64,000 bases of DNA, taken from SAR202 cluster bacterium. Its GTDB lineage: Bacteria; Chloroflexota; Dehalococcoidia; Lucifugimonadales; VGZR01. Positions 1-64,000 of the stretch are shown piece after piece. Numbering within the stretch: position 1 is the stretch's first letter; each line of letters starts with the position of its first letter. The position numbers were made by a program, and so were the translations under genes. The notes below the pieces were generated by a model. That model was not told where the DNA came from and made no database searches. It worked only from the letters and a program-made list of their open reading frames with translations. Where the stretch lies: contig VGZR01000005.1 of the NCBI GenBank assembly GCA_016872515.1, positions 1 to 64,000 on the forward strand, given 5' to 3'.

Positions 1-2
1 GC

Positions 3-518
3 ATCCTATTCCGGCAGCAGCGAAGCGGCCGCATCGTCAACATGACGTCCGACGCGGGCCTGGGCGACGTGGGCCGGGCGAACTACGCGGCGGCCTCGGA
101 GGGCATCATCGGTCTGACGCGGACGGTGGCCCGCGACATGGGGAAGTACGGGGTGACGTGCAATGCTATCTCGCCGCTGGCCTCGACGCGCCTGTTCCCT
201 GGCGGCGTGGCGGAGTACCGCGGCGATGGCGTGCCGGGCCACACATCCGCGCAGCGCGCGGGGCTCGGGCCGCCCGACCCGGCAGCACGGTGGGACGGCG
301 AGGACAGCCCGGACGGGCCGGAGAACGCAGCCGCACTGGCGGCGCTGCTCTGCACGGACGCGCTGCCCGAGGTGAACGGGCGGGTATTCGGTGTGCGCGG
401 CGGGACGATATTCCTGTACTCAGAGCCAGAGGTGGAGCGGTCGGTGTACAAGTGGGGTACCTTCACCCTGGATGAGCTGGACCTGATGGTGCCGCGGGCA
501 CTGGGCACGGGGTTCTGA
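3..518 (+). CDS. SDR family oxidoreductase, C-terminal part (5' truncated by window edge)
   Basis: Open frame from window start; SGRIVNMTSDAG...NYAAASEGIIGLTRTVARDMGKYGVTCNAISP is the SDR catalytic Y/K region. Confidence 0.85.
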   Translation: MLFRQQRSGRIVNMTSDAGLGDVGRANYAAASEGIIGLTRTVARDMGKYGVTCNAISPLASTRLFPGGVAEYRGDGVPGHTSAQRAGLGPPDPAARWDGEDSPDGPENAAALAALLCTDALPEVNGRVFGVRGGTIFLYSEPEVERSVYKWGTFTLDELDLMVPRALGTGF

Positions 519-526
519 GGCGGACG

Positions 527-1507
527 ATGGGAGAGCGGCTCAAGGGCAAAGTTGCGATAGTGACCGGCTCGGGCAGGGGCATCGGCCGGACGTTGGCGCT
601 GCTGCTGTCCCAGGAGGGCGCGGCGGTGGTGGTGAACGACCCCGGCGTAGCAGTGGACGGCTCAGGGGCGTCGAGCGCACCGGCGTCGGAGGTGGCCAAG
701 GAGATACGCGCGGCTGGCGGGATGGCCGCCGCCAACTTCGACTCGGTGGCCGAGTACGAGAGCGCGGGCCGCATCGTGCAGGCCGCGGTCAGCGAGTTCG
801 GACGGCTGGACATCCTGTGCCACGTGGCGGGAATCCTCCGCGACCGGATGGTGTTCAACATGAGCGAGGAGGAGTGGGACTCCGTCCTGCGGGTACACCT
901 GTACGGCGCGTTCAACATGGTGCGTAACGCCGTACCCCACATGATGGCGCAGCGGCACGGGCGCATCGTGCTTTTCTCGTCGGTGTCGGGCCTCGGCGCG
1001 TCGGGCCAGGCGAACTACGCCTCGGCCAAAGAGGGCATGGTCGGCTTCATGCGGGCCGCTTCGCGGGAGCTGGGGCCGTACGGCATCACGGTGAACGCGG
1101 TCTATCCAGGCGCGGCGACGCGGATGACGGCGACGGTGCCGCAGAGCACCGTGCAGCGCAGGGTGCAGCAAGAGGCGCAGAACGCGACCGGCACCGGCGG
1201 GCCGCCTGCCAGTGCGGCGGCGGCGATGCTGCTGGGCATGGCGGGGGTGCCGGAGATGCGCACTCCAGAGAACAACGCGCCCAAAGTGGTCTATCTCTGC
1301 ACTGACACGGCCAAGGACATCACCGGCCAGGTTGTGCAGACCAGCGGGTGGGACATGTCCTACTACTCGCCGAGGCACCTGATGGCAGCCATCCACAAGA
1401 ACGGGCGCTGGTCGCTGGACGAACTGGAGCGGCTCGTTCCGGTCTCCCTGGCGGCTGGGGTGAAGAACCCGGCCCCTCCCATCCCGCCCAGCCCGCCGTC
1501 GGTCTAG
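527..1507 (+). CDS. SDR family NAD(P)-dependent oxidoreductase
   Basis: N-terminal VTGSGRGIGRTLA glycine motif; YASAKEGMVGF active site. Confidence 0.9.
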   Translation: MGERLKGKVAIVTGSGRGIGRTLALLLSQEGAAVVVNDPGVAVDGSGASSAPASEVAKEIRAAGGMAAANFDSVAEYESAGRIVQAAVSEFGRLDILCHVAGILRDRMVFNMSEEEWDSVLRVHLYGAFNMVRNAVPHMMAQRHGRIVLFSSVSGLGASGQANYASAKEGMVGFMRAASRELGPYGITVNAVYPGAATRMTATVPQSTVQRRVQQEAQNATGTGGPPASAAAAMLLGMAGVPEMRTPENNAPKVVYLCTDTAKDITGQVVQTSGWDMSYYSPRHLMAAIHKNGRWSLDELERLVPVSLAAGVKNPAPPIPPSPPSV

Positions 1508-1629
1508 CTGCGCCAACCCGAAACATTTCTTAGACGACACCTAATCCCTCTCCAACTCCACACCTTGACTGTGGTACACTCCTGCCCAGAGTCGACAAAG
1601 CGTGCGCGGCACGGGAACGGAGTCAGGGC

Positions 1630-2229
1630 GTGAACTGGCTCGATATCCTCATCATCGTCATCTTCGTGCTCAGCATCGTCCTGGGCATGCGTATCGGGCT
1701 CATCCGGTCGGCCTTCACTGCTGTTGGCATCATCATCGGGTGGCTGCTGGCGGCCCAGTTTAGCGACGACCTAGCCAATGGGCTCTCCGACTCCATTTCC
1801 AGCCGGACCATCGTCACCGTCATCGCCTACGCCATCATCATCGTCCTGGCCATGGTCGCAGCCGCGGTGGCCGCGAGGATCGTGAAGCCGATCCTGACGG
1901 TGATGACCGTTGGGATGGCGATGCTTGTGGACAAGCTGGGCGGCGCGGTGGTGGGCTTCCTCTTCGGCATCCTGATCTGCGGCGCGCTCGTCGTCATGCT
2001 GGCACGGCTTACCTACAACTTCGAGATACCGGAGGAGGGCGAGGGCTTCGCGGGCCAGACCGTAGGCAGGATCCCCAAGGCGGAGGAGGTCAAGAGTGGG
2101 CTGGAGGACGCGCTGCTCGGCTCGGCCATCGTGCCTATTTACGTTAAGGCGTTCAGCGCCATGCCGGGCAGCACTCTGGGCTTGGCGCCATCCCAATTCC
2201 GTAGCTCCATCGAGTTGCTGGACAAGTGA
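1630..2229 (+). CDS. CvpA family membrane protein
   Basis: GTG start; multiple TM segments, NWLDILIIVIFVLSIVLGMRIGLIRS typical of the CvpA family. Confidence 0.75.
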   Translation: MNWLDILIIVIFVLSIVLGMRIGLIRSAFTAVGIIIGWLLAAQFSDDLANGLSDSISSRTIVTVIAYAIIIVLAMVAAAVAARIVKPILTVMTVGMAMLVDKLGGAVVGFLFGILICGALVVMLARLTYNFEIPEEGEGFAGQTVGRIPKAEEVKSGLEDALLGSAIVPIYVKAFSAMPGSTLGLAPSQFRSSIELLDK

Positions 2230-2279
2230 GGCAAGCAAATCCGTTGACTTTTCGCTAAGATAGACGAAGAGTCAAGGAG

Positions 2280-2789
2280 ATGCTCACCGACTTACCAGTC
2301 CTAGTCCTGAACCAGAACTACCAGCCGCTAAACGTGTGTAACGTGAAGCGGGCGGTGATTCTGCTTGACCGCGGCAAGGCAGAGCTGATGGTGAATGGGC
2401 GGGGGTACATCCGCACCATCAACCGGCCCGTTCCTGTGCCGTCCGTCGTCCGGCTCTTCCACATGGTCAAGCGCCCGCTGGTGCAGCGACGTCTGTCGCG
2501 GCGGGCGGTGTTCCTGCGGGACAGATACACCTGCCAGTACTGCGGCAAGGAGACCAAGACCCTCACGCTCGACCACATCATCCCCCGATCGAGGGGCGGC
2601 CCCCACAGCTGGGAGAACGTGGTCAGCGCCTGTATCCCCTGCAACCACCGCAAGGCGGGGCTGATGCTCGAGGAGGTGCACATGCGGCTGGCGCGGGAGC
2701 CGCGGATGCCGCCGCCGAACCCCTACTACCTGTTCCAGCACCGGCACATCCTCGAGGAGTGGCGGCCATTCATCCCCTGGGCCGAGTAG
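2280..2789 (+). CDS. HNH endonuclease
   Basis: CQYCGKETKTLTLDHIIPRSRGGPHSWENVVSACIPCNHRKAG HNH/zinc motif. Confidence 0.92.
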   Translation: MLTDLPVLVLNQNYQPLNVCNVKRAVILLDRGKAELMVNGRGYIRTINRPVPVPSVVRLFHMVKRPLVQRRLSRRAVFLRDRYTCQYCGKETKTLTLDHIIPRSRGGPHSWENVVSACIPCNHRKAGLMLEEVHMRLAREPRMPPPNPYYLFQHRHILEEWRPFIPWAE

Positions 2790-2838
2790 CGTGCCCCTCT
2801 AGGGTAGTGTCCTATTTTGACTCTAGGTTCACTCAAAC

Positions 2839-3009
2839 ATGAGGCAGACGCATAAGGCCTGCGGGAATGAGGACTACTTTGATTTCCATGCCCCCAACGG
2901 CGTGCGGAAAGCAGTCGTGGGCAAGGAACATCGAAGGCATGAGGGGCCGGTGGACTCGCCACAGGCAGCGGTAAGGGCGGTAATCGCTGCGTCGAATCGG
3001 AAGTCGTGA
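2839..3009 (+). CDS. Hypothetical 56-aa protein inside the small element
   Basis: ATG...TGA frame MRQTHKACGNEDYFDFHAPNGVRKAVVGKEHRRHEGPVDSPQAAVRAVIAASNRKS; stop overlaps the next start (ATGA). Confidence 0.35.
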   Translation: MRQTHKACGNEDYFDFHAPNGVRKAVVGKEHRRHEGPVDSPQAAVRAVIAASNRKS

Positions 3010-3212
3010 TGAATCCAACGCGCAGACAGCGTTATCGGCCTACACGCAAACAGATAGCGGTTCTATCAGCCTTACCTTTCATGGGCCCTGTGGTTTGGCT
3101 ATTGGTTGATTTCCAGTCCTGGTATTCAGTGGGCATTTGGGTGTGTGCCGCATGTGCTGTGGGCGTAATCGCCTTTAATCTCTGGTCTTACAAACGAACG
3201 CCTCCAAATTAG
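3009..3212 (+). CDS. Hypothetical small membrane protein
   Basis: 67 aa with two hydrophobic segments; stop TAG lies inside the right terminal repeat. Confidence 0.45.
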   Translation: MNPTRRQRYRPTRKQIAVLSALPFMGPVVWLLVDFQSWYSVGIWVCAACAVGVIAFNLWSYKRTPPN

Positions 3213-3225
3213 GACACTACTCGCT

Positions 3226-3853
3226 CTAGCCCTCCTTGGGCCGGACAGGGTGCCGCAGGATAGTCTTGATTCTCTCCGGTTTGGTGCGGCGGGGGTCGGA
3301 GAGGTAGATTTCGTGGTGCGGCCCGTGGACCTCCAGGCCCGCCTCCTCCGCGAACCTCATCATGGCGTCGAGCGCGGGCTGCTCCTTGTCGTACGGGCCG
3401 ACGTGAAGCATCTGCACACACTGGCCCTCGTCAACCGTCTCCAGCCCGACCTTACCCGCACCGGCTGATTTCCCCTTGCGCTTCAACTCGTCTTGGGCCG
3501 CGGTGAGGTCGCCCTCGGTGACGAAGCCGGGGACGCGCACCAAGAGCTTCCAGCTGAACTCGGACAGCGGCGCAGTCATGACATCGCCGTGGCCCGTCTC
3601 CACCCACCAAAAGGCCCTCGAGGGGCGCTATCTTGAAGTCCTGACCGCCCGCCTTCTTCTTGGTGAACTTGATGGTGTAGGCAACGCCGTAGATGGCCGC
3701 GATGCCCTCTTGGAAGGCGGGAGCGGCAGGCTCGACCTTGCCTACCACGGTAAGGTACCGGCCGGGGGATGTCCGAATCAGTGCTGGGGTCTTGGGGGTC
3801 GCATACTCGGCCTTCAGCTCTTTGAACAGGTCAACCTTCTCTGCTGTGACCAC
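3226..3853 (-). pseudogene. GyrI-like domain protein, single frameshift
   Basis: ORFs 3452..3853 and 3226..3603 join as APLEGLWWVETGHGDVMT if one base is removed from AAAA at 3609-3612. Confidence 0.7.
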
Positions 3854-3950
3854 CTCAGTCCTCCTCGCGCGCAGGTCTGCTGATGCCCCATGACCAGGAT
3901 AGACGGCGCCTGTGAAGAGGGCGTAAACCCACGGCCCCCAGCCGTGACGC

Positions 3951-4166
3951 TTACGTGTGGCCCGAGCCGGACTTGCTCAGGATGGGCCGGAGGGGCCCAC
4001 GCACATCGGAGTACAGCACCTGGTCGGGCGCGATGACGACGACGCCTTCCCTCGGGCCCGCCTCGGTCTCGGCCACCACGCGGTCGCCGGGCTCCAACTC
4101 CAGGTCGCCGGGGTCGAAGAAGTGAACCCTGTCCGCGCGCTCGAAGCGAAGGCCGACTACCGCCAC
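3951..4166 (-). CDS. Short RicT/PSP1-like protein (N-terminal portion only)
   Basis: VVGLRFERADRVHFFDPGDLELEPGDRVVAETEAGPREGVVV resembles the PSP1/RicT N-terminus; adjacent to holB. Confidence 0.55.
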   Translation of the reverse strand: MAVVGLRFERADRVHFFDPGDLELEPGDRVVAETEAGPREGVVVIAPDQVLYSDVRGPLRPILSKSGSGHT

Positions 4167-4176
4167 CGTTTGTCCC

Positions 4177-5193
4177 CTACCGCACGCGCGGGATGGCGAG
4201 CATCATGTGCTCCAAGGCGAGGCGCGCGCTGACGTTGCGGTCAAGGTGTTCCAGTGCCGCGAAGACGGCGGCGAGTGCGGCGGAGGCTTGGGCCGGGGTC
4301 AGCGCCTTGGCCGTGGCGGCGATGGCGTCGTGGCGGGAGAGGTGGACGACCGAATCGGAAAGCCCCTGCCCCACCAGTACGACGTCGCGCCACCATGCCT
4401 TCCACAGGTCGAGTTCGCGCCGGACGCCATCGCGATCGCGCGAGAACTGGCCAGCCAGTCCGGAGGCGTAGGCGAACCGCTCCTCGACGCCAGCACCGAC
4501 GAGCCGTTCGATAGTCTGAAGCTTCTCGCCGAGGGCCTGCGCCAGCTCCGGCTGCGCCGCCATCTGGATGGCGATGCCCGGCCTGCCGCCCGACACGCGA
4601 GCCAGCTCGGTAGCCTTGTGGGCGTCGAGGCCGTGGCGGCGCTCCAACTCCGAGGCGAGCACGGGCCACGGCAAGGGCCGCAGCTCGATGCGCTGGCAGC
4701 GCGAGAGAATGGTCGGCAGAAGCCTGCCAGGCTCGGCGGCCAAGAGGACGAAGATCACCTGGGCAGGCGGCTCCTCCAGCGTCTTCAAGAGCGTGTTGGC
4801 CCCCTCTTCGCTGACTCCCTCGATGCCGTCGAAGATGTAGATGCGGAACTTGCCCTCGAAAGGCTTGAGGCTGGAGTCGCGGACGACCTCGCGGACGCGC
4901 TCGATGGGGACGACGGTCCAGGTCTTGCCGTCCGGCCCGCGCCCAGCGGGGACGCGGACGACCTGCACGTCGGGGTGCAGCCCCCTGGCGACGCGGTCGC
5001 ACTGGCCGCAGGCGCCACAGGGCGGCTCGTTCCCGGTGCTTGTGCAGTTGACGGCCTGGGCCAGCTTGAGGGCGAGCGGCATCTTGCCGATGCCGACGGG
5101 ACCGACCAGGAGGTAAGCATGGGAGAGCCTGCCCTGGCGGAGGGCGCGCTCCAGGATGGCGACAGCCTCCTCGTGGCCGATGATGTCCCACAC
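4177..5193 (-). CDS. holB: DNA polymerase III subunit delta' (holB-like)
   Basis: WDIIGHEEAVAILERALRQGRLSHAYLLVGPVGIGK..., zinc cluster CGACGQCDR, SRCQRIELRPL; GTG start just after lysA end. Confidence 0.88.
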   Translation of the reverse strand: MWDIIGHEEAVAILERALRQGRLSHAYLLVGPVGIGKMPLALKLAQAVNCTSTGNEPPCGACGQCDRVARGLHPDVQVVRVPAGRGPDGKTWTVVPIERVREVVRDSSLKPFEGKFRIYIFDGIEGVSEEGANTLLKTLEEPPAQVIFVLLAAEPGRLLPTILSRCQRIELRPLPWPVLASELERRHGLDAHKATELARVSGGRPGIAIQMAAQPELAQALGEKLQTIERLVGAGVEERFAYASGLAGQFSRDRDGVRRELDLWKAWWRDVVLVGQGLSDSVVHLSRHDAIAATAKALTPAQASAALAAVFAALEHLDRNVSARLALEHMMLAIPRVR

Positions 5194-5203
5194 GGCGGTA
5201 GGC

Positions 5204-6529
5204 TCAGGCCACGTCGCAGGCCATGAGGTCCTGATAGGACTCGCGGCGGCGGATGAGGCGGGCCTTGCCGTCCTTGACCATGACCATGGCGGGCCGCGGG
5301 TTGAGGTTGTAGTTGCTGGCCATGGACGGGGCGTAGGCGCCGGAGGACGGGATGGCGACCAAGTCGCCCGACTCGATGGCCGGCAGGGTGATGTCCTTGA
5401 TGAGGATGTCGCCGGACTCGCAGTACTTGCCGGCGAGTGTGACCTTCTCGGCGGGGGCAGCGCCCATCTTGTTGGCGACGACGGCCTCGTACTTGGCCCC
5501 GTAGATAGCGGGGCGGATGTTGTCGCCCATGCCGCCGTCGAGGGAGACGTACTTGCGGACGGTGGGGACGTCCTTGATGGCGCCGACGCGGTAGAGGGCG
5601 ACGCCCGCGCGGCCAACGATGGCGCGGCCCGGCTCGACGATAAGACGCGGCTGGCCGAGGCCCAGGGCGGCGCAGCGCTCCTTGGTGGCGGTGGTGATGA
5701 CATCGGCGTAGGCAGCTACGGGCGGCGGAAGATTGTCCCGCACGTAGCCGATGGCGAAGCCGCCGCCGGGCGAGAAGTCTTCCAGCACGAGGCCCTGCTT
5801 CTTGAAGGGGACCACGAAGTCCAGGACGAGGTTTATCGCGGTGGCGTACGGCTCCAGCTCGAAGATGGGCGAGCCGAGGTGGAAGTGGACGCCGGTGAGC
5901 TTGAGGTTGGAGGCCTTGAGGGCCCGCTCGATGGCGCGGGCGGCGTCCCCGGTCTGGATGGAGAAGCCGAACTTGCTGTCCAGGATGCCCGTGGTGGTGT
6001 GGTGGTGGGTGTGGGGGTCCACGCCGGGCGAAAGGCGCAGCATGATGCGTTGGGTCTTGCGACGGCGCTTGGCGGCCTCGTTCAGCAGCTTCAGCTCGTG
6101 GAAGCTATCCACGACGAACCGGCCGATGTCGTAGTTGAGCCCCGCCTCGATCTCGTCGGGGGTCTTGTTGTTGCTGTGGAAGAAGATGTCCTCCGCGGGG
6201 AACTCGACGGTCTGCGCGGCGGCCAGCTCGCCGCCGGAGACGACGTCCATGCCGAGGCCTTCCGACGCGACCAGCTTGGCGATGGCCGTGTTAACGAACG
6301 CCTTGGCGGCGAAGAGCACCTGCGCCTTGGGGTAGCGGCTGGTGAACTCGCGGGTGAACTCGCGGCAGACGCCCCGCAGGGTGTCCTCGTCGAAGATGTA
6401 CAGCGGCGTGCCGAACTCTGCCGCCAAGTCGGCCACGTCGCAGCCGCCGAGGGCCAGGTTGCCCTTGGGGCTGGCCTTAGCGGTCACGGGGAACAGCATC
6501 GCGTTATCGAAGGCCATCGGGGTACCCAT
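5204..6529 (-). CDS. lysA: Diaminopimelate decarboxylase
   Basis: LYIFDEDTLRGVCREF, AAKAFVNTAIAKLVASEGLGMDVVSGGEL, HFHLGSPI, CESGDIL. Confidence 0.95.
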   Translation of the reverse strand: MGTPMAFDNAMLFPVTAKASPKGNLALGGCDVADLAAEFGTPLYIFDEDTLRGVCREFTREFTSRYPKAQVLFAAKAFVNTAIAKLVASEGLGMDVVSGGELAAAQTVEFPAEDIFFHSNNKTPDEIEAGLNYDIGRFVVDSFHELKLLNEAAKRRRKTQRIMLRLSPGVDPHTHHHTTTGILDSKFGFSIQTGDAARAIERALKASNLKLTGVHFHLGSPIFELEPYATAINLVLDFVVPFKKQGLVLEDFSPGGGFAIGYVRDNLPPPVAAYADVITTATKERCAALGLGQPRLIVEPGRAIVGRAGVALYRVGAIKDVPTVRKYVSLDGGMGDNIRPAIYGAKYEAVVANKMGAAPAEKVTLAGKYCESGDILIKDITLPAIESGDLVAIPSSGAYAPSMASNYNLNPRPAMVMVKDGKARLIRRRESYQDLMACDVA

Positions 6530-6611
6530 GAAATATATCTGCTGGCGGTGGTTTTGTCGAACCTTAGGCTAGACCCGGAGCAGTGGTGCAGACGCAGCTT
6601 AAAAGCTAGCG

Positions 6612-6626
6612 ATGGCATGATGCCAT
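6612..6626. promoter_or_regulatory. Palindrome ATGGCA-TGA-TGCCAT upstream of the toxin-antitoxin pair; candidate autoregulatory operator
   Basis: Perfect 6+3+6 inverted repeat ~30 bp upstream of the antitoxin ATG. Confidence 0.45.
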
Positions 6627-6655
6627 GATGTAAACTATTGCCTTAGGAGTCTCAT

Positions 6656-6901
6656 ATGAAGCGTATGCAAGTGCAACTGGACGAGGCGACCTATCAAGTG
6701 CTCAGACGTAAGGCATTCGAGCGCGGGATTTCCATGTCCTCATTCCTGCGCGAGTTGCTGCGCATGGAGTTCACTCCTGCCGTGGCCCCGCGCCGCTTGG
6801 AGAGTTTTGGGTTCATCGGCTCCGGCCGGAGCAGACAAGGCGGCCTGGCCCCGGTCTCCGAGCGCCATGATGAAGCGCTGGCTGAAGATCTCGCAGGGTG
6901 A
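6656..6901 (+). CDS. Ribbon-helix-helix type antitoxin (VapB/FitA-like)
   Basis: MKRMQVQLDEATYQVLRRKAFERGISMSSFLRELL; overlaps the PIN gene by 4 nt. Confidence 0.75.
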   Translation: MKRMQVQLDEATYQVLRRKAFERGISMSSFLRELLRMEFTPAVAPRRLESFGFIGSGRSRQGGLAPVSERHDEALAEDLAG

Positions 6902-7308
6902 TTTTCTTAGACACCTCCGCCATCTACGCCCTGGCCGACCGCGGTGACCCGAACCATGAGGTGGCGGTGGAGGCATTCCGTCGTCTCCTGGATGAGAGCG
7001 AGGACATCCTGCTGCATAGCTACGTCCTGGTAGAAGCCGCCGCGTTATTGCAGCGTCGTCTTGGGCTAGAGAGCGCGTTGAAGTTTCTTCGGGAGAGCCA
7101 AAGGTTCCACATCCATTGGATCAATTCCGGAGACCATGAGGAGGCGGTAGGACTGCTAGAGGAGCGCGGCAAGCGTGGCGTGAGCCTTGTAGATTGTGCT
7201 AGCTTCGCCATCATGCGCCGCTACCAAGTTAACCGCTCACTGGCCTTCGACGCAGACTTTATGCAGGAAGGGTTCTTCCTCTACCGAGGTTCCGAGGAGA
7301 GGAGATGA
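6898..7308 (+). CDS. PIN domain toxin (VapC-like)
   Basis: IFLDTSAIYALADRGDPNHEVAVEAF; acidic residues ...LVDCASFAIMRR... AFDADF. Confidence 0.88.
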   Translation: MIFLDTSAIYALADRGDPNHEVAVEAFRRLLDESEDILLHSYVLVEAAALLQRRLGLESALKFLRESQRFHIHWINSGDHEEAVGLLEERGKRGVSLVDCASFAIMRRYQVNRSLAFDADFMQEGFFLYRGSEERR

Positions 7309-7309
7309 A

Positions 7310-7753
7310 CTACTTGTCCTCGCACAGTTCCAGCCAGTTGCCGTCGGGGTCCTGCAGGTACACGACCTTGTGCCCAGGCCGGACGTCGGCGGGCGGGTTG
7401 AGCTTCTTTGCGCCGTGGGCCAGCAGCCGGTGGTACGCGGCGTCCACGTCGTCCACGTAGAAGGCCAGGTGGGCCGCGGCGGCGTAGTTGCGCTCGGCGG
7501 GCATCTGCTTGTCCGTTCTGGGGCTGGCGTACTCGATAAGGATGACGGACACGTCGTCCATCGTGCCGTTGGGTTTGAGGGAGAAGAACGCCTCCAGCAG
7601 GCGCGCGTTATTGTAGCCGACGAGGTGGCTGATGCCTTCGCCTTGGACGTCGCGGAGGTCAACGAGGTGCAGGCCCATGCCCTCGCGGTAGAACTTGATG
7701 GCCCGCTGGATGTCCTTGACGACGAAGCCGGTGTGCCAGATGCGTTTGATCAT
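7310..7753 (-). CDS. VOC family (glyoxalase-like) protein
   Basis: WHTGFVVKDIQRAIKFYREGMGL...HLAFYVDDVDAAYHRLLAHGAK...YLQDPDGNWLEL. Confidence 0.92.
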   Translation of the reverse strand: MIKRIWHTGFVVKDIQRAIKFYREGMGLHLVDLRDVQGEGISHLVGYNNARLLEAFFSLKPNGTMDDVSVILIEYASPRTDKQMPAERNYAAAAHLAFYVDDVDAAYHRLLAHGAKKLNPPADVRPGHKVVYLQDPDGNWLELCEDK

Positions 7754-7803
7754 GGGTGGGTATCATACCAGGACGCTATAATCGCTGGGTGTGTGTCGGG
7801 GCT

Positions 7804-9018
7804 ATGTTGATGGTGGTGCTGGTGACGCTCGCCTGCAACCGCAGCGCGCAGCGTCCCGACCTCATCGCCGCGACGCCCACGGTCTCGCCCTCCCCTACCG
7901 CGACGCCTGTGCCGACGCCAGACGTCGCCGCCGAGCCGCTGCGGCTCATGCGGCTGGAGTGGGTGTTCGGCGGCCTCGTCTTCCCTGAACTGCTCCACCT
8001 CACTTATGCAGACGATGGCACGCGCCGCCTCTTCGCCGTCACCAAGCCCGGCCAGGTCTTCGCCTTCGAGCCAGGCGATGCTACCGCGGCGGTGTTCCTC
8101 GACATCCGCGACCGGGTGAACGACGCGGGCAGCGAGGAGGGGTTGCTGGGCCTTGCCTTCGACCCCGAGTACGCCGACAACGGCTACCTCTACGTGTACT
8201 ACTCGTCGGCGGAGCCGAGGCGGTCGGTCATCTCCAGGTTCGTGGCGGGCGCGAGTCAGGACGCTGCCGATCCTGCCAGCGAGCGCATCCTTCTGGAGGT
8301 GGCGCAGCCCTTCGCCAACCACAACGGCGGCCACTTGGTCTTCGGGCCGGACGGCTACCTGTACATCGGCCTGGGCGACGGCGGCTCGGGCGGCGACCCC
8401 TTCGGCAACGGGCAGAACCGCGGCACACTCCTGGGAAAGATATTGAGGATAGACGTGCGGCGGGTGGACGAAGTCGGCAGCTACGTGGTGCCCGCCGACA
8501 ACCCGTTCGTGGGGCGAAGTGGCGCCCGTCCTGAGGTCTGGGCCTACGGGATGCGCAACCCCTGGCGGTTCAACTTCGACCGGCTGACGGGCGAGCTGTG
8601 GGCCTCCGATGTGGGCCAGAACGCGCTGGAGGAGGTGGACATCGTCCGCAAGGGCGGCAACTACGGCTGGAACATCATGGAGGGGTCGCAGTGCTTCCGC
8701 GACCCGGAGAAAGAGTGCAACCAGGCGGGGCTTGAGCCGCCGGTGGCGGAGTACGGCCACGGCGACGGGTGCTCGGTCACCGGCGGGTATGTCTATCGCG
8801 GCAGGCGGCTGCCGTCGCTGTACGGTGCCTACGTGCACGGCGACTACTGTTCTGGCAAGACATGGGCGCTGCGGTACGATAACGGCCGCGTCACGGAGCG
8901 GCTGGCCATCGTGCCGGACGGCGGCGTGGCCATCTCGGGTTTCGCGGAGGACCAGGACGGCGAGGTGTACGTGCTGGACTTCGGCGGCGGTGGCATCTAC
9001 CGGTTCGTGGAGGAGTGA
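7804..9018 (+). CDS. PQQ-dependent sugar dehydrogenase (glucose/sorbosone dehydrogenase), lipoprotein
   Basis: Lipobox MLMVVLVTLACN; YLYIGLGDGGSGGDPFGNGQN, EVWAYGMRNPWRFNFD, DVGQNALEEVD. Start chosen downstream of TATAAT at 7777. Confidence 0.88.
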   Translation: MLMVVLVTLACNRSAQRPDLIAATPTVSPSPTATPVPTPDVAAEPLRLMRLEWVFGGLVFPELLHLTYADDGTRRLFAVTKPGQVFAFEPGDATAAVFLDIRDRVNDAGSEEGLLGLAFDPEYADNGYLYVYYSSAEPRRSVISRFVAGASQDAADPASERILLEVAQPFANHNGGHLVFGPDGYLYIGLGDGGSGGDPFGNGQNRGTLLGKILRIDVRRVDEVGSYVVPADNPFVGRSGARPEVWAYGMRNPWRFNFDRLTGELWASDVGQNALEEVDIVRKGGNYGWNIMEGSQCFRDPEKECNQAGLEPPVAEYGHGDGCSVTGGYVYRGRRLPSLYGAYVHGDYCSGKTWALRYDNGRVTERLAIVPDGGVAISGFAEDQDGEVYVLDFGGGGIYRFVEE

Positions 9019-9028
9019 GTATCGCGTT

Positions 9029-9205
9029 ATGTGTATGCTATCGAGGCTAGCGGTGGGTAGAACAGACGATAACCACGACGAGACCAAGGCTGAACGGCGC
9101 GAGCGCCGCAGGAAGAACAAGCGGAAGATGCGAGTGGACGCCGCAGGCCTGCGCCAGACGCAGCGGTTGATAGAGCGGAAGGCGAAACAGGCCCGCGAGT
9201 CATAA
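9029..9205 (+). CDS. Small highly basic hypothetical protein
   Basis: 58-aa frame rich in K/R (TKAERRERRRKNKRKMR) between two CDSs. Confidence 0.45.
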   Translation: MCMLSRLAVGRTDDNHDETKAERRERRRKNKRKMRVDAAGLRQTQRLIERKAKQARES

Positions 9206-9232
9206 GCGCAGCAAGATGAGCAAAGAGGCGAT

Positions 9233-10216
9233 GTGATGGACACGACGATGTTGGCGGCGCAGGCCGTGGCCCGTCGGCGCATCCGGTGCGACGAGGTCGC
9301 GGCGCCGAAGCCGGAGAAGGGCAAGGTGCTGGTAAAGACGCGCCTGGCATCCATCTGCGGCAGCGACCTGCACATCGTCTATCTCGGCTGGAATATCGCA
9401 GAGTTTCCCATGCCCCACGGCTTCCCCGGCCACGAGGGCGCCGGCGAGGTGGTGGACAGCGGCGGGACGGAGTGGCGGCCCGGCGACCTAGTGCTGACCG
9501 CGCCGATGTTCTGGGAGTCCAAGACCTTCGCGGGCTACCAGCTCCTGGAGCCGCGCTTCCTGCTGAAGCTGCCCGAAGGCACGCCGCTAGCCCACTCGCT
9601 GATGACGCAGCAATTGGGGACGGTGGTCTATTCGTGCCTGCGGCTGCCGCCGCTGCTGGGGCAGACCGTGGCCATCCTGGGCCAGGGCTCGGTGGGGCTG
9701 TTCCACGACTTCGTCCTTCGCAAGCTGGGGGCGCACCGCATCATCGCCGTCGAGCCGGTGAAGGCACGGCAGGACGCTGCCCGCAGGATGGGCGTGGACG
9801 CGGTGGTGGACGTGACGGGCCAGCGGGCGACGCAGGCGGTGCTGGACCTGACGGGAGGCCAAGGCGCCGACCTGGTCATCGAGGCGGTGGGCAGCGTTGA
9901 GACGCTGAACCAGGCGCTGAAGCTGGCGCGGCCCACCGGGCGCGTCGTCGCTTTCGGCCTGCCGGAGACGATGGAGCGCGTGCCCTTCGACTGGGACACC
10001 TTCTTCCGCAGGCGCATCACGATGAACTCCGTCTTCGGCTCGCAAGAGGAGCCGGGGCAGCGGTCGTTCCGGCTGGCGCTGGACTACATCGCCAGCGGGC
10101 AGATTGACGTGGCGCCCTTCGTGACGCACCGGTTCCCCATCACCAGGGTCCACGACGCCTTCGAGCTGGCCGAGTCCAAGGCCGACGGCGCCCTCAAGGT
10201 CTCCCTGACGTTCTGA
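9233..10216 (+). CDS. Zinc-dependent alcohol dehydrogenase family protein
   Basis: LASICGSDLHIVY, GHEGAGEVVDSG, AILGQGSVGLF Rossmann motif. Confidence 0.92.
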   Translation: MMDTTMLAAQAVARRRIRCDEVAAPKPEKGKVLVKTRLASICGSDLHIVYLGWNIAEFPMPHGFPGHEGAGEVVDSGGTEWRPGDLVLTAPMFWESKTFAGYQLLEPRFLLKLPEGTPLAHSLMTQQLGTVVYSCLRLPPLLGQTVAILGQGSVGLFHDFVLRKLGAHRIIAVEPVKARQDAARRMGVDAVVDVTGQRATQAVLDLTGGQGADLVIEAVGSVETLNQALKLARPTGRVVAFGLPETMERVPFDWDTFFRRRITMNSVFGSQEEPGQRSFRLALDYIASGQIDVAPFVTHRFPITRVHDAFELAESKADGALKVSLTF

Positions 10217-10225
10217 GACAGCCCC

Positions 10226-10663
10226 CTACGTCAGGTACCGCGGGTGCCAGTCGCCGCCGGTCCAGGTGGTGACCTTGCCGGGGGTGACCTTGATGAGGAC
10301 ACGGGGGATGTGCTTGGTGTCCTCGTAGTACTTGTGGCCGACCTCGTGGCCCGCGTACTTGACGGAGATGGGCTCCCAGTTGCCGAACCAGTTGGCGTCC
10401 ACCACCTCGGCGCGGCCCGGCGCGGTGACGCGGGTGTAGGGGATATCGCAGGTGTCCACCAGGATGCTGACGCGCGGCTCGCGCTGGACGTAGGGGATCC
10501 AGCGGTTATGCTTGCGGCCCACAAGGGTGAAGGCCTTGCCGTCCCAGCCGTACCAGACCGGCACGATGTACGGCGCGCCGTCGGGCCCGATGGTGGCCAG
10601 CTTGAGGATGTGCCGGCCGCTGTTGAGGAACTGCTGGATCTCCTTGTCGGTGAGTGCGGGCAT
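10226..10663 (-). CDS. Pyridoxamine 5'-phosphate oxidase family protein
   Basis: MPALTDKEIQQFLNSGRHILKLATIGPDGAPYIVPVWYGWDGKAF; start moved inside ORF 10226..10816. Confidence 0.85.
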   Translation of the reverse strand: MPALTDKEIQQFLNSGRHILKLATIGPDGAPYIVPVWYGWDGKAFTLVGRKHNRWIPYVQREPRVSILVDTCDIPYTRVTAPGRAEVVDANWFGNWEPISVKYAGHEVGHKYYEDTKHIPRVLIKVTPGKVTTWTGGDWHPRYLT

Positions 10664-10695
10664 GGTGGACCCCGTGCAAAAGCTGGCGACATGGT

Positions 10696-10797
10696 AACAC
10701 GGCGGCGCATCCTCCCTCACCCCTTTGTCCCGACTGGGTCGGGATAAAGGCCCTCTCCCGCCTGCCGCGGGGGAGGGGTAAGGGCGCCCGCCGTGTT
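10696..10797. repeat. Cloverleaf-like intergenic palindromic repeat
   Basis: Outer stem AACACGGCGG/CCGCCGTGTT; inner hairpins TCCCGAC-TGG-GTCGGGA and CCCTCTCCCGC...GCGGGGGAGGGG. Confidence 0.65.
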
Positions 10798-10831
10798 GTA
10801 CAATCGCGTGCGCCAAATAGGGAGGGCCGCG

Positions 10832-12190
10832 ATGGCTAATACGAAAGGACTACACCAACTCACGGTCACCGAGGTGGCGGCGGCCATCCGCGAAAAGCGG
10901 CTGTCGGCCGTCGAGTTGATGGAGGCGCTGCTGGCGCGGTCGCGCAAGCTGGAGCCGCGTCTGCGCGTGTGGGTGACGATGGACGAGGGGGCGGCGCTGG
11001 CCGAGGCGCGCAAGAGCCAGCGCGACCTGGAGCGCTCCGGCCCGAAGGGGCCGCTGCACGGCATCCCCGTGGGCGTGAAGGACACGTTCCTCACCAAGGG
11101 GATGCGGACGACCTACTGCTCGCCCATCTACGCCGATTTCGTACCGAAGGAGGACGCGACGACGGTGGCGAAGCTGCGGGAGGCGGGCGCCATCATCATG
11201 GGCAAGACGGTGACGACACAGTTCGCCTACGGCGACCCGTCGCCGACGCGCAACCCGTGGAACGAAGGCCGCACCCCGGGTGGCTCGTCCAGCGGCTCGG
11301 CGGCGGGCACAGCCGCCGGCTACTTCCCCGCCGCGCTCGGCTCGCAGACCGCGGGCTCGGTGCTCAGGCCCGCCGCGTACAACGGCGTGGTCGGCGTCAA
11401 ACCGACCATGGGACGGCTCAGCCGCTTCGGCGTGATCCCCGACGCCTGGTCGCTGGACACCATGGGCTACTTCTGCCGCACCGTGGAAGACGCGGCGCTG
11501 CTTCTGATGGTGATGTCGGGCCAGGACCCAAAGGACCCGTCGTCGTCCAGCCTACCGGTGCCCGACTACACGAAGGCGGCCCGCAGGCGCGCCACCAAGC
11601 CCCGCATCGGCCTGATGCGCCAGTTCTTCCTCGAGCGCGCCGACCCGGAGATGGCCGCGCACATCGAACAGGTCGCCAGGCGGCTGAAGAAGGCCGGCGC
11701 GAGCGTCCGCGAGGTGCGGGTGGAGATGGACTTCGACACGCTGCAGTACGCGCACCGCATCGTGATGGCGGTGGAAGGCGCGGCGGTGCACCAGGCCGAC
11801 TTCGCCAAACGGCCCGACGACTACGCGCGCGACGTACGCCGCTGGGTGGAGATGGGCCAGCTCATCCCAGGGGCCACGTACGTCAACGCGCAGCGCGTCC
11901 GGGGGCGGTTCCGCCGTCTGCTGGGCGAGGCGATGGCCGGTGTGGACGCGGTGCTGACCTCGACGGCGGCGGTGCCCGCGCCCGACCCGGCCACGACCGG
12001 CGACCCCCGCTGGCAGGCGCCGTTCACCACGGCGGGCTTCCCGGCCCTCACGTTGCCCTCGGGGCTGAGCAAGGACGGGCTGCCCTTCGGCACGCAGCTG
12101 GTGGCGACGCCCTTCGCCGAGGAGCGGCTGCTCACCGTCGCGGCCTGGATCGAGCGCGTCCTCGACGTGCGGCTGTCCCCGCCGGTGTAG
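10832..12190 (+). CDS. Amidase (GatA-like amidase signature family)
   Basis: GPLHGIPVGVKDTF, GGSSSGSAAGTAAGYFPAALGSQTAGSVLRPAAYNGVVGVKPT amidase signature. Confidence 0.92.
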   Translation: MANTKGLHQLTVTEVAAAIREKRLSAVELMEALLARSRKLEPRLRVWVTMDEGAALAEARKSQRDLERSGPKGPLHGIPVGVKDTFLTKGMRTTYCSPIYADFVPKEDATTVAKLREAGAIIMGKTVTTQFAYGDPSPTRNPWNEGRTPGGSSSGSAAGTAAGYFPAALGSQTAGSVLRPAAYNGVVGVKPTMGRLSRFGVIPDAWSLDTMGYFCRTVEDAALLLMVMSGQDPKDPSSSSLPVPDYTKAARRRATKPRIGLMRQFFLERADPEMAAHIEQVARRLKKAGASVREVRVEMDFDTLQYAHRIVMAVEGAAVHQADFAKRPDDYARDVRRWVEMGQLIPGATYVNAQRVRGRFRRLLGEAMAGVDAVLTSTAAVPAPDPATTGDPRWQAPFTTAGFPALTLPSGLSKDGLPFGTQLVATPFAEERLLTVAAWIERVLDVRLSPPV

Positions 12191-12252
12191 TTGCCCATCC
12201 CGCGGTTCTCAGGACATGGGAATGGAACTTTTGTTCTCTTTTTGGTTTTAAT

Positions 12253-12301
12253 AACCCACTTCAAATCCGAGGTGGGTTCGCGCCGTTTGGCGGAGCGAAC
12301 C
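12253..12301. repeat. Two overlapping inverted repeats in the amidase-tig intergenic region
   Basis: AACCCACTTC/GAGGTGGGTT (12253-12278, one G-T) overlaps GGTTCGC/GCGAACC (12275-12301). Confidence 0.5.
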
Positions 12302-12365
12302 GCGTCCGCAGCGGCTGTCTCGCCATCTTCACACCCCCCGCTATCCTTCCCCTAGAAAGGGGCCG

Positions 12366-12374
12366 TGCTATAAT
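12366..12374 (+). promoter_or_regulatory. Extended -10 promoter TGCTATAAT upstream of tig
   Basis: TGn-TATAAT ~37 bp upstream of the tig start. Confidence 0.5.
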
Positions 12375-12410
12375 GCCTGTAATCCCCCTTGTACCTTCAG
12401 GAGTGTTCGT

Positions 12411-13757
12411 TTGCAGATCACGCAAGAGCAGGTCGTTGACCGCCAGGCTGTGCTGCGCATTGAGTTGGAGGACAGCGACCTCGCCCCGTATCTAGACCGT
12501 GGCTACCGCCGCCTCGTCCAGAAGGCCAACATTCCCGGCTTCCGCAAGGGGAAGGCCCCCCGCCAAGTCGTCGAGCAGTACTTCGGCAGAGAGGGGTTGC
12601 TCCAGGAGGTCCTGGAGTACACCGTCTCCGACGTCACGTCCAAGGCCATCGAGTCCCAGAAACTGGATGCCTCCGGCCTGCCGAAGGTGGAGTTGGTGGA
12701 CCTCAAGCCGGTGGTCGTCAAGGCCACGGTGCCGCTGACGCCCGACGTTGACTTGGGCGCCTACCAGGCCATCCGGGTGCCGCTCAAGCCCATCGAGGTC
12801 ACCGAGGAGCAAGTCAACGAGCGCATCGAGCGCGTCCGCGACGGCCAGGCCACCTGGGAGCCGGTCGAGCGGCCCGCGCAGATGGGCGACCTGTTGACCG
12901 GGCACGTCCAGGGCATCGTGGGCGGCCAGAAGTGGATAGACCAGAGCGACGCGGTGTTCGTGCTGGACAAAGAGGGTGACCGGCCCATCCCAGGCTTCTC
13001 GGAGGCCGTCGCCGGCGCCGAGAAGGGCGTGGCCAAGGAGTTCACCCTGACCATGCCGGCGGACTACGCCGACACCAAACTGGCCGGCAAGGAAGGCAAG
13101 TTCACCGTGACCGCCGGCGAGGTCAAGCAGCGGAACCTGCCCGCGCTGGACGACGGGTTCGCCAAGGGCGTCGGCGAGGGGTACGAGAGCCTGGCCGCGC
13201 TGCGCGAGGCCGTCCGCAAGGAACTGAACGCCGAGGCCGAGGCCGCCCGCGACGCCGAGTACCGCGAAGAGGCGCTCAAGGCCCTGGTCGCGCACGCCAA
13301 GGTCGCGCTCCCGCCCCTGCTCGTGGAGCACGAGACGGAGCACGTCTTGGAAGACCGGCAGCGCACCTTGGCGCGGCTCAACGTCCGCCTCGACGACTAC
13401 CTGCGCTACTCCAAGACGACCGTGGAGAAGCTGCAGGAGGAGTCGAAGCAGAGCGCCCAGGAGCGGCTCGTCCGCGCCTTCGCCGTGCGCAAGTTCGCCG
13501 ACCTGGAACAGGTCGGCGTCTCTGACGAAGAGGTGGAAACGCGGCTGACCGCCCTGAAGGAACAGGCCGAGCAGATGCGCGCCCGCGCCAACCAGTCCCG
13601 CAGGGCAGAGCGGCGCAAGGACGAGCTGGACTCGGACGAGACGAAGGAGTCCGTCAAACGGACCATCGTGATGGAAAAGGCGTTGGACAAGTTGGTAACG
13701 ATAGCGAAGGGCGAGGCGCCGGAGGCGGCAAGCGCCGCGCCGGGCCCGCAAGCCTAG
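12411..13757 (+). CDS. tig: Trigger factor
   Basis: [30 protein letters not shown]; upstream of clpP and clpX. Confidence 0.93.
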
Positions 13758-13771
13758 AGAGGGGACGCAAG

Positions 13772-14371
13772 TTGATCCAGAGACCTGAAAACCTGATTCC
13801 TATGGTCATCGAGAGCGGCGCCCGCGGGGAGCGCGCGTTCGATATCTACTCGCTCCTCCTCAAGGAGCGCATCATCTTCATCGGCACGCCCATCGTGGAC
13901 CAGGTCGCCAACACCGTGATGGCGCAGCTCCTGTACCTGGACCGCGAGGACCCCGAGCGCGACATCAGCATCTACATCAACTCGCCGGGCGGCGTCATCC
14001 ACGCGGGTCTGGCCATCTACGACACCATGCGCCTCATCCGGCCCGACGTGTCCACTATCTGCGTCGGCCTCGCCGCCAGCATGGCCACCGTCCTGCTGTG
14101 CGCCGGCACCAAGGGCAAGCGCTACGCCCTCCCCAACTCGACCATCCATATGCACCAGCCCATATCCGGCGCCCAGGGCCAAGCCTCGGACATAGACATC
14201 GCGGCCCGCGAGATTCTGCGCATGCAGGACAAGATGCGCCAGATCATCTCCGAGCACTCCGGCCAGCCGTACGAGAAAGTAGCCCGCGATACCGACCGCG
14301 ACTACTACTTGACCTCCGAGCAAGCGAAAGAGTACGGTCTGATAGACGAAGTATTGACCAAGACCGGCTAG
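13772..14371 (+). CDS. clpP: ATP-dependent Clp protease proteolytic subunit
   Basis: [51 protein letters not shown]. Confidence 0.97.
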
Positions 14372-14454
14372 GTCTGAAACACTGTTGAGGACGAAGAGCG
14401 CGTCCGGCCACCACTCGGCACACTGGCGTCTGAACAGAGGAGAGCTGGAGGAAC

Positions 14455-15744
14455 ATGACTGCTTCCAGAGCTAGTTCGGCCAACTACCAGTGCTCGTTCT
14501 GCGGCAAGGCGCAGTCGCAGGTCAAGCGGCTCATCGCCGGCCCCGATCGAGTCTTCATTTGCGACGAGTGCGTGACGCTCTGCGAGCAGATCATCACCGA
14601 GGAGGCGCCTGCCCCTGCCCGCGACCAGTCCGGGGTCATCGCCAAGGGCGTCAACCCCAAGTGGCTCAACCAGAAGCTCGAGGAGTACGTCGTTGGCCAG
14701 GCCAAGGCCAAGAAGGTTCTGAGCGTCGCCGTCTATAACCACTACAAGCGCATCTGGTCTAATCAGAAGCATGACGAGGTCCAGATACAGAAGGCCAACG
14801 TCCTCATGCTCGGCCCGGCCGGATGCGGCAAGACCCTCCTGGCTCAGACCCTCGCCAAGATCCTCGACGTGCCCTTCGCCATCGCCGACGCCACTTCGCT
14901 CACCGAGGCGGGCTACGTCGGCGAGGACGTGGAGAACATCCTCCTACGGCTTATCAACACCGCCGACTACGACATCGCCCGCGCCGAGAAGGGCATCGTT
15001 TACATAGACGAGATAGACAAGATCGCCCGCAAAGGCCCCAACCCCTCCATCACGCGCGACGTGTCCGGCGAGGGCGTCCAGCAGGCCCTTTTGAAAATCA
15101 TCGAGGGCTGCGTCGCCAACGTCCCGCCACAGGGCGGGCGCAAGCACCCCCACCAAGAGTTCCTCCAAATCAAGACCGACAACATCCTGTTCATGTGCGG
15201 CGGCGCGTTCGAGGGCCTGGGCGACGTCGTGCGCAAGCGCCTCATCAAGAAGGGCGAGTCCATGGGCTTTCGGGCCACGACCTCGCGCCGCTCGATGGGC
15301 GAAGAGGAGGACGTGCTCCAGTACACGACGCCCGACGACCTGATGGAGTACGGCTTCATCCCCGAGTTCGTGGGCCGGCTGCCGGTGATGGTCTCCCTCC
15401 AGAGCCTCGACCTGAACGCGCTGATACGCGTACTCACCGAGCCGAAGAATGCGTTCGTCAAACAGTACCAGTCCCTGTTCAAGATGGAGGACGTGGACCT
15501 GGAGTTCACGCCCGATGCGCTGGAGGCCACCGCCGAGTTGGCGCTGGCCAACAAGACCGGCGCGCGCGGCCTGCGGACCGTGCTGGAGAACACGCTGCTC
15601 GATGTGATGTACGACCTGCCCGGCATGAAGGGCGCGGCAAAGTGCGTCGTCGGGCCCGACGCCATCCGGGGCCTCGGCCCCGTGCGGCTGTACAACGAAG
15701 CGGGTGAGCTCCAAGTGCACTCGCGCGGCCAGAAGTCGGCGTAG
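14455..15744 (+). CDS. clpX: ATP-dependent Clp protease ATP-binding subunit ClpX
   Basis: [18 protein letters not shown] zinc motif; [33 protein letters not shown]. Confidence 0.98.
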
Positions 15745-15946
15745 CGCCCCGGCTAACGGCGGGAGTTTCTAGACTCCCTCGCCGCTCAAGAGCAGCGTCG
15801 CTGAGATGGGTTGAGGATCTCCCACCCGCTGATGGAGTTCCGTTCCCAAACCGCCTTGGAAGCGTTTCTCATCGCCATCCTAAACGATCAAAGAACGGGG
15901 CGTGGTGGTTTACTTCCGTATGGCCTGTGGGGCGGTCAATCATCGT

Positions 15947-16747
15947 CTAGCGCCCCGCCAGCAACCGCTCGACCTCGGCGTTCATATCCTTCGGCTTGGC
16001 CGGCCTGCCGCTCCCGTCCACCACCTGGCCCGCCGACACGCGTAGTTCTTCGGCGGCCAGCGCACGCAGCACCACCAGCAGCAGCGGCCGCTCCCGCCGA
16101 AGCCCTTCGGCGCGGATGCACTTGAACAGTGGCTGCTCTTCGCCCTCCCGCTGAAGCTCGGAGACCGGCCTGCCCTCCACCGCCTTCCACAGCGGGTCGA
16201 AGTCGCCGCTACGGATTGGGAAGCTGCAGTAGCCTGCGACCGGCCCGGCGTCCAGCTCCTCTGTGGCGACGTGCACCATGACACCCGACCTGTCCGCGTG
16301 CCGCTCGATGAGCTGCCAGATGACCTGCTGCCAAGTGCCCTTCGGCCCGCCGGGCAGCGCCGGGTGGAGGTTGAGCATGGAGTAGCGGCGGCACATCTCG
16401 CCACTGGTGATGAGCATGTAGCCCGCGAGGACGCACACGTCGGGTCGGTAGCCCGACAGCATCTCCATCGCCTGGCGGTGAAAGCCGTCGCGGTGGCGCG
16501 CCCAGGGCCCGCCGCCGTGCTCGCGCTGGTAGCGCTGCGACGACAGGCTCACCGAGGGGATGCCGTAGCCCTTCACCATCTCCTGGAAGCGGTCGCTGCC
16601 CTCGGCCTCGCCGCGCTCGCGGTTCGTGAAGACGAACTCGATGAGGGCGTCGAGCCTCCCCGCGGCGATCTGGCCCTGGACAAGCTCAAGGAACCCCCGC
16701 GAACCTGTCCCTCTCCCCGTCGAGAACCAGCCGAGCTTGAGCATCAT
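15947..16747 (-). CDS. Formyltransferase family protein (PurN-like)
   Basis: LDALIEFVFTNRERGEAEGSDRF, DVCVLAGYMLI, NLHPALPGGPKGTW, GVMVHVATEELDAGPV. Confidence 0.8.
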   Translation of the reverse strand: MMLKLGWFSTGRGTGSRGFLELVQGQIAAGRLDALIEFVFTNRERGEAEGSDRFQEMVKGYGIPSVSLSSQRYQREHGGGPWARHRDGFHRQAMEMLSGYRPDVCVLAGYMLITSGEMCRRYSMLNLHPALPGGPKGTWQQVIWQLIERHADRSGVMVHVATEELDAGPVAGYCSFPIRSGDFDPLWKAVEGRPVSELQREGEEQPLFKCIRAEGLRRERPLLLVVLRALAAEELRVSAGQVVDGSGRPAKPKDMNAEVERLLAGR

Positions 16748-17812
16748 TCAGCGCCGCGCGCCGAGCTCGACCAGCAGTTGGCTGGCTTTCGCCCTGGTCT
16801 CGCTGTCGCCGAACTGGACGGCCTTCCCCGCGTCGGAGATGGCCCGCGTGGTGTTGCCCAGGTCGGCGTTCATCTTGGCCCGGACGTAATACGCCAGGCC
16901 CTCTTCCGGCGAAAGCTCGATGGCCCGGTCGGCCTGGGCGAGGGCTGTGGTGTAGTCGCCCTTCTCCAGCGACCGCTCCGCCTTGTAGGCGATGGAGATG
17001 GCGTTCTCGGGTATGGTGGGGTTCCAGAGGAAAACGCCCACCGCGAGGATGGCCACGGCGACGGGGACGACCCACCAGCGGTCGAAAGGGCGGCCCACCT
17101 CGACGACACGCGCGGACGCTCCGAGCTCACTCCTGACAACCTGGTAGCGGGGTGCCAACACGTACCCGATGGCAAAGCCGCCCGCCAGGCCACCCAAGTG
17201 TGCCCATTGGTCTATACTCGGCACCACGAAGCCGACGACTAGGTTGATGGCCGCCAGGAACAGGATGATCGTGAGGTTGCGCTGCCCCATCTTCCCCATC
17301 AGTTGGCGCTGGGTGACGAAGAAGGCGGCCAGCGCGCCCAGGACGCCGAAGACAGCGCCGCTGGCGCCCACGGCCACGCTGACGGGGTTGAGCAGATAGC
17401 TCACAACGCTGCCCGCCAGACCGGCCAGGACGTACATCGCACCGAACCTGAAGTGGCCGAAGAGGCGCTCCACGGTGCCGCCGACCAACCACAGGGCAAT
17501 CATGTTGAAGGCGAGGTGGAAACCGCCGGCGTGCAGGAACATCGCGCTGAAGAGACGCCAGTACTCCCCCTCCGCGATCAAGGGGCCGAACATCGCCCCG
17601 AAGCTGCGTAGCACCCCTGTGTCGGTCGAGCCGCCCGCCAGGGTCATCATCAGCCAGATGACGATGTTAGCCCCGATGAGCGTCCAGGTGACGAGCGGTC
17701 GGATGCTCACGCCCGGCAGCTCGACCCACTGGGAGGCCTGGAACCGCCCTGGGCCTGGTTCACGCGTGGATCCAGGAGGGGCATCAGCCTGGTTTGGCTC
17801 TATCTCACGCAC
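16748..17812 (-). CDS. Rhomboid family intramembrane serine protease with C-terminal TPR-like region
   Basis: MFLHAGGFHLAFNMIALWLVGG, GASGAVFGVLGALAAFF (catalytic GxSG), WAHLGGLAGGFAIG; helical repeats follow. Confidence 0.9.
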   Translation of the reverse strand: MREIEPNQADAPPGSTREPGPGRFQASQWVELPGVSIRPLVTWTLIGANIVIWLMMTLAGGSTDTGVLRSFGAMFGPLIAEGEYWRLFSAMFLHAGGFHLAFNMIALWLVGGTVERLFGHFRFGAMYVLAGLAGSVVSYLLNPVSVAVGASGAVFGVLGALAAFFVTQRQLMGKMGQRNLTIILFLAAINLVVGFVVPSIDQWAHLGGLAGGFAIGYVLAPRYQVVRSELGASARVVEVGRPFDRWWVVPVAVAILAVGVFLWNPTIPENAISIAYKAERSLEKGDYTTALAQADRAIELSPEEGLAYYVRAKMNADLGNTTRAISDAGKAVQFGDSETRAKASQLLVELGARR

Positions 17813-17815
17813 CCG

Positions 17816-18472
17816 TCATCTCCCTAGCAGCCGCTTCCTCACCTTAGTGTACCGCGTGAGCAGGTGGATGAACGGCGTCACCGGCCTGGCCTCCAGGCGC
17901 GCGTCTGCCAAGGCCCGCAGGAACCCGGCAGGCGTCCCGTCGAACTCGCGCATCTCGGTGTACGTCCGCCCCACCTCATGGGGGGTGTGAGAGTCGGTGA
18001 CGGCGGAGACAGGGATGCCGCGCTGACGGGCCAGCTCCTGGGCTCTGCGGTTGGCCGACTGGAAGGTGTTGCGCGCATTGAACCCCTCGATGATGTCGGT
18101 GTGGGGCAGCACCTCTGCGAGGGCGGCGGACGTGATGACGTTGCGGCGAAAGCCGTCGAAGGGGTGTGGGATAGAGACGAGCCCGCCCTGGGCCTTGATG
18201 GCCTGCACCGTCTCCAGCGGCGTGAGGTTTTTCGCTATCCGCTCCTTGAGGAACAGGCCGATAATCTCGCCGCCGGAGGACTTGACCTCCTCGCCGATGA
18301 TGACGGTGAACGGGGCGATGCGCGCCGTCTCCAGGGCACCCTCGATGGTGTTGTGGTCGGTGACCGCGATGCAGCCAAGGCCCGCTTTCAGGCACCTGGC
18401 AACCAGGGTCTTTAGCGGCATGTCGGAGTCGGGCGAGTAGCGCGTGTGGATGTGGAAGTCGGCCCGAATCAA
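17816..18472 (-). CDS. PHP domain metal-dependent phosphoesterase
   Basis: ADFHIHTRYSPDSDMPLKTLV, CIAVTDHNTIEGA, SAVTDSHTP. Confidence 0.9.
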   Translation of the reverse strand: MIRADFHIHTRYSPDSDMPLKTLVARCLKAGLGCIAVTDHNTIEGALETARIAPFTVIIGEEVKSSGGEIIGLFLKERIAKNLTPLETVQAIKAQGGLVSIPHPFDGFRRNVITSAALAEVLPHTDIIEGFNARNTFQSANRRAQELARQRGIPVSAVTDSHTPHEVGRTYTEMREFDGTPAGFLRALADARLEARPVTPFIHLLTRYTKVRKRLLGR

Positions 18473-18783
18473 GGCTTCTCGCCGCCCTCCGCGGCCTCCT
18501 CCTCGCCATCCTCGCCGTCTTCGTCCATGTCCGGCTCGTCGCCGGTGAGGCGCATCTGCTCGCCGTAGGCTGTGCGTATCTGGGTGATCTTCAGCTCGGC
18601 GGTGGCGATGCGCTCGCTGCAGATGCGAGCAAGGCGCATCCCCTCCTCGTACAGCGCAGTCGCCTCGGACAGGCTGAGCTTGCCCGCCTCCAGCTTCTGC
18701 ACCGTCTCGTCGAGGCGCTTCAGGGCCTCCTCGAAGGAGACACTGTCCTTGGGAACGGTGTTCTTGGCATTGCGGGCTGACAT
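18469..18783 (-). CDS. xseB: Exodeoxyribonuclease VII small subunit
   Basis: SFEEALKRLDETVQKLEAGKLSLSEATALYEEGMRLARICSERIATAELKI. Confidence 0.95.
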   Translation of the reverse strand: MSARNAKNTVPKDSVSFEEALKRLDETVQKLEAGKLSLSEATALYEEGMRLARICSERIATAELKITQIRTAYGEQMRLTGDEPDMDEDGEDGEEEAAEGGEKP

Positions 18784-18802
18784 CGGTGGTGTCGTCTGCT
18801 CC

Positions 18803-19387
18803 TTATGCGCTGAGTCTAAAGGGCGGGTACTTGTCGGTGCTCAGCACGAAGGCGTACGCCCACACCCGGTTCGACCAGCGCATCACGCCGACGACATAGT
18901 CGAAGAGATCCCTGGGGTATCGCCCCGTGAACAGGACGCCGAACCAGGTGAAGAGGACGACCACCACCACGCCTATCCAGAGCACCACCAGTAACACATA
19001 GTGGGGAATGGCCAGGAGCCACTTGATGAGGGGCAGCCATCGATTTAGGTCCTTCTGCACGTCCGGGTATGGGATTTCGACGTGAACAGCCTGCTCCTCG
19101 TCCGTGGAAGGATATTCATCCCTGAGAAGTAAGAGATAGGTCATTACCCTGTTCTCGAACCGCATTAGATTTAGGTTCCAGTCGAACCACCATCGAGGGT
19201 ACTTCCTCCGGAAGACAATCATGACTAGGGAAGCGAGAGCCAAGGCTCCACTTTCTCCAACGAGATACAGCACGACCGCTATGGGGATGAAAGTGATGAT
19301 GCGGAAGAAGCTGCTGAGCCGGTCAAGTTGGCGGTCTGGATAGTCCACGGAGAACTGGACGGGATAGGCGGACGGTGTGGCGGTCAT
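18803..19387 (-). CDS. DUF4389-like membrane protein
   Basis: YPVQFSVDYPDRQLDRLSSFFRI... PHYVLLVVLWIGVVVVVLFTWFGVLFTGRYPRDLFDYVVGVMRW. Confidence 0.8.
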   Translation of the reverse strand: MTATPSAYPVQFSVDYPDRQLDRLSSFFRIITFIPIAVVLYLVGESGALALASLVMIVFRRKYPRWWFDWNLNLMRFENRVMTYLLLLRDEYPSTDEEQAVHVEIPYPDVQKDLNRWLPLIKWLLAIPHYVLLVVLWIGVVVVVLFTWFGVLFTGRYPRDLFDYVVGVMRWSNRVWAYAFVLSTDKYPPFRLSA

Positions 19388-19417
19388 GCCTCCTCCTTTA
19401 TGGGCCGAACGTGGAAG

Positions 19418-20608
19418 CTAGCGGGTGGAGGTGACCGTGGCGTCGAAACCGCCGCGGCTGACGGTGACGTTCACGGCCTCGCCCGCGGCGACCTGGGCGG
19501 CGTCGCCGACAATCTCCCAGTTCTTGGCCGCCTGAACTATAGCATAGCCCCTGCGCAGGGTGTCAACCGGGCTGAGCGACGCCAGCCGCTGCTGTAGGCC
19601 GTCCGCCTGTGCCTTGCTCAGGCCGATGGCGTTACGCGCGTGGATAGAGGCGGTCTTCAGCAGCTCGTCCACCCGCTGGCGTAGCGAGTCCATATCCGGC
19701 GGCGCCCGCTGCAGCCGCAGCTCCAGCCGTTCGAGGTCGCCCCTGCCGTCGACCAGAAACGCGGCCACGCCCGCGTTCAACGCGCGTGCCGACGCGCCGA
19801 TAGCGTCCAGCAGTTCAGCCTGGTCGGGCACGGCCGTCTCGGCCGCGGCGGACGGCGTTGGCGCGCGCAGGTCGGCCACTAGGTCGGCGATGGTAAAGTC
19901 GGTCTCGTGGCCCACCGCGCTGATGACCGGCGCGCGGCTGGAGAAGATGGCCCGTGCGACCGCCTCCTCATTGAACGGCCCCAGGTCTTCGGCGGAGCCG
20001 CCTCCGCGAGCCAGGATGACCAGATCCACGTCCTGGATGCGGTTCATCGCCTCGAAAGCCTCCACGATGCCCGGCGCGGCGGTGTCCCCCTGGACCGGCG
20101 TCGGCGCAAGCAACAGCTCCACCAGAGGGTAGCGCCGGCGCACCACGGTCTGGATGTCGTGCCAGACCGCGCCGGTCGGCGAGGTGATGACCCCCGCCCG
20201 TTTGGGGAAACGGGGTAGCTCCCGCTTCCTCGACGGCTCGAATAGACCCTCTTGCTGAAGCTTGAGCTTCAGGGCCTCCAGCTTGAGCTGCAGCTCGCCG
20301 ACGCCCTCGGGCTGAACGATGTCGGCGATGACCTGGAGGTCGCCGCGAGCCTCGTAGATGGCGACACGGCCGTGGATGATGACGGCGGCCCCCTCCTTCA
20401 GGTGCTGCGACCCCGAACTGGAGGTGCGGAACATCACGCAACGCAGCGTCGAGGTGGCATCGCGCAGGCTGAAGTAGCAGTGGCCTGAGGCGGCGCGGGT
20501 GAAATTGGACACCTCGCCGCTGACCCACAGGTCCTGGAGCAGCGTCTCGGAGGCCAGCAGGTCGCGCAGGTAGCGGGTGACCTTCGAGACCGGGTAGATG
20601 ATGGGCAT
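19418..20608 (-). CDS. xseA: Exodeoxyribonuclease VII large subunit
   Basis: LWVSGEVSNFTRAASGHCYFSLRDA, PKRAGVITSPTGAVWHDI, VILARGGGSAEDL, APTPSAAAE. Confidence 0.96.
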   Translation of the reverse strand: MPIIYPVSKVTRYLRDLLASETLLQDLWVSGEVSNFTRAASGHCYFSLRDATSTLRCVMFRTSSSGSQHLKEGAAVIIHGRVAIYEARGDLQVIADIVQPEGVGELQLKLEALKLKLQQEGLFEPSRKRELPRFPKRAGVITSPTGAVWHDIQTVVRRRYPLVELLLAPTPVQGDTAAPGIVEAFEAMNRIQDVDLVILARGGGSAEDLGPFNEEAVARAIFSSRAPVISAVGHETDFTIADLVADLRAPTPSAAAETAVPDQAELLDAIGASARALNAGVAAFLVDGRGDLERLELRLQRAPPDMDSLRQRVDELLKTASIHARNAIGLSKAQADGLQQRLASLSPVDTLRRGYAIVQAAKNWEIVGDAAQVAAGEAVNVTVSRGGFDATVTSTR

Positions 20609-20609
20609 G

Positions 20610-21173
20610 CTAGACCCGCGAGACGTACTGGCCGTTGCGGGTGTCCACGCGCACTGTGTCGCCCGTCGACACGAACAGTGGCACCTGTATCTGCAGGCCG
20701 GTCTCCAGGGTAGCGGGCTTGCCGCCGCCGGTGGCCGTGTCGCCCTTGAAGCCTGGCTCCGTCTGCGTCACCTTCAGGTCCACGTTGATGGGAAGGTCTA
20801 TAGTGATGGCCTCGTCCTTGTAGAAGACGAGTTGGACGGTGGTCTGCTCGACGAGGTAGTCGCTGGCGTCGCCAACGCGGTCCTGGGATAGGGGGAACTG
20901 TTCGAAGGTCTTGGTGTCCATGAAGTGGTACATGTCGCCGTCGTTATACAGGTACTGGGCCTCGCGGCGCTCTATCGGCGCGGGCTTGAGCTTGACGTCG
21001 TAGCCAGAGAAGGAGCGGTCCAACACTTTGCCGGTGCGCAGCGACCGGAACCGGACGCGGGTCACGGGCGCCCGCTGCTGCATCTTCATGCGGTCGTACT
21101 CGACGACGGCATACGGCTCGCCGTCCAGCTCGATGGTCAGTCCCTTCTTCAGGTCGCCGGCTTCGATGGTCAT
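20610..21173 (-). CDS. efp: Elongation factor P
   Basis: DLKKGLTIELDGEPYAVVEYDRMKMQQRAPVTRVRFRSLRTG. Confidence 0.96.
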   Translation of the reverse strand: MTIEAGDLKKGLTIELDGEPYAVVEYDRMKMQQRAPVTRVRFRSLRTGKVLDRSFSGYDVKLKPAPIERREAQYLYNDGDMYHFMDTKTFEQFPLSQDRVGDASDYLVEQTTVQLVFYKDEAITIDLPINVDLKVTQTEPGFKGDTATGGGKPATLETGLQIQVPLFVSTGDTVRVDTRNGQYVSRV

Positions 21174-22249
21174 ACGTACTCTCCCTTGGATGCCTTGCTC
21201 AATACCCTGACACGCCCATTCTCGAGGACAACCATGTCCTCGATGCGGACGCCTCCCCAGCCGGACAGGTAGATGCCCGGCTCGATGGTGAAAACCATGT
21301 TATCCTGCAACGCTTCTTCGGCCCTGGGGCTGACCCACGGGTGCTCGTGGACCTCCAGCCCGACGCCGTGGCCGAGGCTGTGGCCGAAGTCGTCACCGTG
21401 GCCCGCGGCCTGGATGACCTCGCGCGCGATGCCGTCGGCCTGCGTACCGGTCATGCCCACGCGCACCTTCTCCTCGGCCTGGAGTTGCGCGCGCAGCACG
21501 GTGCCATACACCTCGCGGAACTTGGCGTCCGGCTTGCCAACGAAGATAGTCCTCGTCAAGTCGCTGCAGTACCCCTCATAGACGCAGCCCATATCTATGA
21601 CCACAGGTTGCCCCTCGCGGATGACCGTGTCATCGGTGCGGTGGTGCGGTAGCGCCCCGTTCGGCCCGGCGCCCACGATGATGTCGAAGGAGAGCTTCTC
21701 GGCGCCACGCTCCCGCATCGCCTTCTCCAGCTCCCACGCCACCTGTGCTTCGGTCATGCCTGGCCGGATGGCCGCGGCCACCTGCTCGAACGCCTCGTCG
21801 GTGATGGCCGAGGCCCGCTCGATGAGCCGCAGTTCGTCCACGTCCTTGACTGCGCGGAACTTCTCCACCACGGCGCTGGTGGGAACAAGGGTGGCCTTGC
21901 CGCCCGCCTCCGGGCTCTCCAGGGCCTTCTTGTAGGCGTTATGGACGGCGACCGTCATGTGGCCACTGTCGAAGCCGATGCGTTGTACGCCGTGGTCGGC
22001 GGCCAGCTTGGGCAGCCAGTCCGCCGAGCCGCCGATGCGCTGCACGGTGAAGCCGGGCGCCTGGCGGCCAGCCTGCTCGATGTACCGGAAGTCGGTCGCA
22101 AGGACGGCTGCCTTGGCCGTGATGAACAGGTAGCCCGCCGAGCCGCTGAAGCCGGACATGTACCGCCGGTTCTCGTCCGACGAGACCAGCATCGCGTCCA
22201 CCTCGTGCTGCGACAGCAGCGCCCGCAGCTTCTCCAGCCGCCTGCTCAT
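21170..22249 (-). CDS. M24 family Xaa-Pro aminopeptidase
   Basis: MSRRLEKLRALLSQHEVDAMLVSSDENRRYMSGFSG; VIDMGCVYEGYCSDLTRT; HSLGHGVGLEVHE. Start refined from ORF 21170..22522. Confidence 0.93.
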   Translation of the reverse strand: MSRRLEKLRALLSQHEVDAMLVSSDENRRYMSGFSGSAGYLFITAKAAVLATDFRYIEQAGRQAPGFTVQRIGGSADWLPKLAADHGVQRIGFDSGHMTVAVHNAYKKALESPEAGGKATLVPTSAVVEKFRAVKDVDELRLIERASAITDEAFEQVAAAIRPGMTEAQVAWELEKAMRERGAEKLSFDIIVGAGPNGALPHHRTDDTVIREGQPVVIDMGCVYEGYCSDLTRTIFVGKPDAKFREVYGTVLRAQLQAEEKVRVGMTGTQADGIAREVIQAAGHGDDFGHSLGHGVGLEVHEHPWVSPRAEEALQDNMVFTIEPGIYLSGWGGVRIEDMVVLENGRVRVLSKASKGEYV

Positions 22250-22250
22250 G

Positions 22251-22691
22251 TCAGCTTTTCTGCGCCACGCGCTGGACAAGGTGCTCCAGCGCGAAGATGT
22301 AGCCCTGCGGCCCCAGCCCGGCAATCTGGCCGACGGCGACGGGGGCGATGACGGACGTATGCCGGAACTCCTCGCGGGCGTGGATATTCGACAGGTGCAC
22401 CTCCACGACCGGCAGCTTGGCGTCGGCCAGCGCGTCGCGGATGGCGTGGCTGTAGTGGGTGTAGGCACCGGCATTGATGATGATGCCGCTGGCCGAGGAC
22501 GCCGCCTTCTGGATATGGTCAATGATGGCGCCTTCGTGGTTGGACTGGAAGAACTCCACCTCGACGTTCAGCTCCGCCGCCCTCGCCCGGATGCGCTGCT
22601 CGATGTCCGGCAGCGTCACCGAGCCGTAGGTCGCCGGGTCGCGCCTGCCGAGCATGTTCAGGTTCGGGCCGTTGATGATAAGCACCTTCAT
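22251..22691 (-). CDS. aroQ: 3-dehydroquinate dehydratase, type II
   Basis: [70 protein letters not shown]. Confidence 0.97.
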
Positions 22692-23677
22692 GCCCCACCC
22701 CCTTGGGGACTCGCCCGCTTGGCGGTCCGTTCAGACGAACGCGGGTGCGCGGCGAGATAGACCTGCCTTGCCTTCGACTTGGTCACGTGGGTGTAGATCT
22801 GTGTCGTAGCCGGGCTGGAGTGGCCCAGCAGCTCCTGTACCACCCTCAGGTCGGCGCCACCGTTCAGCAGGTGCGTGGCGAAGGAGTGGCGCAGCGTGTG
22901 GGTGTGGACGCCGTCGCGCAGCCCTACCCTCGCCGAATAGATGCGCACCTTCTCCTGGATGGAGCGCTGGCTCATCCGCCCACCGAACCGGTTCAGGAAT
23001 AGCGCGCTCCGGCTGTCGCGTGCCGCCAGCTTGGGACGCGCTTGGGCGATGTACATCGACAGCGCATCCTTGGCGGTGCCGCCGATGAGCACCACCCGTT
23101 GCTTGGAACCTTTGCCCCTGACCCGCACCTCGCGCGTCTGCATGTTGACGTTCCCCGTGTCCAAGCCGTGCGCCTCGCTGACCCGCAGCCCACCACCGTA
23201 GATGAGCTCCAGCAGCGCGCGGTCGCGCAGGCCCAGCGGCCCCGAGGTGTCCGGCGCCTCCATCAGCGTGGCGGCCTCTTCTTCGGACAGGAACTGGGGC
23301 AGCCGCGACTCCTTCTTCATGACTCCCCTGCGAGGCAGTGGGTCCTTCTCAATAATCTTCTCCCGCAGGAGCCACCGCAGCAGGACGCGCAACGTGCTCA
23401 GCTTCCTGACCACGCTGGCACGCACGTAGCCCAGCTCCATCAGCCAGGCCAGGTAGCCGCGGAGCGCGTACTTGTCTAGGCCGCGCAGTCCCGAGATGTT
23501 CCGCAGCTTCATGTACTCGTGCAGCGGCTCCAGATCGGTCAGATAGTTGCGGATGGTGAGCTGCGCTAGCCCTTTCTCGGCCTTCAGGTGCGTCTCGAAG
23601 CGCACCATGAAAGACGCCCACTCCTGTTGGGAGTAGGCGTTGCGGGCTTTCGCAGGGTTGTTCGCTGACCGTGTCAT
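22688..23677 (-). CDS. Tyrosine recombinase (XerC/XerD-like)
   Basis: [51 protein letters not shown]. Start refined to MTRSANN. Confidence 0.93.
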
Positions 23678-23691
23678 GATGTGGAGGCTCC

Positions 23692-25848
<2,157 letters not shown>

Positions 25849-25974
25849 GACTTGGGATTCTTCTTTCAGTAAGGATTCGCCGCCTAGGTTGTATGCACTT
25901 CTAGGGTACTACACGACTGACATGAGTTCGCCCGCTTCTTGTGGCAGATGAGCGGGCGAATGCGCGAGGTGCGG

Positions 25975-27186
25975 TCAGAAGTTGGGGCTATCGCGCCGTC
26001 TGATGTCCGGCGGGCTCTCCTTTAGTCTAACATAGTGCATCCCGTCCACCTGGCGCACCAGCCCCTTCAGCTCCATGATGGCCAGCCCCCCCGCTCACCT
26101 GCGAGACGCCAATCCCGCTGCTGCGGACGATCTCGTCTATGTGGACGGAATCGTAGGTGACGAACTGGAGCAGCTTGGCCTCGCCCGCGTCCGCCGGGAA
26201 CACCGCGGTCATCCGGATAGGCTCGGCGGGCTCTTCGCCGGCGCCGACGTAGAACAGGTTCAACTCTTCGAGGATGTCCGCGTGGCTGCTGACCAGCTTC
26301 GCCCCTGACTGCTTGATGAGGTCGTTCGTGCCGCTGCTGGACGGCGAGAAGATGTTGCCTGGAACGGCGAATACCTCGCGGTTCTGTTCTAAGGCCAGGT
26401 TGGCGGTGATGAGTGCACCGCTGCCCTCGCCCGCCTCCACGACCAGCGTGCCCAGCGTCATCCCGCTCATGATGCGGTTGCGGCGCGGGAAGTGCTCGGC
26501 CAGGGGCCGGATCCCGATGGGGTGCTCGGTTACCACCGCGCCGCTGCGCGCGACCTCGGCAGCCAGGTCGGCATGCTCGGGGGGTAGATGATGTCGAGGC
26601 CGCTGCCCATCACGGCGATGGTGCGTCCGCCCGCCTCCAGCGCGGCCCTGCGAGCCACGGCGTCAATTCTTCGGGCCAGCCCGCTGACGATGGGGACTCC
26701 CGCCTGCGCCAGCCCATAGGTCAGGTCGCGCGCCGCCTCCCGCCCGTACGCAGTCGCCTTGCGCGTCCCCACTGCGGCCACCGACCGCTCGTCCTCTGGG
26801 ATGAGCGTGCCGCGGACGTAGAGCACAGCCGGGGGAAGGTGGATCTCTTGCAGTCGGGGCGGATACTCAGGGTCGTGCCAGGTGATGGGGCGGCCGCCGT
26901 GCTTGACCAGCAGCGCCATCTCCTTGTCCGGCTCGATGGACGCCCTGCGCTCCACCACCGTTTGCACCGTTTTGCGGTCCAGGCCCGCTCCCGCCAGCCC
27001 GCCCTCGCCCGCTTGCCACGCCTCGCGCATCGTCCCGAAGCGCTCCTCCAGCATCCCCATCCTCGCAGGCCCGACGCCGGGGATGTGCTGGAACGCAACC
27101 CAGTATTTCAGTTCGGCAGGTTCCATGGCGCTTACTGTAGCAGATACGATGCGGGGAAGAGAGTTGTGGGTTCGAGGGGTCAACAC
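25975..27186 (-). pseudogene. dprA: DNA processing protein DprA, interrupted by two homopolymer frameshifts
   Basis: 26530..27186 (VAAVGTRKATAYGREAA, GLDIIYPP) continues in 26027..26536 (VVTEHPIGIRPLAEHFPRRNRIMSGMT) after a -1 at G6 26579-26584; C-term GLAIMELKGLVRQVDGMHYVRLK needs a further shift at C7 26086-26092. Confidence 0.85.
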
Positions 27187-27356
27187 GTAACCGGATGGCG
27201 GCGTCTACTTGAACAATGCCCGAATGGAATTGGCCCGGCAGAAGGACGATTTCCGTTTTTCTTTGGTGGCAAATTGGTTAGGGATACAGGAAGTTTTTGC
27301 AGTGAAACGGAACGAAATCAGGTGAGGTTCGAGCCGAGCCCCGAACCGTATGTCCC

Positions 27357-27629
27357 TTATTTGGTCATGGGTGGTTTTGAGAGCAGCTCTCCTGCTAAGT
27401 CCGAAACTGCCCACTCTTCAACAATCTTTCCACTTTCAAGACGGGTAATCACCATGTCTCTCCACTTTACCTTTTGTCCAGTTGCAGGGATACCCATAAT
27501 CTTTGCTTTGTGTGTACCACTTAGAGTTCTTCGCCAAGCGATAGCATCATTCGTCTGGATGTGGAATTCCACCTTTACTATTCGGATGTCAGGGATTGCT
27601 GAACGAAGCAGCTTAGCCCATCGTTTCAT
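27357..27629 (-). CDS. SnoaL-like/ester cyclase domain protein, probably truncated
   Basis: LLRSAIPDIRIVKVEFHIQTNDAIAWRRTLSGTHKAKIMGIPATGQKVKWRDMVITRLESGKIVEEWAVSD. Confidence 0.55.
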   Translation of the reverse strand: MKRWAKLLRSAIPDIRIVKVEFHIQTNDAIAWRRTLSGTHKAKIMGIPATGQKVKWRDMVITRLESGKIVEEWAVSDLAGELLSKPPMTK

Positions 27630-27820
27630 GAATCCATGACCTCTATAATCCTTGCCTCCTGCGTGGGCAACGTAATTGGCTGCAAACGATTAAGCAATGA
27701 CATCCAGGCTTCCTTGAACGAGTCCATCATTCGCAAACTTGATTTTTCTTCTTTGTTCACAGATTTGTCTCCCGAAAAACGGCTGACGGGCCCGTGCAGA
27801 GGGCAAGCCAACAAAGACAT
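27626..27820 (-). CDS. Hypothetical short ORF overlapping the ester cyclase-like ORF
   Basis: Open frame in a locally AT-richer segment; no recognisable motif. Confidence 0.2.
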   Translation of the reverse strand: MSLLACPLHGPVSRFSGDKSVNKEEKSSLRMMDSFKEAWMSLLNRLQPITLPTQEARIIEVMDS

Positions 27821-27827
27821 TTCCTAA

Positions 27828-27920
<93 letters not shown>

Positions 27921-27979
27921 GCGAAGAAAAGAACCCTTCGGGCCGACCAGATCGGGGGCTCTCGGCCTCTCTGCCGGCA

Positions 27980-28069
27980 TGGCGGAGAGGGTGGGATTCG
28001 AACCCACGATGGAATTGCTCCCATATTGGTTTTCGAGACCAACGCCTTAAACCGCTCGGCCACCTCTCC
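27980..28069 (-). tRNA. tRNA-Ser (anticodon CGA)
   Basis: Acceptor GGAGAGG/CCTCTCC, anticodon stem-loop TTGGT-CUCGAAA-ACCAA, long variable arm, encoded CCA. Confidence 0.95.
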
Positions 28070-28093
28070 CCGTGTCGGATTATAGCATCGCAC

Positions 28094-29890
28094 CTAGCTC
28101 TCGATGATGCGGATGTGCAGCTCTTTCAGGTGCTTGTCTTCGACCACGTCCGGCGCGCCGAACAGCGGGTCCACGCCCGCCTGGGTCTTCGGAAACGCCA
28201 TGACGTCGCGGATGGACTTCGCCCCCGGCGAGAGGACCATGACCAGCCGTTCGATGCCGCCCGCGAAGCCGCCGTGCGGCGGCGCCCCGTAGTTGAAGGC
28301 CTCCAGCAGCTGGCTGAAGCGCGCCTCGGCTTGCTGGGGACTGTAGCCAAGCACCTTGAACATCCGCTCCTGCAGGTCGCGCCGGTGGATGCGGATGCTA
28401 CCGCCGGCCAGCTCGAAGCCGTTGCAGGCCAGGTCATACGCCTTGGCCTTGGCCGCGCCGGGGTCCGACTCCAGCAGCGGCCAGTCCTCGTCCCTGGGAG
28501 ACGTGAATGGATGGTGCACCGCGTCGTACTTCTTCTCCTCCTCGTTCCACTCCACGAGGGGGAAGTCCAGGATGAAGGCGAAGGCCAGCTCGTTGGCATC
28601 GGCGAGGCCAAGCTGGTGGCCCAGATGCAGCCGCAGCTGCCCCAGCACGTTGTTGACCGTGTTGGCAGGCCCTGCGGCGAGCAGCAGCAGGTCGCCTGGC
28701 TTGGCGCCGGCCAGCCGCGCCATCGCATGCACCTCAGCCACCGAGAGGTTGCGCCCGGCGCTGGAGCGGACGTGTTCGGCGGCCAGCGCGTCGAGGGACG
28801 CGGCGCTCTTACTGAGGCCTATGGTCACCAGGCCGCCCGCGCCGTGGGTCTTCGCCAGGGAGATGAGGTCGTCGGTCTGGCGGCGGCTGGCCTCGGCCAT
28901 CCCCGGCGCGGCGATGCCCTTCACCACGCCGCCCTTGGCGATGACGTTGCGGAAGACGTTGAACTGCGTATCCCTCAAGGTCTGCGTCATGTCCGCCAGC
29001 TCCAGCCCGAACCGCAGGTCGGGCTTGTCGGAGCCGTACCTTCCCATCGCCTCGGCATACGTCAGCCTGGGGATGGGCATCCGCAGGCGCATCTGTGGCG
29101 CCACGACCTTCACCAATGAGACGTACAGGCCTTCGATGAGCGCCAGGATGTCGTCCCTGTCCACGAAGCTCATCTCCAGGTCGAGTTGCGTGAACTCCGG
29201 CTGCCGGTCGAGCCGAAGGTCCTCGTCGCGGAAGCACCGCGCGATCTGGAAGTACCGCTCGAAGCCGGCCACCATCAGCAGCTGCTTGAGCTGCTGTGGC
29301 GACTGCGGCAGGGCGTAGAACTTGCCTGCGTGGACGCGGCTGGGCACAACGTAGTCCCGCGCGCCCTCCGGCGTGCTCTTGATGAGGATGGGCGTCTCGA
29401 TCTCCGCGAAGTCCCGCTCGTCCAGGTAGTCCCTGATGAACTTGACCACCTTGTGGCGGAGCAGGAGGAGGTCGCGCATATGCGGGCGGCGCAGGTCGAG
29501 GTAGCGGTACTTGAGCCGCAGCAGCTCGTCCACCTCGCCATCCTCGTTGATGTAGAACGGCGGCGTCTTGGACTCGGAGAGCACGGTCACCTGGTCGGCA
29601 AAGACCTCGACCTGGCCCGTGGGCAGGCCCGGGTTCTCGGTGCCCGCCGGGCGGCAAGCCACCTTGCCCACCACCTGCGCGACCCACTCCGGCCGCAGCC
29701 GCTGGGCCGCCTCGTGCGCCTGGGCGGCCACGTCCGGATTGAACACCACCTGGACGACGCCGTCCCGGTCGCGCAGGTCAACGAAAACCAGGTTGCCGTG
29801 GTCGCGCCGGCGGTGCACCCATCCGGCGAGGGTGACCGTGTGGCCTGCGTGCTCGGCGCGCAGGCCCCCGCAGCTTATGGACTTCAACAC
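28094..29890 (-). CDS. aspS: Aspartyl-tRNA synthetase
   Basis: AGWVHRRRDHGNLVFVDLRDRDGVVQVV, PQQLKQLLMVAGFERYFQIARCFRDEDLRLDRQPEFTQLD, GGFAGGIERLVM. Confidence 0.97.
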   Translation of the reverse strand: MLKSISCGGLRAEHAGHTVTLAGWVHRRRDHGNLVFVDLRDRDGVVQVVFNPDVAAQAHEAAQRLRPEWVAQVVGKVACRPAGTENPGLPTGQVEVFADQVTVLSESKTPPFYINEDGEVDELLRLKYRYLDLRRPHMRDLLLLRHKVVKFIRDYLDERDFAEIETPILIKSTPEGARDYVVPSRVHAGKFYALPQSPQQLKQLLMVAGFERYFQIARCFRDEDLRLDRQPEFTQLDLEMSFVDRDDILALIEGLYVSLVKVVAPQMRLRMPIPRLTYAEAMGRYGSDKPDLRFGLELADMTQTLRDTQFNVFRNVIAKGGVVKGIAAPGMAEASRRQTDDLISLAKTHGAGGLVTIGLSKSAASLDALAAEHVRSSAGRNLSVAEVHAMARLAGAKPGDLLLLAAGPANTVNNVLGQLRLHLGHQLGLADANELAFAFILDFPLVEWNEEEKKYDAVHHPFTSPRDEDWPLLESDPGAAKAKAYDLACNGFELAGGSIRIHRRDLQERMFKVLGYSPQQAEARFSQLLEAFNYGAPPHGGFAGGIERLVMVLSPGAKSIRDVMAFPKTQAGVDPLFGAPDVVEDKHLKELHIRIIES

Positions 29891-29976
29891 CTTGCAGACC
29901 CCAAAGAGGCCTATGGCCCCACGATTTCAGGCCGATTGTAGAGGGACTTGGAGACGAGACGCCAGAAGCCGGGCCG

Positions 29977-30417
29977 TCAGACGGCGACGCCGTAGCCGCG
30001 CTTCTTGTTGGACAGGTTGATGAAGGTCTCGGAGCGCTGGACTCCCTTGATGGTGCCGACCTGGGTCTTGAGAAAGACGCCCAAGGCCTCGGACGACGGC
30101 AACGTGGCCCAGGCGAAAACATCATAGCGGCCCGCGGTGATAGCCACCCAGCTCACCTCGCGCAACTCGGAAAGCGCCTCAGCCACCTCGTCAATCTTGT
30201 TCGGGTCCACCTGTAGCCCGATGAGGGCCTCGGAGTGGTATCCCAGCTTGACGGGGTTCGGCAGCGCCACGACCTGGATAAACTCATCCTGCACAAGCCG
30301 TTTGAGGCGGCGGCGGACGGTCCCCTCACTCACGCCGACCTTGCGGGCGATGCCAGCGTTGGAGGCTCGCCCGTCAACTTGGAGCATCTCGATAATCTTC
30401 GTGTCCAGTTCATCCAT
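29977..30417 (-). CDS. Lrp/AsnC family transcriptional regulator
   Basis: MDELDTKIIEMLQVDGRASNAGIARKVGVSEGTVRRRLKRLVQDEFIQ. Confidence 0.92.
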   Translation of the reverse strand: MDELDTKIIEMLQVDGRASNAGIARKVGVSEGTVRRRLKRLVQDEFIQVVALPNPVKLGYHSEALIGLQVDPNKIDEVAEALSELREVSWVAITAGRYDVFAWATLPSSEALGVFLKTQVGTIKGVQRSETFINLSNKKRGYGVAV

Positions 30418-30579
30418 ATTTTTCCTCCTTGTATCCGTTTAGAGTTTACGAAACATGATAGTACATGGTATAACTTTATCTGGTTTATGTCCAACTTACA
30501 TGCAAGGACCCTGTTTCTTGTCGTCGTTAGTCTGTGCAGAGCGAAGGCTATTTTCAGCCTCCTCCCGCCCTATTCCACA

Positions 30580-31080
30580 TCATCTCACACGGCTGACGCC
30601 CAGGAAGAAGGCAACCACGACTCCCAATATCCACCACAGGCTCACGAACGGGGTCAGGACGGAGAAGATGATGACGTACGCCAGTGCAAGTCCTCCCGAC
30701 ACCGTATATTGCAACGCCCTTCCGCGCCGCCTGTTGGCTGCAGCGCTCACGCTCTCTCCAACAGCATAGCCGATGGCAACCAGAGCAAGGATATCTAGGA
30801 AAGGGACGCGGAACAGCAACCGGCTGCCCAGCCGGCTGCCCAGCAAGATGAACAGCACCACACAGGCGACGGAGACGAGCACGCTGGTGACGACGGCGCG
30901 GGAGAGGAACTTGGTCGAGACGTCGTAGGTAGGCACCTTCTTGACCTGGGCGCAGTTGGGACACCTGGCACCCACGTGGGTGTGGACCATGCAGCGCGGG
31001 CAGATGGGGTCACCACACCGGCCACAACTGAGCATGGTCGTGGTTTCCGGATGCCGCGAGCACTGTTTAGGCTCTGCCAT
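30580..31080 (-). CDS. B-box/zinc-binding membrane protein
   Basis: CSRHPETTTMLSCGRCGDPICPRCMVHTHVGARCPNC followed by several TM helices. Confidence 0.75.
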   Translation of the reverse strand: MAEPKQCSRHPETTTMLSCGRCGDPICPRCMVHTHVGARCPNCAQVKKVPTYDVSTKFLSRAVVTSVLVSVACVVLFILLGSRLGSRLLFRVPFLDILALVAIGYAVGESVSAAANRRRGRALQYTVSGGLALAYVIIFSVLTPFVSLWWILGVVVAFFLGVSRVR

Positions 31081-31774
31081 CAGCTGCCCCTCCGATGACT
31101 GCTCCCGGCCGGCGGCTCAGCCACTCGGCTTTCTTCGGAACATCCCGATCCCAGACGACCCTGCACGCGAACACGACGTACCAAGGGTTGCCCGAGAGCG
31201 GCTTCTCCCAGTTCGCCGTGAGGCGCTTTGCGAACAGGAGCAACGTGATACCCAAGCACGCAAAGATGATTTCGGGCGGACGGTCGAACACAAACGCGAG
31301 GGTTGGCAGGCCAAGCATGGAAATGAACGTCCAGAACCCCATCTCCTTGAACAGCATCCAGCCCAGTATCGCCATGAACACCGTCAACAGCAAGAACTCC
31401 GGCCACATGTAGAACCCCAGCATCACCCCGATGCCCGTCGCCACTCCACGCCCGCCCGTGAAGCGGATGTACGGCGACCAGTTGTGGCCGAACACGGCCA
31501 CCAGGCCCACCGTGGCCTGCACCAACGGCCCGAGGTCCAGAACCTCCTTGCAGATGACCACGGGGAGTGTCCCTTTGACGACGCAGTCGAAGACGCCCGA
31601 GGCAAACCCTATCCGCCTATTCGCCTGCTGCATCAGATTGGATGCGCCAACATTGCCGGAGCCGTACTTCCGAATGTCTATCCCCTTGAGCCAGCGGGCC
31701 ACCACGTACGCCGAAGGGATGGCCCCCCAAAGGTACGCGCCGGCGACGACAAAAACGATGGTCAGCACATCCAT
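31067..31774 (-). CDS. plsY: Glycerol-3-phosphate acyltransferase PlsY
   Basis: AYLWGAIPSAYVVARWLKGIDIRKYGSGNVGASNLM, VFGHNWSPYIRFTGGRGVATGIGV. Confidence 0.93.
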   Translation of the reverse strand: MDVLTIVFVVAGAYLWGAIPSAYVVARWLKGIDIRKYGSGNVGASNLMQQANRRIGFASGVFDCVVKGTLPVVICKEVLDLGPLVQATVGLVAVFGHNWSPYIRFTGGRGVATGIGVMLGFYMWPEFLLLTVFMAILGWMLFKEMGFWTFISMLGLPTLAFVFDRPPEIIFACLGITLLLFAKRLTANWEKPLSGNPWYVVFACRVVWDRDVPKKAEWLSRRPGAVIGGAADGRA

Positions 31775-31778
31775 AGCA

Positions 31779-32651
31779 TCAACGCCGACTGCGGGCCGGG
31801 TCCTCCCGCGCGGCCAACAGCCGTTGGTAGGTGCTCATCGGCGGGCCGACCTTCCCCGGCTCCGGCTCGTTAGGGTTGCCGGATGCGTGGTAGTCGCTAC
31901 CGCCGCAGGGGATCAGGCCCAGCTCTTTGGCCAACCCAGCGAGCCGTTTGACCTGGCTGGGCGTGTAGTCCCCGTAGTACACCTCGACTCCCACCAGTCC
32001 TGCTCCTTTGAGGTCGTTCAGTATGTGGCGGATCTCCTCGACCTCACCACGGGGGGACTTCGCCGCAGAGTAGGTCGGGTGGGCCATGACGGGCAGCGCC
32101 CCATTGGCCGCCAGGATGGCGACGGCGTCCTTCGGGGTCAGCTTGGCACGCTCGACGTACGCCGGCCCGCCGCGGCCGATGTACTTGTCAAACGCATCGC
32201 GGGGGTACTTGACGTAACCCGCCTCCACCATCGCCTGGGCGATGTGGGGTCGGCCGATGGCGCCGTCCGCCAGCTCCTTGACCCGCTCCCAGGAGATGGC
32301 GACCCCGAGTTGGTTGAGTTTCTCCACCATCTGCTTGGCCCTGCCCTCGCGTCCGTCGCGCAGTTCGGCGAGCGTGGCTAGAAAGACCGGCTCGCGGAAG
32401 TCCACGAACAGGCCGAGGAGGTGTATCTCGGAGCCTGGAATGTCGGTGCTCAGCTCGATGCCTGGGATGAGCGTCAGCCCTGGGTGACGAGCGGCGGCGG
32501 CCTGGGCTTCTGGTATGCCTTCGGTGGAGTCGTGGTCGGTGAGCGCGATGACCTTCAGGCCGCGGCTGGCGCAGAGGTCCACCAGGGCGGTTGGCGACAG
32601 GCGGCCGTCGGAACAGGTGGTATGAAGGTGGAGGTCAACCTCGATCATCAC
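31779..32651 (-). CDS. PHP domain protein
   Basis: VDLHLHTTCSDGRLSPTALVDLC, VIALTDHDSTEGI, GSDYHASG. Confidence 0.93.
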   Translation of the reverse strand: MMIEVDLHLHTTCSDGRLSPTALVDLCASRGLKVIALTDHDSTEGIPEAQAAAARHPGLTLIPGIELSTDIPGSEIHLLGLFVDFREPVFLATLAELRDGREGRAKQMVEKLNQLGVAISWERVKELADGAIGRPHIAQAMVEAGYVKYPRDAFDKYIGRGGPAYVERAKLTPKDAVAILAANGALPVMAHPTYSAAKSPRGEVEEIRHILNDLKGAGLVGVEVYYGDYTPSQVKRLAGLAKELGLIPCGGSDYHASGNPNEPEPGKVGPPMSTYQRLLAAREDPARSRR

Positions 32652-32721
32652 TCAAGACCAGCCTAGAGATGAGCACAAACCCTCCCCTAGTATGCAGGGT
32701 TTCATGTCTGAGGGCCACCGC

Positions 32722-33492
32722 CTACGTTATCTGGCGATCAAGGCGGCTGACGGCGGTAGCACGGCCCGTGGCGTCGTCGATGTCGAACATGACGCTGTTG
32801 AAGCATACGCGGCCTTTGGTGGCGACCCTTAGTCGCTGGGGGGTCTGGTCGAGGAACCTCGTTAGGACGTCCTGGACCTCGACCCCTATGACCGACTCCA
32901 TCGGCCCGACCATGCCCAGGTCGGTGACGAAGCCGGTGCCCTTAGGGAAGATACGCGCGTCGGCCGTGGGGACGTGGGTGTGCGTACCCACCACGGCGCT
33001 GACCCTCCCGTCCAGGTACCAGCCCATCGCCACCTTTTCGGAAGTGGCCTCGGCGTGAAAGTCCACCAGCACCACCTTGGGTGGCTTTGGCAGACTCCTT
33101 AGCAGCCCGTCCACGGCCCGGAACGGGCAGTCCCACGTACCGACGAAGACACGCCCGATCAGGTTGACCACCAGGACGCCGACGACGATGGCGTGGCCCT
33201 GTCCCGGGGTGGTCGGTGGGTAGTTCAGCGGGCGCAGCACCCGCCCGCCCCGCTCCAGCTCCGGCACAATCTCCATCTGGTCCCAGATGTGGTTGCCGGT
33301 GGTGATGATGTCCACGCCGCTATTCAGCAGTTCCTGGGCGGTTTCAGGGGTGATGCCGAACCCGCCGGCGGCGTTCTCTCCGTTGGCCACTACCAGGTCG
33401 AGTCCAAACTCCTTGCGGAGGCCGGGCAGCAGCGTCCGCACGGCCCTGCGCCCCAGCCTGCCCACCACATCCCCAATCATCAGTACGCGCAC
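32722..33492 (-). CDS. YmdB family metallophosphoesterase
   Basis: MRVLMIGDVVGRLGRRAVRTLLPGLRKEFGLDLVVANGENAAGGFGIT; DVITTGNHIWD-type motif; HTHVPTADARI; next to rny. Confidence 0.95.
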   Translation of the reverse strand: MRVLMIGDVVGRLGRRAVRTLLPGLRKEFGLDLVVANGENAAGGFGITPETAQELLNSGVDIITTGNHIWDQMEIVPELERGGRVLRPLNYPPTTPGQGHAIVVGVLVVNLIGRVFVGTWDCPFRAVDGLLRSLPKPPKVVLVDFHAEATSEKVAMGWYLDGRVSAVVGTHTHVPTADARIFPKGTGFVTDLGMVGPMESVIGVEVQDVLTRFLDQTPQRLRVATKGRVCFNSVMFDIDDATGRATAVSRLDRQIT

Positions 33493-33513
33493 GATGCCCT
33501 TCCCTTACGCAAC

Positions 33514-33550
33514 CAGGCCGCTCCACGGTCACCTACGATGGAGCGGCCTG
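33514..33550. terminator. Hairpin between rny and the ymdB-like gene
   Basis: CAGGCCGCTCCA (33514-33525) / TGGAGCGGCCTG (33539-33550), perfect 12-bp stem; no U-tract on the gene strand. Confidence 0.45.
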
Positions 33551-33597
33551 ATTTTGTTGTTCCAATCCAGCCGGTGGTCTCTCGGCGATAGCTTGTG

Positions 33598-35124
33598 TTA
33601 CCGTGCGAACTCGACGGCCCGGCTCTCCCGGATCACGGTCACTTTGATCTGGCCTGGATAGACCAGGGTCTCCTCAATCTTCTTGACGATGTCGAGGGCC
33701 ATCTTGTTCGCCGCCACATCGTCCACCTCTTCAGGCTTGACCAGGACGCGCATCTCGCGGCCCGCCTGGATGGCATAGCACTTCTCGACGCCGCCGAACC
33801 CGCGGCCCACCTCTTCCAAGGCTTGGAGCCGTTTGATGTAGTTCTCGACGGTGTCCTTGCGCGAGCCCGGCCGGGCGGCGCTTATGGCGTCGGCGGCGGC
33901 GACAAGGAACGACTCCACGGACGTCATGTTGTCGCTGTGGTGCTCCGCGATGGTGGCGCAGATGGCAGGCGGCACACCGTGCTTGGTCGCCGTTTCCGCG
34001 CCGATCTCGGCGTGGGGCCCCTCGACCTCATGGGTCAGGGCCTTACCGATATCGTGGAGCAGGCCGCCCATCTTGGCAGTCTTGACGTTGGCGCCCAGTT
34101 CGGCGGCCATTGCCCCGGCCAGGTGTGCGACCTCGATGCTGTGCTGGAGGACGTTCTCGCCGTAGCTAAACCGGTACTTCAGCCGGCCCAAGAGTTTGAC
34201 AAGCTCTGGGTTCAGCCCTCGGACGCTCGTGTCGAACACGGCCTCGTCACCCGCCTTCCAGACAGTGTCCCAGACCTCTTTCTCGGCCTTGGCCACCGTT
34301 TCCTCGATGCGAGTGGGGTGGATGCGCCCGTCGGCCATCAGCTTGACCAGCGATAGCCTGGCGATTTCCCTCCGTATGGGGTCGAAACAGGAGACTGTTA
34401 CAGCTTCCGGGGTGTCATCAACGATGAGGTCAACCCCGGTGGCCTTTTCTATTGCTCGTATGTTCCGCCCTTCGCGGCCTATGAGACGACCCTTCATGTC
34501 GTCGTTGGGTAGGGGCACCGTCGTAACGGTAGCTTCCGAGACCACCTCAGAGGCCAGGCGCTGTATGGCCTGACCGATGATGTTCCTCGCCTTTTCGTTC
34601 GCCTCCGAACGTACCTTTTCCTCGTGGTCTCGATAGCGCAGAGCCAGATCGTGCTGGATATCCTCTTCGGCTCGCCGCATCAGCATTGCCTTGGCTTCGG
34701 CGGCGGAGAGGCCCGCGATGCTTTCGAGCCGCTGGAGCTCCTGTCCCTTCAGCGCCTCGACCTGCTTCTGGTGTTCTTCTAGCTCTTTCTCCTGCTCAGT
34801 GAGCTTGCGCTCACGGCGGTCTAGGTTGCCACTACGGTGCTCCAGGCTCTCTTCACGGCCCGCGAGTCGACGCTCTGTGCGCTGTATTTCGGCTCTTCGT
34901 TCCTTTATCTCTGTCTCAGCGGCGGAGCGGACACGCAGGGCCTCTTCCTTCGCTTCGATAAGGAGGGCCCGCTCCTGCTCCTTCGCCTGCTCGAGGATCC
35001 GCGCTGCCTCCTGCTTGGCGGCCTCGTTCGTGCGGCGAGACAGAACCCTTCGCCCGTAGTAGCCACCCAGTGCCCCAACCCCTAGGCCTGCGAGAGCGGC
35101 GACGATCGCGATCACGATGTCCAT
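33598..35124 (-). CDS. rny: Ribonuclease Y
   Basis: N-terminal TM and coiled coil; [31 protein letters not shown] domain; [22 protein letters not shown] domain. Confidence 0.97.
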
Positions 35125-35227
35125 CGCGACTCAACCTCCCTCTATGAAGTTTTCAAGCCCAGGTAGCTTCAGGTGACCTGTAGAATCATGGTAAGCCGGA
35201 CACCTATCCGTGTCAAGCTGAACGTGT

Positions 35228-35935
35228 CTATGAAGTCACGCGTTGTGTTTTCCCCGGACGAGACGCCAGCCGCTGGCCCACCTTCTCGGAGCGTAGCTCT
35301 CGCAAGACATCCGAAGCCACCCACTTCACCGCCCGCGAGTCCGACGTCGAAAGCCGCTCGGCAGACCGGATGGCGGCATCGTTGAGCGCTAGGTTGCGCT
35401 TACCGATGCTCCGCAGGGCCCAGCTGACCGCTTTCTTCACAAAGTTCCGGCCGTCCGGGGCTCCCTGCTCTATGAGAGGAAGGAGCTTCAGGAACGCCTC
35501 GTCATGCGCGCGCTTGTCGTGGACCGCCAGGCTCGCTATCAGCGCAAAGGCGGCCCGCTTGACGAACTCTTCGGGCCGCTTCGACCACTCCTCCGCCTTC
35601 CGGTAGGCGTACGGCGTCTTGTCGAACAGCTCGCCACAGCAGATATCGCAGATGTCCCAGGAGGACACTTCTCCTACCCACCGCTCCATGAACTCCTCGG
35701 TGACTTGGCGCGGGTCCGCCACCATCGCAGCCAGCAACCTCGCCTCGTTGACGCCGGAACGCCACAGCGCCTCAGCCAGCCGGTGGTCTTTGCCGGCGTG
35801 TTTAGCGAGCTCTCTCAGCTTGGGGACGGGCACGCCGAACGCTTTCGCTGAGGAGATGCCGTACCGGGCCCGCCCGGCCACGTTCGGCGGGTCGCCTAGC
35901 TTCATCAACTCTTCCAGGACTTGTTCGGCCTTCAT
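35228..35935 (-). CDS. DNA alkylation repair protein (AlkD-like)
   Basis: HEAT-like repeats; RRYGISSAKAFGVPVPKLRELAK-like opening; FVKRAAFALIASLAVHDK; FVKKAVSWALRSIGKRN. Confidence 0.88.
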   Translation of the reverse strand: MKAEQVLEELMKLGDPPNVAGRARYGISSAKAFGVPVPKLRELAKHAGKDHRLAEALWRSGVNEARLLAAMVADPRQVTEEFMERWVGEVSSWDICDICCGELFDKTPYAYRKAEEWSKRPEEFVKRAAFALIASLAVHDKRAHDEAFLKLLPLIEQGAPDGRNFVKKAVSWALRSIGKRNLALNDAAIRSAERLSTSDSRAVKWVASDVLRELRSEKVGQRLASRPGKTQRVTS

Positions 35936-35964
35936 TGGACTCGATAGAATATCCCTCGGCTGGC

Positions 35965-37305
35965 ATGGCAAACACACCGCACCAAGCGGCGCCTCGGCGC
36001 CGCCATCCTAACACCCTCCGCGCGTTCGAGAACCCCACCTACCGGGTGCTTTGGCCCTCCGGCTTCTTCTTCTACTCCACCCGCTGGATGCAGGTCGTGC
36101 TCCTCGGCTGGTTCGTGCTGGAGCAGACCGACTCAGCCTTGAGCGTGGCGATGGTGGGGTTCTTCGTCGCTGCACCCTTGTTCGTCTTGGGGCCAGTCGG
36201 CGGCCTCCTGGCGGACTCGGCACACCGCCGTACCATCCTGCGCGGCACCCAGGCGGCTAACGCCGTCGCCATCGTCGTCACCACCGTCCTCCTCCACATC
36301 GGCCACATGGCCTATTGGCACGCCTATCTCATCGTCTTGGTCTCGGGCGTCGCCTGGGCACTGGAGAACCCAACACGGCGCTCCATCATGCTCGACCTAC
36401 ACGGTAGGTCCGGCCTGGCCAACGCCATGGCTTTGGAGGCGGCGGCGATGAACGCGAGCCGTATGGCCGGGCCGGCGCTGGCGGGCCTCCTCATCGCCCT
36501 CATTGACGTGAAGGGCGGCTACATCGTGGCGTCCGCCTTCGCCATCATCTCCGTCGCCACGGTATGGTGGCTCAAGCTCGACCTGCCATGGAAGGCGCCT
36601 GCCGTCAAGCAGAGCGTGATGAGCAACCTTGCCCAAGGCATCGCCTATGTACGGAGCGACCAGACCATCCTGGGTGTCATCGCCATCACCGTCATCATGA
36701 ACCTGTTCCTCTACCCCTACCTCCAGATCATGCCTGTCATCGCGCGGGATGTGCTCCACGTCGGCCCGGGGCACATGGGCGCGATGCAGGCGATGGACGG
36801 CCTGGGCGCGCTGGTCGGCGCCGTGCTCATCGCTTCGGCCGCGAGCGGCATCCGCCGCCACGGCCTCGTGTTCGTCGGCGGTGCCGCCATCTCCATGGTT
36901 ATGCTGCTCGCCTTCTCCTTTGCCAAGTCGTTCGGCGTATCACTGCCCCTGCTCCTCATCCTCGGCCTCGGCACATCGGGGTTCAGCGCGATGCAGGCCA
37001 CCATCGTCATCCTCGTCGCCCGCGAGGAGCTTCGCGGTAGAGTCCTGGGCGTCGTCAGCCTGGCGATTGGCACCGGCCCTCTGGGCGCACTGTTCATCGG
37101 TGGCATCGCCGACGCCACCAGCCCCACGTTCGCCATCCGCCTCAACGCCATCATCGCCATCGCCTTGACCGCTCTCGTCTGGGTATTCATGCGCCGGATG
37201 CGCCAGCGGACAGAGCCAGTGGAGCAGACGGCCCTCAAAGCAGAGGCGGCAGAGGCCGATACGCCCCAACCTGCCCAGGCTACTCCGGACCAGGGCTGGC
37301 GTTGA
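35965..37305 (+). CDS. MFS transporter
   Basis: ~12 TM segments; NPTRRSIMLDLHGRSGLANAMALEAAAMNASRMAGPALAGLL. Confidence 0.9.
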   Translation: MANTPHQAAPRRRHPNTLRAFENPTYRVLWPSGFFFYSTRWMQVVLLGWFVLEQTDSALSVAMVGFFVAAPLFVLGPVGGLLADSAHRRTILRGTQAANAVAIVVTTVLLHIGHMAYWHAYLIVLVSGVAWALENPTRRSIMLDLHGRSGLANAMALEAAAMNASRMAGPALAGLLIALIDVKGGYIVASAFAIISVATVWWLKLDLPWKAPAVKQSVMSNLAQGIAYVRSDQTILGVIAITVIMNLFLYPYLQIMPVIARDVLHVGPGHMGAMQAMDGLGALVGAVLIASAASGIRRHGLVFVGGAAISMVMLLAFSFAKSFGVSLPLLLILGLGTSGFSAMQATIVILVAREELRGRVLGVVSLAIGTGPLGALFIGGIADATSPTFAIRLNAIIAIALTALVWVFMRRMRQRTEPVEQTALKAEAAEADTPQPAQATPDQGWR

Positions 37306-37330
37306 CCGCACAAGCGAGGCACAATATACT
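37302..37330 (+). promoter_or_regulatory. sigma70-type promoter for purF (TTGACC-N17-TATACT)
   Basis: -35 at 37302-37307, exact 17-bp spacer, -10 at 37325-37330. Confidence 0.6.
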
Positions 37331-37368
37331 TTGCAACCATCCAGAGCGGGGGTGAACAGCGCTTCCAC

Positions 37369-38811
37369 TTGGCCACCGAACTGCCCGGCAACGAGGCTGC
37401 CTCTGTCCTTGACCCCGGCGACCACGCCAAAGAAGCGTGCGGGGTGGTGGGGGTGTACGCGCCGGGCGACGACGTAGCCCGAGTCGCCTTCTTCGGCGTC
37501 TATGCCCTCCAGCACCGCGGCCAGGAGAGCGTGGGCATCGCCACCGGCGACGGCGAGCGCATCCACATCCGCAAGGCGATGGGCCTGGTTGCCCAGAGCT
37601 TCCATGAAGACGACCTCTACGGCCTTCCGGGCTTCGTCGCCATCTCCCACACCCGCTACTCCACCACCGGCTCTAGCTGCCTCGTCAACGCGCAGCCGTT
37701 CATCTTCAAGGGGCCGAACATCGAGCTGGCCGTCGCCCACAACGGCAACGTCGTCAACGCCGCAAAGCTGCGCGAGGAGCTCACAGGCTGGGGCTGCGTC
37801 TTCAACACCAGCAGCGACACCGAAATCATCGGCAACATGCTGACCCACGCGCCCGCCACCGACTGGGAGGGACGCATCGCCTACACCATGCGGCGGCTGG
37901 AGGGCGCCTACTCCCTGACCGTTACCACCAAGGACACCCTGCTGGGCATCCGCGACCCCCTCGGCGTGCGGCCTCTGTGCATGGGCCGCCTCAACGGCGG
38001 GTGGGTTATCGCCTCCGAGAGTTGCGCCCTCGACCATATCGGCGCCGACTTCACCCGCGAGATAGAGCCAGGCGAAGCAGTTTTGATAGACAAAGACGGC
38101 CCACGGACGGTGTACCAGCGCCCGGCCGCCGAAATCCGCGCTTCCTGTATCTTCGAACACATCTACTTCGCCCGGCCCGATAGCCTCCTCGACGGCAAGC
38201 TGGCTTACAAGATGCGCATGTCCATGGGCGCCCAGCTCGCCAAGGAGCATGCGGTCGAGGCCGACATGGTCATCGGCGTTCCAGACTCGGCCATCGCCGC
38301 CGCCGTCGGCTACTCCCAGGAGGCTGGCATCCCGTACGGCGAGGGGCTGGTCAAGAACCGCTATGTGGGCCGTACCTTCATCCTCCCTGACCAGCGCCTG
38401 CGCGACCTCGGCGTCCGCCGCAAGCTCAACACCCTGCCGGAAGTCATCCGCGGCAAGCGCCTCGTCGTGGTGGACGACAGCATCGTCAGGGGCACCACGA
38501 CACCCCACGTCGTCAACCTGCTCCGCAAGGGTGGCGCCAAGGAGATCCACCTCCGCATCTGTGCCCCACCCATCATGTGGCCCTGCCATCTGGGCGTGGA
38601 CTTTGCCACCCGCAAGGAGCTCATCGCCGCCAACATGAAGGTTGACGAGATCCGCAGCTTCGTCGGCGCCGACTCCCTCGGCTACCTCAGCCACGGGGGC
38701 CTGCTCAAAGCCGTCGGCCTGACGCGCAACAAGGTTTGCATGGCCTGCTTCACCGGCGAGTACCCCATCCCCGTCCAACTGGAGATGGATAAGCTGGCCC
38801 TGGAGGCGTGA
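37369..38811 (+). CDS. purF: Amidophosphoribosyltransferase
   Basis: CGVVGVYAPGDDVA, HRGQESVGIATGDG, VVDDSIVRGTTTPHVV. Confidence 0.97.
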   Translation: MATELPGNEAASVLDPGDHAKEACGVVGVYAPGDDVARVAFFGVYALQHRGQESVGIATGDGERIHIRKAMGLVAQSFHEDDLYGLPGFVAISHTRYSTTGSSCLVNAQPFIFKGPNIELAVAHNGNVVNAAKLREELTGWGCVFNTSSDTEIIGNMLTHAPATDWEGRIAYTMRRLEGAYSLTVTTKDTLLGIRDPLGVRPLCMGRLNGGWVIASESCALDHIGADFTREIEPGEAVLIDKDGPRTVYQRPAAEIRASCIFEHIYFARPDSLLDGKLAYKMRMSMGAQLAKEHAVEADMVIGVPDSAIAAAVGYSQEAGIPYGEGLVKNRYVGRTFILPDQRLRDLGVRRKLNTLPEVIRGKRLVVVDDSIVRGTTTPHVVNLLRKGGAKEIHLRICAPPIMWPCHLGVDFATRKELIAANMKVDEIRSFVGADSLGYLSHGGLLKAVGLTRNKVCMACFTGEYPIPVQLEMDKLALEA

Positions 38812-38900
38812 CCTTGGCAGCGTCGCGGCAGGGCGGCGCATCCAAGGCCGCTCCACAGCGTCTGAACACGCTTTGCATAAGAACTACCATCTTTTGGTCG

Positions 38901-38968
38901 TGGGCTCTCCCACCCCCACCTTTGATTCCTCCCCCCCAAGGGGGAGGAGGGATATCAAGAGGAGCCCA
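38901..38968. repeat. Structured G/C-rich palindromic repeat between purF and purM
   Basis: Outer TGGGCTC/GAGCCCA stem enclosing CCTCCCC...GGGGAGG hairpin. Confidence 0.6.
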
Positions 38969-38991
38969 TTTCTCTTAAAGGCAGGCCTTTT

Positions 38992-40014
38992 GTGGAAAAC
39001 TGTCTGAATACCTACAAGGCCGCGGGCGTTGACCGCGACGCGGCAAGCTCCGTAAAGCAGCGCATCGCCGCGCTCGCCAGGCCTACCCATGGCCCCGAGG
39101 TCATCGGCGGCATCGGCTGGTTCGGCGGCCTGTTCCAACTCTCCAGCTTCCGCGACCCCGTCCTCGTCTCCAGCACCGACGGCGTCGGCACCAAGATTAA
39201 GCTGGCCCACTGGATGGACAGCTACCGCTCCCTCGGCATGGACCTGGTCAACGCCAACATAAACGACGTCATCGTCTGCGGGGCGCGCCCCCTCTTTTTC
39301 CTCGACTACATCGCCATCGGCAAGATGGAGGCGCATGTGGTGGAGGAGTTGGTGGCGGGCATGGCGGACGCGTGCCGCCAGTCGGAGTGCGCCCTCATCG
39401 GCGGCGAGACCGCCGAGATGCCTAGCGTGTACAGCCAAGGGGAGTTCGACCTAGCTGGCTTCGTGGTCGGCGCCGTCGAGCGAGACGGCATCCTCGACCC
39501 GGCACGGGTACAGCACGGCGATGTTCTCATCGGCCTCCCTTCCAACGGCCTCCACACCAACGGCTACTCGCTGGTGCGCCGCATCTTCAACCTCGACGAA
39601 GACCAGGCACCACTCCACGCCTACGAGCCGGAGCTTGGCCAGACCCTCGGCGAGGCGCTCCTGGCCCCCCATCTGCCCTACTACCCCACGCTCAAGCCCC
39701 TGCTGCCGTCCATCAAGGCGATGTCCCACATCACCGGCGGAGGCCTCGTGGAGAACATGCCGCGCTCACTGCCGGAGCCGCTGGCAGCCCGCTTCGACAC
39801 CGCTTCATGGGACGTGCCACCCATCTTCAAACTCATCCAGGGACGAGAGATGGTGGACCGCGCCGAGATGTTCCGCGTCTTCAACATGGGCCTCGGCATG
39901 GTCCTGGTCTGCCCACCCGGTGAGGTGGACGCCATCTTGCGGGGAGCGCCGGAGGCGAAAGTCGTGGGCGAGGTGGTGAAGGCCCGTGGCAGCCGGCGGG
40001 TTATCCTGGACTAG
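38992..40014 (+). CDS. purM: Phosphoribosylformylglycinamidine cyclo-ligase
   Basis: SSTDGVGTKIKLAHWMDSYRSLGMDLVNANINDVIVCGARPLFFLDY, ALIGGETAEMPSVY, HITGGGLVENMPR. Confidence 0.97.
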   Translation: MENCLNTYKAAGVDRDAASSVKQRIAALARPTHGPEVIGGIGWFGGLFQLSSFRDPVLVSSTDGVGTKIKLAHWMDSYRSLGMDLVNANINDVIVCGARPLFFLDYIAIGKMEAHVVEELVAGMADACRQSECALIGGETAEMPSVYSQGEFDLAGFVVGAVERDGILDPARVQHGDVLIGLPSNGLHTNGYSLVRRIFNLDEDQAPLHAYEPELGQTLGEALLAPHLPYYPTLKPLLPSIKAMSHITGGGLVENMPRSLPEPLAARFDTASWDVPPIFKLIQGREMVDRAEMFRVFNMGLGMVLVCPPGEVDAILRGAPEAKVVGEVVKARGSRRVILD

Positions 40015-40047
40015 TCAGCGCGACTCTCTGACCTCTACGATATTTCC

Positions 40048-41592
40048 ATGCGCGCACTACTGAGCGTTTACGATAAGAAGGGCATCGCCGACCTCGCGCG
40101 GGCGCTGCACCAGGCTGGCGTCGAGCTGGTCAGCACCGGCGGCACGTACCGCACCCTGCGCGATGAGGCCAAGCTGCCCGTCAAGCAGGTCTCTGACCTC
40201 ACCGACTTCCCCGAGATCCTCGACGGCCGGGTCAAGACCCTCCACCCCCGCATCCACGGAGGCATCCTCGCGCGGCGAGATGTCCCGGCCCACCGCAGCC
40301 AGATGGCCGAGCACGGCATCGGCCCCATAGACCTCGTCGCCGCCAACCTCTACCCCTTCGTGGAGACCATCAGCAGGTCCGGCGTCACGCTGGAAGAGGC
40401 GCTGGAGAACATAGACATCGGCGGGCCGGCCATGGTCCGCGCCGCAGCCAAGAACTTCCCCCACGTCATCGTCGTCACCGACCCGGGCGACTACGGCTGG
40501 ATCGCCCAGAAGCTCTCGGCTGCCAAGACCAGCGACGGCCTGGCGCAGCGCCTGTCCCACGACGAGCGCCGCAAACTGGCGCAAAAGGCCTTCCAGCACG
40601 TCGCCCTCTACGACACCGCGGTGTCACAGTATCTCGCCACAGGCGGCGACATGCCCGCCGAATTGACGCTTGGCTTCCGCCGCGTTGCCGCCCTGCGCTA
40701 TGGTGAGAACCCCCACCAGGCCGCGAGCCTCTACGCCGACATGCCCGGCTCGGGCGGCATCGCCACCGCCAAGCAGCTCCACGGCAAAGAGCTGTCCTTC
40801 AACAACATCCTCGACGCCGACGCCGCATGGCGTGTGGCGTCCGACTTCGACGGGCCTGCCGTCGCGGTCATCAAGCATTGCAACCCTTGCGGCCTGGCCA
40901 CCCACCAGGACCTGCTCCGCGCCTACCAGCTCGCCTACGAAGGCGACACCGTCTCGGCCTACGGCGGCATCGTCGGCTTCAACCGGCCCGTCACCTCCGC
41001 CGCCGTCGAGGCCATGCGGAGCGTGTTCTACGAGGTCGTCGTCGCCCCGGCGTACGAGCCTGCCGCCCTGAAAGCCCTCCAGGAGCGCAAGAACCTGCGC
41101 GTGCTGGAGGTGGCCCCAGCGGCGGGCCTGATGGCCAACACCGACGTCCGCCGCGTCTCCGGCGGCGTGCTTGTCCAGACCGCCGACAACCCGGCGGAGG
41201 ACCCCTCAGCGTGGCGCGCCGTCACCCAGCGAGTACCCAGCGAGGAGGAGAGGATAGACCTCGCCTTCGCGTGGAAGGCCGCAAAGCACGTCAAGTCCAA
41301 CGCCATCGTCCTCGCCAAGCGCCAGGCCATCGTCGGCATCGGCGCGGGCCAGCCCAACCGCGTCAACTCCGTCCACCTCGCCATCCGCACCGCAGGCGAG
41401 AGGTCGCGCGGCAGCGTCCTCGCCTCCGACGCCTTCTTCCCCTTCCCCGACAACATCGAGCGCGCCGCCGAAGGAGGCGTGACCGCCATCGTCCAGCCCG
41501 GCGGCTCCATCCGCGACGACGAGGTCGTCGCTGCAGCCAACAAGGCAGGCATCGCCATGCTCTTCACCGGCATCCGCCACTTCCGGCACTGA
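40048..41592 (+). CDS. purH: Bifunctional AICAR formyltransferase/IMP cyclohydrolase
   Basis: LLSVYDKKGIADLARAL, LVSTGGT, GRVKTLHPRIHGGIL, RYGENPHQAA, KHCNPCGLA. Confidence 0.98.
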   Translation: MRALLSVYDKKGIADLARALHQAGVELVSTGGTYRTLRDEAKLPVKQVSDLTDFPEILDGRVKTLHPRIHGGILARRDVPAHRSQMAEHGIGPIDLVAANLYPFVETISRSGVTLEEALENIDIGGPAMVRAAAKNFPHVIVVTDPGDYGWIAQKLSAAKTSDGLAQRLSHDERRKLAQKAFQHVALYDTAVSQYLATGGDMPAELTLGFRRVAALRYGENPHQAASLYADMPGSGGIATAKQLHGKELSFNNILDADAAWRVASDFDGPAVAVIKHCNPCGLATHQDLLRAYQLAYEGDTVSAYGGIVGFNRPVTSAAVEAMRSVFYEVVVAPAYEPAALKALQERKNLRVLEVAPAAGLMANTDVRRVSGGVLVQTADNPAEDPSAWRAVTQRVPSEEERIDLAFAWKAAKHVKSNAIVLAKRQAIVGIGAGQPNRVNSVHLAIRTAGERSRGSVLASDAFFPFPDNIERAAEGGVTAIVQPGGSIRDDEVVAAANKAGIAMLFTGIRHFRH

Positions 41593-41595
41593 CCC

Positions 41596-42408
41596 TTGAC
41601 CCAGCAGCACACTCCCACCAAAGCTCCCAGCCTCGACGTTGTCATCCCCGTGCTCAACGAGGAGAAGGTGCTCACCGCCAGCGTGACGGGCGTCCACCAC
41701 TTCCTCTCCGGCCACATGGCCCGCTACGACTGGCGCATCGTCGTCGCCGACAACGGCTCCACCGACTGGACGCTGGAGATCCTCAAGCGCATCAAGGAGT
41801 TCTACAAGGAGCGGTTCGACTACATCACCCTGACCCAGCGGGGACGCGGCCGCGCCCTCCGCAAGGCATGGCTGGAGAGCAAGGCCGACATCGTCGCCTA
41901 CATGGACGTGGACCTCTCGACCCACCTGGGCGACTTCGTCCCCCTCATCGAGGCCCTCGACGCCGGTGGATACGAAATCGCCATCGGCTCCCGGCTCCTC
42001 CCCAGCTCCCGCGTCGAGGCGCGCACCACCAAGCGCGAAATCATCTCCCGCTCTTACAACCGCATCATCCAGGCCATGTTCGGGGTGAAGTTCAAGGACG
42101 CCCAGTGCGGCTTCAAGGCCCTGACCCGCCGCGCCGTCAACGACCTCATGCCCCTCATCCAGGATCCCGGGTGGTTCTTCGACACCGAGCTGCTCATCCT
42201 GGCCGAGAAGAACGGCTACCGCATCAAGGAGATCCCCGTCCGCTGGACCGACGACCCCGACAGCCGCGTGAAGGTGTTCAGCACCGCGCGGAAGGACATG
42301 CAGGGGCTGCTGCGCATGAAGCTGGGCGGGCTGCGGCGCCAGTCGGCAAAGCTGGCCCAGGCCCACGGCGCTACAATGGACGCGAAGACCCCCAAAAGAG
42401 GTACGTGA
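41596..42408 (+). CDS. Family 2 glycosyltransferase
   Basis: SLDVVIPVLNEEKVLTAS, VVADNGSTDWT, AYMDVDLSTHLGDF, DAQCGFKALTR. Confidence 0.93.
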   Translation: MTQQHTPTKAPSLDVVIPVLNEEKVLTASVTGVHHFLSGHMARYDWRIVVADNGSTDWTLEILKRIKEFYKERFDYITLTQRGRGRALRKAWLESKADIVAYMDVDLSTHLGDFVPLIEALDAGGYEIAIGSRLLPSSRVEARTTKREIISRSYNRIIQAMFGVKFKDAQCGFKALTRRAVNDLMPLIQDPGWFFDTELLILAEKNGYRIKEIPVRWTDDPDSRVKVFSTARKDMQGLLRMKLGGLRRQSAKLAQAHGATMDAKTPKRGT

Positions 42409-42947
42409 TGCCCAACGCAGTCTTGGTGGTTGACATGCTGGTCGGCTTCCTGGAGCCTGGCCACAACCTGTACTGCGGCGACGACGCCCGCAAGATTATC
42501 CCCAACGTCAAGCGGCTCATCGAGTCGGAGCAGGCCAAAGGCTCCAAGGTCTTCTTCATTGCCGACAACCACGACCCCGACGACCTGGAGTTCAAGGTGT
42601 TCCCGCCGCACTGCATCCGCGGCACGAAAGAGGCCCAGGTCATCCCGGAACTGGCCGGCTACAAGGGCGAACTCATCCCCAAGAAGCGATACAGCGCCTT
42701 CTACGGCACCGACCTGGAGCAGCGCCTCGCGAAGCTCAAGCCGGACAAGCTCATCCTCGTGGGGGTGTGCACCGACATCTGCGTGATGTACACCGCCTCC
42801 AGCGCCCGCAACCGCGACTACGCCATCGAGGTGCCGGTGGACTGCGTCGCCTCCTTCGATGAGCAAGCGCACCGCAATGCCCTCAAGCACATGGAGAAGA
42901 TCCTAGGCGTGAAGCTGCTGACCGGCACAAAGGCTGGAGGGCGTTGA
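42408..42947 (+). CDS. Isochorismatase family cysteine hydrolase (nicotinamidase-like)
   Basis: VLVVDMLVGFLEPGH, FIADNHDPDDLEF, PHCIRGTKEAQ, LVGVCTDICVMYTA; ATG overlaps previous stop. Confidence 0.92.
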   Translation: MPNAVLVVDMLVGFLEPGHNLYCGDDARKIIPNVKRLIESEQAKGSKVFFIADNHDPDDLEFKVFPPHCIRGTKEAQVIPELAGYKGELIPKKRYSAFYGTDLEQRLAKLKPDKLILVGVCTDICVMYTASSARNRDYAIEVPVDCVASFDEQAHRNALKHMEKILGVKLLTGTKAGGR

Positions 42948-42986
42948 AGCGGCAAGAGAGGCCTCATCGGCCGCGGAGGTTCTAAC

Positions 42987-43391
42987 CTAGCCTTCGCCTA
43001 CCAGTTCGGGGTCGGTGAATTGGACATCAATGGTGCACCCTTCGATTACGTCGGGGATACTGTCATCAGGATTGGGTAGTCCCTCAGCAACCCTCTTTCC
43101 GCTGGCGTACACGATTATGCCGATTCCGTCTGTCCGCTTAGCACCTTCATAGACGTATCCGATTCCAAGACCAACTACACCTTCGACCGCTCTAAGTGCT
43201 TCACGATACCTTTCTCTAGCTTCCTTCAAGACCTCGGAGTGTATAGAAGGGCTGTTTTTGACTTGCTCTGTGCAACTGACCCTGTCGCTGGCAAACGGGT
43301 CGGGCTTGCCGCAAGCCAATATCAACCCAGCCAGCAGCGCCAGCAACACCAACGATGGCCATGAACGAGGTTCATGAACCAACTTCATCAT
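42987..43391 (-). CDS. Putative lipoprotein
   Basis: SLVLLALLAGLILACG lipobox; VVGLGIGYVYEGAKRTDGIGIIVYASGKR...IPDVIEGCTIDVQ. Confidence 0.6.
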   Translation of the reverse strand: MMKLVHEPRSWPSLVLLALLAGLILACGKPDPFASDRVSCTEQVKNSPSIHSEVLKEARERYREALRAVEGVVGLGIGYVYEGAKRTDGIGIIVYASGKRVAEGLPNPDDSIPDVIEGCTIDVQFTDPELVGEG

Positions 43392-43396
43392 CAGCT

Positions 43397-44845
43397 TCAG
43401 CCCACCGGTTCCGCCCACAGCTCCAGGCACCGCCTGCCGCCAGCGGGCACCTTCGCCCACTCGGCGATGCGCCATCCGACCACCCACACGATGCCCTCCC
43501 GCGCGACGACCAACGGGACGTGGTCGCGAATGTCACGAGGCACCTTCGCGTTCACCATGAAGTCCTGGAGCTTCTGCGGCTCGCGTATCCCCAGCGGCTG
43601 GAACCGGTCGCCATTCTTACGGGCGCGCACACACAGCGGCCCCTCGGCCATCTCCGGCGACAGCCGCGCCACCAGCCCGTCAGGGAAGTCTGATGCCTTC
43701 TCTGTTCGCCTTCCTCTGACTGGAACCGCTCCTACTTTCGCCGTGAATCGCCACCCAGATAGCTCCGTCACACCCGGCACCGTGAGCGGGTGTTCGCCCG
43801 TCAGCGTTGGCAGCGCTGGGCGGGCATCATGTTGGTGGGCCAGCGTCGTCATGGCGTAGCCAACCGCGAACCGAAGACCGCCGGGGAGGTCGAGCGTCCG
43901 CCCGGCCTTGCCGCGCATGATGCGGGCCATTCCCTCGATGTGGTTCTGCTCGACCTGCTCCAGGTCGCCCTTCGCCTCCAGCACGGCCCGCCGCAGCACG
44001 TGGCCCTGGAGTGCGGCTGGCAGTTCGGCGAAGGCCTTCCGTTCAATCTCCAACGCACCGTCGCGGGCGCTCGCCACTTCGCGCCACGCCTTCGCCGCCT
44101 GCTCCGCGAGGTAGTCCAGGTCTCGTGAGGCGTTGGCCGAGAGCCGCAGCAGTGCGTCCTGGATGGCGGGGTTGAGCCTTCGCAGGACGGGCATCACCTC
44201 CTGCCGGACGCGGCCACGGGCCAGGTCGGTGGACAGGTTCGTCTCGTCCGTTCTCGGCGCAAGGCCGAGCGCCGCGCAGTACGCGACGGTGTCCTCCCGC
44301 GAGACGGCCAGCAGCGGTCGGAAGAGCAGCACATCGCGGCCCGCCAGCGTGCGCCGCGACACAGCGTCCATGCCCCGCAGGCCGGTCAGGCCAGAACCCC
44401 GGACGATGTTGAGCAGCACCGTCTCCGCCTGGTCTGTGGCCGTGTGCCCCAGGGCGATGGCGTCGGCCCCAACCTTCTTGGCGACGCGGCCCAGGAAGTC
44501 GTACCGTGCCAGCCGGGCCGCCTCCTCCACCGACAGCCTGCGCCGGTTCCGCAGAGCGGGCACGTCGGCGCGGTCCAACGTACACTGCACACCCCGGCTC
44601 TCGAAGAACTCCTTCACGAACGCTGCATCTGTCTTCGCGGCTGCGCCGCGCAGCCCGTGGTCGAGGTGCGCGCCGTGCAGCCGGAGTCCTAGTTCGTCCC
44701 TAAGGGAGTACAGCGCGTCGAACAGCGTCAGCGAGTCAGGCCCGCCGGAGACGGCCACCACGAGCAGCTTGTCCCGAAAAGCGGCCTGCTCGGCCGCGTC
44801 GCGGACCGCGCGGCGCACCCTGGCAACAGGCCCGTCCTTCTTCAC
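43397..44845 (-). CDS. tilS: tRNA(Ile)-lysidine synthetase
   Basis: LLVVAVSGGPDSLTLFDAL PP-loop; HLDHGLRG; ALGHTATDQAETVLLNIVRGSGLTGLRGM. Confidence 0.95.
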   Translation of the reverse strand: MKKDGPVARVRRAVRDAAEQAAFRDKLLVVAVSGGPDSLTLFDALYSLRDELGLRLHGAHLDHGLRGAAAKTDAAFVKEFFESRGVQCTLDRADVPALRNRRRLSVEEAARLARYDFLGRVAKKVGADAIALGHTATDQAETVLLNIVRGSGLTGLRGMDAVSRRTLAGRDVLLFRPLLAVSREDTVAYCAALGLAPRTDETNLSTDLARGRVRQEVMPVLRRLNPAIQDALLRLSANASRDLDYLAEQAAKAWREVASARDGALEIERKAFAELPAALQGHVLRRAVLEAKGDLEQVEQNHIEGMARIMRGKAGRTLDLPGGLRFAVGYAMTTLAHQHDARPALPTLTGEHPLTVPGVTELSGWRFTAKVGAVPVRGRRTEKASDFPDGLVARLSPEMAEGPLCVRARKNGDRFQPLGIREPQKLQDFMVNAKVPRDIRDHVPLVVAREGIVWVVGWRIAEWAKVPAGGRRCLELWAEPVG

Positions 44846-44847
44846 GC

Positions 44848-46167
44848 CTACTTTTGCGGCACGCCGCCGGAGGCAACGCCATCCTGCTCCCCGGCCGCCG
44901 GCGCCGTGGCGGAGGGGGTCTTGGTGATCCGCACCGACTCGATCTTCAAGCCGCGCATCTCCGTCACTTCGACCCGCAGGCCTTTGTAAGGGAAATGAGC
45001 TCCGACGAACGGCATACGGCCCAGGGTGCTCAGCACGAAACCCGCCACCGTCTCATAGCCGCCCTTCGGCAAGCCCAGTCCAAGCTGCTCGTTGGCCTCC
45101 TCGATGGTCATCCCCCCGTCCACCTGGTAGGTATGCAGGTCGATGGCCTCGAACGCTTCCTCCGGCTTCTCACCCTCTTCGCCGACCGAGCCGACCAGCT
45201 CTTCCAGCAGCCCCTTCAGCGTCACGAGGCCGGAAACGCTCCCGCGTTCGTTTACCGCGAATGCCATCGGGAACCCTTGGCGGCGCATCTCCTCGAACAC
45301 GTCTCCGACCCGCTTGAGTTCGGGGACGAAGTACGCCTCGCGCAACACATCCGTCACCTGCTGGTCGAGGTCTACTCCTTTACCGGCCATCTCCCGCAGG
45401 ATGTCCCTAACCGAGACGGTGCCTACCACGTTGTCCGGTTCACCCTCGTACACGGGGAACCTGTCGTGGTCATGCTCGGCATGGATGGAGAGGAACCGCT
45501 CCAGGGTCGCTCCACGTTCCACCATGACCATCTCCGCCCGCGGCGTCATCACCTCGCTCACCTTCCGGTCGCCGAATCTGAACACACCCTCCAGGAGTTC
45601 CGCCTCCCGCGGTCCGAACGTCCCCTCCGCCTCGCCGATGTCGATGAGCGTGCGGAACTCACCCTCGGTGATGGACTTGACCTTGCCCTCCTGCGCCTCT
45701 CTTCTCGTCACGCCCCTGCTCATCCACCGCAAGACGGCGACGATGGGCAGGAAGAGCATCTCGATGAAGAGCAGCGGCCGCGCATAGAGGAAGGCGAGCC
45801 GTTCTGCATACCGGACGCCGACGGCCTTGGGGACAATCTCTCCGAAGACCAGGACCACGGATGTAACGACGATCGTGGACACGATAAGCCATGACTCCTC
45901 GTCGTTGACGACCGAAAGGGTGATGATGGTCGCCACCGACGCGAGCAGGACATTGACGATGTTGTTCCCCAACAGCACCGTGGACAGCATCCGCTCCGGC
46001 TCTCCGCCCATGCGCGACACCAGCGCCGCGCCCGGCTTCCCCGTGCTCACCAGGTGTTGGAGACGGGTGCGTTGTAGAGAGAGAAAGGCTGCCTCCGAGC
46101 TTGAAAAAAACGCGGACAACACGAGGCAGACCAGCACGATGATGATATTGACAGTTTGACCTTCCAT
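44848..46167 (-). CDS. Hemolysin family protein (CNNM/CBS domain, CorC-type)
   Basis: FFSSSEAAFLSLQRTRL, VSEVMTPRAEMVMV, RFPVYEGEPDNVVGTVSVRDIL, VAGFVLSTLGRMP. Confidence 0.92.
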   Translation of the reverse strand: MEGQTVNIIIVLVCLVLSAFFSSSEAAFLSLQRTRLQHLVSTGKPGAALVSRMGGEPERMLSTVLLGNNIVNVLLASVATIITLSVVNDEESWLIVSTIVVTSVVLVFGEIVPKAVGVRYAERLAFLYARPLLFIEMLFLPIVAVLRWMSRGVTRREAQEGKVKSITEGEFRTLIDIGEAEGTFGPREAELLEGVFRFGDRKVSEVMTPRAEMVMVERGATLERFLSIHAEHDHDRFPVYEGEPDNVVGTVSVRDILREMAGKGVDLDQQVTDVLREAYFVPELKRVGDVFEEMRRQGFPMAFAVNERGSVSGLVTLKGLLEELVGSVGEEGEKPEEAFEAIDLHTYQVDGGMTIEEANEQLGLGLPKGGYETVAGFVLSTLGRMPFVGAHFPYKGLRVEVTEMRGLKIESVRITKTPSATAPAAGEQDGVASGGVPQK

Positions 46168-46266
46168 AGACCTAACTCCTGTTGGAAGACGCCCTCGAAG
46201 ACGGGCCAGAACCATGATGGCGCGGAAAAGCGAACAAGAACGCCTCGATGGCTTCGCTTTAGGATA

Positions 46267-46764
46267 TCAGCCCTGGGCCGGGGCTGCCGGAGCGTCTCTC
46301 GCTTGCCGTTCGTCCCAGAGCCGCCTTGCGGTACGGGCGGCGATGGACTGTCCGAACCCGCGCCGCCTGAGATGGCCCCAGAGCCTGCGGTGGAACGAGG
46401 CGAAGTCGGCGTCCTCGAGCCGGCGGGAGAACTTGACCGCGGCGCGGTAGGCGGCGTCCTCGTCCTCGACGCCCTGGACCGCCTCCTCCGATGCCGCGCC
46501 CGCCACGCCCTTGGAGCGCAGCTCGCGCCTGATGGCCGACGCGCTGCGGGGGCTGCCGTGGTCACGGCGCTCCTTCCACGAGGCAGCGAAGGCCGCATCG
46601 TCCACAAGCCCGCGTTCCTTGAGGCTGGCGATCGCCCGGTCCACCGCCGATGGGGGAAAGCGCCGCCTCAGATGCGCGCGGACCTCCGCCTCGCTGCGCG
46701 GCCGCTGGGCCAGCAGCCGCAGAGCCGCAGCCTTGGCGCGTTGGAACGGTCCGTCTTCGTCCAT
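46267..46764 (-). CDS. recX: Regulatory protein RecX
   Basis: ALRLLAQRPRSEAEVRAHLRRRF, AIASLKERGLVDDAAFAASW; downstream of recA. Confidence 0.9.
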   Translation of the reverse strand: MDEDGPFQRAKAAALRLLAQRPRSEAEVRAHLRRRFPPSAVDRAIASLKERGLVDDAAFAASWKERRDHGSPRSASAIRRELRSKGVAGAASEEAVQGVEDEDAAYRAAVKFSRRLEDADFASFHRRLWGHLRRRGFGQSIAARTARRLWDERQARDAPAAPAQG

Positions 46765-46811
46765 GGTTGACCCTTCCGCGGAAGAGCGCGCCCGGAGCCT
46801 CGGACGGAAGG

Positions 46812-47912
46812 CTAAGTCTCGCTCTCTGAGCCTTCCTCTTCCGAGTCTTCCGCGCCCTCTTCCGGGACAGCCGCGGGCGGCTTCATGTCCGCATTATGGC
46901 GTATCTGGGCCTCGATGTCGCGGGCGATTGTAGGGTTCTCCTTGAGGAACGACTTGACGTTCTCCCGGCCCTGGCCGAGCCGCACGTCGCCGAAGGAGTA
47001 GAAGGAGCCGGTCTTCTTCAGCACGCCGAGGCGCTCGCCCATCTCGACCAGGTCGCCTTGGCGGCTGATGCCTTGGTTGAACATGATATCGAACTCGGCG
47101 ACGCGGAACGGCGGGGCGACCTTGTTCTTCACGACCCGCGCGCGCACGCGTGTCCCCACGACCTCCGTCCCCTGCTTGATGGACTCCAGCCGCCGCAGGT
47201 CCAGCCGCACCGAGGAGTAGAACTTGAGGGCGCGTCCGCCCGGTGTGACCTCGGGGTTGCCCCAGATGACGCCGACCTTCTCGCGTATCTGGTTGATGAA
47301 GACGACAGCCGTGTTGGAGCGGCTGATGGCCGCGACGAGCTTGCGTAGCGCCTGGGACATGAGCCGCGCCTGAAGGCCGACGTGGGTGTCGCCCATGTCG
47401 CCCTCCAGCTCAGCCTTGGGCACCAGCGCGGCGACGCTGTCTATCACGACCACGTCCACAGCGCCGCTCCGCACGAGGTACTCGCATATCTCCAGCGCCT
47501 GCTCCGCCGAGTCGGGCTGCGAAAGCAGCAGGTTCTCGACGTCCAGGCCGCAGCGGGCCGCGTAGCTCGGGTCGAGGGCGTGCTCCGCGTCTATGTACGC
47601 CGCATTGCCGCCGTTGCGCTGCGCCTCCGCCATGATGTGGTGGGCCACCGTGGACTTGCCCGACGACTCAGCGCCGTAGATCTCGGTCACCCGTCCGCGG
47701 GGGATGCCCCCGACGCCCAGGGCAATGTCGAGCGCGAGGGAGCCGGTGGATATAGCATCCACCTTGGCCAGATGGCCCCCCTCGCCAAGCCGCATGATGG
47801 TCCCCCGGCCGAACTGCCGGTCAATCTGTCCGATAGCTAGCTCCAGCGCCTTGGCCTTGTCATTACTCACAGCCGGTCCTTCCTTTATCTCCAGATCTCT
47901 AGTCTGTCTCAT
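46812..47912 (-). CDS. recA: Recombinase A
   Basis: [67 protein letters not shown]. Confidence 0.98.
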
Positions 47913-48083
47913 TCGCCTACAAAGTAGAACACTTATTCCAATCGTCCCGCTATATTAGCACGGGTCAACCGAGTGCTCAAGCGGGGGCACGCCCCTGCAT
48001 CTGAAGCTGCCGCCAAAGAGGCCGTGATAACATTCCGTAAGAGCGCTCACAGCATCCGTGTTTGCGGAGAGGCACAACATCCA

Positions 48084-48806
48084 TTGACCAAGCCCGTCAT
48101 CGCCGTCAGCACCAGCACCCCCACAGGCTCCGACGCCGAAGACTGTGCCAACGTCGTCGAGCGGGCTGGCGGCGTGCCGCAGTTCGTCCTGCCCGGCCAC
48201 AAACTGCCGCCCAGCGAGACCCTGGCCAGGATAGACGGCCTGCTCGTCTCCGGCGGTGAGGACGTTCACCCCAGAGAGTACGGCCACGAGATAGACCCGA
48301 AGGCCAACGTCTATCCCCTGCCCGAGCGCGACGAGGTGGAGATTCCGCTGCTCAAGGCCGCTGTCGCCGCCAACCTGCCCGTCCTGTGCATCTGCCGCGG
48401 CTTCCAGGCGCTCAACGTCGCCATGGGCGGCACGCTCATCCAGCACCTCGACGGCCACCGCACGGTCAACAAGGAGACCGGCGAGCAGGGCTTCGCATTC
48501 CACCGCATCTACATCGCCCCCGGCAGCAAGCTCGCCGCCGTCGTCGGCGCGGGCGGCTTCGTGCGGGTGAACAGCTGGCACCACCAGGGCGTCCGCGAGC
48601 CGCAGAAGTCGCCACGCCTGATGGCCTCGGCGTACGCGCTGGACGACGGCCTTATCGAGGGGTTGGAAAGCCCGGCGCACGACTGGGTCATCGGGGTCCA
48701 GTTCCACCCAGAGACGCCCGGCGGCGTCCCGCCCCACTTCGAGCGGCTGTTCCAGGGCCTGGTGGAGTGGGCCGCCCGCCGCAAGGCCGCCCTGGCCCGC
48801 GTCTAG
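48084..48806 (+). CDS. Gamma-glutamyl-gamma-aminobutyrate hydrolase family protein (peptidase C26)
   Basis: LLVSGGEDVHPREYG, LPVLCICRGFQALNVAMGGTLIQHL, VNSWHHQ, IGVQFHPE. Confidence 0.93.
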   Translation: MTKPVIAVSTSTPTGSDAEDCANVVERAGGVPQFVLPGHKLPPSETLARIDGLLVSGGEDVHPREYGHEIDPKANVYPLPERDEVEIPLLKAAVAANLPVLCICRGFQALNVAMGGTLIQHLDGHRTVNKETGEQGFAFHRIYIAPGSKLAAVVGAGGFVRVNSWHHQGVREPQKSPRLMASAYALDDGLIEGLESPAHDWVIGVQFHPETPGGVPPHFERLFQGLVEWAARRKAALARV

Positions 48807-48936
48807 GCCAGCCGCAGTTCCTGATACAAAGCTGCCCTCTCGGTCGTCGGGGCGATTGCCCACTACCTCGCTTGCCTCTCCACACCAAACCAGTCCTCCC
48901 CGTTCCGGAATAATATGAAAAACCGTTCAGAATCAT

Positions 48937-48965
48937 TTGAACGCTAGCTACGAATCTGCTATAAT
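48937..48965 (+). promoter_or_regulatory. sigma70-type promoter for gyrA (TTGAAC-N17-TATAAT)
   Basis: -35 at 48937-48942, 17-bp spacer, -10 at 48960-48965. Confidence 0.7.
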
Positions 48966-49006
48966 CGCCCCTAGTCTCACAACGGCTGAGGGGAGTTCTG
49001 TTCTAA

Positions 49007-51547
<2,541 letters not shown>

Positions 51548-51584
51548 GCGTCTCCAGCTTCGCAACGAACGCCGTATCAGACGA

Positions 51585-51615
51585 CGTAGGGGTGGGTTTG
51601 AAACCCACCCCTACG
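51585..51615. repeat. Near-perfect 31-nt palindrome CGTAGGGGTGGGTTT-G-AAACCCACCCCTACG
   Basis: 15+1+15 perfect inverted repeat between gyrA and the M28 peptidase. Confidence 0.85.
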
Positions 51616-51640
51616 CGCGCAACGCCCATCCCTCCATCCC

Positions 51641-53134
51641 GTGCCGTCGTTGTATAGTAAGAACAACATCGCTCTGCAACGATGCCTCACCAAGGCCAGC
51701 CTGTCCGCACTGATCGCCCTAGCCGCCGCCGTGGCCTTGGCCTGCGGCGGCGATGGCCAACCGACTGCGACGCCGAGCCCCGCGCCGTCCCCAACGGCCG
51801 CGCCCGTGCCCACCCTCGCCGTCCCGACCTCGACACCCGAACCCTGGACCCCGACCCCTGAGGTTCAGGGGTCGGGGTCCAGGGACGAAGGCACCGTCGT
51901 CTCCGTCGGGCCGGAGCCGACCGCCACGCCCGTGCCGACCGTGTCGGCCAGGGTGGACCCCGCCGACGCCCAGCGCCTCAGCCAGCAGGCCATGCAGCAG
52001 CTGACGACGCTCACCAGCGCCCGCAGCCCCAGGGAAAGCGCGACCCAGCAGGAGGCCGATGCCGCCCGCTACCTCTTCGAGCAGTTCACCATTCTGGGCT
52101 ACGCGCCCGCCCTCCAGGAGTTCACCGTTGACGTCCTCCTGACCGACCCGCCCGTCCTCGACGTGCCAAGCCTCGACGTCACCTCCACCGGCGCTTACCC
52201 CCTCACCCTGTCGGCGCAGGGCCGGGCCACGGGCGTGCTAGCGGACGCGGGCAAGGCTTTCGAGGAAGATTTCGAGGGTGTGGCTGTGGAGGGGCGCATC
52301 GCCCTCATCGAGCGTGGCGGCCTCACCTTCGAGGAGAAAGTGCTGCGGGCCGAGGAGCGCGGTGCTATCGCGGCCATCATCTACAACAACGACGACGGCG
52401 CCTTCGCGGGCTCGCTCCGCAGCCAGGCCGAGATACCCGTGGTGTCCATCCCTCGCGAGGTCGGTCTCGCCATCATCAACCTCATGGCCAACGGCGACAC
52501 CGAGGCCGCCGTCTCGGTGATGTACGAGCAGCGCGACAGCCGCAACGTGATCGCCGACAAGCCTGCCTCGGCCGGCGCGCCGCGGGGCGAAGACGCCGTG
52601 GTCGTCGTCTTGGGCGGCCACTTCGACACCGTGCCGGGCGTCCCCGGCGCCAACGACAACGGCTCCGGCATCGCCACCCTCCTCGCCATCGCCGAGGAGA
52701 TTGCCGGCAAGTCCTACCCCTTCACGGTGCGTTTCATCGCCTTCGGCTCCGAGGAGCTCGGCCTGGAGGGCAGCCAGTACTACGTGGACAACCTAACCGA
52801 GGACGAGCTCGACCAGCTCCTCGCCATGTTGAACTTCGACGCCCTCGGCACCAGCCGGGTGTCCGGCATCCTTGCCGCCGACGAGCTGGCCGATGTGGTC
52901 ATGAGAATCGGCGGCGCCAGCGGCATCACGGTGGAGCGCCATTTCGAGCTCGGCGGCGGCGCGAGCGACCACGCGCCCTTCTTCGCCGAGGGCATCCCCT
53001 TCGTCTTCTTCCTGGGCGACGACTTCTCGCGCATCCACACCATCGAGGACACCCTGGAGTTCGTGCGGCCCGAGCTGATGGGCAACGCCGCCGCCCTCGC
53101 CATCGTCCTCCTCGACGAACTCGCCGCCCGGTAG
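51641..53134 (+). CDS. M28 family metallopeptidase with PA domain, lipoprotein
   Basis: Lipobox AAAVALACGG; Thr/Pro linker; GHFDTVPGVPGANDNGSGIATLLAIAEEI; FGSEELGLEGSQYYV. Confidence 0.9.
   Translation: MPSLYSKNNIALQRCLTKASLSALIALAAAVALACGGDGQPTATPSPAPSPTAAPVPTLAVPTSTPEPWTPTPEVQGSGSRDEGTVVSVGPEPTATPVPTVSARVDPADAQRLSQQAMQQLTTLTSARSPRESATQQEADAARYLFEQFTILGYAPALQEFTVDVLLTDPPVLDVPSLDVTSTGAYPLTLSAQGRATGVLADAGKAFEEDFEGVAVEGRIALIERGGLTFEEKVLRAEERGAIAAIIYNNDDGAFAGSLRSQAEIPVVSIPREVGLAIINLMANGDTEAAVSVMYEQRDSRNVIADKPASAGAPRGEDAVVVVLGGHFDTVPGVPGANDNGSGIATLLAIAEEIAGKSYPFTVRFIAFGSEELGLEGSQYYVDNLTEDELDQLLAMLNFDALGTSRVSGILAADELADVVMRIGGASGITVERHFELGGGASDHAPFFAEGIPFVFFLGDDFSRIHTIEDTLEFVRPELMGNAAALAIVLLDELAAR
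51842..51884. repeat. In-frame perfect palindrome inside the M28 peptidase gene
   Basis: CCCTGGACCCCGACCCCTGA-GGT-TCAGGGGTCGGGGTCCAGGG, 20+3+20. Confidence 0.85.
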
Positions 53135-53234
53135 GGGACTCGCTCTGCACCCCGGAAGCATCGACAAGGAATGCGATATCGAGAGATTGGCCGCATCCCC
53201 AAGCCACGCAACGCTTGGGCGGGGCGTAGGGCCT

Positions 53235-53254
53235 CCTCCCCCCAAGGGGGGAGG
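53235..53254. repeat. C/G-rich palindromic repeat upstream of ffh
   Basis: CCTCCCCCC-AA-GGGGGGAGG followed by ...AAGTGGGGGTGAAGC as in other family copies. Confidence 0.6.
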
Positions 53255-53314
53255 ATTGAAGTGGGGGTGAAGCATCCGAAGCGCCAGCCGCTGTACAATC
53301 ATCCATAACCCACC

Positions 53315-54646
53315 ATGTTCGAAGCACTCTCCGAACAACTGAACGGCGTCTTCAAGCGCCTCGGCAGCAAGGGCAGCCTGTCCGAGAAGGATGTGGACGA
53401 GGCCCTGCGTGAGGTGCGGCTGGCGCTCCTCGAGGCCGACGTCAACTTCAAGGTGGCCCGCGACCTGGTGGCGAAGATACGCGAGCGGGCGCTCCAGGAC
53501 GACGTCCTCAAGGCGCTCAGCCCCGGCCAGCAGGTGGTCAAGGTCACCCACGAGGAGATGACGGCCCTGCTCGGTGGCGGCATCCACCGCATGGAGCCGG
53601 GTCCCGCGAGGCCGTCGGCCGTGATGATGGCGGGCCTCAACGGCTCAGGCAAGACGACGACGGCCGCCAAGCTGGCGCGCCACCTCAAGCAGGCGGGCCA
53701 GCTCCCCGTCCTGGTCGCCGCGGACCTTCAGCGCCCGGCGGCCATCCAGCAGCTCCAGACCCTCGGCAAGCAGGTCGAGGTCGCCGTGTACGCGGCCACC
53801 GACACCAAGGACACCGTCCGCGTCGCCGGCGACGGCGTGAAGCATGCCGCCTCCCTCGGCGCGGCTTGGGCCATCGTGGACACGGCGGGCCGTTTCCAGA
53901 TCGACGACGCCTTGATGGCCGAGCTGGCCCAGGTCAAGAAGGCCGTCTCGCCCGCCGAAACGCTCCTCGTCGTGGACGCCATGACCGGCCAGGAGGCCGT
54001 CAACGTCGCCAAGGCATTCCACGAGAAGGTAGGCCTGACCGGCCTAGTCCTCACCAAGATGGATGGCGACGCCAGGGGCGGCGCGGCCCTCTCCATCACC
54101 TCCGTCACCGGCGTGCCCATCAAGTTCATCGGCGTCGGCGAGCGCGCGGACGCCCTCGAACAGTTCCACCCCGACCGGCTCGCCTCCCGCATCCTCGGCA
54201 TGGGCGATGTCCTCTCCCTCATCGAGAAGGCCCAGGCCACCTTCGACCAGACACAGGCGGCGGCCCTCGAGAAGAAGATGCGCCAGGCCACCTTCAACCT
54301 CGACGACTTCCTGGGACAGCTCCAGCAGCTCCGCAAGATGGGGCCCATCACCCAAGTGCTGGAGATGATCCCCGGCATGTCCGGACTCAAAGGCAAGATG
54401 GAGGCCGAGGGACTGGATGAGTCCCACCTCAAGCGCATCGAGGCCATCATCCGCTCCATGACCCCCCAGGAGCGCAGGCACCCCGAGGTCATCGGCGGCA
54501 GCCGAAGGCGGCGCATCGCCGCGGGCAGCGGCACGGCCCCCCAAGACGTCAACCAGCTCCTCAACCAGTTCCGCCAGACCCAAAAGCTCATGAAGAAGAT
54601 GTCCACCCGCCAGGGCATGAAAGCCATCGCCAAACTGATGAAGTAG
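53315..54646 (+). CDS. ffh: Signal recognition particle protein
   Basis: GLNGSGKTTTAAKLARHLK, DTAGR, LTKMDGDARGGAALS, M domain. Confidence 0.97.
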   Translation: MFEALSEQLNGVFKRLGSKGSLSEKDVDEALREVRLALLEADVNFKVARDLVAKIRERALQDDVLKALSPGQQVVKVTHEEMTALLGGGIHRMEPGPARPSAVMMAGLNGSGKTTTAAKLARHLKQAGQLPVLVAADLQRPAAIQQLQTLGKQVEVAVYAATDTKDTVRVAGDGVKHAASLGAAWAIVDTAGRFQIDDALMAELAQVKKAVSPAETLLVVDAMTGQEAVNVAKAFHEKVGLTGLVLTKMDGDARGGAALSITSVTGVPIKFIGVGERADALEQFHPDRLASRILGMGDVLSLIEKAQATFDQTQAAALEKKMRQATFNLDDFLGQLQQLRKMGPITQVLEMIPGMSGLKGKMEAEGLDESHLKRIEAIIRSMTPQERRHPEVIGGSRRRRIAAGSGTAPQDVNQLLNQFRQTQKLMKKMSTRQGMKAIAKLMK

Positions 54647-54746
54647 GGGGGCTTCGCTTCTGCACCGAGAATGACTCTACCGACCAACGATGCTACAAGA
54701 GCCACCAGAAAGCCCTTCAGTCTAAGATTGCCAGACCTCACTATGT

Positions 54747-54797
54747 GTTTCTCGCTTTCTCGCTGTAGCACATGAGCACAGCGAGAAAGCGAGAAAC
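54747..54797. repeat. Perfect 20-bp inverted repeat GTTTCTCGCTTTCTCGCTGT / ACAGCGAGAAAGCGAGAAAC
   Basis: Arms 54747-54766 and 54778-54797, 11-nt loop; partial third copy CAGCGAGAAAGCAAGAA at 54929-54945. Confidence 0.85.
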
Positions 54798-54947
54798 GAA
54801 ATCTTTCCTGCTCTGAATGCGAGAGACCCTCCCTCTTGAGGCCATTGCTTACAGCGAGCATATAGGGCTTCGTACAGCCGTTCATGGTCTAAGAACGATT
54901 GTTGCTGTGGTCGCTTTAAGACCTAGGCGCAGCGAGAAAGCAAGAAT

Positions 54948-54963
54948 CCATGAGACGTCTCAT
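54948..54963. repeat. Perfect 16-bp palindrome CATGAGACGTCTCATG
   Basis: Read directly; overlaps the end of the decayed primase gene. Confidence 0.7.
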
Positions 54964-56296
54964 GCGAGTGCGGTCTGTAGCACTGCCTCACGGCTGTAGC
55001 GATACGGGTCGCCGCGTCCCCCAGCTCCTGTGCGCGTGATCCGGCCGCTGCGAATCATCTCTCGAAGGGAGCGTGACACCAGCATGTTATCCCCATCCAC
55101 GGTTTCCCAAAGTTCCCCCTCCGTCATCGGGCCTGTCTTCAGGGCATCGAGGATCTTGTTCTCGGTCGAGGCCTGCTGGACGGCCTCGAGGGTGCCGCCG
55201 AGGGCGATGCGCCGGGTGGCCGCTTAGAAGGTGATGACGGTCTTGGGGAACCAGTCACCGTAGCGCTGCTGGGTCTCGAGGGTGCGGTCCCCCTCGTGCT
55301 TGCGCAGCGTCAGGATGGTGTCCACGCCGCCGATCAGGGCCGTCGAGCCGATGACCGCGTCGGGGCCCTCGCGGTTGCCCTTGCCCTCGTGGTGCACGGT
55401 GAGGATGTGGCAGCCGGTCTGGCGGGCCAGGTCCATCAGCGGGTCGAGGGCGCTGTTGACCTGGGTGTAGTCGTTGACGTCGCCCAGGCGCACCATGCGC
55501 AGGAGCGGGTCTGCGATGGCGAGGACGGCTCAGGTGTGCATGATGGCGGCCCGGAGCGCGATGAGGGCGTCGCGCGGGGCCATGCCGACGTGGATGTGGA
55601 TGACCTCGGAGCCGTCGGCGCCCAGCGCCCGCAGGTGACTCTCGACCTCGCTGCGCTTCTCCTCAAGGCCGAGGTAGACGACCGGCCCCTGGTGCGTGGC
55701 GCGGCCCAGGAACGGCTCGCCTCGCGAGACGGCCAGCGCCAGGTTGCGGGCGAAGGTGGACTTGCCGACCTTCGGCTTGGCCGCCAGCACCGACAGCCCG
55801 CCCCACGGCATCATGCCCTCCCACAACCAGCGCGCCTCCTCGTGCGGCTCCGACATCAGCTCGGCCAGCGTCTGGAGCCTTTACCGGGGGGAGGAACCTC
55901 CTGGATTGACGAGGGGGCCGCGTAATTTCCTCCCCCTCGATGCGGAAGGACTAAGGTGGGGGTGAAGCGGTCTGCAGGGTACTGTTCACTTTCATCCCCA
56001 ACCTTCTCCTCTCGAGGGGGAAGGGATGCCCTACCACTCACCAGGGCCAACGGAGCACGCGGCGACCGCGGCCGCAGCCCGCGCTCCCGCAGCACGCCCA
56101 TGACCGTGAACTGGCCGAAACCTTACTGGCAACGGACCTTTGCCCCGTCGCCGTCTGCGATAGACTCGATGCTCAGCATGGGTCTTCCCTCCACGACCAG
56201 GTGCGCCGGTAGGTGCTTGTCCCCGTTGGTGTCCTGACACCGGCAGTCCGGCCTCCCGCACTTCAACGCCTCGCGGATACGAGTCACCATATCCAT
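54959..56296 (-). pseudogene. Decayed primase/RepA-like AAA ATPase (mobile-element replication protein)
   Basis: Zn/CHC2-like N-term CGRPDCRCQ...PAHLVVEGRPMLSIESIADGDGAKVRCQ*; ATPase GGLSVLAAKPKVGKSTFARNLALAV; HILTVHHEGKGNREGPDAVIGSTALIGGVDT; winged-helix-like tail. Stops at 56123-56125, 55530-55532, 55224-55226. Confidence 0.7.
55887..56040. repeat. G/C-rich structured repeat copy interrupting the primase pseudogene
   Basis: CCTCCCCCTCGATGCGGAAGGACTAAGGTGGGGGTGAAGCG and an inverted CCTTCCCCCTCGAGAGGAGAAGGTTGGGGATGAA. Confidence 0.55.
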
Positions 56297-56390
56297 CCCT
56301 GAGCACCTCCCGTAGCTCGTCTGTTCTATAGCCTACGGTACGCCCTACCGGCGATCTTGGCAAGGGGTGTTCCAGAAAGGGAAGGGGTGA

Positions 56391-56561
56391 CTCCTTCCTC
56401 CTCCCTTGAGGGGGAGGACCTCTGAGCCGGCCAGGCTGGCTCAGAGAGGTAGGGGGTACGTGCCGAGGGAGAGTAGATTGCGGTAGAGGCGGCCAAGCCG
56501 ATGGGAGAGCCACCCCCTATCCTTTGGCCCCGATGCCGTTGGGACCAAGGCCTTCCCCCTC
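56391..56561. repeat. Two-arm structured repeat, copy downstream of the transketolase genes
   Basis: CTCCCTTGAGGGGGAGGAC-CTCTGAGCCGGCCAGGCTGGCTCAGAG-AGGTAGGGGGT ... CCACCCCCTATCC...AAGGCCTTCCCCCTCAA. Confidence 0.75.
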
Positions 56562-56582
56562 AAAACAAAAATGGGGGCAGAG

Positions 56583-57545
56583 CTACCCCTTCTTCCGCCC
56601 CACGGCCCGCTGCACGGCCGTTGCGATGTCGTTGGGGGTGAGGTGGTACTTCTCCAGCAGGAGCTGGGGCGCGCCGGACTCGGCGTAGCCGGTCAGGCCA
56701 ACGCACTCGACGGGCGTGGGCCGCTTGCGTGCCAGCAGGCTGGCGACCATGCTGCCCAGGCCGCCGTCCAGCAGGTGCTCCTCCGCCGTGACGATGGCCC
56801 CCGTCTCTTGTGCCGCCTTGAGCACCGCCTGCTCGTCCAGCGGCTTGACGGTCGCCATGTTCAGCACACGGCAATGGACGCCGCCCTCGGCCAGCTTGGC
56901 CGCCGCCTTGAGCGCCGCGTCCACCATGATGCCGCAGGCGATGATGGCCACGTCCTTGCCCTGGCGCATCTCCTCGGCGACGCCGAGACGGAAGCGGAAC
57001 TCGGGCTTGTGGACGACGGGTGTGGCCGAGCGGGAGAGCCGGACGAAGAACGGGCCAGGCGTCTCCACCGCGGCGGCAGCAGCCTGCTCGGCCTCGGGCC
57101 CGTCGGCGGGCACGATGACCTTGAACGTCGGCAGCGCGCTGATGATGGCGACGTCCTCGATGCTCTGCGCCGAGACGCCGTCCTCGCCCGTGACGATGCC
57201 GCTGTGGGTCAGGAACAGCTTCACATTGAGGTTCGGCTGGGCGACGCCGACGCGGAGCTGGTCGTAGGGCCTGCCCGTCCCGAAGACCGAGAACGTGCTC
57301 ACCACCGCGACCTTGCCCGACGAGGCCATGCCCGCCGCGACGTTGACGATGTTCTGCTCGGCGGGGCCGAAGTCGAAGAACCGGTCGGGGAACTCCTTGC
57401 CGAACATGTTGGCGTACGTGGACTTGTTCAGGTCGCCGCCCAGGACCACCAGGTTCGAGTGGCGCTTGCCCAGCTCGACGAGCGCCTTGCCGACGACCTC
57501 GCGCGTGGACGCGGTGGGGGCGACGGTGTTCGCGGTCGTGGTCAT
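56583..57545 (-). CDS. Transketolase, C-terminal subunit
   Basis: LVELGKRHSNLVVLGGDLNKSTYANMFGKEFPDRFFDFGPAEQNIVNVAAGMASSGKVAVVSTFSVF. Confidence 0.93.
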   Translation of the reverse strand: MTTTANTVAPTASTREVVGKALVELGKRHSNLVVLGGDLNKSTYANMFGKEFPDRFFDFGPAEQNIVNVAAGMASSGKVAVVSTFSVFGTGRPYDQLRVGVAQPNLNVKLFLTHSGIVTGEDGVSAQSIEDVAIISALPTFKVIVPADGPEAEQAAAAAVETPGPFFVRLSRSATPVVHKPEFRFRLGVAEEMRQGKDVAIIACGIMVDAALKAAAKLAEGGVHCRVLNMATVKPLDEQAVLKAAQETGAIVTAEEHLLDGGLGSMVASLLARKRPTPVECVGLTGYAESGAPQLLLEKYHLTPNDIATAVQRAVGRKKG

Positions 57546-58354
57546 GCCAGCTCCTTGAGGGCCTGCTCCAGCTCCTGCTTGTTAGGGGCCTTGCCGTGGA
57601 AGTCGGGGTTGTTCTCCATGAAGCTGACGCCCTTGCCCTTCACCGTCTCGGCGATGATGACGGACGGCTGCCCCTTGGTGCGGACGGCCTGCTCCAGGGC
57701 ATCCACCACCTGGCCCATGTCGTGGCCGTTGGCCTTGACGACGTGCCACCCGAAGGCGCGCCACTTGTCGGCCAGCGGCTCCAGGTTCATCACCTGCCAG
57801 GTGAAGCGGTCGTTCTGGATGCCGTTGCGGTCCACGATGGCGGTGAGGTTGTCCACGCCGTGGTGCTTGGCGGCCATGGCGGCCTCCCAGACCTGGCCCT
57901 CATCGCACTCGCCGTCGCCGAGGAGGACGTACGTGTGCGTCGGGCGGCGGTCGAGCCGCGCGGCCAGGGCGGTGCCCAGCCCGAAGGACAGCCCCTGGCC
58001 CAGCGAGCCGCCCGACATCTCCACGCCCGGCGTCTTGATGTGGGCGTGGCCCTGAAGGCGGCTGTTGATCTTGCGGAAGGTCATCAGCTCCTCCTCCGGG
58101 AAGTAGCCGGAGGACGCGAGGGCGGCGTAGAGCACGGGGCAGGCGTGGGCCTTGCTTAGCACGAACCGGTCGCGGTCGGGCCACGCCGGCTCGGCGGGCC
58201 TGTGCCGCATGACGCGGAAGTAGAGCGCGGTCAGGATGTCCGTGGCGGACAGGGAACCGCCCGGGTGGCCGCTGCCGCCCGCGGCGACCATCGTCACGAT
58301 CTGGCGGCGTAGCTTCTTGGCCGTGGCCTCTAGCTCTTGGATGGTTACAGTCAT
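57542..58354 (-). CDS. Transketolase, N-terminal (thiamine diphosphate-binding) subunit
   Basis: GGSGHPGGSLSATDILTALYF, LSKAHACPVLYAAL, GGSLGQGLSFGLG, LLGDGECDEGQVWEAAM. Start refined from 58489. Confidence 0.93.
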   Translation of the reverse strand: MTVTIQELEATAKKLRRQIVTMVAAGGSGHPGGSLSATDILTALYFRVMRHRPAEPAWPDRDRFVLSKAHACPVLYAALASSGYFPEEELMTFRKINSRLQGHAHIKTPGVEMSGGSLGQGLSFGLGTALAARLDRRPTHTYVLLGDGECDEGQVWEAAMAAKHHGVDNLTAIVDRNGIQNDRFTWQVMNLEPLADKWRAFGWHVVKANGHDMGQVVDALEQAVRTKGQPSVIIAETVKGKGVSFMENNPDFHGKAPNKQELEQALKELA

Positions 58355-58440
58355 GTCCTCGCTGCCTGGTCTGACTTGGAGATATAACGAGGCATTATAT
58401 CCACCGCCTGTGGCCACTGCCAGTAGCGGATGCAGGGGTG

Positions 58441-58645
58441 GCTGATGCCCTCCTCCCCCCTTGAGGGGGAGGACCTCTGAGCCGACCAAGTCGGCTCAGA
58501 GAGGTAGGGGGTGCATCGCCAAGGAGTGTTGGCGGCGGTAGAGACAGCCAGACGGTGGGGAGAGCCACCCCCTATCCCTTGGCCGCGTCCCGACGCGTCC
58601 AAGGCCTTCCCCCTCAAGGGGGGAAGGAGGATGCGATGCCCCTAC
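58441..58645. repeat. Two-arm structured repeat, copy upstream of the transketolase genes
   Basis: CTCCTCCCCCCTTGAGGGGGAGG ... CTCTGAGCCGACCAAGTCGGCTCAGAG ... CCACCCCCTATCCC ... CCCCCTCAAGGGGGGAAGGAGG inverted ends. Confidence 0.8.
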
Positions 58646-60066
58646 GGCGCGGTGACGAGGAGCGGCTTGATGGCGTCGAGCGTGGCGCGGTTGGGTGCGA
58701 AGACGGCGATGACGAACTGCCCGTTCTGGTCGGTCATCACGACCTGGTCCGGCAGCGTCAGCAGAGCGGTGCCCGTCTCGCCTGGGATGCCCTCCCACTG
58801 AGCATCCGTTCCCGTCCTGGCGATGGTGGCGTCGCGCAGGGCTTGGCCGAACTCGTCGGCGTCCTGGAAGGTGTCCCAGACAGACACGGTGACGAAGGCG
58901 GTCTGGCCGCCGGGGCCGGCGAGGACGGCGTACGTGTCGCCGCTCCAGCCGCCGGCGGCCTGGGCGGCAGCCTGCTCCGGCAGGTACGTCTCCAGATAGG
59001 CCATGATGAGGAACTCGCCCAGGGTGTCCTCGCCGGTCTCCGTCCACCCTTCGCCCAGGGCTGCGGCGATGTCGGGCAGCACCACGTCCTCCGGCCCCTC
59101 GCGGACGGCGTACTTCTCCGGGTGGAGTATCTGCTCCGTGGACTCCGGCGGGTTGGCAAAGGCGGCGTCCACAGCGGCCCAGCCCTCCTCGGAGCGGGCG
59201 AGGGACAGCACAAACTGCGCCCCCTCGATGTAGGGGAAAACGAACAGGCGCTGGATGAGATGCGGCGCGGCGAAGAAGGCTTCGAGGTCAATGGTGGCGT
59301 TCTGCTGCGCCGCAGTGCGCTCCTCCTCAGTCATGTGGTTGAACATATAGACCGACTTGGCCAAGGTCGCGTCGCCCTCGACGAGGGCGCGGTAGGCGTT
59401 CTGCCGGTCTGACTGGCCCTCTCGGGCGTCGAGGCCGGCCTGGATGTCGAAGTGCTGCTGCTGGAGGGCGTGGACGAACTCGTGGGCGTACGTGAGCACG
59501 TCCTGCGGGCCGAGAGAAGGCCCATCCTGGACGACGTAGAGCTTCTCCTCCTTCAGCTCGTAGAAGCCGAGGACGCCCTCCTGGTAGAGCGCCAGGTACA
59601 GGTCGTGGAGGCTCACGTCGGGGCCGATGACGCCGAGGGAGGTGAGCAGCGCGTCCTGCTGCTCGATCTCGTCCCGCTCTTCCTCCAGGTCCTCGATAAG
59701 CTTCTCTCCCAGCTCCTCGCGGGTGATGAACGCCTTGGCGACAGGCCGGAGCGAGAAGAGCACCCGGACGGTTGTTACGTTCGTCTCGATCTCCCCCAGC
59801 GTGCGGTCGAACTCGCTGACAACGGGCGTGGGCGTCCGCGTCGCGGCGGAGACGGTGGGCAGGATGGCCTTGCCCGGGTCGAATGTGGGCGTCGGCGGCA
59901 CGGGGGTCGCGGTGGGCTGCGGGGTGGGCGACGGCAGGGGCGTGGCGGTCGGCGAGACGGGCACCGCCGCCACCTGGGTGGGCGTCGGCTCCGCTTTCTT
60001 GCCGCAAGCGATTGGCACAAGGAGGAGCAGCAGCAGGGCCGCCCACCACAGATGTTGTAGCTTCAT
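58642..60066 (-). CDS. Putative zinc metallopeptidase lipoprotein
   Basis: Lipobox LLLLLVPIACGKK; Thr/Pro linker; HEFVHALQQQHFD (HExxH) with downstream ALVEGDATLAK. Confidence 0.7.
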   Translation of the reverse strand: MKLQHLWWAALLLLLLVPIACGKKAEPTPTQVAAVPVSPTATPLPSPTPQPTATPVPPTPTFDPGKAILPTVSAATRTPTPVVSEFDRTLGEIETNVTTVRVLFSLRPVAKAFITREELGEKLIEDLEEERDEIEQQDALLTSLGVIGPDVSLHDLYLALYQEGVLGFYELKEEKLYVVQDGPSLGPQDVLTYAHEFVHALQQQHFDIQAGLDAREGQSDRQNAYRALVEGDATLAKSVYMFNHMTEEERTAAQQNATIDLEAFFAAPHLIQRLFVFPYIEGAQFVLSLARSEEGWAAVDAAFANPPESTEQILHPEKYAVREGPEDVVLPDIAAALGEGWTETGEDTLGEFLIMAYLETYLPEQAAAQAAGGWSGDTYAVLAGPGGQTAFVTVSVWDTFQDADEFGQALRDATIARTGTDAQWEGIPGETGTALLTLPDQVVMTDQNGQFVIAVFAPNRATLDAIKPLLVTAP

Positions 60067-60216
60067 GTCCTAGAGCATGCGCACCATATGCAGATTTGGT
60101 TCAGTATCTCTACGGGCAGGAGCAGTGTCAAGGAAGCAGGCACCACAAAGTGTGAGGGTGAGTCTGCGCCTTTGGCGGGTGTTAGACTGGAAACAGTGCA
60201 TCGTAGCGAGGCGGCG

Positions 60217-61155
60217 GTGAAGGTCCCCGACATCCTGAAGGCCAAGAAGACCATCTCCTTCGAGTTCTTCCCACCCAAGGAGGCGAACAGCTTCCCCAAG
60301 ATGCTGGCCGTGCTCAACGAACTCAAGGGGCTGGGGCCGGACTTCGTCTCGGTCACCTACGGCGCGGGCGGCTCGACCCGCGGGCACAGCGTCGTGCTCT
60401 CCATCCGCGCCCAGCGCGAGAGCGGGGCGAACGTGCTGTCCCACCTGACCATCTGGGGCCACTCCAAGGACGAGGTCCACGCCTTCGTGGCGCGGCTGCA
60501 GAAGGCCGGCATCGAGAACGTGATGGCGCTGCGTGGCGACCAGCCCGCCGACGGCACGCCGCTCTACCCTGGCGGGTTCCCGAACACGGTGCAGCTTATC
60601 GAGTACCTGCGCGGCCACTTCGACCTGGGCATCGGCGCCGCCTGCTACCCAGAGGGCCACCCCGAGGCGAAGGACCGCGTGGCCGACGTCGAGTACGCCA
60701 AGCGGAAGGTGGACGCCGGGGCCGGGTTTCTGGTCACCCAGCTCTTCTACGACAACGCCGATTTCTTCGCCTTCCTCGACCGCGCAAGGCAGATGGGCAT
60801 CGGCGTTCCGGTCATCGCGGGCCTCATGCCCATCCAGGACGCGCGGCAGACGCGGCGGTTCGCCGCCAGGTGCGGGGCGAAGTTGCCCACGGCCCTGGAG
60901 GAGGGGCTGGAGCGGTACGGCCACGACGACATGGAGACCCGTGAGTTCGGCATCGAGTACACCACGGCGCAGGCCCGCCAACTCTGGGACAACGGCGCCG
61001 CCGGCCTCCACTTCTACACGCTGAATAAGCCCTACTCCGTTTCGCGCATCCTCGCCAACCTGGGCCTGGCAGCACGATTTGGGAGCACATCACACGGCCC
61101 CAGGCGTGAAATCATCGCGCGAGAGCGCCTTGACACCCAGGCAGGGGGGACATAA
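60217..61155 (+). CDS. metF: Methylenetetrahydrofolate reductase
   Basis: KKTISFEFFPPKEANSFPKML, DFVSVTYGAGGSTRG, MALRGDQP, GAGFLVTQLFYDNADFFAF. Confidence 0.94.
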   Translation: MKVPDILKAKKTISFEFFPPKEANSFPKMLAVLNELKGLGPDFVSVTYGAGGSTRGHSVVLSIRAQRESGANVLSHLTIWGHSKDEVHAFVARLQKAGIENVMALRGDQPADGTPLYPGGFPNTVQLIEYLRGHFDLGIGAACYPEGHPEAKDRVADVEYAKRKVDAGAGFLVTQLFYDNADFFAFLDRARQMGIGVPVIAGLMPIQDARQTRRFAARCGAKLPTALEEGLERYGHDDMETREFGIEYTTAQARQLWDNGAAGLHFYTLNKPYSVSRILANLGLAARFGSTSHGPRREIIARERLDTQAGGT

Positions 61156-61198
61156 CGTGGTCAGAGATGTCCTGAAGTCGGCGCTGAGGGCTTAGACC

Positions 61199-61411
61199 TT
61201 GTTCAGTAAGTACGGAAGCGGGACGCTCTTGACCGTCGGCGTGGTGATGGCGGTCGTCGGCATCCTCCTCCAGACCGACGTGATAACCGACCGCCTCGGC
61301 CTCATCCTCATCGTCCTCGGCATCGCCATCGTCATCATCGGGCTGTACAACATGCTGACGTCGCCCAGCGAGAAGAAGGGCTCCTCCAAGAAGGGCGCCG
61401 ACAACGACTAG
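61199..61411 (+). CDS. Small membrane protein
   Basis: 70 aa, two predicted TM helices, Lys/Ser-rich tail. Confidence 0.6.
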   Translation: MFSKYGSGTLLTVGVVMAVVGILLQTDVITDRLGLILIVLGIAIVIIGLYNMLTSPSEKKGSSKKGADND

Positions 61412-61423
61412 CGGCTCTCAGCC

Positions 61424-61993
61424 CTAGAACGGTATGCCCCAGAGGGCGTACCACAGTTCCAGCGTCCCCTCCAGCGCCACCTTCTCCTTGCTCATCAACT
61501 CGCCCATCCGCATCTCGGCCTTGCCGTCGCGGGTCTTCTCGCCCGTCGGGACGAATGGGTGGAACCGCTCGCGCTTGTAGCTGTAGATCCAGTAGGCCTT
61601 CCTGCGCTCGAACTCCACCTGGATGACCGCCGCGAGTAGGTGCCTGCGGAGCTCCTTGGCGCTGAAGACGCCGTCCACCAGGAGGACTGAGGCGGCCAGC
61701 CTGGGCATGTCCTTGTCCTCTAGGACAACCCACCGGCTGGAGTAGGCGTCGTCCATCAGGTCAAGGCGCACGCCGCGGGCAGCGGGGTTGGCTGCAATGG
61801 TGTTCGCCAGCTCCTGGGGAAGCTTCTTGAAGAAGTCGTCGCCGCTGGGGTTGAAGACGACGCCTGCCTTCCCCGTCGGGCGCAGGTCGGTCTTGGCCTT
61901 CAGCGCCTCGAGCGTGTTAACGGCGGTGAGGAACCTTCCCTTGCGAGGCGCTTTGGCGCTCTTCCCCCCGAACAGGCCCCCGAGGAGACCCAA
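61424..61993 (-). CDS. Conserved hypothetical protein
   Basis: 189-aa ORF with good coding character, directly downstream of the M48 gene. Confidence 0.7.
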   Translation of the reverse strand: MGLLGGLFGGKSAKAPRKGRFLTAVNTLEALKAKTDLRPTGKAGVVFNPSGDDFFKKLPQELANTIAANPAARGVRLDLMDDAYSSRWVVLEDKDMPRLAASVLLVDGVFSAKELRRHLLAAVIQVEFERRKAYWIYSYKRERFHPFVPTGEKTRDGKAEMRMGELMSKEKVALEGTLELWYALWGIPF

Positions 61994-61996
61994 GGG

Positions 61997-62944
61997 CTAC
62001 CGGGACCGCAGCTCGCGGAACTGGATGCCGCTGGGGTTCATCTCCTCGTGCATCCGCTGGAGCCGCGCCACGCGCTTCTCGACGGGCGGGTGGCTGGAGA
62101 AGAGGTGGACGATGCTGTCGCCGCCCTTGAGGGCTGGCACAATGAAGAAGGCGTTGGCGTGCTCGACCTGGCGCAGGTCCTTCTCGGGGATGCGGTACAT
62201 GCGGTCGCTTATTTTCTCCAGGGCCGAGGCGAGGTTGAGCGGCGCGCCAGTGAGGATGGCGCCGCCACGGTCGGCAGCGAACTCCCGGTAGCGCGACAGG
62301 GCCAAAAGGAGGATCTGGGAGAGGAAATACACGACGATGGCGCCGACCCAGGCTAGCATCAGGTATGCACCCGCGCCGCCGCCCTCGCGCCGGTCGCGGC
62401 CTCCGCCGAACAGGCTCATCCAGAACATCATCTGCATGACGTAGCCGGCCATGATGACGATGATGCTCGCCCAGGTCATCACGGCGACGTCGCGGTTCTT
62501 GACGTGGGACAACTCGTGGCCCAGGACCGCCTCGACCTCTGCCTGGTCGAGCCGTTCCATGAGGCCGCGGGTCACGGCGACGACGGCGTTCTTCGGGTTA
62601 CGCCCCGTAGCAAACGCGTTGGGGACGTGGGTCTCCATGATGGCGATGCGCTTCGGCTTGGGGATGCCCGCACGCTCGGCCAGCCGCTCGATCATGGCGT
62701 GGAGTTTCGGCTCTTGCTCCGCGGTGACGACCTTGGCGCGGGTCGTCCACAGCACCAGCTTGTCGGAGAAGAAGTACTGGAACCCCGCCATGAGCACGGC
62801 GATGACCAGGATGAATATCCAGTTCACGCCCAGGGCGAACAGCAGCCCCAGGAAGCCGACGAACAGCGCCGCCAGCATGAACATCGTGAAGTACATCCGG
62901 AAGGTCAGCCCGCTGTCCCTTCCGATACTGTTTTGCCGCATCAT
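61997..62944 (-). CDS. htpX: M48 family metallopeptidase (HtpX-like)
   Basis: AVLGHELSHVKNRDVAVMTWAS; NAFATGRNPKNAVVAVTRGLM; REFAADRGGA. Confidence 0.95.
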   Translation of the reverse strand: MMRQNSIGRDSGLTFRMYFTMFMLAALFVGFLGLLFALGVNWIFILVIAVLMAGFQYFFSDKLVLWTTRAKVVTAEQEPKLHAMIERLAERAGIPKPKRIAIMETHVPNAFATGRNPKNAVVAVTRGLMERLDQAEVEAVLGHELSHVKNRDVAVMTWASIIVIMAGYVMQMMFWMSLFGGGRDRREGGGAGAYLMLAWVGAIVVYFLSQILLLALSRYREFAADRGGAILTGAPLNLASALEKISDRMYRIPEKDLRQVEHANAFFIVPALKGGDSIVHLFSSHPPVEKRVARLQRMHEEMNPSGIQFRELRSR

Positions 62945-63089
62945 ATCGCGCTACCTCCGCCCGTTGCTAACCACTTCGACACACACCCGTCTATTGTATC
63001 CGATACAGGCATGCGCTACATAGTCGCATCCTCTGCCCTCCCATCCTGTGCAACATATGCCGCGCCTTCTTGTTAGGGGACGTCAGCCC

Positions 63090-64000
63090 TCACTCGCTCG
63101 CCACGACGACGATAGGCTGCGCGATGATCCAGAGGCTGGTGGCGGTGTAGCCGACCATGAGCAGCAGCATGGGGTACTGGCTGCGCAGGGCACTCGAGCG
63201 GCCCTCCATCTGCCGTAGGGAGACCAGATGGGCCAGATAGACGGCGATGATGTGGCCGAGGACAATCACGGCTATGGAGGTGAACCAGAGGAACTTGGCA
63301 TTGATGACCAGCAGGTTGACGCGGTACGACGCGGTGCCGAACAGGTCCCAGCCGAAGCCGAAGGGATCGGATACAAGAGGGATGATGAGCTGTCCCTGCA
63401 CGGCGAGGAGTGAGATGTAGTGGGCAACGTTGTAGGCCAGGGCGATGGGGACGAGGGAGAAGACGAAGACGCGGGCCAACTCGGCAACGGAGGCGTCGGT
63501 GCCTGAGAGGCGCTTCATGAGCCAGGAGAAGCCGAAGTACACCGCCACGAACGCCGCCGGCACGGCCAGCAGGCCGACCGTGTCCACAACGCTGGCGACA
63601 CCAGCTCCCGTCCGGTCCTGGAAGAAGCGCTGTACGCTGTTCCAGGCGGACGTCTCGTTGAGGCCATCGAATGTGACGGTCGCCAGAGTGAGGACGACGA
63701 AGACGAGCATGGCGGTGGAAACGCGCCCTGGGCGGGCGAGGCCGACGGCGAAGGGCCGCAGGTTGAACTCTCTTTGCTCCGGCGCCGCCCGCTCGAAGCA
63801 GGCATAGCAGTCCACGCAGCCCTCAGCGGTGGGGCTGCACTCCACCTCGCAGCCGTGGCAGGCCCTGGTGTCCTTCACCCTCGCCTCGGTGGGCGAGAAA
63901 CGGCTGAAGAGGCCGAACAGGACGCTGAAGGCCTCGCCACGAGAGAGCCACACGTGCTTGCCGAACAGGTACATGCCGCCCCAGGTGATGAGGGAGTAGA
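63090..64000 (-). CDS. Conserved multi-pass membrane protein with Cys-rich motif (5' end outside window)
   Basis: Frame stays open to window end (YSLITWGGMYLFGKHVWLSRGEAFSVLFGLFSRFSP); CHGCEVECSPTAEGCVDCYACF; multiple TM helices. Confidence 0.75.
   Translation of the reverse strand, partial: YSLITWGGMYLFGKHVWLSRGEAFSVLFGLFSRFSPTEARVKDTRACHGCEVECSPTAEGCVDCYACFERAAPEQREFNLRPFAVGLARPGRVSTAMLVFVVLTLATVTFDGLNETSAWNSVQRFFQDRTGAGVASVVDTVGLLAVPAAFVAVYFGFSWLMKRLSGTDASVAELARVFVFSLVPIALAYNVAHYISLLAVQGQLIIPLVSDPFGFGWDLFGTASYRVNLLVINAKFLWFTSIAVIVLGHIIAVYLAHLVSLRQMEGRSSALRSQYPMLLLMVGYTATSLWIIAQPIVVVASE

Follow-up and report, generated by a model that had tools for sequence, protein, structure and literature searches.

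Two repeat copies at positions 56391 and 58441 of the window (the whole stretch of 64,000 nucleotides that was analysed) raise the question of what kind of element would keep such an elaborate structure. In the initial annotation these copies were described as a two-arm structure with a compensatory change in one hairpin. Both copies were found in the window sequence as described, together with the change itself: in CTCTGAGCCGAC-CAA-GTCGGCTCAGAG versus CTCTGAGCCGGC-CAG-GCTGGCTCAGAG, an A-T pair is replaced by G-C and the neighbouring G-C pair by G-T. Analysis of the window showed that each "arm" is a separate unit and that both "two-arm" copies consist of a pair of units in inverted, tail-to-tail arrangement. 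The three parts of a unit are a pyrimidine/purine stem-loop, a second hairpin whose sequence varies and a G-rich box. The arms of stem-loop 1 are pyrimidine on the left and purine on the right (TCCTCCCCC..GGGGGAGGA or CCTTCCCCC..GGGGGAAGG), and the box of the window units is AGGTAGGGGGT or GGATAGGGGGT. Judging from the sequences, each unit can probably be grouped with the BoxC / PIT / TM-ECO repeats as an intrastrand triplex element of class II (purine-motif), spread mostly by replication- and recombination-coupled copying. The covariance model, built from 31 units, placed the unit borders at 56397-56458 (+) and 56511-56580 (-) in copy 1 and at 58452-58513 (+) and 58566-58626 (-) in copy 2. 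The features of the family in the window are the following:

10711-10778, - strand: lone hairpin-bearing unit between divergent genes (covariance model)
38910-38948, - strand: short unit with a loop 2 of ~5 nt (covariance model)
53235-53270, + strand: short unit (covariance model)
55929-56023: short degraded pair, unit 55929-55965 (+) and inverted partner 55993-56023 (-) (covariance model)
56396-56418, + strand: copy 1 unit A, stem-loop 1, TCCTCCTCC-CTTGA-GGGGGAGGA, with one mismatch
56420-56446, + strand: copy 1 unit A, loop-2 hairpin, CTCTGAGCCGGC-CAG-GCTGGCTCAGAG
56447-56457, + strand: copy 1 unit A, putative third-strand box AGGTAGGGGGT, which mirrors the purine arm GGGGGAGGA
56458-56510: copy 1 spacer with inverted units on either side, 52 nt between model hits
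56511-56580, - strand: copy 1 unit B (inverted)
56512-56522, - strand: copy 1 unit B, putative third-strand box GGATAGGGGGT
56521-56550, - strand: copy 1 unit B, loop-2 hairpin
56551-56559, - strand: copy 1 unit B, purine arm GGGGGAAGG; the outer pyrimidine arm is degraded (outer head, 56551-56580)
58451-58473, + strand: copy 2 unit A, stem-loop 1, TCCTCCCCC-CTTGA-GGGGGAGGA
58475-58501, + strand: copy 2 unit A, loop-2 hairpin, CTCTGAGCCGAC-CAA-GTCGGCTCAGAG
58502-58512, + strand: copy 2 unit A, putative third-strand box AGGTAGGGGGT
58513-58565: copy 2 spacer with inverted units on either side, 52 nt between model hits
58566-58627, - strand: copy 2 unit B (inverted)
58567-58577, - strand: copy 2 unit B, putative third-strand box GGATAGGGGGT
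58577-58604, - strand: copy 2 unit B, loop-2 hairpin
58605-58627, - strand: copy 2 unit B, stem-loop 1, CCTTCCCCC..GGGGGAAGG

Simpler copies had been proposed at 10696, 38901, 53235 and 55887. The first three correspond to the units at 10711-10778, 38910-38948 and 53235-53270, and the fourth position was wrong, the real site being 55929-55965. All four copies (10711, 38910, 53235 and 55929) are members of the family, and several of them have a few nucleotides in place of the second hairpin. The lengths of loop 2 fall in two clusters, 3-5 nt and 24-36 nt. Within region 54647-58641 of the window, the two double units flank a transketolase N/C gene pair, and small ATPase-like ORFs are also present; short repeats of the GCGAGAAAGCGAGAA type are located directly downstream of ffh (54752-54946).

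A search of the own genome (2.28 Mb, 94% complete) with the covariance model revealed 147 matches at E<0.01, at ~145 separate places. The pattern CCCCCTTGAGGGGGA, with up to two mismatches, gave 95 + 88 matches in the genome versus 2 + 1 for the reversed pattern; this abundance is far beyond chance. At 44 of the ~145 places, the unit adjoins another one in tandem, head to head or tail to tail. According to a simple gene caller that overextends gene starts, 102 of 123 units are located outside called genes, and by the same caller their orientation to genes is mixed (same strand 43, opposite 27, convergent 15, divergent 11). The units are strongly clustered, with 19 in 34 kb of contig C19 and ~20 in 39 kb of contig C1 (190-229 kb).

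The second hairpin was found to covary strongly. In the 31-unit alignment, both sides were changed in 10 of 12 second-hairpin pairs, and the covariation score of the whole structure was 0.398, compared with 0.167 after shuffling and 0.10-0.18 for slid registers, which bears out the proposal that the structure is conserved. Among 99 distinct second hairpins from the genome regions sampled, 94.9% of positions were paired between the own arms versus 57.2% when arms were swapped between units. Mismatches were more often G.T than A.C (26 versus 10, p 0.011, counting hairpins from other phyla as well), which hints weakly that the G-rich strand may be the one that folds. The pairing may be maintained by selection, or imperfect palindromes may be corrected from a template.

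It is established that template switching occurs at quasi-palindromes. This process could have produced the hairpin covariation by mutation, if imperfect palindromes were made perfect at the replication fork and the fragility of loop 2 let new palindromes enter there. We regard this account as unlikely, though deserving serious attention, since it agrees with near-perfect pairing (95%) in sequences that vary freely and would be compatible with a triplex reading of the whole unit.

The tandem pair of strong hairpins could also point to an element acting at the RNA level (a 3' UTR stabiliser, a terminator or a small RNA, with selection on RNA hairpins), and the G.T excess fits a single-stranded fold of the G-rich strand as RNA just as it does as DNA. 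However, the mixed orientation to genes argues against such a role. No Rfam family matched the repeat above the gathering score, two tRNAs being the only matches in the window, which speaks against the small RNA suggested earlier. The hairpins are followed by the G-rich box and no T run was found after them, so the unit is not an intrinsic terminator. In addition, PMC4666352 cites purine-motif triplexes as not forming in RNA and the PIT elements of E. coli as having neither promoter nor terminator activity. An RNA-level function is therefore considered very improbable.

The G-rich box turned out to hold a relation to the first stem that the initial annotation had missed. Read in mirror order, the box reproduces the purine arm of the stem in the same unit, A being faced by T or A. 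Thus, GGGGGAGGA occurs with AGGT(A)GGGGG, GGGGGAAGG with GGAT(A)GGGGG and GGGAGAGG with GGTGAGGG. In the own genome, where tails were located by the hairpin end and blind to type, the tails fitted their own head type at 7.35 of 8 mirror triads versus 6.87 after permutation, a value that 0 of 10,000 permutations reached. An earlier mirror test, run on every purine/pyrimidine stem of either strand, gave a noisy result, as each head is palindromic and was counted once in the wrong orientation. The fit of tail to head was z 7.2 for mirror triads, z 4.4 for direct order and z -1.9 for antiparallel Watson-Crick pairing; Watson-Crick pairing between tail and pyrimidine arm was ruled out on this basis. 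The boxes AGGTAGGGGGT and ACCCCCTATCC can indeed pair between arms, as had been pointed out. As the reason for the box, this pairing was rejected: 2 of 22 neighbouring unit pairs are placed tail to tail, and since most units have no such partner, pairing between two arms is not what keeps the box.

A model-free test was performed on 250 same-order genomes, in which the heads were fixed and GGGGG was the sole constraint on the tails; the matches listed were mostly de-duplicated by hand. Among these, the end base of the purine arm agreed with the mirrored tail base in 110 of 120 classified matches (A/A 52, G/G 58; disagreeing 8 and 2; Fisher 1.7e-22, not tree-corrected). The tail base that mirrors R position 7 was G for G in 81 of 90 listed matches and A for A in 28 of 32, and the one that mirrors the constant A at R position 6 was T in 107 of 122 and T or A in 119 of 122. 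These are counts of units and not of independent events, because the units are related and their subtypes inherited. Within the 12 genomes that hold both head kinds, 47 of 53 units agreed versus a permuted mean of 29.2 (reached by 0 of 200,000 shuffles), a comparison that lessens the effect of kinship without removing it. Three units of the TAGGGGG form in the Chloroflexi groundwater genome G029 follow the mirror rule on inspection. Two observations count against the triplex reading: in type D units one A remains opposite G, and hairpin-bearing A units have an extra A in the tail (AGGTAGGGG), which makes one triad mismatch. On sequence grounds, the mirror relation obeys the rule for antiparallel purine triplexes, and it would not be expected from duplication or base pairing. 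The mutational account leaves this third-strand covariation without an explanation, since template switching at palindromes should not yield it.

The layout of the units (Y stem, loop, R stem, loop and a mirror third strand matched by G.GC, A.AT and T.AT triads) is that of the BoxC / PIT / TM-ECO elements, in which, according to PMC4666352, a pyrimidine stem, a loop, a purine stem and a second loop are followed by a purine third strand in mirror order. The same source gives the TM-ECO consensus as CCCTCNCCC N3-6 GGGNGAGGG N3 GGGNGAGGG and describes these elements as intergenic, with raised local variability and no linked transposase; the copies in E. coli are often inverted pairs of unlike types. 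Like these elements as described there, the present family is multi-copy, mostly intergenic and GC-rich, has no clear gene association and no linked transposase, and may occupy variable loci. The inverted pairs also correspond, with types A+B in E. coli and AGGT-type + GGAT-type units in the window. In contrast to the described elements, several purine-pattern subtypes occur here, each with a matching third strand, and the hairpin form is found in Chloroflexota and other phyla. The loop 2 of short units is ~3 nt long. The hairpin units of the window depart from the strict TM-ECO consensus with its 3-nt loop 2, as their loop 2 is a variable hairpin of 26-31 nt and their purine pattern is different, so that they are built like TM-ECO without being strict TM-ECO.

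What is new is the loop-2 hairpin, which takes the place of ~3 nt in known elements. The available text of PMC4666352 and PMC2267715 on BoxC and intrastrand triplexes describes no loop-2 hairpin, and nothing relevant to the sequences of the hairpin units was found in the open-access literature. The ITxF survey, as presented in PMC4666352, allowed loops of 1-6 nt and could not list the hairpin-capped form, which may have been overlooked for this reason. Surveys with short loops thus undercount intrastrand triplex elements.

The proposed fold would arise when the G-rich strand is single-stranded. The pyrimidine arm 1 and the purine arm 2 would form the stem, and the 3' G-rich box would return into its major groove as an antiparallel third strand, with G on G-C and A or T on A-T. 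The second hairpin (~26-31 nt) would stand at the junction as the turn that brings the third strand back, as a 3-nt loop does. Insertions between the stem and the third strand would be tolerated when they are hairpins, because a hairpin could hold the third strand close to the junction. According to PMC4666352, the E. coli motif yields a stable triplex in vitro, and DMS footprinting gave no sign of a stable one in vivo. With many natural variants whose third strand follows its own stem by the triplex code, even across an inserted hairpin, the formation of intrastrand DNA triplexes in cells becomes testable on natural sequences and exact mutants.

An unbiased scan covered the genomes of 84,980 species and looked for TM heads and tails separated by any 18-34 nt. 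Among the matches listed, the hairpin build was found in Bradyrhizobium (most matches), Microvirga, Thermoguttaceae and other Planctomycetota, as well as in Delta- and Betaproteobacteria, Acidobacteria and Chloroflexi. In 63 of 69 distinct middles among the listed matches from several phyla, the middle folded better than 95% of its own dinucleotide shuffles. In the own phylum, a similar pattern was matched in 67 of 400 genomes, with no reversed control among the matches listed. Several unrelated hairpins fill loop 2 in different lineages of this phylum, which indicates that the loop was filled by hairpins repeatedly; other arrangements, e.g., two overlapping units, were also found. Unrelated palindromes at the same point in several lineages, other dispersed ones included, are likewise what the mutational account would predict. 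One such dispersed palindrome, GCCTGTCCTGAGC..GAAGG, is located within the loop of some units in several lineages (L003, L022, L041, L043 and the own-phylum listings).

It is conceivable, and we put it forward tentatively, that the hairpin-capped intrastrand triplex is general in bacteria. The three-way covariation, that is, of both stem-1 arms with the third strand in addition to a freely varying second stem, would then be evolutionary evidence of DNA triplexes that form in living cells and are kept or generated there. The hairpin-capped units also offer a way into the study of repeats that reshape intergenic regions across many phyla.

The high copy number, the palindromic and intergenic nature and the inverted pairs of the units recall REP, BIME and REPIN elements with RAYT, which are short palindromic dispersed repeats, single or in inverted pairs (PMC3733652, PMC2817692, PMC3116915). 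The units could accordingly be REP/BIME-like repeats mobilised by an IS200/IS605-type (Y1) transposase, with the hairpins as recognition structures, and the presence of the unit within a MITE-like repeat in some relatives (G029) fits such mobilisation. However, the association with a REP-associated transposase proposed in the initial annotation was not borne out: Y1_Tnp (PF01797) is absent from the own genome at 94% completeness and was found in 5 of 59 relatives, most unit-rich genomes (G005, G029, G042, G049, G050) being without it, and copy number did not follow it across these relatives. GTAG is absent from the 5' base of the palindrome and occurs solely on the 3' side of the hairpin, where one subtype has it in its tail, so the GTAG-tag arrangement of REP elements is missing. 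REP elements also differ from these three-part units with a mirror box, and the mirror rule of the tail would be left unexplained. Mobilisation by a Y1 transposase is thus considered quite unlikely. MITEs resemble the family as non-autonomous dispersed repeats, and some G029 copies lie within a MITE-like repeat, but no terminal inverted repeats with target duplications were seen for the units in the own genome. The MITE-like repeats of G029 are near-identical, ~180 bp long and have TTACTAA..TTAGTAA-type ends (L094-L099, L107, L188); one copy carries a wholly different loop-2 hairpin, GTCCCGATGCCATCGGGAC.

The dynamics of the units were followed at loci shared with relatives. The same-genus genome G001 contains few units, and those listed are short. 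The gap between dpep and ffh is 58 bp long without a unit in G001 versus 181 bp here with the unit 53235-53270, and the segment 54.65-58.64 kb, including the transketolase pair, is missing between ffh and the peptidase gene in G001. At one orthologous Bradyrhizobium locus with shared flanks, different species were found to have two hairpin units (5), a plain and a hairpin unit (4) or a hairpin and a plain unit (1); elsewhere the locus is reduced to one head or to a hairpin by itself, or contains remnants together with other repeats. Since these variants share their flanks, units are exchanged, reduced and lost as blocks. A raised variability of loci may be reflected in this strongly remodelled Bradyrhizobium locus and in the window segment missing in G001. 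No insertion with target duplication was found at the G001 and Bradyrhizobium loci, where no relative near enough gave an exact empty site.

The exchange of entire units at an orthologous locus would also suit the mutational account. In the triplex reading, the fold would arise transiently on single-stranded DNA at replication and could stall or divert the polymerase, which would lead to the arm exchange, duplication and deletion observed. We infer that the family spread mainly as a selfish or neutral repeat through replication- and recombination-coupled copying, probably with no dedicated transposase. Where the Bradyrhizobium locus (L242-L271) lacks the triplex pair, the palindromic repeat GTCATGCCCGGGCTTGTCCCGGGCATCCACG is often present in the gap, beside a hairpin remnant.
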